In this document: positions 1-24,238 of the stretch, piece by piece
Numbering within the stretch: position 1 is the first letter of the stretch
How the letters are laid out: each line of letters opens with the position of its first letter
Program-made: the position numbers and the translations under genes
IMG/VR virus record: IMGVR_UViG_3300025506_000007
Span: 1-24,238 of that record
Direction: 5' to 3' (one strand)
DNA length: 24,238 bases
DNA from: a virus
Notes under the pieces: model-generated
What the model was told of the DNA's origin: nothing
Seen by the model: the letters and a program-made list of their open reading frames with translations, nothing else
Database searches by the model: none

Positions 1-7
1 TTAACAT
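1..7 (-). CDS. Start of an unidentified minus-strand gene, cut by the window edge
   Basis: An ATG reading leftward begins at base 7, preceded on the minus strand by a very strong purine-rich ribosome binding site (AAGGAGGAAGGGAAAATG). Only the start codon and one further codon are inside the window, so nothing can be said about the product. It continues the minus-strand series of small genes at 35-1553. Confidence 0.5.
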
Positions 8-34
8 TTTCCCTTCCTCCTTTTCCTGATTTTG

Positions 35-253
35 TTATTCTGTTATAAAAGTATTAGATGATTTTTTAGGACATCTCATTGCTTCTTGTTGGTTCCATTT
101 CCAATAATCAAGCATTAAAACATTGCAACATATATCCCTACATTCGAATTGATTTAGTAATATTAGTCCTACGCTCTGACCATTTGCCTCGCGTAGGCAA
201 TGGCATCTAGCGGCGGATACGGTTTTAACTTCTATATAGCTTAGTGGTATCAT
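35..253 (-). CDS. Six-cysteine peptide with a double-glycine-type leader (AA variant)
   Basis: 72-residue peptide of unknown function. The first 15 residues, MIPLSYIEVKTVSAA, fit the bacteriocin leader pattern at L-12, S-11, E-8, V-7 and V-4, but the processing site would be Ala-Ala instead of Gly-Gly. The 57-residue core has six cysteines arranged CHC, then 18 residues, ECRDICC, then 17 residues and a last Cys. This is the same layout as the peptides at 9354 and 15074. It starts one base after the stop of the coiled-coil gene at 255-533 and has only a weak binding site of its own, so translational coupling is likely. Seen: leader positions and Cys pattern. Inferred: export and disulfides. 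The AA site makes it the least certain member of the set. Confidence 0.6.
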   Translation of the reverse strand: MIPLSYIEVKTVSAARCHCLREANGQSVGLILLNQFECRDICCNVLMLDYWKWNQQEAMRCPKKSSNTFITE

Positions 254-254
254 T

Positions 255-533
255 TTATCGATGCAATGCTATTGTTAAAGCAAGAATAGAAATTGAAACG
301 GCGATAATTGTAAATCCAATGCCAACTATCCATTTTAAATTTACTATGCCTTCTTTTAAAAGCTCTATATCTTTGCGTATTAATGTAACGTCGCTTTTCG
401 TGGCCACGCTATTGTCAATATAATCACGCTGAATATTAGCAAAACTCGCGTGAACATCTATTATTTCTTCTTTTTCACCTGCTTTTTTTAAGTTTTGCGT
501 GTACTGAAATATGTCATATGTTGTTGCTGTCAT
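255..533 (-). CDS. Small coiled-coil membrane-anchored protein, DUF1640-like
   Basis: 92 residues. A short N-terminal head (YDIFQYTQNLKKAG) is followed by the phrase VATKSDVTLIRKDIELLK, a coiled-coil stretch, and one C-terminal membrane segment (about residues 66-89). This order of head, [LV]ATKxDI phrase, coiled coil and C-terminal helix is what I associate with the DUF1640/CCDC90-like family; its role in phages is not established. The head is more diverged here than in 737-1012 and 1025-1267, which share the architecture. The minus-strand start is preceded by AAGGAAAT. It is immediately followed by the leader peptide gene at 35-253. Confidence 0.65.
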   Translation of the reverse strand: MTATTYDIFQYTQNLKKAGEKEEIIDVHASFANIQRDYIDNSVATKSDVTLIRKDIELLKEGIVNLKWIVGIGFTIIAVSISILALTIALHR

Positions 534-573
534 TTTTTATTTCCTTTTGTATTTAATGATGTACCGTTATAAA

Positions 574-613
574 GTTGCGTAGTTGCATTAGCTATACTAT
601 GCAACTGCGCAAC
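574..613. repeat. 15-bp inverted repeat with one mismatch
   Basis: GTTGCGTAGTTGCAT at 574-588 faces ATGCAACTGCGCAAC at 599-613 across a 10-base spacer. The arms differ at one position, which would be a G-U pair in RNA read from the plus strand. Each arm contains two GTTGC/GCAAC motifs spaced 8 bases apart, so it forms the left edge of the GCAAC array that follows. It could be a protein-binding dyad or an RNA hairpin; I cannot distinguish these. Confidence 0.7.
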
Positions 614-756
614 TCTATGGCCAAAATATGCAACACCACGCGCAACCTTAATGCAACCGTTTCCCTAAAATCCTTTCTAGAAAGGGTTTTGCAATGCAAC
701 AGTCAACGCAACTTAAACGCAACCAATATAGAAAACTCAAACAACCCCAAAGCAAC
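601..756. repeat. Helically phased GCAAC repeat array around a central palindrome
   Basis: GCAAC occurs on the plus strand at 601, 609, 630, 642, 653, 696, 708, 719 and 752. From 609 on, the intervals are 21, 12, 11, 43, 12, 11 and 33, all close to multiples of a DNA turn. Two triplets (630/642/653 and 696/708/719) have identical 12 and 11 spacing and flank a perfect 14-bp palindrome, CCTTTCTAGAAAGG (672-685), with AAAA and TTTT outside it. This looks like a multi-copy protein-binding site (origin, partition site or control region). The array runs into the end of the gene at 737-1012. No gene is convincing in 534-736. Confidence 0.7.
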
Positions 757-1012
757 TTAAGATCCCAAGCAATGCAATAGCCAGCATAATCATCCAGCCC
801 CATTTATTGGTGTTTTTTTCTGAGTTTACAATGCGCTCTTCAATTATCTTTATATCGTGTTTGGTCGCCAAATCGCTTTCTATTAAACGATTGAATTCAT
901 CTGTTTGGTTTTTCATTAAGCGCGTTTGTGTTTTCGCCTGATCTTTACTAAAACCACCGCTTAATAATTCTTCTGTACATTGTAACGTATCAAACGTTAT
1001 CGTGTGTATCAT
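737..1012 (-). CDS. Small coiled-coil membrane-anchored protein, DUF1640-like
   Basis: 91 residues. The N-terminal head contains FDTLQCTEELLSGGFSKDQA, followed by DLATKHDIKIIEERIVNSEK and a C-terminal membrane helix (about residues 70-90). The layout FDTL, GFSxxQA, LATKxDI, coiled coil, TM matches the DUF1640/CCDC90-like pattern; a phage function is not known. The phrase GGFSKDQ recurs in the gene at 15537-15941, which points to a common source. The start has AGGAAAT in front. It is the second of three such genes in the minus-strand operon behind the XRE regulator. Confidence 0.7.
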   Translation of the reverse strand: MIHTITFDTLQCTEELLSGGFSKDQAKTQTRLMKNQTDEFNRLIESDLATKHDIKIIEERIVNSEKNTNKWGWMIMLAIALLGILSCFGVV

Positions 1013-1024
1013 TTTATTTCCTAA

Positions 1025-1267
1025 TTAGTGTTTTAATATATATCCCAATATTGACAATCCAATTGTCAGCAAAACGGCAACTATGCTGCCAAGTTTAATT
1101 ACTAATTTATTCGCTAGCTCTTCTAAATCTCTTTTTGTGGCTAGTTGATTAGTAATAGTTTCTGCCATAAGCTGAGCTTGTCTCTCTGCTTGTGCAGAAG
1201 GTACGCCAACCTCTTTTAAACTGTTGGCGAAGTATAATGTATCAAATGGTATCGCTGGGCAGCTCAT
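1025..1267 (-). CDS. Small coiled-coil membrane-anchored protein, DUF1640-like
   Basis: 80 residues when started at the ATG at 1267, which gives the protein MSCPAIPFDTLYFANSLKEV and removes a basic extension that would only mirror the end of the upstream gene. It has the FDTL head, VPSAQAERQAQLMAE, then NQLATKRDLEELANKL and one C-terminal membrane segment. This is the cleanest family match of the three neighbouring paralogues. Its start lies 26 bases inside the XRE regulator gene, so the two are probably translated together. Function unknown. Confidence 0.7.
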   Translation of the reverse strand: MSCPAIPFDTLYFANSLKEVGVPSAQAERQAQLMAETITNQLATKRDLEELANKLVIKLGSIVAVLLTIGLSILGYILKH

Positions 1268-1553
1268 TTTTGGTTTCCTCATTTTGTTTTTGGATGCGCT
1301 TTTTAATTGTCTTTCTTTTGTTTTTTCCCTGTCTTCTTTTGGTGCTGAGAATATCATCTATAGTAATCTCTATAGAATGTTCTTTGGCTAAGTCTACAAG
1401 TTTTCTTAATACTTTATTTGTGGGCGCCTGCTGTCCCAATTCCCAAAGGCATATCTGCGATTGACTTAGGCCGAGCAGTTTTGCAAACGCCGTTTGCGAC
1501 AGGTTCATTGTTAGGCGCAGCGTTGTAATTTTCGTTTTTAGTGTGTTTCTCAT
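1242..1553 (-). CDS. XRE-family helix-turn-helix transcriptional regulator
   Basis: 103 residues. A helix-turn-helix of the XRE/Cro-CI type spans roughly residues 15-56 (key run NLSQTAFAKLLGLSQSQICL, then WELGQQAP). The C-terminal third is lysine- and arginine-rich and lacks the peptidase domain of CI-type repressors, so it is nearer to Cro or a small repressor in size. It is the first gene of the minus-strand operon and is transcribed divergently from the early plus-strand operon. The roughly 130-bp divergent spacer holds both promoters, the usual position for a lysis/lysogeny or early-gene switch. The regulatory role is inferred from position and fold. Confidence 0.8.
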   Translation of the reverse strand: MRNTLKTKITTLRLTMNLSQTAFAKLLGLSQSQICLWELGQQAPTNKVLRKLVDLAKEHSIEITIDDILSTKRRQGKNKRKTIKKRIQKQNEETKNELPSDTI

Positions 1554-1580
1554 ATGTGGATTTGATTGTTATTTTTATTT

Positions 1581-1609
1581 ACTATAGCATAGATTCTTTA
1601 CCCTCGCAA
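1581..1609 (-). promoter_or_regulatory. Predicted promoter for the XRE operon
   Basis: On the minus strand TTGCGA (1604-1609) and TATAGT (1581-1586) are separated by exactly 17 bases, with TGC just before the -10 (extended -10). It lies about 30 bases upstream of the XRE start codon. Confidence 0.65.
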
Positions 1610-1618
1610 TAATAATAT

Positions 1619-1647
1619 TTGCAAAGTCAGTTTTGATGTGCTATAGT
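1619..1647 (+). promoter_or_regulatory. Predicted early rightward promoter
   Basis: TTGCAA (1619-1624), a 17-base spacer, then TATAGT (1642-1647) with TGTGC immediately upstream, giving an extended -10. It faces away from the XRE promoter; the two -35 boxes are only about 10 bases apart, so one bound regulator could control both. It drives the operon starting at 1688. Confidence 0.7.
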
Positions 1648-1687
1648 AATTGTGTAATCAAATGAAATGCCAATGAGGGGCACTAAA

Positions 1688-1852
1688 ATGAATAACACAA
1701 ATGAAGTTACTGCAGTAAAGATAAATATGTACAATATTACTATTTTTAAAGCCTTATTTCCACAACTTATGGCTGAGGCATTTTGGAGAAATGAAGAAAA
1801 AAAACTGGAATGGTCGAATGATTGTTTTGGCGAATCAGCGGAGATTCAATGA
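1688..1852 (+). CDS. Small hypothetical protein, first gene of the early operon
   Basis: 54 residues starting at the ATG at 1688, chosen because GAGGGG lies 8 bases upstream; the in-frame ATG at 1667 has no such site. I recognise no family. The sequence has a short amphipathic stretch (FKALFPQLMAEAFW) and an acidic C-terminus. It is the first gene behind the rightward promoter, in the place where cro-like or anti-repressor genes usually sit, but no helix-turn-helix is obvious. Its stop overlaps the start of the next gene as ATGA. Confidence 0.55.
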   Translation: MNNTNEVTAVKINMYNITIFKALFPQLMAEAFWRNEEKKLEWSNDCFGESAEIQ

Positions 1853-1953
1853 TAAAGAATCTAAAGTTTTTTTATTATAAGAGCGAAACTGTTGTTTTAT
1901 GTTTAGCTCTATTTGTGGTGGTATACTTTTGTTTAACAATTATAACAAATTGA
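1849..1953 (+). CDS. 34-residue single-span membrane peptide
   Basis: Starts with an ATGA overlap on the preceding gene. The peptide begins MIKNLKFFYYKSE and then has one continuous hydrophobic segment of about 19 residues (VVLCLALFVVVYFCLTII), so a basic N-terminus faces a single membrane span. No family recognised. The overlap and the following strong binding site (GGGGGAAAAAAC before 1967) place it inside the early operon. Confidence 0.5.
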   Translation: MIKNLKFFYYKSETVVLCLALFVVVYFCLTIITN

Positions 1954-1966
1954 CGGGGGAAAAAAC

Positions 1967-2806
1967 ATGTCAAGTATCTTAATAGTTGGTGAGAGTGGTT
2001 CGGGCAAAAGCACTTCTTTGCGTAATTTAAATGGCAAAGAAACTGTTCTAATTAATGCTTTAAATAAGCCGTTGCCATTTCGTGGCGGAGCAAAGAAATT
2101 TGGCACTAATGCAATCTTTACCGATAATTCCAGGATCATTGTACAGAAAATCCAGGAAGCGGAAAAAAACAAAAACATAAAACTAATTGTGGTCGATGAT
2201 TTTCAAGCAATCATGACGAACGCTTATATGAGTACGATTGAAAACAAGGGTTACGAAAAGTTTACAAAGATTGGTAAAAGCATTTGGGACATTGTCAATG
2301 CAGCAAACGGATGTAGAGGAGATTTAAAAGTGGTATTGTTAGCCCATGCCGAAACTGATGTTAATGGTAAAATCAAATGTAAAACCGTAGGTAAATTGGT
2401 AGACGAAAAAATATCACTCGAAGGTATGTGTACAGTCGTTTTGCATTCTAAGGTTGCAAACGGTAAATATACGTTTCTGACGCAGAATGATGGAACAAGC
2501 ATAGCTAAAAGCCCGATGGGCATGTTCCAAACAATTGAGATTGATAACGATTTGGTCGAGGTTGTAAAGGCTATTGACTCCTACTATGATGAAGAAGATA
2601 TAAAACCAATGGAAGCCGTTTCTGCACCTAAACTTCGCCTAGACTTCGTCCAACAAATTAATGCGTGTAAAGATGTTGACGCTTTGAATCTGAAGTATAA
2701 AGAGTTAATAGAATTTTCGATGACGGAAGAGCAAAAGCAGAAGCTAATAAAAGCATGTTCTATAAGAAAACAAAACTTAATCTCGGAAGACGATATTCCA
2801 CAATGA
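1967..2806 (+). CDS. RecA-like P-loop ATPase, Sak4-like recombination/replication protein
   Basis: 279 residues. Walker A is GESGSGKST at residues 8-16 and Walker B is LIVVDD at 73-78, the plan of the compact phage AAA/RecA-like ATPases that include Sak4-type single-strand annealing proteins. A later segment, VVLLAHAETD, resembles the sensor-like strand seen in these proteins. The third gene downstream (3075) encodes an SSB-like protein, and Sak4 ATPases are known to pair with SSBs in recombination-dependent replication. A strong site (GGGGGAAAAAAC) precedes the start. The P-loop assignment is firm; the Sak4 reading rests on size and neighbourhood. It could instead be a generic phage AAA ATPase. 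Confidence 0.75.
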   Translation: MSSILIVGESGSGKSTSLRNLNGKETVLINALNKPLPFRGGAKKFGTNAIFTDNSRIIVQKIQEAEKNKNIKLIVVDDFQAIMTNAYMSTIENKGYEKFTKIGKSIWDIVNAANGCRGDLKVVLLAHAETDVNGKIKCKTVGKLVDEKISLEGMCTVVLHSKVANGKYTFLTQNDGTSIAKSPMGMFQTIEIDNDLVEVVKAIDSYYDEEDIKPMEAVSAPKLRLDFVQQINACKDVDALNLKYKELIEFSMTEEQKQKLIKACSIRKQNLISEDDIPQ

Positions 2807-3075
2807 GTATAACAATGGATCACGAAGAATCACTAAGTTTTATAACAGCGCAAAAAATGATCGACAAGCTTTTGCTATGCGAAAGAATAGAAAAAGATAT
2901 AATCGACTATAAGGCTGAACCATACAATAAACAGCAGCTTTCTAAAAAACTGTTTCTATCAACAAAGCAACTTGGTGAGTTTGGCGATGAGGATTTCTAT
3001 AAAAGATATTCAAGAAAGATTTCTTTGCCTTTAATTAAATTGTTTTGTGCTACTAAATTTTACGAGGACTATTAA
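2803..3075 (+). CDS. Hypothetical protein between the ATPase and SSB-like genes
   Basis: 90 residues from the ATG at 2803, which overlaps the stop of the ATPase gene (ATGA); a second ATG at 2815 is possible. It is mixed charged and probably helical, with no membrane segment and no motif I recognise. It ends in a TAATG overlap with the next gene, so the three genes 1967-3554 form one tightly coupled unit. By position it may be an accessory factor for the ATPase or SSB; this is inference only. Confidence 0.65.
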   Translation: MSITMDHEESLSFITAQKMIDKLLLCERIEKDIIDYKAEPYNKQQLSKKLFLSTKQLGEFGDEDFYKRYSRKISLPLIKLFCATKFYEDY

Positions 3076-3554
3076 TGAACGCAATACTTAAGCCTGGGAA
3101 ATATACTTTCCAGATTTGCAACTGTGATGCTGCTTATATTGGAAAAACATCGGGAAAAGAATCTATTAGAATTATATGTAAAATAAACTCAGGAGGCGAA
3201 GAGACTAAAATATTTGAGTACTTCTCGAAGTCTATTGATCCAAAAACCGGGAAGCCCTGGGCGTTTATTACAGAACGGCTAAATGATTTAGTTACTTCTA
3301 TTGGCAAACCATATCTTATAGGAACAGAAATAAAAGCCGATGATTTATTAGATGGCGTAGGTTATGCAATTATCCATACTGAGAAGTCAGAGCAGTATGG
3401 AGACAAAAGCCGAATAGCAAAATTCTTGCCGCCTACGGATACACAACCGCTTGCTGAGGTTACGGTTGAGGCTCCGGTTGCTCCAGTACAGACAAGATTA
3501 CCATTAGAAGAAGATGGGATAAATAAGGATATAGACATGGATTTGCCTTTTTAA
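3075..3554 (+). CDS. Single-stranded DNA-binding protein-like (DUF669-type)
   Basis: 159 residues. The N-terminal two thirds look like a beta-rich fold of the kind seen in phage DUF669/SSB-like proteins (LKPGKYTFQI, then short strands and a turn DPKTGKPW). A Pro/Val-rich linker (about 125-145) follows, and the protein ends in DMDLPF. An acidic tail ending in (D/L)PF is the hallmark of bacterial-type SSBs, where it recruits partner proteins. The start overlaps the previous stop. Together with the ATPase at 1967 it suggests a phage recombination/replication module. The tail is seen directly; the fold is inferred. Confidence 0.65.
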   Translation: MNAILKPGKYTFQICNCDAAYIGKTSGKESIRIICKINSGGEETKIFEYFSKSIDPKTGKPWAFITERLNDLVTSIGKPYLIGTEIKADDLLDGVGYAIIHTEKSEQYGDKSRIAKFLPPTDTQPLAEVTVEAPVAPVQTRLPLEEDGINKDIDMDLPF

Positions 3555-3561
3555 AAACAAT

Positions 3562-3591
3562 TTGCGTTCTTTAATAATTATGTGCTATAAT
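3562..3591 (+). promoter_or_regulatory. Predicted promoter with extended -10
   Basis: TTGCGT (3562-3567) and a consensus TATAAT (3586-3591) are 18 bases apart, with TGTGC just before the -10, the same TGTGCTATA motif as at 1638-1645. It lies 30 bases before the gene at 3621. Confidence 0.6.
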
Positions 3592-3620
3592 CATAATATA
3601 ACAACATGAGGAAAGAACAA

Positions 3621-3845
3621 ATGACACTATATACTCCAACATCTAATAAGCTTTATAAGTTCTTCTTGGACACAAACCGAGAAGACGATATACCGCTTAA
3701 GTGGATTCATCAGAACAAACCTTTTATAATGAACAATTACCCAAAGGCCTTTGAAAAACTATTTCCTGATGAAGACGAAGAACTTGAAAGCGAAGCAGCA
3801 GACGAACATAATTATTTAAATTCAACAATAGGAAGAGGAAAATAA
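3621..3845 (+). CDS. Small acidic hypothetical protein
   Basis: 74 residues from the ATG at 3621. The upstream ATG at 3606 is in frame, but the bases between them read as the binding site AGGAAAG for 3621. The C-terminal third is strongly acidic (PDEDEELESEAADE) and ends NYLNSTIGRGK. The 20-residue peptide at 4047 ends in a similar way. No family recognised. It opens a chain of very small genes with almost no spacing, behind its own promoter. Confidence 0.6.
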   Translation: MTLYTPTSNKLYKFFLDTNREDDIPLKWIHQNKPFIMNNYPKAFEKLFPDEDEELESEAADEHNYLNSTIGRGK

Positions 3846-3846
3846 T

Positions 3847-4050
3847 ATGAACTTATTTAAAGATTATTGTAATCAAACCACGAAAAAAGATTTATATGAT
3901 ATGGCAGTAAATATCGTTATATACAATGGAATGCCTAAGAAAGATGCTGTGAAATATATTGAAGAAGCCAAAGGGCTGCCGTTATATGATCTTTGTTATG
4001 TTTTAAATAAATTAATCATCGAAATAAAAAAACTACAGGGGAAAAAATGA
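3847..4050 (+). CDS. Small hypothetical protein
   Basis: 67 residues, predicted all-helical, with the segment MPKKDAVKYIEEAKGLPLYD in the middle and a lysine-rich end. A good binding site (AGGAAGAGGAAA) overlaps the end of the previous gene, and its stop overlaps the next start. No recognisable family or membrane segment. Confidence 0.6.
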   Translation: MNLFKDYCNQTTKKDLYDMAVNIVIYNGMPKKDAVKYIEEAKGLPLYDLCYVLNKLIIEIKKLQGKK

Positions 4051-4109
4051 AAGACGAATCTGAAGATGAAGCACAATATCTTTTAAATGTTCTAGGTAGA
4101 GATAAATGA
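4047..4109 (+). CDS. 20-residue acidic peptide in the small-gene chain
   Basis: MKDESEDEAQYLLNVLGRDK, starting by ATGA overlap with the previous gene and ending in an ATGA overlap with the next. Its sequence resembles the C-terminus of the protein at 3621 (ESEAADEHNYLNSTIGRGK), so it may be a partial duplication or a real micro-protein. GGGGAAAAA just before the start is an adequate binding site. Very short, hence the modest confidence. Confidence 0.4.
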   Translation: MKDESEDEAQYLLNVLGRDK

Positions 4110-4285
4110 AAAACGAAAATATGAAACTTACAGAATCGTTTGCAAATTTAATAGACCATTTTAATAAATGCGACCCAGAGAGAAAGCCGGAACTAATGGG
4201 TTGCTTAATTTCATCCGCTCTTGCTACAATAAAAACTCTTGAAGAGCAATTAGAAATGGCGAACGCACTCATCAAAATCTTATAA
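4106..4285 (+). CDS. Small hypothetical helical protein
   Basis: 59 residues beginning MKNENMKLTESFANLIDHF and ending in a coiled-coil-like heptad stretch (TIKTLEEQLEMANALIKIL). It starts by overlap with the previous stop. Two cysteines are present but no known motif. Its position in an unbroken overlap chain (3847-4757) supports it being real despite the length. Confidence 0.6.
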   Translation: MKNENMKLTESFANLIDHFNKCDPERKPELMGCLISSALATIKTLEEQLEMANALIKIL

Positions 4286-4301
4286 ACGGAGAATGTGTAA
4301 T

Positions 4302-4568
4302 ATGATGACCAATGATGAAGCAAAAAAATTAGTAGAAGAGTTCACAGAAAAATTATCAGCTTTTATTCAAAAAGAAAACCCGCCCATGGGAATTGTTCTT
4401 TTTTCTACCTTAATCATAGCAGGTTATTCTGCCTCTTTAGTTTTGCATGAGGTGAGAGAAGCAACCAAAAATATGCCCAATATGTCAGATGCAGATAAAG
4501 AAAACGGCAAAGAATATGCTAGAAAACTAGAGGATTTAAATACCTCTATAAAGCAGCTGCTGGGATAA
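4302..4568 (+). CDS. Small membrane protein with cytoplasmic helical tail
   Basis: About 88 residues from the ATG at 4302, with GGAG about 10 bases upstream; an ATG at 4293 would be too close to that site. An N-terminal amphipathic helix (about 1-28) is followed by one membrane span (GIVLFSTLIIAGYSASLVL) and a charged helical C-terminal half. No family recognised. Because the next gene is also a membrane protein, the two could form a small lysis- or exclusion-type membrane pair, but there is no direct evidence. Confidence 0.6.
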   Translation: MMTNDEAKKLVEEFTEKLSAFIQKENPPMGIVLFSTLIIAGYSASLVLHEVREATKNMPNMSDADKENGKEYARKLEDLNTSIKQLLG

Positions 4569-4571
4569 AAT

Positions 4572-4757
4572 ATGTTTAACAATAAGAAATTTTGGTTTTT
4601 AATTATTACCGGCGGGATGATTTCGTTAGGAATTAATTTGTTAATTCAGTACTACGCAAACACTTCTGTTTGGCTTCATTGCTTACTTATAGTTGGCGTT
4701 GCTTTTTGTATAATCTATACATTATTAGAGCTATTTAGTGATTGGTGGCAGGAATAA
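4572..4757 (+). CDS. Two-span small membrane protein (holin-like size, unproven)
   Basis: 61 residues with two hydrophobic segments (FWFLIITGGMISLGINLLI and LHCLLIVGVAFCIIYTLLEL) joined by a short loop, and an acidic/aromatic end DWWQE. The size and two-span topology fit class II holins, but many phage membrane peptides look like this and no endolysin is nearby. It starts 3 bases after the previous stop. It closes the small-gene chain before the hairpin at 4760. Confidence 0.6.
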   Translation: MFNNKKFWFLIITGGMISLGINLLIQYYANTSVWLHCLLIVGVAFCIIYTLLELFSDWWQE

Positions 4758-4759
4758 AA

Positions 4760-4784
4760 AAGGGCGTGATGAGGTCACGCCCTT
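4760..4784 (-). terminator. Perfect 10-bp hairpin with a T-run on the minus strand
   Basis: AAGGGCGTGA (4760-4769) and TCACGCCCTT (4775-4784) pair perfectly around a 5-base loop. The A-run lies to the left, so the standard stem followed by a T-run is read on the minus strand. In the plus direction there is no T-run. It sits at the end of the plus-strand chain, so it may act in both directions or mainly block antisense reading. Confidence 0.65.
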
Positions 4785-4820
4785 CAAACAAGCACATATA
4801 AAAAACTAAGGAGACATAAT

Positions 4821-4856
4821 ATGCAAGAAACAAAAATTGTTACTGCGGAGTTATAA
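4821..4856 (+). CDS. 11-codon leader ORF ahead of the nuclease gene
   Basis: ATG with an excellent Shine-Dalgarno (AAGGAG at 4808-4813, 7-base spacing) encodes MQETKIVTAEL and stops at 4856, five bases before the nuclease start. The binding site of the nuclease gene (CGGAG) lies inside the last codons of this ORF. This arrangement suggests translational coupling or a regulatory upstream ORF; the peptide itself may have no function. Confidence 0.45.
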   Translation: MQETKIVTAEL

Positions 4857-4860
4857 TAAC

Positions 4861-5409
4861 ATGTTAAGAAAAATAAATCTATTATTGTTTGTTCTATTCT
4901 TTTTCTGCTCTTCCTTCGCTAGTGCCGCTAAATTTTCGTCTGATGCAGAATATCAACTGATTTTCACTCCTGGAGAAGATGATTGTGCAAAACAGATTGT
5001 CCAAGTAATTAATAACGCTAAACACCAGGTTCTTGTTCAAGCTTATAGTTTTACTGATTGGGATATTGCACATGCTTTATTACAAGCAAAAAGACGAGGA
5101 GTGCAAGTGAGCGTTCTTTTAGATAGGAGCCAAAAAGATAAGGAAATTATGCGGTTTTTATTGTTTTATAAAATTGATTGCAGTATTGATTCTGCTAACT
5201 CTATCTCAATAGCGCACAATAAAATTATAATTGTTGATCGCAAAATAGTTGTTGGAGGCAGTTATAATTATAGTAAAAACGCAGCTCATAGAAATGCAGA
5301 AAATATTACGATAATAAAAGATCGTGCTTTTGCAGCGGCTTTTTATGCTAATTGGAAAGCAAGAAAAGAAATGAATAAAACAAGAAAATCACAGAACTGC
5401 GCATTATAA
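4861..5409 (+). CDS. Secreted phospholipase D-family (Nuc-type) nuclease
   Basis: 182 residues from the ATG at 4861. A classical signal peptide (KINLLLFVLFFFCSSFASAA) would send it to the periplasm. The mature part fits the short Nuc-type phosphodiesterases: TPGEDDCAKQIVQVI, a QAYSFTD strand, a RRGVQVSVLLD segment, then one HKD motif (HNKIIIVDRK) followed by GGSYNYS. Such proteins dimerise to bring two HKD motifs together and cut DNA non-specifically. The length is that of the complete family. It stands alone between a terminator-like hairpin and a structured spacer, so it looks like an accessory gene; destroying incoming DNA in the periplasm is one possible role (inference). Strong on family, open on role. 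Confidence 0.85.
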   Translation: MLRKINLLLFVLFFFCSSFASAAKFSSDAEYQLIFTPGEDDCAKQIVQVINNAKHQVLVQAYSFTDWDIAHALLQAKRRGVQVSVLLDRSQKDKEIMRFLLFYKIDCSIDSANSISIAHNKIIIVDRKIVVGGSYNYSKNAAHRNAENITIIKDRAFAAAFYANWKARKEMNKTRKSQNCAL

Positions 5410-5466
5410 TCTTATCCTATAATTTGTAAAATTTAATATTTCCTTAAGGTTGGCTATTATTTGTTG

Positions 5467-5541
5467 ACAGCAGGCGTAGAATGCGGGTTTTTAAGGGAGC
5501 ACATGAGCGAATTTTTGCTTGCTTTTTACGCCTGTTGCTGT
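5467..5541 (+). other. Long imperfect hairpin, candidate structured RNA
   Basis: ACAG plus CAGGCGTA (5467-5478) pairs with TACGCCTG and CTGT (5527-5541), leaving a 3-base bulge (TTG). The interior of about 48 bases can form further weak pairs. It is the first of two strong stem structures in the 316-base gene-free stretch 5410-5725. No known RNA family recognised; it could also be a DNA-level cruciform site. Confidence 0.5.
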
Positions 5542-5602
5542 ATAAAAGGAAGTGAATTCATTCGTGAGCGTGAAAGCTCAAAACATTAACTGTTTTACAT
5601 TG

Positions 5603-5706
5603 CGAACAATTTGCCATGTCGATCGACTAGCTACCGATTCGTCCAGGCACCAAGCCATACAGTTGCGGTAACTTTCACCTAGTTGGTTGACATGGCAAAT
5701 TGTTCG
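5603..5706 (+). other. 18-bp perfect stem enclosing a folded 68-base interior, upstream of rep
   Basis: CGAACAATTTGCCATGTC (5603-5620) and GACATGGCAAATTGTTCG (5689-5706) pair without mismatch. The interior contains further complementary pieces (ACTAG/CTAGT and TACCG/CGGTA), so a multi-tier RNA fold is plausible. It ends 19 bases before the replication initiator ATG, with the binding site AAGGA between. This place and shape fit a regulatory leader, an antisense-controlled leader, or a DNA structure used in replication. No T-run follows, so a simple terminator is unlikely. Confidence 0.6.
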
Positions 5707-5725
5707 AGATGTATAAGGACTCAAG

Positions 5726-6772
5726 ATGAACAATACACCTGGAAATTTTATTATATCAAATACTGATGAGATGAAATCTATTAGATGTGCTCAAGCCCAA
5801 ATAGTTTTCTATTGGCTTTGTAAATTCAGAAATCACACAACAGGATTATGTTTTCCTACTTATGATAAGCTTTCTGAATGTTGTTGTTTAAGTGAAAGCT
5901 CAATAAGAAGAGCGATTAAATATTTGATTTCTATAAAGAAAATAAAAATAAAAGAAAACTCCGGTCGGTCTAATCATTATATAATTTTAAATAAAGGATA
6001 CCCCTGTCAGATAGAACAGGGTATTGGAATTAATCTAATGGAACGGACAGAAACTAACGCGTTAATGTCCAATGCCATTGTGGACTTAGAGGGAACCCCT
6101 GTCACACAGACACCCCTGTCTAATAGACACCCCTGTCTAATAGACACCCCTGTCACACAGACACCCACCCCTGTCACAGGGAACACTCTGAGTGTTCCCT
6201 GTGAACAGCTAAATAGATTAATTAAAAAGAACATTAATAAAAAAGACAACAACAACCCCCTTACCCCCTTGTCAGGGGGAGATGCCGAGGTTCCAAAAAC
6301 GGAATCGAAAAAAAGTAGTGGTAGTTCTTTTTTAAATTCTCAAAAGCTAGAAGCAAAAAAATCTCGGCTTGATAAAATAGCAGAGTGGAAAAAGTTTGTT
6401 GATATTGAGCCTTTAAAAAAATATGGATTCGATCCCATAAATTTATTTCAAATAATTGACAAAACAAAATTAACCAAGGAGGAAGTTAACGAATCAATAA
6501 AAAATTGTGCTGAAACTTTAAACCAACCGGGAAAACTTGAAAGCATCACCTCAACACCATTGCTTTATTTTTTGGGACACACATTTAAAAATGAAGTGTT
6601 TTCCCCAATTGGAAAGACCGGCAAGGAAATCGTTGCCGAAGAGAAAGCAAAACAAAAAGAAAAGTGGGAGTTGCAAAAAAAAGAAATTGACGAAGTCAGT
6701 TTGAAAAATGCGAACAAAAGATTTGAAGATTTTAAGCAAGATAAATTAATTAACCAAGCGAGGGCAATATGA
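5726..6772 (+). CDS. Phage replication initiator (O-like), winged-helix N-terminus, origin inside the gene
   Basis: 348 residues. The N-terminal 95 or so form a helix-turn-helix/winged-helix typical of phage replisome organisers and Rep proteins (CFPTYDKLSECCCLSESSIR, then AIKYLISIKKI and a wing KENSGRSNHYIIL). The middle (about 120-155) is a low-complexity linker rich in TPVTQTP that is encoded by the DNA iterons. The C-terminal part is lysine-rich and helical and may contact helicase or loader. A winged-helix N-domain, linker over iterons and C-terminal protein-contact domain is the plan of lambda O, though I see no clear sequence similarity. AAGGA precedes the start. It overlaps the next gene by ATGA. 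Confidence 0.7.
   Translation: MNNTPGNFIISNTDEMKSIRCAQAQIVFYWLCKFRNHTTGLCFPTYDKLSECCCLSESSIRRAIKYLISIKKIKIKENSGRSNHYIILNKGYPCQIEQGIGINLMERTETNALMSNAIVDLEGTPVTQTPLSNRHPCLIDTPVTQTPTPVTGNTLSVPCEQLNRLIKKNINKKDNNNPLTPLSGGDAEVPKTESKKSSGSSFLNSQKLEAKKSRLDKIAEWKKFVDIEPLKKYGFDPINLFQIIDKTKLTKEEVNESIKNCAETLNQPGKLESITSTPLLYFLGHTFKNEVFSPIGKTGKEIVAEEKAKQKEKWELQKKEIDEVSLKNANKRFEDFKQDKLINQARAI
6096..6175 (+). other. Iteron array, predicted lambda-type replication origin
   Basis: Four tandem 17-bp units begin at 6096, 6113, 6130 and 6147, in the order A-B-B-A: CCCCTGTCACACAGACA and CCCCTGTCTAATAGACA. Each has the internal dyad TGTC-N5-GACA. A fifth CCCCTGTC sits at 6168 and a sixth at 6001. A 17-bp period is not a multiple of three, so the repeats are read in different frames and must be conserved as DNA. 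An AT-rich tract (about 6207-6260) follows, as expected of a duplex-opening element. This matches the lambda ori plan inside gene O. Confidence 0.75.
6174..6204. repeat. Perfect 14-bp inverted repeat at the iteron/AT-rich junction
   Basis: TCACAGGGAACACT (6174-6187) and AGTGTTCCCTGTGA (6191-6204) are perfect complements around CTG. It lies between the last iteron and the AT-rich tract, and the protein frame passes straight through it. It is probably part of the origin (cruciform or protein dyad). Confidence 0.75.
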
Positions 6773-6984
6773 ACGATCTTTTTTCAAAAAATGTTGAATT
6801 AAAAACTCAGCAATTAGCTGATAGCATAAGCCTATCTTCTTTGGATTTTTTACCAGAAACATGTACGCTTAATTTTACTATAACCGTGGAAGTGGAAGGA
6901 GTTATAAAACACGTGCTTAGACATGTTGAAACAAAACATCCAGACCTTGAAAAACAGATCATTACGATAACACCAGAACACTAA
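6769..6984 (+). CDS. Small hypothetical protein, coupled to rep
   Basis: 71 residues, starting by ATGA overlap with the replication initiator gene. A charged N-terminal helix is followed by alternating hydrophobic residues (TLNFTITVEVEGVIKHVLRH) that suggest a small beta domain. No family recognised. The overlap suggests it is made together with the initiator; no helicase-loader (P- or DnaC-type) features are seen. Confidence 0.6.
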   Translation: MNDLFSKNVELKTQQLADSISLSSLDFLPETCTLNFTITVEVEGVIKHVLRHVETKHPDLEKQIITITPEH

Positions 6985-6989
6985 AACTC

Positions 6990-7259
6990 ATGAGCGAATA
7001 CAAATATCACCACGACGAAGACGAAGGCAGTTGGGGACGATCAAAACCCAAGATAGGCTATAAAAAGCCTGTAAAACCCATACAGCCGATTGAATCACCA
7101 GACGACTGGGTAATCATCCAAACATCGGAAGGAAGCCTAAAAACAAAGCGTTGCGCGCATGTTGAATACGGTGATCGGTGTCATAATCCTGGAACGATGT
7201 CGCATCCTGGTGGCGACAAGTCGCAATGGTTTTGCAAAACGCATTTTCATCAGTATTGA
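6990..7259 (+). CDS. Small putative zinc-binding protein
   Basis: 89 residues. The first half is charged and proline-rich (KPVKPIQPIESP). The second half has CAHVEYGDRCHNPG, then WFCKTHFHQY: Cys-x7-Cys followed by Cys-x2-His, a plausible single zinc site. No catalytic motif. There is no good Shine-Dalgarno, and it starts six bases after the previous stop, so coupling is likely. Family unknown. Confidence 0.55.
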   Translation: MSEYKYHHDEDEGSWGRSKPKIGYKKPVKPIQPIESPDDWVIIQTSEGSLKTKRCAHVEYGDRCHNPGTMSHPGGDKSQWFCKTHFHQY

Positions 7260-7345
7260 GCTAAGTCATTGATTTTTGGTAAACTGGAAAATCTTAATAA
7301 AAATACATGATATTATAAAAAATTAAGCAGGGGGTATAAAACTAT

Positions 7346-7417
7346 ATGGCAAAAGATTTTATCTTCAAAAAAGTTAAGTTTTTATTAAGAAAAAAAACAT
7401 TGCGTGGGCATTGCTAA
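7346..7417 (+). CDS. Possible 23-residue basic peptide
   Basis: ATG with GCAGGGGG about 10 bases upstream encodes a lysine/arginine-rich peptide, MAKDFIFKKVKFLLRKKT then LRGHC. It lies alone in the 211-base spacer between 7259 and 7471. Support is only the binding site and the reading frame, so it may be fortuitous. Confidence 0.25.
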   Translation: MAKDFIFKKVKFLLRKKTLRGHC

Positions 7418-7424
7418 TGATATT

Positions 7425-7453
7425 TTGAAATGCCATGCTCCGTTTTCTATAAT
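7425..7453 (+). promoter_or_regulatory. Predicted promoter for the gene at 7471
   Basis: TTGAAA (7425-7430), a 17-base spacer and a consensus TATAAT (7448-7453). The binding site TGAGGAAAA and the ATG at 7471 follow within 18 bases, so the transcript leader would be very short. Confidence 0.65.
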
Positions 7454-7470
7454 AATGAGGAAAATGTTTT

Positions 7471-7935
7471 ATGAAAAAAGACAAGTCTTTCAACAAAAAT
7501 GCAATCTTAACTGATGATGATAAATCGTGCAATGAATATATGGAAACTTTTGAAGGAAGATATGTTTTAACAAAAATTGAAGAAAACGAAACGGTAATAA
7601 AAGGAAAATGGGGCTTTATAGCTCCTTATGATTTGAAAAATAAAACACTCGGAATATGGACTAATATCAATTTGACAACGAATCGCAGAAATTTATTACT
7701 TGCACATATTAAGCCTTATATTATATCTGTTTTTCAAGATTGTGATGATTCCTTCGGAGCTAATTTTAATGTGGAAAACTTAGACAATGTTTGCGCTATA
7801 ATTAAAGCAAAAATAAAAAAAGAAAAAAAACAACTTACACCAGAACAGCTTCAAGTATTGCGCGAACGTATGAATATTGCTAGAGCAAGCAGAATAATTA
7901 AACAAAAAAACGCCCCGCGTAGCCAAGCTTGTTAG
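7471..7935 (+). CDS. Hypothetical protein with own promoter
   Basis: 154 residues, lysine-rich, with no signal or membrane segment. The middle (WGFIAPYDLKNKTLGIWTNI) looks like a mixed alpha/beta domain and the C-terminus is a basic helix (LTPEQLQVLRERMNIARASR). No family recognised. It has a consensus-like promoter and a good binding site and is transcribed as a single gene convergent with the leader peptide gene at 8021-8326, which fits an independently controlled accessory gene. Confidence 0.6.
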   Translation: MKKDKSFNKNAILTDDDKSCNEYMETFEGRYVLTKIEENETVIKGKWGFIAPYDLKNKTLGIWTNINLTTNRRNLLLAHIKPYIISVFQDCDDSFGANFNVENLDNVCAIIKAKIKKEKKQLTPEQLQVLRERMNIARASRIIKQKNAPRSQAC

Positions 7936-8020
7936 AATGCGTAATTTGCCTAAACTACGTGGGACAGTGTTAATTGAATTAACAAATCAATTATAACTTA
8001 TAAAGTCTAATTTACAATAA

Positions 8021-8326
8021 TTATTTTCCTCCATCTGATTCAGTACATGGCTCAGATGAAGCTGATACTGAAGATAATACCATAGAAGCTACATTCAACG
8101 AAAACCCTACTACTGCCGATGTAATGCCCCAAACCCTTAAATTTACGAGTGGCGCATCTGCTCCGGTTGCAGTAGCGGGAGCATTGACATGTAATGCTTG
8201 ACCAAGCGCACCCATAGAAGTACCGATTGCTACACATATAGAAGAGGCTGTAGCCAAAGCTGTTTTTACACACATTCCTCCACCGCTCACTTCAGAAACT
8301 TCTGAACAAGTTAAATTTTGTAACAT
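8021..8326 (-). CDS. Double-glycine-leader peptide, class IIb-like hydrophobic core
   Basis: 101 residues. The first 16, MLQNLTCSEVSEVSGG, match the bacteriocin leader at L-12, E-8, V-7, V-4, G-2 and G-1. The 85-residue core is alanine-, glycine- and serine-rich with two hydrophobic segments and small-residue spacings (AIGTSMGALGQAL), three cysteines and a polar end. Such cores are typical of pore-forming class II bacteriocins/microcins, whose leaders are cut by C39-peptidase ABC exporters. GGAG precedes the start. No exporter or immunity gene is recognisable nearby; the small membrane peptide at 8584 would be the only immunity-size candidate. The leader is seen; activity is inferred. Confidence 0.7.
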   Translation of the reverse strand: MLQNLTCSEVSEVSGGGMCVKTALATASSICVAIGTSMGALGQALHVNAPATATGADAPLVNLRVWGITSAVVGFSLNVASMVLSSVSASSEPCTESDGGK

Positions 8327-8355
8327 GATTTTATTCTCCGATAATTGAAAAATAA

Positions 8356-8383
8356 ATTATATCACATTTTGATTGTCAACTTT
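8356..8383 (-). promoter_or_regulatory. Possible promoter of the leader peptide gene, overlapped by a repeat
   Basis: On the minus strand TATAAT (8356-8361) is preceded by TGTGA, an extended -10-like context. TTGACA is present upstream but only 12 bases away, so the -35 is unconvincing. The repeat GATTGTCAACTTT (8371-8383) overlaps this region and could act as an operator. Confidence 0.35.
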
Positions 8384-8523
8384 ATTAAAAAACAAAAGTC
8401 GACAATCTTTTTTTGTGCTCATGCGCAAGTACAAACCATTGTCGACTTTCTAATGACTCGACAGTCGACAATTAAAATACGCCCAAAGTTGTCCACAGAA
8501 TTTGTGAGTAACTCTGTGGATAG
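8371..8523. repeat. GTCGACAAT repeat cluster with paired DnaA-box-like sites
   Basis: Four copies of ATTGTCGAC or its complement occur in about 100 bases: 8372 (one mismatch), 8398, 8438 and 8464. Copies at 8395-8406 (AAAGTCGACAAT) and 8438-8449 (ATTGTCGACTTT) form a perfect 12-bp inverted repeat. Next come TTGTCCACA (8489-8497) and, inverted, TGTGGATAG (8515-8523), each one base from the DnaA box TTATCCACA or its complement; their TCCACAGA/TCTGTGGA cores are perfect inverted repeats. A T-run follows. The 8327-8583 spacer holds no convincing gene. It could be a second origin, an operator cluster or a recombination site. Confidence 0.6.
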
Positions 8524-8583
8524 ATTTTTTCTAGTCATGCTTGATGTGGGCAAAGTTAGATTGAGCAGAAAAAATACAATTAA

Positions 8584-8706
8584 TTAATCGTTAAGAAGTG
8601 AATATAAAAAAAGAAGTAAATATAAAAAACAAACCACACCAAATATTGGGAACGTGCAACCTACCGCTGCGCCAATTATTAAAGCCAACAAATATATTAT
8701 CATCAT
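8584..8706 (-). CDS. 40-residue hydrophobic membrane peptide
   Basis: Starts at 8706 behind a strong binding site (GAGGGGAATATAAAATG on the minus strand). The peptide is almost entirely hydrophobic (MMIIYLLALIIGAAVGC, then two further runs), giving one or two membrane spans, with two cysteines and a polar LLND end. It lies 18 bases downstream of the coiled-coil gene at 8725. Size and topology would suit an immunity- or holin-like peptide but nothing proves either. Confidence 0.5.
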   Translation of the reverse strand: MMIIYLLALIIGAAVGCTFPIFGVVCFLYLLLFLYSLLND

Positions 8707-8724
8707 TTTATATTCCCCTCATTA

Positions 8725-8937
8725 TTAATTTGTATTAAATAGTTCTTGTTGAATTTTCAATAATTGGTTTTGAAATAGTATTATATTGGTTTCTTCCAAC
8801 TGTATCTTTCTTCTTAATTCTTGTATTTCGCTTTTTGTTTTAGCTATTTGGCAGTTGCCTTCTTTAATGTCGGCTTCTATTTCCATGGCTCGATCGTGTA
8901 AGTCTTCTCTATACACCTGCGTTTGTTCGTTGCTCAT
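8725..8937 (-). CDS. Small coiled-coil protein
   Basis: 70 residues, predicted as one long coiled coil (heptad-like run AKTKSEIQELRRKIQLEE continuing to the end). GAGGAT lies about 8 bases before the start. No family recognised. The protein at 15313-15534 is of similar size and nature and also belongs to a minus-strand accessory cassette, though sequence identity is not obvious. Confidence 0.65.
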   Translation of the reverse strand: MSNEQTQVYREDLHDRAMEIEADIKEGNCQIAKTKSEIQELRRKIQLEETNIILFQNQLLKIQQELFNTN

Positions 8938-9001
8938 TTCTTAATCCTCATTATTAAGTTGTTGTTGTTTGTAATGTCGTTTGTTCTTCATTACACTAAT
9001 G

Positions 9002-9030
9002 ACTATAGCACATAATTTAAATAAAACAGA
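9002..9030 (-). promoter_or_regulatory. Possible extended -10 promoter for the minus cassette 8584-8937
   Basis: On the minus strand TGTGCTATAGT occurs (TATAGT at 9002-9007), identical to the -10 region of the early promoter at 1638-1647. The -35 position (TCTGTT) is poor. The shared 11-base motif, not the -35, is the reason for the call. Confidence 0.45.
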
Positions 9031-9066
9031 TTTATTTAAAAATAAATTTAATATCCCAAAAAACAC

Positions 9067-9114
9067 TTGCAGGCTCAGGCATTTAGAGTAAAATTTAATA
9101 TCGCTAATATTAGC
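9067..9114 (+). promoter_or_regulatory. Weak promoter with a downstream 12-bp palindrome
   Basis: TTGCAG (9067-9072) and TAAAAT (9089-9094) are 16 bases apart. GCTAATATTAGC (9103-9114), a perfect palindrome, lies where the transcript would start and may be an operator. It is upstream of the histidine-rich peptide gene at 9137. Confidence 0.35.
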
Positions 9115-9136
9115 AATTACACATCGGAGCATTACA

Positions 9137-9295
9137 ATGGAACACAAAATAGAAAAACATGATCACCATGTGCCAGAGCATCATCAAAAGCACATGGATC
9201 ACAATACGCCGGCTCATCATAAAGCGCATAAGCATGTAGGTTCTTCACATCATAAAACACATGAACACGCTATGGGTAAAAGTCATAAAAAGTAA
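9137..9295 (+). CDS. Histidine-rich 52-residue peptide
   Basis: Starts behind CGGAGCATTACA. 17 of 52 residues are histidine (for example KHDHHVPEHHQKHMDHNTPA), the rest mainly lysine and small polar residues; there is no cysteine, signal peptide or membrane segment. It would bind transition metals or be strongly pH-sensitive in charge; a specific function cannot be inferred. The portal C-terminus (MHRHHMDHKQH) carries a similar HMDH-containing stretch. A hairpin at 9311 follows, so it looks like a single-gene unit. Confidence 0.6.
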   Translation: MEHKIEKHDHHVPEHHQKHMDHNTPAHHKAHKHVGSSHHKTHEHAMGKSHKK

Positions 9296-9310
9296 TGTGT
9301 TTTGGTATAA

Positions 9311-9334
9311 AGCCCGATGCTTGCGTGTCGGGCT
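9311..9334 (+). terminator. Hairpin after the histidine-rich gene, weak terminator
   Basis: AGCCCGA (9311-9317) pairs with TCGGGCT (9328-9334) over a 10-base loop and is followed by TAATTATT, a poor T-run. It separates the histidine-rich gene from the leader peptide gene at 9354. Confidence 0.45.
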
Positions 9335-9353
9335 AATTATTAGGAACATAATA

Positions 9354-9539
9354 ATGTTACAACTAAATAATGTAGAGATTGGCAAGATTGCTGGTGGTGA
9401 TTCTGTCTGCAAGTGTTTTCCTAACAAAGATGAAGCGATGGTAGTAGTAAATGAAGATGCTTGTTATTTTCTGTGTTGTGGAGATTACACTTCGTTAGGA
9501 TATTTTTTTGAAGACAAAGTGGAATATTGTCGTGATTAG
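9354..9539 (+). CDS. Six-cysteine peptide with double-glycine leader
   Basis: 61 residues from the ATG at 9354, chosen because AGGAA lies 7-8 bases upstream and because this start gives a perfect leader, MLQLNNVEIGKIAGG (L-12, E-8, I-7, I-4, G-2, G-1). The 46-residue core is acidic with six cysteines: CKC, 15 residues, CYFLCC, 16 residues and a last Cys near the C-terminus. The same pattern occurs at 35-253 and 15074-15316. It is the only member on the plus strand and lies 9 bases before the terminase small subunit gene, so it may be transcribed with the packaging operon. Leader and Cys spacing are seen; processing and export by a host C39-type exporter are inferred. Confidence 0.7.
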   Translation: MLQLNNVEIGKIAGGDSVCKCFPNKDEAMVVVNEDACYFLCCGDYTSLGYFFEDKVEYCRD

Positions 9540-9548
9540 ATAATACCC

Positions 9549-10073
9549 ATGCACAAATGTAAGAATAGATACCTGTCGAAAAAAGATTATGATCCGCTAA
9601 ATTCTAAGCAACGTGCATTTTGCGACGCTTATTTAATAAGTGGCGATGAGAAACAAGCAGCATTAGAAGTAGGATATTCACCGAAAGCTGATGGTTGCGG
9701 TAGAATGCTGAAGATGCCAAAGATTGTTAAATATTTAAAGACAAAGAGAAGTATGCTAGACGAGAAACTAGAGAAAGGCTTTAAATGGAAGATCGACCGA
9801 CTTACTAATATAATAGACCGTATATTAGGAGAATCTCCAGACTCTATTGATAAGCAATTTGTTAATTCTGCTATATCTGCTATTGCAGAACACAACAAGA
9901 TGTGTGGTCATTATGCTCCATCAACAACAATCCAAGTAAACTTAAATGATGATCCAAGTATTAAACGGCTTAAGGAAGTAACCAATCAAATACTAGAGGA
10001 GAAACGAAATGCTAGACAGATTGAACAATCCATTGGGAAGACAGACGCAAAGAAAGATGGAAACATTACATAG
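9549..10073 (+). CDS. Terminase small subunit
   Basis: 174 residues. The N-terminal region reads LNSKQRAFCDAYLISGDEKQ, then AALEVGYSPKADGCGRMLKM and a KYLKTKR helix. This is the helix-turn-helix with which Terminase_2-type small subunits bind the packaging site. The middle is helical (oligomerisation) and the C-terminus basic and polar. Placement directly before two zinc-finger proteins and terL supports it. The start codon has only a poor binding site, so it may be coupled to the preceding leader peptide gene. The protein forms the ring that recognises concatemeric DNA and controls the large subunit. Confidence 0.8.
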   Translation: MHKCKNRYLSKKDYDPLNSKQRAFCDAYLISGDEKQAALEVGYSPKADGCGRMLKMPKIVKYLKTKRSMLDEKLEKGFKWKIDRLTNIIDRILGESPDSIDKQFVNSAISAIAEHNKMCGHYAPSTTIQVNLNDDPSIKRLKEVTNQILEEKRNARQIEQSIGKTDAKKDGNIT

Positions 10074-10389
10074 AACGTGTTCTTTATGCAGTGGTAGAGG
10101 AATGGTAAATACTACTAACGGAACAAGCATTAAATGCCCCGTTTGTAGTGATGTGCGATTAACACCACCAGACCTATACAAGTTAGCGGCTGAAGAGATG
10201 GCTAAGGCAAGTGAAGTTATTGTGCCTGATGAATCTATTAAAGTTATTCCAGATGGTGACAAAATGACACCTACTGAAATAGAGCCAACAAGTGCAAATA
10301 TTGCACCAGTTAATGACAAAACGTCACGGACTGAAAAGCCATTGGGCCCAAAGATCATACGAAGAAGACCTCGTGCAACGAAGAAATAA
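10009..10389 (+). CDS. Small zinc-ribbon protein, terS-terL spacer gene 1
   Basis: 126 residues from the ATG at 10009, preceded by AGAGGAGAAA and overlapping terS by 65 bases. The motif CSLCSGRGMVN, then CPVCSD, is a DnaJ-type CxxCxGxG / CPxC zinc site. The C-terminal two thirds are polar and end in a strongly basic tail (PKIIRRRPRATKK). The next gene carries the same finger, so the two look like diverged duplicates. Such small zinc proteins near terminase genes may help packaging; this is inference. Confidence 0.65.
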   Translation: MLDRLNNPLGRQTQRKMETLHRTCSLCSGRGMVNTTNGTSIKCPVCSDVRLTPPDLYKLAAEEMAKASEVIVPDESIKVIPDGDKMTPTEIEPTSANIAPVNDKTSRTEKPLGPKIIRRRPRATKK

Positions 10390-10390
10390 C

Positions 10391-10675
10391 ATGCCATTTC
10401 AAACATTCCCAGCGTGCTCTATTTGTGAAGGTAGGGGCTTTGTTAATTATCAGAACGTGCTTAAGTTTGATTGTCCAGCGTGTCATTATGAAAGTTGGGA
10501 TGCCAAAGATTCAGTACAACTCATAGTTAGCGAACACAATGCAAAGCGTTTAAGAATAGGTTATCCCACGCAAACACCGTATATACCGAAAATATTTTGG
10601 AAAAGGACACAAGAAGAATGGAAAATGAAAACGCAACAGTTGATGAAAGAATCATCAGAGAAACAGCCGAAGTAA
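10391..10675 (+). CDS. Small zinc-ribbon protein, terS-terL spacer gene 2
   Basis: 94 residues from the ATG at 10391, one base after the previous stop. The motif CSICEGRGFVN, then CPACHY, parallels CSLCSGRGMVN/CPVCSD in the preceding gene, so both are paralogous zinc ribbons. The rest is charged with aromatic residues (KIFWKRTQEEWKMK). Its end overlaps the terL start by 58 bases. No named family beyond the finger. Confidence 0.65.
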   Translation: MPFQTFPACSICEGRGFVNYQNVLKFDCPACHYESWDAKDSVQLIVSEHNAKRLRIGYPTQTPYIPKIFWKRTQEEWKMKTQQLMKESSEKQPK

Positions 10676-12171
10676 AAGCCAGTTTGCTTGATGATCTGCT
10701 TTTGTTTACACAGACATTTTATAAGCTACGTACGGGAAGAGATTTTAAAATAACCTGGCCGATTAGCCGTGAGTCGCATTATCTAGTTATCGGTCGAGCT
10801 CTTGACCGAGTATTCGAAGGTAAATGCACCAATCTATTAATTAATGTTCCACCACGTTATGGCAAGTCATCCTTACTTATTAACTGGGTTGCTTGGTGTA
10901 TGGCCAGATATCCTGACAGCAACTTCTTGTATGTTAGTGTTAGCGCAGAGCTAGCAACTAAGGCAACTGCTGAAATTAGGGAGATAATGACAACCCCATA
11001 TTATCGAAACATGTTTCATGTGGAGCTACGCGGTGATTCTCAAGCTAAAGATAACTTCACTACGACAGCTGGCGGTACGGTTTTAGGTTTAGGTTCAGGC
11101 GCTACAATTGTAGGATCAGGAGCAGGACTTCGCGGCGTAGAGCGCTTTGGCGGAGCAATTGTGCTTGACGATCTAATGAAACCTTCAGAGGCTACTAGTC
11201 AGACTATTAGAGAGGGCATACAGGATTGGTATTATAATACACTTATCAGTAGGAAAAATGGCGGAGTTAAAACTCCTACGGTTTTCCTTGGTCAGCGACT
11301 ACATGAGTATGATCTAGCCGCTCATTTATTGGCAGAGCCAGAATGGGAGAGTGTAGTTTTAAAGGCAATAGATGATTCTGGTAATGCTCTTTGTCCAGCT
11401 TTACATACAATACAAGACTTAAGAAGACTGCAGGAACAACAACCTTATGTATTCAATGCGCAATTTCAACAGTCACCAAGCGGAGAAGGTTCTAGCTTGT
11501 TCAAGGCCGAAAATTTCCCAATATTAGATACCGAACCCAATCTATTGATGACGTTTCTAACTGTCGATACTGCTGAGACGATAAAGCAGATAAACGACGC
11601 TACAGTATTTAGCTTGTGGGGAGTTTACGAGATCATTCATTTTGATAAGCCAACTGGTAGATATGCTTTGCACTGGTTAAACTGCGTGGAGATATTTGTA
11701 GAACCAAAAGATTTACAAGCTGAGTTCATGCAGTTTTATGCTGCTGCCTGTAAGTTTAAACTACCGTCTTTTGCTGCTATAGAAAAAAAGAGCACTGGTG
11801 TAACGTTAGTAAGTGTGTTGAGTACAATACAAGGGTTAAACATTATATCAGTAGATCGCACATCAAAATCAGGGTCAAAGACGGATAGGCATTTATCTAT
11901 GCAGCAATACATTACTCAAAAATTAATTACCTTTCCTTATGGAGCGCAGCATGTGCGAATGTGTATAGATCATATGACCAAGATAAATGCAGCAGGTACG
12001 CAAAGGCGATCGGATATATGTGATAGTTGCTTTGACGCGGTGCGTATGGTGTATCAAGACAAGACGGCTTTGCATTTTATTGCTAATACTAAAGTAAGCC
12101 AAGAACAATCTAAGAGTATTATGCGCAATCAATTGCTGCAAAACACACAACGCGCAGAAAGGTGGGATTAA
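10618..12171 (+). CDS. terL: Terminase large subunit (packaging ATPase and nuclease)
   Basis: 517 residues from the ATG at 10618; an upstream TTG at 10597 is in frame but lies inside the sequence that supplies the binding site (AAAGGA). ATPase domain: Walker A VPPRYGKS at 77-84 and Walker B GAIVLDD at 179-185. Nuclease domain of RNase H fold: TVDTAET (D317), AIEKKS (E389) and CFDAV (D473) are the likely metal-binding acids. It drives DNA into the prohead and cuts headful or site-specific ends. The length is normal. The gene stops two bases inside the convergent leader peptide gene at 12168, an unusually tight join with no visible terminator. Confidence 0.92.
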   Translation: MENENATVDERIIRETAEVKASLLDDLLLFTQTFYKLRTGRDFKITWPISRESHYLVIGRALDRVFEGKCTNLLINVPPRYGKSSLLINWVAWCMARYPDSNFLYVSVSAELATKATAEIREIMTTPYYRNMFHVELRGDSQAKDNFTTTAGGTVLGLGSGATIVGSGAGLRGVERFGGAIVLDDLMKPSEATSQTIREGIQDWYYNTLISRKNGGVKTPTVFLGQRLHEYDLAAHLLAEPEWESVVLKAIDDSGNALCPALHTIQDLRRLQEQQPYVFNAQFQQSPSGEGSSLFKAENFPILDTEPNLLMTFLTVDTAETIKQINDATVFSLWGVYEIIHFDKPTGRYALHWLNCVEIFVEPKDLQAEFMQFYAAACKFKLPSFAAIEKKSTGVTLVSVLSTIQGLNIISVDRTSKSGSKTDRHLSMQQYITQKLITFPYGAQHVRMCIDHMTKINAAGTQRRSDICDSCFDAVRMVYQDKTALHFIANTKVSQEQSKSIMRNQLLQNTQRAERWD

Positions 12172-12407
12172 TTATTAGGCTTCGTTGTATTTTGTGTAAA
12201 CTCTTTATACTTTTCTTTTATAAAATATCCAGTTGTTTTGGCTGTAAGAAAACATGTTAATCCGCCTAAAGATATTCCACCGCCGGAAGCGGCTGGAAAC
12301 ATTTGTTTGCACTTTTCATAAACAACATAATACGAAACCCATTCTATCACGCAGGAGGTGTATCCGCCTGTGACAATGGTTATTTCTTTTTGTGATAGAG
12401 ATTTCAC
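12168..12407 (-). CDS. Double-glycine-leader peptide with Gly/Ala-rich core
   Basis: 79 residues. The leader MKSLSQKEITIVTGG is close to the consensus (L-12, S-11, E-8, I-7, V-4, GG). The 64-residue core has three cysteines, a hydrophobic aromatic stretch (VIEWVSYYVVYEKC), a small-residue run (PAASGGGISLGGLTC) and a lysine-rich end, which suggests a membrane-active class II bacteriocin/microcin-like peptide. It follows the small DUF1640-like gene at 12420 by 12 bases, and its stop overlaps the terL stop in a convergent arrangement. This two-gene minus-strand cassette interrupts the terL-portal junction. No transporter is present, so export would need host machinery. Confidence 0.72.
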   Translation of the reverse strand: MKSLSQKEITIVTGGYTSCVIEWVSYYVVYEKCKQMFPAASGGGISLGGLTCFLTAKTTGYFIKEKYKEFTQNTTKPNN

Positions 12408-12419
12408 AGAGCTCTTTAA

Positions 12420-12572
12420 TTAATTATGGCTTTCTTTTATATCTTCTAGTCTGTTTAGCGTATATAACCAGACGTCTTTATATAATTCAACGATTACCTC
12501 TGCTTGTTGTTCAGTAAATCCAGCTGTTGTTAAGAGTTTGTAATATCTTAAGCCGTCAAATATATGCATCAT
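12420..12572 (-). CDS. Short head-only DUF1640-like protein
   Basis: 50 residues, MMHIFDGLRYYKLLTTAGFT then EQQAEVIVELYKDVWLY. It keeps the head motif (FDGL ... AGFTEQQAE) of the coiled-coil proteins at 737 and 1025 but ends before the LATKxDI phrase and membrane segment. AAGGGGAAAT is almost adjacent to the first of two ATGs, so the second (12569) may be the true start. It precedes a double-glycine peptide gene, as 255-533 and 15537-15941 also do in their cassettes. Function unknown. Confidence 0.6.
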   Translation of the reverse strand: MMHIFDGLRYYKLLTTAGFTEQQAEVIVELYKDVWLYTLNRLEDIKESHN

Positions 12573-12705
12573 ATTTCCCCTTAATCGATGAGTGTGTCAT
12601 AACTCAACCCTAGCATGCTGCCCTAAAAACATCAATTGCAATACCCCAAAAACAGGAGGAGAATAATATTCAACCTTAACACAACCTTAAATCTACAGGT
12701 AACAT

Positions 12706-14856
12706 ATGGATCATACATCTAAAAAAGATGAAAAAGATTTGATCAGGATTAATAAGAATATAACAAGAAGCATGCAGAATTTCTGGCCTAATATGCTTAG
12801 AGCCAATATACACCGAGAATTTATATTTAAGTCTACGTTGTCCACCAAGAATCAAAACTCTTTAAATGCGCTTAACATGCCGGTGTTGGAATTTAATATA
12901 TCTGAAGCATTTCTCAGCCGCCTACGCGGCGAGTTTGCTGAGAACGAACCAGCCATAAGCGTATCAATTCAAGACGGCGTTAACGTCACACCAGAACTTG
13001 AACAAGTGCGAGAACTTGTAGAAGGACATGTAAGGTTTATCTTTAACGAACAAAAGAGGAGCGGTGTACAGACCGCAATTTTTGATGAAGTTATAAGTGG
13101 CGGATATAGTGTCGCCAAGGTCTATCCAAAATATGATGAAGGTAAAACTTTTAACCAAAAGATTGTATTTGAAAAGTGTTATGATTCTACGCTTACAGGC
13201 TTTGATGTGCTTGCTAGAAACCCGAGCAAGAGTGATAGCGATTATAGCTTTGAACTATTTCCATATCCAAAAGAACGTTTTGAAGAGGTATTTGGTATTA
13301 AAATTGACGAACTTAATTTTAGCCATGCGCAAGAAAAATTTAGCTGGTTCTATAAAGCAGAAGATCAAGAAATAGTAGTGGTTGCAGATTATTACGAAAA
13401 ACAACGAGAAAAATTGAAGATCGTACAGCTTTCTACGGGCGAGACTATCGACAAGAAAGACTACAACAAACTCATAGAAGAACTACAGTTAGTCTCATTA
13501 GAAGTACCGCCCGTAGTCGTACAAGAAAGAGAAATGGAAGTAGAAAAGATAATACGTTATCAACTTATTGGAGATACGATTTTAGAGCAAGAAGAAGTTA
13601 AAAATACTGATTTATTGCAGCACGTATTTTTTGATGGTAATAGCGCTGTATTGAATGAAGGAGGCTCTAGAACGCGTCAAATGACTAGACCCTACTTGAT
13701 TAACTGTTTGGGTGCGCAGAAGCTTTATAATAACCTAGGTATAGCATTGGCCGATGAGTGCCAATCACTCAATAAACATAAGCTTTTGATAGCCGAAGAG
13801 TCTATATCCCCTAACTACGAAGAACATATAACAAAACCCCAGCAATACGATACTTTGGTATATCGGGCATTATACAATAACGATCCTAGCAAACCAATCC
13901 CGCAACCGATACAGATGCAGAGAAGCGCTTTTCCTCCTGAGATGTTCGCTCTGTTCCAATATATTCCTACTATTTTCCAAAATATATTGGGTTCGTACGA
14001 TGCAAGTTTAGGAATCAATAACAATCAAATATCTGGAGTAGCGTTGCTACAGGGAGCTATACACTCGAGTTATACAGCCAAACCATTTATAAATAAATAT
14101 ATTCTTTCGCTAAACCAAGTTGCTAAAATTATATTGCACTTAATACCAAAAGTTTATAAAGGAGAAATGTCATTACCAACAATCAATAAAGAAGGTGAAA
14201 CGCAATATCATGGTGTTAATGGAGAGGGACAGCCGTCGCTCGAATATGAACCTACAGAATTAAACATTAAGGTAGAAGCTGGAGCGGGATTTGCTGCACA
14301 GAAATCACAAGCAATGATGCAGTTAATACAATTATCGCAAGCTATGCCTATATTTGCGCAGTTTATGAATACCAAAGGATTAAAGATACTCGTAGACAAT
14401 ATAGATATTAAAGGCGCTGACTTATTAAAACTAATGGCAGATCAGTTTATGCAAGAACTTGAACAGCAAAAGCAAATGGCCATGCAACAGCAACAAACTA
14501 TGGCTGGACAGCCTAATCCGTTGGCTTTACGTGAAAAAAACAAAGAGATGGAAAATCAAATAAACGCGCAGAGATATAATACACAAGCACAGATTGATTC
14601 TGCAGAAATAAATCTACGCGAACAAGAATTGAAACTCAAAGAAATGGAATTAGCAGGAAAAATGCAGACAGAGGAGCAATATGTTTCGCTCGAGCAAGAG
14701 AAAATTGAAGCAGAAAAGGCAAGCAAAGTTGTAGAACATGCTACGAAGTCGATAGATCAAATGCACCGGCATCATATGGATCACAAGCAGCATTACCTAA
14801 AAGAGCGTGAACTACATCATAGAGTTACTGGAAATCCTCATTTTTCAGGAGAATAG
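12706..14856 (+). CDS. Portal protein, P22 gp1-like
   Basis: 716 residues, close to P22 gp1 (725). It begins with a helical clip region (RSMQNFWPNMLRANIHREFI), has the conserved LEFNISEAFLSRLRGEFAEN segment, and ends in a long glutamine-rich coiled coil (about 580-690) like the P22 barrel. The last 30 residues are histidine-rich (MHRHHMDHKQH). It forms the dodecameric DNA channel at the head vertex. The start has only AGGT as binding site, because an in-frame stop lies two codons upstream, while a strong AGGAGGAG at 12654 is left without a start codon. Order after terL and before scaffold is that of P22. Confidence 0.85.
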   Translation: MDHTSKKDEKDLIRINKNITRSMQNFWPNMLRANIHREFIFKSTLSTKNQNSLNALNMPVLEFNISEAFLSRLRGEFAENEPAISVSIQDGVNVTPELEQVRELVEGHVRFIFNEQKRSGVQTAIFDEVISGGYSVAKVYPKYDEGKTFNQKIVFEKCYDSTLTGFDVLARNPSKSDSDYSFELFPYPKERFEEVFGIKIDELNFSHAQEKFSWFYKAEDQEIVVVADYYEKQREKLKIVQLSTGETIDKKDYNKLIEELQLVSLEVPPVVVQEREMEVEKIIRYQLIGDTILEQEEVKNTDLLQHVFFDGNSAVLNEGGSRTRQMTRPYLINCLGAQKLYNNLGIALADECQSLNKHKLLIAEESISPNYEEHITKPQQYDTLVYRALYNNDPSKPIPQPIQMQRSAFPPEMFALFQYIPTIFQNILGSYDASLGINNNQISGVALLQGAIHSSYTAKPFINKYILSLNQVAKIILHLIPKVYKGEMSLPTINKEGETQYHGVNGEGQPSLEYEPTELNIKVEAGAGFAAQKSQAMMQLIQLSQAMPIFAQFMNTKGLKILVDNIDIKGADLLKLMADQFMQELEQQKQMAMQQQQTMAGQPNPLALREKNKEMENQINAQRYNTQAQIDSAEINLREQELKLKEMELAGKMQTEEQYVSLEQEKIEAEKASKVVEHATKSIDQMHRHHMDHKQHYLKERELHHRVTGNPHFSGE

Positions 14857-14884
14857 ATCAATAAACACAATCGGAGAATATAAA

Positions 14885-15073
14885 ATGGTTAAGAAGTGGA
14901 TACAGGCAGCACACATAAAAAAAGGCGCGTTACACAAAGAATTGGGTGTCCCAGCAGGAAAGAAAATTCCAGAGAAGAAACTGAAAGCAGCAGCACACAG
15001 CAAAAACCCTGTAGAACGCAAAAGAGCTGTGTTGGCTGAGACTTTTGCTAAGATGCGTCACAAGAAAAAATAA
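14885..15073 (+). CDS. Small basic phage protein downstream of portal
   Basis: 62 residues from the ATG at 14885 (CGGAGAATATAAA upstream), giving MVKKWIQAAHIKKGALHKEL, then GVPAGKKIPEKKLKAAAHSK. The pattern W-I-(Q/K)-x-A...GALH..LG(I/V)P.GK.IP..KL..AA, with a basic end KMRHKKK, is one I recognise from many phage genomes as a conserved protein of unknown role near structural genes. It is highly basic and may bind DNA. It ends directly against the stop of the convergent minus-strand gene with no spacer. Confidence 0.7.
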   Translation: MVKKWIQAAHIKKGALHKELGVPAGKKIPEKKLKAAAHSKNPVERKRAVLAETFAKMRHKKK

Positions 15074-15316
15074 TTAGCATTGCTGATCAATTTCATCTTT
15101 CCACTGATAAGCGGTAGCGTGCATTCTTATGCAACACTCGTTTCTGCATTCAGCCTCATTTTCTTCATAATGAAATGTGAACACTTCGTGGCCAAGGTAT
15201 ACTGGTGTTTTAATGCCGTTGATCGTAACTGGAGGTGGAGCATGGTTCTTACATACGCAGGTACCATAGACACCTCCGGTGATTAGTTTTGCTTCTTGAG
15301 TGTTAAGTTGTTTCAT
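15074..15316 (-). CDS. Six-cysteine peptide with double-glycine leader
   Basis: 80 residues. Leader MKQLNTQEAKLITGG (L-12, N-11, E-8, I-4, GG). The 65-residue core has CVC, 34 residues containing several prolines and histidines, ECRNECC, 17 residues with YQW, and a C-terminal Cys. ECRNECC closely matches ECRDICC of the peptide at 35-253, and the 17-residue gap to the last Cys is equal, so the two are clearly related; 9354-9539 is more distant. It begins with an ATGA overlap on the coiled-coil gene 15313-15534 and is the last gene of a minus-strand accessory operon. Three disulfides and export are inferred. Confidence 0.75.
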   Translation of the reverse strand: MKQLNTQEAKLITGGVYGTCVCKNHAPPPVTINGIKTPVYLGHEVFTFHYEENEAECRNECCIRMHATAYQWKDEIDQQC

Positions 15317-15534
15317 TTTTTATTCTTTATTTTTTTTGTTGCTTTGATTTTCTTGTTGATCTTATCTCTTATAATTTTTTGTCGTTCCTTTTCTTCAAAT
15401 TCAATTCGCTGTCGTACTTTTAACGCCTCATTACTTAATTCTCCAAGATGATATTGCACGCTTTTTAAAGAATGAAACAAGCAGTTTATGTGTTCTTCTA
15501 CTTTTGCAATTGTCTCGTGTAATATAGGGGTCAT
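15313..15534 (-). CDS. Small basic coiled-coil protein
   Basis: 73 residues. The N-terminal half (MTPILHETIAKVEEHINCLF) and the middle are heptad-like and the C-terminal 30 residues are very lysine-rich. No family recognised. It is two bases from the upstream gene and overlaps the downstream leader peptide gene by ATGA, so the three genes 15074-15941 should be translated as one coupled set. A partner or immunity role for the peptide is possible but unproven. Confidence 0.6.
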   Translation of the reverse strand: MTPILHETIAKVEEHINCLFHSLKSVQYHLGELSNEALKVRQRIEFEEKERQKIIRDKINKKIKATKKIKNKK

Positions 15535-15536
15535 TT

Positions 15537-15941
15537 TTAATCTCTCTTGTTTGTTTTATTTAATGCGGTAATGCCTATCAATCTCTTTATAAGTAATATT
15601 TGTTCTTTGGTTTTGTGGATTTCTTTATATACCGATGAAAACATACTAGCCAAATCTTTACATTGGTCCTTAGAAAAGCCGCCTTCCAATCCTTCGTCGT
15701 CTGAAAACTCCATTAATTCCTTGTATATTTCCTCATGTTTTTCTGCTGGTATATACTCTGGTTCTTGCCTGTTGGCTTTTATTGTTTTTAATTTATCAAA
15801 AAACAAATCTAAATTATTGCCCAACACAAGTGAAGCGGAAAAACAACCAACCAACGCTTGTGCTTGATCTAGTTTAAAGCCCGCCTCTTCTACCAATCTA
15901 TCTATTAGAGTTGCGTCTAATGTTTTGTATATGATGTTCAT
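15537..15941 (-). CDS. Protein with two DUF1640-like head motifs
   Basis: 134 residues. Two copies of a head-like motif are visible: AGFKLDQAQALVGCF (about residues 20-34) and GGFSKDQCKDLASMF (about 87-101). The second shares GGFSKDQ with the protein at 737-1012. The region between is acidic. There is no C-terminal membrane segment. It looks like a duplication of the head unit with the coiled coil lost or shortened. It leads the minus-strand cassette that ends with a double-glycine peptide. Function unknown. Confidence 0.6.
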   Translation of the reverse strand: MNIIYKTLDATLIDRLVEEAGFKLDQAQALVGCFSASLVLGNNLDLFFDKLKTIKANRQEPEYIPAEKHEEIYKELMEFSDDEGLEGGFSKDQCKDLASMFSSVYKEIHKTKEQILLIKRLIGITALNKTNKRD

Positions 15942-15955
15942 GTTTTATCCTTTGT

Positions 15956-16237
15956 TTATATCCTGTTTTTTAAGTCTCGATAAAAATTTTCGTGTGTACC
16001 AAGAAACAGTAGCAACCTTTCTTTTGGAAACCATTTGTAAGCTAGTAGCATTTTCAAATGGTGCATTTGGAATTTGTATACATAAATTCCAGCTAAGTTA
16101 CCTTTTTTTATTTGCCCTATTTTTGGATTATTAATAACATCATTGATGGCTATATCAACTATTTCTTTTTGATTATCATGCAGCCGTCTATATGATTTAT
16201 TAAAGGCTGGTTCTTGAGTGATTGTTATGTTTTTCAT
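15956..16237 (-). CDS. RelE/ParE-type toxin
   Basis: 93 residues from the ATG at 16237; an ATG at 16255 would add six residues. The order KSYRRLHDNQKEIVDIAIND, then NPKIGQIKKGNLAGIYVYKF, KMLLAYKW and LLLFLGTHENFYRDLK is the RelE/ParE fold (helical hairpin, then beta sheet with G..L.G..VYKF). Such toxins cleave ribosome-bound mRNA or poison gyrase; the subtype cannot be fixed. Its start lies within the end of the antitoxin gene, the usual antitoxin-first coupling. Together they form an addiction module or superinfection-defence gene pair inside the head operon. Confidence 0.75.
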   Translation of the reverse strand: MKNITITQEPAFNKSYRRLHDNQKEIVDIAINDVINNPKIGQIKKGNLAGIYVYKFQMHHLKMLLAYKWFPKERLLLFLGTHENFYRDLKNRI

Positions 16238-16451
16238 GTTTTTGATCGAATTCAAAAGGAATTGGAGTTTCTGCTAATGCTTCAAAAATGCCTTCTATAA
16301 AATCACCAGGCAAGTCTGGATTGTCAATTGCTGTTCTTCCGATCTTTGCCCAGTATAAAATCTGATTAGGAATAGAGCGAAATTGGGATTCTGCCACTGG
16401 TTTTGTTTCATTGTAAAAATCTTTATCTATTCTTATTGCTATGCTGCTCAT
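16200..16451 (-). CDS. ParD-like antitoxin
   Basis: 83 residues. The N-terminus SSIAIRIDKDFYNETKPVAE is a ribbon-helix-helix type DNA-binding strand and helix, and SQFRSIPNQILYWAKIGRTA plus DNPDLPGDFI is the signature of the ParD-like antitoxin family (PF11903 as I recall it). The C-terminus is polar and histidine-rich and would bind the toxin. It overlaps the toxin gene by 38 bases. Upstream on the minus strand TTGCAT-17-TACACT is a possible promoter, and TTATTGTGTAACAA beside it is an imperfect dyad where the complex could autoregulate. Confidence 0.75.
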   Translation of the reverse strand: MSSIAIRIDKDFYNETKPVAESQFRSIPNQILYWAKIGRTAIDNPDLPGDFIEGIFEALAETPIPFEFDQKHEKHNNHSRTSL

Positions 16452-16561
16452 GTTGCCTACATAATTAGTTATTGTGTAACAAGTGTAGCTTAAGTGCGTT
16501 GATAATGCAACTATTTGTTGCTAATTTAGCAGACGCATCTGCCAAATACATTTATATTGTC

Positions 16562-16620
16562 AAACGTATAGTGTCGCCAGGAAAACGTATAGTGTCGCCA
16601 GGAAAACGTATAGTGTCGCA
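16562..16620. repeat. Three direct repeats with an exact 21-bp period
   Basis: ACGTATAGTGTCGC starts at 16564, 16585 and 16606, with CAGGAAA joining the copies; the third copy ends differently (GTCGCACCC). A period of 21 bases puts the copies on the same DNA face, as for protein-binding iterons. The region lies between the toxin-antitoxin cassette and the scaffold promoter. The plus-strand frame through it gives only a repetitive RIVSPGK peptide and is not a credible gene. Confidence 0.7.
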
Positions 16621-16669
16621 CCCGAAAGCCACGCTAGATAAGGAAACCAGCTTTTGGTAAAGATAAGAA

Positions 16670-16702
16670 TAAAGCTTTTAAAGATAATAAAGCTTTTAAA
16701 GA
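16670..16702. repeat. 18-bp-period direct repeat with HindIII-type palindromes
   Basis: TAAAGCTTTTAAAGA occurs at 16670-16684 and 16688-16702. Each contains the palindrome AAAGCTTT. The rest of the 434-base gene-free stretch 16452-16885 is AT-rich; apart from these repeats, the 21-bp repeats and the promoter at 16766 I see nothing further in it. Confidence 0.55.
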
Positions 16703-16765
16703 GATGCCAAAAACCTTTCTCTTTCTTTTTTAAAAGCATATTTAAGGTTTATTTAAAAATCCCTA

Positions 16766-16793
16766 TTGACACGCCTTAAGAGAAGCTTAAAAT
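16766..16793 (+). promoter_or_regulatory. Predicted promoter for scaffold and coat genes
   Basis: A consensus TTGACA (16766-16771) and TAAAAT (16788-16793) lie 16 bases apart, about 90 bases upstream of the scaffold start. It would let the head genes be expressed independently of the cassette inserted before them. Confidence 0.5.
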
Positions 16794-16885
16794 AACCTTA
16801 ACTATTTATTTATACGCAGTTTTTGCGGTTAAAGAAACAAAACAAATACCACGTTGGCATGGGTTAACAGCCAAAAAGGTTTCGA

Positions 16886-17632
16886 ATGACTGAAGAACAA
16901 AACGTTTCACCTAGTATTTCGCCTGCAGTAGAGACTGCTCCAGTAACTGAAGCATCTCAACCGCAGACAGTTGCAGAGACAACACCTGCTGTATCGTCTG
17001 AACCTGTAAAACAGGCAAAGACTTTCAGCGAAGAACAAATGAAAATAATTTCTGCTGATGTGCGTAATCGTACAGCAGCTAAATTACGTGCTGAGTATGA
17101 GGCGCAATATAAAGCGCAGCAACCTCAGCAACAGACGCAACCAGAACAGGCAGCACCAGTTGCATCTAGCATAGCCGGCTTAACCGAAGAACAGCTTTAT
17201 AATAATTTTAGACAAAGGCAGGAAGCAGAGCAGCAACGTTATCAATCGGAAAACATAACGAATGAGTTTTTAACGAAGATTCAGGCGGCTGGTAAAGCTG
17301 ACAAAATAGAATCTTCAGGGCTGGGACAGATTCCAACCAATCACCCGCTCGTAACGATGCTTAATGGAATAGATAATCTAGGCGATGTTATAGATGAGTT
17401 TGATTCTAATCCTATAAAAGTTGCTAATTTGTTGGCTGTAACGCATTTAAATCCGATGAATGGATTTAAGGCGCTGCAAGAGATATCGCAATCGATCAAG
17501 CGAAATAAAGAAGCGTTGGCAAAGGAGAAAGCTCCCGAGCCTCTAAGTCAATTGAAACCGTCATCTTATGGTTTGGGTGGTGGTGCTTCTTCTGTTTCTG
17601 AGAAACGTAAAAGCTCGTTATATAAATTCTAA
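16886..17632 (+). CDS. Head scaffolding protein
   Basis: 248 residues. The N-terminal half is low-complexity, rich in Ala, Pro, Gln and Glu (YKAQQPQQQTQPEQAAPVAS) and probably disordered or coiled-coil; the C-terminal 40 residues are basic and helical (SIKRNKEALAKEK ... SEKRKSSLYKF). In P22-type phages the scaffold sits between portal and coat, and a basic C-terminal helix-loop-helix binds coat, which fits. It directs prohead assembly and leaves before or during packaging. A binding site AAAAAGG lies before the start. The call is mainly from position and composition. Confidence 0.7.
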   Translation: MTEEQNVSPSISPAVETAPVTEASQPQTVAETTPAVSSEPVKQAKTFSEEQMKIISADVRNRTAAKLRAEYEAQYKAQQPQQQTQPEQAAPVASSIAGLTEEQLYNNFRQRQEAEQQRYQSENITNEFLTKIQAAGKADKIESSGLGQIPTNHPLVTMLNGIDNLGDVIDEFDSNPIKVANLLAVTHLNPMNGFKALQEISQSIKRNKEALAKEKAPEPLSQLKPSSYGLGGGASSVSEKRKSSLYKF

Positions 17633-17684
17633 ATAACGAAAACCATTACCCGAAAATTTAAAACTAAATAAATTTGAGGGTTCT

Positions 17685-19037
17685 ATGGCTTCTCCAACAA
17701 TTAATTATTTACAACAGGTAGAAACTTATAACGCTGATGCACAATTACCTGGTTTTTTAAACCAGAACTGCTTTGTATCAGATATTTGTAATCATGAATA
17801 CACAGACTTCGATAAAAAAATACCAGCAAACTTAGGCGACACTATTGGTGTTGCATTGCCAATGGCTTCTGTTGCCAACGCTGGTTTAGTAGTATCAGCC
17901 CAACCAATCCGTCAGAACATTGCGCACTTGTCAGTTATTGGCGCTGCAAACGTTGCAGTTGCTGTAACTAATCAACAGCGCATTTTTAACATGGATAAAG
18001 ACGGTTTTTGGAAGATGACAGGTAAAGGAATGGTTTCAGAATTAGGTTCTAAAGTAGAGCAAGCAATTGCTGCTCACGTTAACAGCTCTGCTGTCGATAT
18101 GCGCTCTGATTCTGCTACTTATGGTCAACCACAATACCTATCTGGACCAACCAGATTCGTTGATTGCACAGCTACTGGTTTATTAACCTATCAAGCGCTA
18201 GATCAATCAATGAGCGATTTTCTTTCTATGGGTGCTCCTGCTGATGATCATTGCGTCGTATTACCAACAAACTACTACAGCCCAATTATTGGTAGTGGTT
18301 TAGGTCAATTCGTTCCAATTCGTAACGACGAGATTGCACAAAGCTGGTTGGTAGGTGAATTTGGTAGCCCACGTACTAAATATTATCGTTCTAATTATTT
18401 GCCAACGCAAACAGCTGGTTATATCGGTGCAAATGCTATTGAGTTAACAGTAGCTAGCACTAATGACCCAACCGGGAACAATGTTACTTCTATTACATTT
18501 ACTGGTGCTGGTAGTCATATTGGAGCAATTAAAGCCGGAGATTTAGGATATTTCGAATCAACTTCTAACATATATGCGCTAACTTTTTATGGGCATATGG
18601 TAACAAATCAATTAGTCCAGTTCCGCGCTATTGCTGATGCTGACTCAAGCAGCGATAGTTTGACAGTCCAAATTATTACTAACTCACACACAGAAGGTCA
18701 AGGCCTTTGCTCTGTTGCTGGTAATGCTCTGCAGAATATTAGTGGTCCTATATTGGCGGGCATGACAGTTAAATTCTTACCTTCGCATCGTTGTGGACTT
18801 AGGGTCTGTGGCAAAGCATTTTACGTCGCAATTCCGAGATTAGATGATGAACGACCATACGATACCTCAGTAGATACTGATGATGAAACTAAAGTTTCTC
18901 TACGTATGTATTATGGTGCAGTATTTGGGCAAAACCAAAAATGGTTGGTGAATGATGTTATCTGGGGCGGGTTGCTTGTGTCTAGGTATTCGCAACGCAT
19001 CTGTTTGCCCTTAGCTGGTAACGTTGCATCTGCGTAG
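17685..19037 (+). CDS. Major capsid (coat) protein, P22 gp5-like
   Basis: 450 residues, near the P22 coat length of 430. Features typical of this family are the early DICNHEYTDFDKKIPANLGD, the QPIRQNIAHLSVIGAANVAV segment, the spine helix region (GKGMVSELGSKVEQAIAAHV) and a central insertion-type beta domain (about 240-350). It forms the HK97-fold icosahedral shell. GAGGG precedes the ATG. A 10-bp hairpin lies just after the stop. Its neighbours (scaffold before, gp4 and gp10 types after) agree. Confidence 0.88.
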   Translation: MASPTINYLQQVETYNADAQLPGFLNQNCFVSDICNHEYTDFDKKIPANLGDTIGVALPMASVANAGLVVSAQPIRQNIAHLSVIGAANVAVAVTNQQRIFNMDKDGFWKMTGKGMVSELGSKVEQAIAAHVNSSAVDMRSDSATYGQPQYLSGPTRFVDCTATGLLTYQALDQSMSDFLSMGAPADDHCVVLPTNYYSPIIGSGLGQFVPIRNDEIAQSWLVGEFGSPRTKYYRSNYLPTQTAGYIGANAIELTVASTNDPTGNNVTSITFTGAGSHIGAIKAGDLGYFESTSNIYALTFYGHMVTNQLVQFRAIADADSSSDSLTVQIITNSHTEGQGLCSVAGNALQNISGPILAGMTVKFLPSHRCGLRVCGKAFYVAIPRLDDERPYDTSVDTDDETKVSLRMYYGAVFGQNQKWLVNDVIWGGLLVSRYSQRICLPLAGNVASA

Positions 19038-19058
19038 TGTAATTTTTGATTGACTTTA

Positions 19059-19085
19059 AAAGTACACCCTGATACGGTGTACTTT
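19059..19085 (+). terminator. Perfect 10-bp hairpin between coat gene and HNH gene
   Basis: AAAGTACACC (19059-19068) pairs with GGTGTACTTT (19076-19085) around a 7-base loop and ends directly at the HNH start codon. The tail (TTTATGAT) is short for a strong terminator. It may reduce read-through from the coat gene or hide the HNH ribosome-binding region, since the only candidate site (GGTG) is inside the stem. Confidence 0.55.
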
Positions 19086-19808
19086 ATGATAAAAAAAGAA
19101 ACTAAATTAAGATTTGAAAGCAAAATAAACAAGCTTTCTCATGGTGGTTGCTGGGTCTGGACCGGAAATAAGAATGAAAAAGGATACGGTCTAGTTCGCA
19201 TAGATGGCAAAAGATATAAAGCGCACAGGATAGCATACGAGCTTTATATTGGTGATATTCCTTCGGGAATGTTGGTTTGCCATTCTTGCGACAATCCCGA
19301 GTGCTGTAATCCAAAGCATTTGTGGCTTGGTACCCATGCTGACAATCAGCGGGATAAGATCGCTAAAGGCAGGGATCACTTTAGCAAAGGTTATGTGGTT
19401 AGCGACGAGAACAGGGTTAGAATTAGTGAATTACACAAAGGTAATACATATAATTTAGGCCGAGTTCTTAGCGATGAACACAAAGCCAAGCTTAGTGCCA
19501 GTCATATAGGCAAGACGCTTAGTGATGAGCACAAAGCGAAGATTGGAGCATCGCTTATTGGTAGGCCGGTTAGTTCTGAGACAAGAGAAGTGCTCAGAGC
19601 TAAATCAACTGGTAATAAGAATGCTTTAGGCAATCGACATAGTGATGATGCTAAAGCTGCGAGAAGCAAAATGATGACTGGAAACACTCGCGGTAAAGGC
19701 AGCATACGTAGCGCTGAATCTATAGAAAGATATAGGCAGGCGGCTATAAAAAGAGAAGCTGTTCGTAAAGCTAACAAATCTTTAAATGATATTAACAATT
19801 TAAATTGA
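19086..19808 (+). CDS. HNH homing endonuclease with NUMOD3-type repeats
   Basis: 240 residues from the ATG at 19086. The N-terminal HNH domain includes GGCWVWTGNKNEKGYG, KAHRIAYELYIGDIP, then LVCHSCDNPECCNPKHLWLG (zinc-knuckle Cys residues and HNH histidines). It is followed by several NUMOD3-like DNA-binding repeats (LSDEHKAKLSASHIGKT, LSDEHKAKIGASLIGRP and more diverged copies to about residue 230). This is the layout of free-standing phage homing endonucleases, which cut at related loci and spread their own gene. It is inserted between the coat gene and the next virion genes and is almost certainly a parasitic insertion with no virion role. Confidence 0.88.
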   Translation: MIKKETKLRFESKINKLSHGGCWVWTGNKNEKGYGLVRIDGKRYKAHRIAYELYIGDIPSGMLVCHSCDNPECCNPKHLWLGTHADNQRDKIAKGRDHFSKGYVVSDENRVRISELHKGNTYNLGRVLSDEHKAKLSASHIGKTLSDEHKAKIGASLIGRPVSSETREVLRAKSTGNKNALGNRHSDDAKAARSKMMTGNTRGKGSIRSAESIERYRQAAIKREAVRKANKSLNDINNLN

Positions 19809-19818
19809 GGTAATAAAT

Positions 19819-20595
19819 ATGACTTTTTTTACAGGAATTAATACACCAATTCCAGGATCAAGAAATCCCGTTGGTTATATAACAGGTCTTACTGCTGCCT
19901 GGGCTAGCAACACCACTTTAACCTTAGCCGTAGGAGCTTGTTCAGACTCTACAAACGACATTGATATGACTGTAGCAACTGCTATAACAATTAATGCTGC
20001 AGTAAACGGTGCTGCAGGTTTAGATACTGGCTCTTTGGCAGCAAGTACGTTTTATTATGTATATGTAATTGCCGACTCCAGTGGTTATACGCATGCGTTA
20101 CCATCTGCTGTAATTTCAGCTGCTGCACCTACTGCTACTACAGGGCCACTAATGCCATATGGATATAACACTTGGAGAATGGTAGATATCAAAGTAACTG
20201 ATGGTTCCTCGCATTTCTTATTGACTTATACAAAGGGTCAATATAGTTATAGAGAGTTTATCTATGATGCTCCATTAACAACCGGTTCATCATCTCTAAC
20301 AACCTCGTATGTTGCTCTTCCGTTAACTGCTTGTGTAGCCCCTATTGGTACACCAGACGTTAATTTTGTAGCTACGTTTACCCCTAATGCTGCAGGACAC
20401 ATTGCCTATCTACAACCAACTGGTGGTACGGGTAACGAAGCTGAATTAAGTGGGGTAGTTGCAACAGTAGCACAAGTGGCTGATCTAGAATGCACAGCAT
20501 TTGTTGTTAGTGGTGTTCCTAGCATTAGTATAAAAGGAACGGCGGCTACAGACACATTGGTGCTTTTAGTGAAATCATTCACATATTGTGTTTAG
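19819..20595 (+). CDS. Virion-region protein A of a tandem pair
   Basis: 258 residues, rich in Ala, Thr, Ser and Gly with many short beta strands. It begins MTFFTGINTPIPGSRNPVGY and includes GPLMPYGYNTWRMVDIKVTD and REFIYDAPL. The next gene starts with nearly the same residues and keeps these landmarks, so the two are paralogues. The beta-rich composition and place between coat and head-completion genes suggest a decoration, head-fibre or minor surface protein, but I recognise no family. GAGGTAATAAAT precedes the start, exactly as in its copy. Confidence 0.7.
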   Translation: MTFFTGINTPIPGSRNPVGYITGLTAAWASNTTLTLAVGACSDSTNDIDMTVATAITINAAVNGAAGLDTGSLAASTFYYVYVIADSSGYTHALPSAVISAAAPTATTGPLMPYGYNTWRMVDIKVTDGSSHFLLTYTKGQYSYREFIYDAPLTTGSSSLTTSYVALPLTACVAPIGTPDVNFVATFTPNAAGHIAYLQPTGGTGNEAELSGVVATVAQVADLECTAFVVSGVPSISIKGTAATDTLVLLVKSFTYCV

Positions 20596-20609
20596 GCGAG
20601 GTAATAAAT

Positions 20610-21395
20610 ATGACTTTTTTCACAGGTGTTAATACGCCAATTCCCCTTTCAAGGAATACGGCGCCGTATATAAGCGGATTAATCGCTAGTATAAGCAGTA
20701 CTACGCCAACTACATCGCTAACTCTAAGCGTAGGTTCTTGTTCAGATTCTACGAACAACATTGATATGGTTGTGTCAACACCTATAACAATTAACGCTAC
20801 AACAGAAGGCGTAAATGGTATAGATGCTGCAGCAGCTTTAGCGGCCTCTAGCATTTATTATGTTTATGTAATTGGCTCAAGCGATGGTATTTATTTACCA
20901 CAAGCGATACTGTCTTTATCTCCTACCGGACCAGCATTACCTGAAGGTTACGACAGTTGGCGTATGGTAGATATTAAGGCAACTGGCGTGGCTTCTACAT
21001 TTTTGCTTTCTTATACAAATCCAGTAGCATTAGGTCGGGAGTTTATTTATGACGCTCCAGTTAAAGTGCTAAACGGTGGCGCAGCAAATACTTTTACTGC
21101 TGTTAGTTTAGCAAACGTAGTTGCTCCCATAGGTTCTCCAGACGTGCATTTTATTGCAAGCATTACCCCTGTTGCAGGTACTGGTGCCGGTGATTCTATT
21201 ACTTTAAGACCTACAGGATCGGCTAGTGCCGGTTTTGCAATCTTAAGTGGTAGCGTTGTATCAAAGGCGCAAGTAGCTGATCTAGAATGCCCAGCGTTTA
21301 TTGTAGGGGGCACATATCAAGCGGTAGATTATACACTGACTGCAGCAGGCGACGTGGCCAGTTTGTGGGTAAAAAGCTGGACGTACACAGTATGA
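20610..21395 (+). CDS. Virion-region protein B of a tandem pair
   Basis: 261 residues from the ATG at 20610, chosen by the binding site GAGGTAATAAAT and by alignment to its paralogue; an upstream TTG at 20586 overlaps the previous gene and is not used. Shared landmarks: MTFFTGVNTPIPLSRN, ACSDSTN-like CSDSTNNIDMVV, GYDSWRMVDIKATG, GREFIYDAPV, APIGSPDVHFIA and a SWTYTV end. The duplication includes the ribosome binding site. Function presumably as for the first copy; two copies may allow mixed surface structures. Confidence 0.7.
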   Translation: MTFFTGVNTPIPLSRNTAPYISGLIASISSTTPTTSLTLSVGSCSDSTNNIDMVVSTPITINATTEGVNGIDAAAALAASSIYYVYVIGSSDGIYLPQAILSLSPTGPALPEGYDSWRMVDIKATGVASTFLLSYTNPVALGREFIYDAPVKVLNGGAANTFTAVSLANVVAPIGSPDVHFIASITPVAGTGAGDSITLRPTGSASAGFAILSGSVVSKAQVADLECPAFIVGGTYQAVDYTLTAAGDVASLWVKSWTYTV

Positions 21396-21425
21396 GTTAA
21401 CTGATTTACTTATTAACTTATCATT

Positions 21426-21454
21426 CTAGCTACCGAGAATTGCTCGGTAGCTAG
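21426..21454 (+). other. Perfect 12-bp hairpin before the gp4-like gene
   Basis: CTAGCTACCGAG (21426-21437) and CTCGGTAGCTAG (21443-21454) pair perfectly over the loop AATTG. No T-run follows; the binding site AGGTGGGGG starts directly after the stem. It could be an attenuating or processing hairpin in the late transcript. Confidence 0.6.
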
Positions 21455-21466
21455 AGGTGGGGGACA

Positions 21467-22420
21467 ATGGCATATTCCGTAAATGAGTTGATTACGAATG
21501 CGTTTTATCTGAGCAAGGTAAGATCACGTGATTTTCAAACTGTATCAGGTAGCGATGTTACAATCGGGCTAGACCTGTTTAATAAAGTATTGGCTGGTAC
21601 TGCAAGCAATACGCGGATGATACCGTATTATTCAGAATATAGTTTAAATGCGGTTATTGGCCAAGAAAAATATTTTATACCTAATTTAGTTGAGCCTTTT
21701 TCGCTCACGTTTAACATGACGCCGGTCAGGTTTGCTACAACAAAGCTTAGCCGAAGACAATTCCACTCAACGACAAGAATAAACAACATTATTGCGTTGC
21801 CTTTCGATGTAACCTTTGAAAGGGCGTACAATGTAAATATTGGCGCAGTTGCAGTAGTTGTTGCTGGTAGTGGTTATGCGATTGGCGATATTTTAACGCT
21901 TGTTGGCGGTAACAATGATGCAACACTTACGGTTACTGCGCTTAGCGGTACAGCTGTTGCTGCTGTTAATGTTTCAAATCCAGGAACTGGATATAGCAAT
22001 AATACAACTTATGGCGTAACTGGCGGTACAGGTTCTAGTGCAACATTTGCTGTTACGCTAGGAAATGATGGCTGTAACATGTCAGTACAATACTTACCTA
22101 ACGAAACGTATCCCTTTCGCGTCTGGGGAAAGTTTGCGCTTAGTCCTGTTACGGTTGCACAATTACCTATGGATTTAACTACTGTATATGCTCTGTGGTA
22201 CATAGATTACTTAGAACACTGGGTGGCAAAACGCATATGTAATTATTACGGCGTTGCTATAAATCCTGAGGTGCAGGCAATGATTGATAATATCAGTTCT
22301 AATATCAACGATTGCAACGTTATAGACTTGACGTCAGAGAAAATTAATTTGTATTGTAATCGTGGCCAGCCGAACTGGATTACTTTGCAGTTATCGCATG
22401 GTTTTGAGCCGGGGTATTAA
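21467..22420 (+). CDS. Head-tail adaptor, P22 gp4-like, with an inserted beta domain
   Basis: 317 residues, about twice the P22 gp4 length of 166. The N-terminal 120 (VNELITNAFYLSKVRSRDFQ ... ) and C-terminal 115 (LTTVYALWYIDYLEHWVAKR ... NPEVQAMIDNISSNINDCNV) look like the helical gp4-type adaptor that binds under the portal. Residues about 125-199 are a Gly-rich beta insertion (VVAGSGYAIGDILTLVGGNN ... GVTGGTGSSATFAVTL) that recurs in the next protein. The start has AGGTGGGGG. The stop overlaps the next start as TAATG. The gp4 reading rests on position, helical ends and neighbour; the insertion is seen directly. Confidence 0.6.
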   Translation: MAYSVNELITNAFYLSKVRSRDFQTVSGSDVTIGLDLFNKVLAGTASNTRMIPYYSEYSLNAVIGQEKYFIPNLVEPFSLTFNMTPVRFATTKLSRRQFHSTTRINNIIALPFDVTFERAYNVNIGAVAVVVAGSGYAIGDILTLVGGNNDATLTVTALSGTAVAAVNVSNPGTGYSNNTTYGVTGGTGSSATFAVTLGNDGCNMSVQYLPNETYPFRVWGKFALSPVTVAQLPMDLTTVYALWYIDYLEHWVAKRICNYYGVAINPEVQAMIDNISSNINDCNVIDLTSEKINLYCNRGQPNWITLQLSHGFEPGY

Positions 22421-24069
22421 TGGCCACACTTCCACTACAACTTCTATGCAGTTCTAAATTTGGGCGCTTTAGTAAAATATCGTTAGAACAGTGCTGGAAC
22501 ATGTTCCAAATTGATGGTTGGATGGTTCCATACGCAGGTTATATATCTGTAAATGCACAAATAATAACGGGAGTTGGCAGAGGAATATTTTATAGTGCAC
22601 GTTCTAATACTGGTTATATGGTGCTAGGAGAGAATGTGTATAGTATAACATTTCCCAGTGCCATTCCCTGGCAACCAATAGTAACTTACGTTGCTAGTTT
22701 GTCTACATCGTACGGCGATGTGTTTATAGACGAGAACTTGATGGATCAAATAGCATTTTGTGATAAGCAATATATTTATATATATGACTATTCAACCAGT
22801 GCGTTTGCTCGACTTCCATTGGATTTTAGCGCTGGATATGTAACTTTTCAGGACACTTATTTTATAGCTTCATGTAATGGATTACCTGAGTGGAGAATTT
22901 CAGACGATCTTTTGCTTGCTATTAATACAGCGACAGTAGTCAATGGTGGCAGTGGCTATCATGTTGGTGACGTATTAACACTTGTTGGCGGGAAGAATGG
23001 TACTATAACCGTTGCTACACTTAGTGGTTCTGCGGTTGATACCGTAACTGTTCCACCTGGAACAAGCAATATAAGCTCAGGTTTTGATGATAGCGTAACC
23101 TATGCTGTAACTGGAGGTCATGGAACTGCTGCTACTTTTTCTATTACGCTACAGAGCGGCTTTACTCCATCAAGCGAACAAACCGGAAGTTTTGAGACAA
23201 AACCTGATAATGTAATGGCTTGCGTTAGAGTTCCTGGTAAGCCAGGACAGCTTCTTGTGATGGGAAAGACAGTAACAGAGTTATGGAGCGATCTCAAACT
23301 ACAACTATTTCAATACCAAAGAAACAGCGGCTATATCATCGATTTTGGGTGTTTGAATGCTGCTACTATTGCTACTAATGAGGAATTTGTTATTTGGCTT
23401 GGTAGTAATGAAAAATCCGGTCCAGCAATATTGTTATGCGCTGGTGGACCTGCAACGCAGATATCAGACGATGGAATAAATTACCGCTTGGCACAATTAG
23501 TAAATCCTGAAAACTCTTTTGGGTTTATATTTAAACAAGATGGGCAAACATTTTACCAACTTACGTTTGCTGATCCAGCCGATAATGTGACATTTGTATA
23601 TCACTTTAATGCGAAGAAGTTTTATAACTTATGTGATCCATATCAGAATTATCATATTGCAAGGCGAGTAGCTTATTTTAATAATAATTACTATTTTATA
23701 AGCGCAACTGAGCCGATTTTGTATCAACTGTCTAATGACTTTAATACTGCCAATGGACAGGAAATACCGAGAATAATTATAACGCCAACATCAGCGCTTA
23801 CTAGTCGCGCACCTTTTGTTGTAAATAGCATTACTTTTCCTATAGAGCAGGGAGAGAATGAGATTGATGCGCGCGTTGATCTCTCTACATCATCAGACGG
23901 TGGCATTACTTTTGGTAATCCATTTGGTCTTTGGCTTAATAATTCTGGAAAAAGAAGAAATATTTTCAAGTTTTATAATTTAGGCAGATATAACGAAGTA
24001 ATTTTTCAGTTTAGATTTTATGGGTTGGGCCGCTTTGTGCTCAGCGACGGGGAAGCAGATATAGTTTAA
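22420..24069 (+). CDS. Packaged-DNA stabilisation protein, P22 gp10-like, with the same insertion
   Basis: 549 residues; P22 gp10 is 472. It starts PLQLLCSSKFGRFSKISLEQ and continues with beta-propeller-like strands (GVGRGIFYSARSNTGYMVLG, DEEF-type WLGSNEKSGPAILLC) and ends with SSDGGITFGNPFGLWLNNSG and GLGRFVLSDGEADIV, as gp10-family proteins do. Residues about 169-245 carry a Gly-rich insertion (NGGSGYHVGDVLTLVGGKNG ... TGGHGTAATFSITL) closely resembling the one in the gp4-like neighbour, which accounts for the extra length. It closes the portal after packaging and joins gp4 to the tail needle. Overlapping start with gp4 supports joint production. Confidence 0.75.
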   Translation: MATLPLQLLCSSKFGRFSKISLEQCWNMFQIDGWMVPYAGYISVNAQIITGVGRGIFYSARSNTGYMVLGENVYSITFPSAIPWQPIVTYVASLSTSYGDVFIDENLMDQIAFCDKQYIYIYDYSTSAFARLPLDFSAGYVTFQDTYFIASCNGLPEWRISDDLLLAINTATVVNGGSGYHVGDVLTLVGGKNGTITVATLSGSAVDTVTVPPGTSNISSGFDDSVTYAVTGGHGTAATFSITLQSGFTPSSEQTGSFETKPDNVMACVRVPGKPGQLLVMGKTVTELWSDLKLQLFQYQRNSGYIIDFGCLNAATIATNEEFVIWLGSNEKSGPAILLCAGGPATQISDDGINYRLAQLVNPENSFGFIFKQDGQTFYQLTFADPADNVTFVYHFNAKKFYNLCDPYQNYHIARRVAYFNNNYYFISATEPILYQLSNDFNTANGQEIPRIIITPTSALTSRAPFVVNSITFPIEQGENEIDARVDLSTSSDGGITFGNPFGLWLNNSGKRRNIFKFYNLGRYNEVIFQFRFYGLGRFVLSDGEADIV

Positions 24070-24086
24070 TAAAAAAAGGTGAATTT

Positions 24087-24238
24087 ATGTGGGCAGCAGC
24101 AATTCCAGCAGCATTTTCATTGGCAGGGTCATTGTTCGGTCATAAAAAACACGGCGGTGGTGGTGGCGGCGGTGGTGGTGGCGGCGGTGGCAATGGAGAT
24201 GCGCAACTTGCACAAATGCGATTAGAACAGCAACGCAA
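24087..24238 (+). CDS. Virion protein with poly-glycine run, truncated by the window end
   Basis: Starts behind AAAAAAAGGTGAATTT. About 50 residues are visible: a hydrophobic start MWAAAIPAAFSLAGSLFG, basic HKKH, thirteen glycines in a row, then NGDAQLAQMRLEQQR as the beginning of a helix. Its place after the gp10-type gene is where P22 has its needle and ejection proteins, so an internal ejection protein is plausible. The family cannot be determined from this fragment. Confidence 0.6.
   Translation, partial: MWAAAIPAAFSLAGSLFGHKKHGGGGGGGGGGGGGNGDAQLAQMRLEQQR

What the first reader, a model, noticed from the sequence alone, without database searches (positions are those of the whole stretch)
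21839..23154. Same glycine-rich domain inserted in two adjacent head-completion proteins
A ~75-residue module with GSGYxxGDxLTLVGG ... VTGGxGxxATFxxTL occurs within the gp4-like protein (about 21839-22063) and within the gp10-like protein (about 22924-23154), making both longer than P22 counterparts. Adjacent rings in one tail carrying the same insert suggest domain spread and perhaps an outward-facing ring of beta domains.
Basis: partly seen in the sequence, partly recalled or inferred. Interest (0 to 1): 0.5.

Follow-up and report, generated by a model that had tools for sequence, protein, structure and literature searches.

The report
Shared surface domain in phage tail
A small beta-barrel domain, distantly related to the outermost domain of the phage T4 tail sheath, has been inserted separately into two neighbouring ring proteins of a short-tailed phage, and the same thing happened in at least one other phage lineage.

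Summary
A ~79-residue glycine-rich module lies in the gp4-like adaptor (21833-22069) and in the adjacent gp10-like nozzle (22921-23154), 56% identical, far above shuffled controls. Both are insertions: of 33 distinct complete adaptor+nozzle pairs sampled, 27 lack the module, 5 have it in the nozzle only, and 1 (the window's species) in both. The adaptor copy's nearest relatives are nozzle copies of its own clade (moderate tree support).

The module is widespread in phage virion proteins. A PDB profile search, a profile-profile test with shuffled controls, and an AlphaFold2 model make it a distant relative of T4 tail-sheath gp18 domain I, the outermost sheath domain; it does not reach the Pfam threshold for that domain.

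The adaptor is not P22-type: it has a T7/SU10-like fibre-dock domain, and the module sits in a hairpin of it. The nozzle copy sits, by blade counting, in propeller blade 3. Outward display is likely but not shown.

A distant lineage (L116/L149) also carries the module in both rings, at other sites. Surface display of extra beta domains is known in phages; this domain's identity and its repeated pairing are the new part.

The parts
21467..22420 (+). gp4-like head-to-tail adaptor gene (317 aa): helix bundle, fibre-dock beta domain, C-terminal arm
   Evidence: AF2 model with alignment A6, mean pLDDT 87.5, pTM 0.75; VIA matches to cyanophage A4, GP4, Moo19, SU10, N4 and P22 adaptors
21833..22069 (+). 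module, copy 1 (adaptor residues 123-201), inserted in a beta hairpin of the fibre dock; six strands predicted at residues 125-198
   Evidence: Absent from 36 of 37 aligned adaptors; structure; model residues 126-200 align with T4 gp18 residues 99-188, Z 6.3
21806..21826 (+). fibre-dock strand directly upstream of the insert (residues 114-120)
   Evidence: DSSP of model
22070..22090 (+). fibre-dock strand directly downstream of the insert (residues 202-208)
   Evidence: DSSP of model
22420..24069 (+). gp10-like nozzle / head-closure gene (549 aa); its first base is the last base of the adaptor's stop codon
   Evidence: phrog_578 head closure Hc3, E 4.5e-37; profile hits Pam1 7eeq E 9.5e-14 and Pan3 9vyg E 5.3e-12
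22921..23154 (+). module, copy 2 (nozzle residues 168-245), inserted in the hairpin WxLS|xNxGxxW, probably propeller blade 3
   Evidence: Present in 4 of 32 aligned nozzles, all of the window's clade; also in L068
12706..14856 (+). P22-type portal protein gene, the ring above the adaptor (context)
   Evidence: PF16510 P22_portal E 1.4e-64

Best explanation
The module is a mobile surface beta domain of tailed-phage virions, a distant relative of domain I of the T4 tail sheath protein gp18. An ancestor of the window's clade acquired it in the nozzle protein, in a hairpin of (by blade counting) propeller blade 3. Later, in the window's lineage, a copy most likely from a nozzle gene of the same clade entered the next-door adaptor gene, in a hairpin of the fibre-dock domain. 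In the virion this would place up to 12 (adaptor) plus 6 (nozzle) copies on the outside of the tail, around the zone where fibres attach. Its most likely job is accessory: an extra outer surface that braces or widens the collar around the fibre bases and/or gives weak contact with the host surface, as proposed for Ig-like domains on other phage tails. Shown: two related inserts, their distribution among the relatives sampled, a fold prediction, distant relatedness to gp18 domain I. Inferred: direction of copying, copy number, outward placement, function.
For: Presence/absence: 33 distinct complete pairs, 27 with neither, 5 nozzle only, 1 both; clean insertion against relatives 59-73% identical in their best segment. 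Origin: best scores of the adaptor module among 82 other copies are three clade nozzle modules (200, 193, 189; next 162); the tree groups it with the 5 clade nozzle modules at 93/85, not starred. Identity: a profile of 38 modules against all PDB chains has T4-type sheath proteins (near relatives of one another) as its first six hits, E 0.0019-0.048, next hit E 3.4; hhalign with 8 gp18 domain I sequences prob 90.5, E 1.3e-6, score 38.6, against a maximum of 20.7 in 200 column-shuffled controls; model residues 126-200 against gp18 99-188, Z 6.3, rmsd 3.0 over 73 residues, Foldseek prob 0.99 at E 0.04. T4 gp18 domain I is residues 98-188, a six-stranded beta barrel, outermost (PMC8570332, passages). 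The adaptor core aligns over 189-202 residues with cyanophage A4, GP4, Moo19, SU10 and N4 adaptors but over 111-112 with P22 gp4. Fibre docks hold the fibres (PMC6702177 passages; PMC9509320 passages and a section). Recurrence: L116/L149.
Against: The gp18 relationship is distant. The window proteins do not hit Pfam PF22639 at E 1; of 10 other proteins scanned, three hit it and all below the cut-off, the best with 20.5 bits against 27; the hhalign match spans only 43 columns, the first half of the domain; Z 6.3 lies in the range where other small barrels also appear (eIF2-gamma domain III, Z 4.7-5.1). In the tree the adaptor copy is sister to the clade's nozzle copies, not nested in them (86/45), so direction is not shown; support rests on 83 columns and a bootstrap that had not settled. 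Two of the five clade nozzle modules (L008, L013) are not among its twelve best scores. Module sampling was capped at 600 pattern matches, so a nearer donor may be missing. The model lacks oligomer context and inter-domain error values, and 21 of its 45 alignment rows are module fragments of other proteins. No host-binding or fibre-binding evidence exists.
Confidence: 0.6

Rival explanations
1. The two inserts were acquired independently from the large pool of such modules in other phages, and their likeness only reflects that pool.
For: DNA identity of the two copies is only 70%. In the tree the adaptor copy is not nested among the nozzle copies. In the L116 lineage the adaptor and nozzle modules differ in arrangement.
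Against: The adaptor module scores best with three nozzle modules of its own clade and groups with the clade's nozzle modules at 93/85.
Confidence: 0.3
2. The modules are specific docking sites: adaptor and nozzle copies form matching surfaces for the same partner (a fibre base or a decoration protein) that recognises this fold.
For: Both copies sit in the two rings that in T7-type tails hold the fibre between adaptor dock and nozzle dock (PMC6702177 passages). The adaptor copy is in the fibre-dock domain. The pairing recurs in a distant lineage. The same species' 15.6-kb contig has genes downstream that look fibre-like by eye (not searched).
Against: The close relatives have the nozzle copy only (5 distinct pairs, two of them near-identical), so a double site is not needed. 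No partner gene is identified.
Confidence: 0.2
3. The module is a carbohydrate- or host-surface-binding domain that adds weak adhesion.
For: Analogy with Ig-like domains on T5 and YSD1 tails, for which weak carbohydrate contact has been proposed but not verified (PMC8718954, passages).
Against: No binding data; no carbohydrate-binding family hit in Pfam.
Confidence: 0.3
4. Chance resemblance of glycine/valine/threonine-rich low-complexity sequence.
For: The composition is biased, and tblastn with default filtering finds nothing in 50,697 phage records.
Against: Score 189 against a maximum of 85 in 2000 composition-preserving shuffles; conserved positions across proteins; a confident six-stranded fold.
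Confidence: 0.02

Closest known systems
T4 tail sheath protein gp18, domain I (PF22639 Gp18_dom_I)
   Same: Six-stranded beta domain with matching boundaries (model 126-200, gp18 99-188), shared GSxYxVGDxLTV-like start, outermost in gp18
   Different: Found here in an adaptor and a nozzle of a short-tailed phage; below the Pfam threshold; 18% identity in the structural alignment
Adaptors with fibre-dock domain (T7 gp11, SU10 gp11, cyanophage A4, N4, Moo19)
   Same: Helix bundle plus beta domain between helices 2 and 3; 189-202 residues aligned with A4, SU10, N4 and Moo19, 154-167 with T7 gp11 at Z 8.8-9.1
   Different: Extra module within the dock; next to a P22-type portal and a P22/Pam1-type nozzle
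P22 gp4 / Sf6 gp7 adaptors
   Same: Helix bundle; P22 gp4 111-112 residues at Z 11.8-12.5, Sf6 gp7 105-134 residues at Z 9.7-12.3
   Different: No fibre dock in P22/Sf6 (PMC9509320 section, PMC6702177 passages); no module
Nozzle proteins with inserted beta domains (SU10 Ig-like nozzle domains; crAss001 muzzle IG1/IG2)
   Same: Domains inserted between propeller blades 2/3 or in blade 3
   Different: There the inserts are called Ig-like; here a gp18-domain-I-like module
Ig-like domains on phage virion proteins
   Same: Surface beta domains added to tail proteins of several phages (PMC8718954 passages); promiscuity among virion proteins is recalled (Fraser 2006, seen only as a reference-list entry)
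   Different: No Ig-family Pfam hit; different family

Membership tests
T4 gp18 domain I family (PF22639) | reaches the Pfam gathering score (27 bits) | tested here: not met
   Window proteins: no hit at E 1; best among the 10 proteins is 20.5 bits. Hence called a distant relative, not a member
T4 gp18 domain I family (PF22639) | sequence-profile relatedness above chance | tested here: met
   PDB hmmsearch E 0.0019; hhalign 38.6 against a maximum of 20.7 in 200 shuffled controls
T4 gp18 domain I family (PF22639) | six-stranded beta barrel over the whole domain | tested here: met
   Six strands predicted; aligned over gp18 99-188, Z 6.3; middling Z, so fold similarity rather than proof
T4 gp18 domain I family (PF22639) | outermost exposure in the assembled ring | not testable with these tools
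   No multimer prediction was available
T7/SU10-type fibre-dock adaptor | helix bundle plus beta fibre dock between helices 2 and 3 | tested here: met
T7/SU10-type fibre-dock adaptor | C-terminal embracing helix or loop around the portal | tested here: inconclusive
   Short helix 304-309 in a stretch of pLDDT 55-61
T7/SU10-type fibre-dock adaptor | dodecamer that binds fibres | not testable with these tools
   -
P22 gp4 / Sf6 gp7 adaptor | no fibre-dock domain | tested here: not met
   The model has a beta domain between helices 2 and 3; only 111-112 residues align with P22 gp4
Hc3 / gp10-type nozzle | family profile and solved homologue | tested here: met
   phrog_578 E 4.5e-37; 7eeq E 9.5e-14
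Hc3 / gp10-type nozzle | beta-propeller with inserts away from the channel | not tested
   Blade number deduced by counting on the alignment only; no fold prediction of the nozzle
Ig-like domains (Big_1, Big_2, FN3, I-set) | Pfam Ig-clan hit | tested here: not met
   No Pfam family at E 1 for P0001, P0002 or the modules alone

The most novel reading that the evidence does not exclude
A T4-sheath-domain-I-like module is a mobile docking element. Phages repeatedly place it on both the adaptor fibre dock and the nozzle, copying it from one ring gene to its neighbour, to build a composite 12+6-copy collar recognised by fibres or decoration proteins of this fold class. The contractile-sheath surface and the short-tail collar would then share one exchangeable surface part.
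Probability: 0.2. Interest if true: 0.65.

Novelty: new variant of a known kind. Interest (0 to 1): 0.45.

Why it matters
Phages decorate virions with extra beta domains, best known as Ig-like domains. Here a different domain, without a Pfam or NCBIfam hit in the window proteins, is traced to the outermost domain of the T4 sheath, is found in adaptors, nozzles, a tail sheath and baseplate proteins, and is caught at a stage where relatives lacking the adaptor copy still exist. That makes insertion sites, direction of copying and function directly testable, and warns annotators that many 'virion structural' hits may come from this module alone (8 of the 10 PHROG hits of the window adaptor up to E 1 fall on it).

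Tried and rejected
tblastn of each module against the phage collection gave no match; low-complexity filtering probably removed the query, so this was not taken as absence. Single-sequence AlphaFold2 of the adaptor failed (pLDDT 31) and used one of the two jobs, so the nozzle could not be predicted. phmmer of the window proteins and hmmsearch with the adaptor core profile A2 found no convincing PDB relative; the narrow module profile A1 found nothing meaningful; phmmer of L117 found none. In the first combined alignment (A5) MAFFT misplaced fragment ends; fragments were trimmed and A6 used; in the trial three to five residues of the relatives near the insert remained misplaced, and A6 itself was printed only as a summary. 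Considered and rejected: chance similarity; recent tandem duplication (70% DNA identity); the module as part of the ancestral adaptor fold; P22-type adaptor. Rows dropped before counts: module copies of the window's own species in other contigs, redundant nozzle copies (L010, L011, L012, L069) and matches under 51 profile positions; near-identical rows and rows under 60 aa (56 of 83 kept); incomplete ORFs and identical pairs (47 loci to 33 distinct pairs). PHROG scans covered 28 of the 31 protein clusters; the window adaptor cluster was scanned, and L110 and L127 were not scanned.

Literature: no paper describing this module or its gp18 relation in adaptors or nozzles was noticed in the ranked listings of the ten searches. 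Only aimed at the gp18 relation, listings are cut, and the library holds open-licence papers only, so this is no claim that none exists. Passages were seen of PMC8570332, PMC10457771, PMC8718954, PMC11654681, PMC6702177, PMC9509320, PMC10575957, PMC10172136 and PMC12886913, and two whole sections (10 and 12) of PMC9509320; no paper was read in full.

A correction to my own notebook: entry 1 says 13 of 37 adaptors have the other insert at site 158; the listing shows 11.

Full report
The thing itself. The window is a 24,238-base virus record. Its adaptor gene (21467-22420, 317 aa) is followed without a gap by a nozzle gene (22420-24069, 549 aa). Each holds one copy of a glycine-rich module that starts GSGYxxGDxLTLVGG and ends TGGxGxxATFxxTL. 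The copies are 56% identical. The alignment score of 189 compares with a maximum of 85 in 2000 shuffles, and a broad profile finds no third copy in the six frames. At DNA level they are 70% identical, so the duplication, if it was one, is not recent.

Both are insertions. I gathered relatives of the adaptor (60 loci) and of the nozzle (8 loci). In the alignments, 1 of 37 distinct adaptors has the module. Eleven of 37 have a different, longer insert at a second site, and the other 25 show no internal insert of 12 or more residues, one having an N-terminal extension. Four of 32 distinct nozzles have the module, all in the window's clade. L068, found later, adds a fifth nozzle of the clade with the module, and its adaptor lacks it. 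Restricting the loci to those with both genes complete and removing identical pairs leaves 33: 27 with neither, 5 with the nozzle copy only (L008, L009, L012, L013, L068 types, L009 and L012 being near-identical), 1 with both, namely the window's species. That species is represented by five further contigs with an identical adaptor protein; one of them, L063, differs from the window at 2 of 2838 bases over this region.

Where the adaptor copy came from. Against 82 other module copies, its three best scores are nozzle modules of its own clade (L068 200, L009 193, the window's own nozzle 189), the next being 162; the other two clade nozzle modules (L008, L013) are not among its twelve best. In a tree of 56 modules it groups with the five clade nozzle modules at 93/85, below the program's mark for trust, as their sister and not nested among them (86/45). 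Copying from a nozzle gene of this clade, or its ancestor, is therefore the best reading, but the direction is not shown.

The module is widespread. A scan with an alignment of the window adaptor module and four clade nozzle modules (A1) gave 600 pattern matches (limit) and 69 confirmed loci. Module-bearing ORFs in all loci then held fall into 31 clusters of proteins. PHROG hits of 28 cluster representatives include head closure Hc3, tail sheath (L097, phrog_23 E 4.3e-119), head-tail adaptor Ad1 (L087), baseplate wedge (L136, phrog_438 E 2.8e-103), minor tail, tail fibre and generic virion proteins; two representatives (L130, L133) hit nothing. Of the 10 PHROG hits of the window adaptor up to E 1, 8 fall on the module.

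What the module is. No Pfam or NCBIfam family covers it in the window proteins. A profile of 38 modules searched against all PDB sequences gives T4-type tail sheath proteins, near relatives of one another, as its first six hits (E 0.0019 to 0.048), aligned to about residues 101-175; the next hit has E 3.4. An alignment of eight gp18 domain I sequences matches the module profile by hhalign with probability 90.5 and score 38.6 over 43 columns; 200 column-shuffled controls reach at most 20.7, and the reversed profile 8.5. The narrower profile A1 gives probability 82.4. AlphaFold2 of the adaptor with a 45-row alignment, 21 rows of it module fragments of other proteins, has mean pLDDT 87.5 and pTM 0.75, with six strands in the module. 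Model residues 126-200 superpose on T4 gp18 residues 99-188 (Z 6.3, rmsd 3.0, 73 residues), which are nearly the limits of domain I: residues 98-188, six-stranded beta barrel and a helix, outermost part of the sheath (PMC8570332, passages). Against this: Z 6.3 is middling, eIF2-gamma domain III scores 4.7 to 5.1 in the same list, and the Pfam domain itself (PF22639) is reached only below threshold, in three of ten other proteins scanned (best 20.5 of 27 bits). I call it a distant relative, not a member.

Where the inserts sit. The adaptor core aligns with the adaptors of cyanophage A4 (202 residues), GP4 (197), SU10 (189-196), N4 and Moo19 (193 each), T7 (154-167), but with only 111-112 residues of P22 gp4 and 105-134 of Sf6 gp7; Z-scores of P22 and of the fibre-dock adaptors overlap, so the distinction rests on aligned length and on the beta domain in the model. 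T7 and SU10 adaptors have a beta fibre-dock domain that P22 and Sf6 lack (PMC6702177 passages; PMC9509320 section). The window's adaptor therefore has a fibre dock, and the module sits between two of its strands, residues 114-120 and 202-208. The nozzle is homologous to the Pam1 and Pan3 proteins. Its insert lies in the hairpin WxLS|xNxGxxW. Counting blades on the alignment makes this blade 3 (inference; no nozzle model). [quoted passage not shown] in crAss001 one Ig-like domain lies between blades 2 and 3 and another in blade 3 (passages). Insertion of beta domains in this protein family is thus known in kind.

A second case. In locus L116 and in L149, whose adaptor is identical to it, an adaptor-like protein carries the module with its two halves in the opposite order, at what looks by eye like a different fibre-dock loop. 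It hits phrog_12985 but no Pfam family at E 1; L131, which also hits phrog_12985, reaches Pfam SU10_adaptor (34.2 of 27 bits) and phrog_637 Ad3. The next gene, a nozzle (phrog_578 E 4.4e-52), carries three weaker overlapping repeats just before the part that aligns as blade 3. Of 14 loci of this family in which both genes can be seen (some cut at an end, not reduced to distinct pairs), 2 have the module in both (L116, L149), 1 in the adaptor only (L151), 2 in the nozzle only (weak, 21.6 and 22.8 bits) and 9 in neither (L150 is the same contig as L116 and is not counted). Adaptors 49-62% identical to it lack the module (L152-L156). So a nested adaptor insertion beside a module-bearing nozzle arose again.

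Mechanism. Most likely the module is an outer accessory domain displayed on two stacked rings around the fibre bases, up to 12 plus 6 copies if stoichiometry follows T7 and SU10. Steps shown: insertion, distribution among the relatives sampled, predicted fold class. Steps inferred: exposure, copy number, function (bracing the collar, weak host contact, or a docking surface). On Ig-like domains of tail tube proteins, the review PMC8718954 (passages) reports that removal lowers lambda activity about 100-fold while tails still form, that removal in other systems does not affect activity, and that SPP1 does not need its FN3 domain; its T5 sentence calls the domain indispensable for tube formation. 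A modest role is therefore a reasonable prior, not a rule.

Verdict. New variant of a known kind.

Noticed in passing
window 8021-8326 (-), 12168-12407 (-), 15074-15316 (-): Three small minus-strand ORFs each begin with a leader-like stretch ending in GG (EVSGGG, IVTGG, LITGG), resembling double-glycine bacteriocin leaders (resemblance recalled). No Pfam or NCBIfam hit at E 0.1.
   Followed up: partly
window 15956-16451 (-): ParE-like toxin (PF15781 E 4e-31) and ParD-like antitoxin (PF11903 E 1.6e-9) pair inside the structural region.
   Followed up: partly
window 19050-19808 (+): HNH/NUMOD3 homing-endonuclease-like gene directly after the gene in the major capsid position.
   Followed up: partly
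window 19819-20595 and 20610-21395 (+): Two tandem paralogous genes of unknown function, 134 of 267 columns identical, between capsid and adaptor genes.
   Followed up: partly
window 255-533, 737-1012, 1025-1357, 15537-15941 (-): Several small minus-strand ORFs that look alike by eye; two of the four were scanned and match CCDC90-like below threshold.
   Followed up: no
window 4837-5409 (+): Phospholipase D-like protein (PF13091 E 1.3e-24), with a hydrophobic N-terminus by eye.
   Followed up: no
adaptor relatives L024, L031, L034, L038, L039, L040, L043, L048, L054, L058, L060: A different insert of 104-113 aa (247 in L040) lies at a second adaptor site, just before helix 3, in 11 of 37 adaptors: the fibre dock region accepts several kinds of insert.
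   Followed up: partly
L131:3604-4572: A SU10-adaptor-like protein carries, by eye, yet another inserted repeat; the same locus has a module-bearing ORF.
   Followed up: no
L097:752-3178, L105: Tail sheath protein (phrog_23, scanned in L097) with this module inside it, in line with the T4 sheath domain I relation.
   Followed up: partly
L079 and relatives (31-ORF cluster): A large group of proteins whose best PHROG is named amidase (phrog_5107, E 8.7e-32) and second Hc3 (E 5e-14) carries the module, by the alignment, before blade 3, a different site from the window's.
   Followed up: partly
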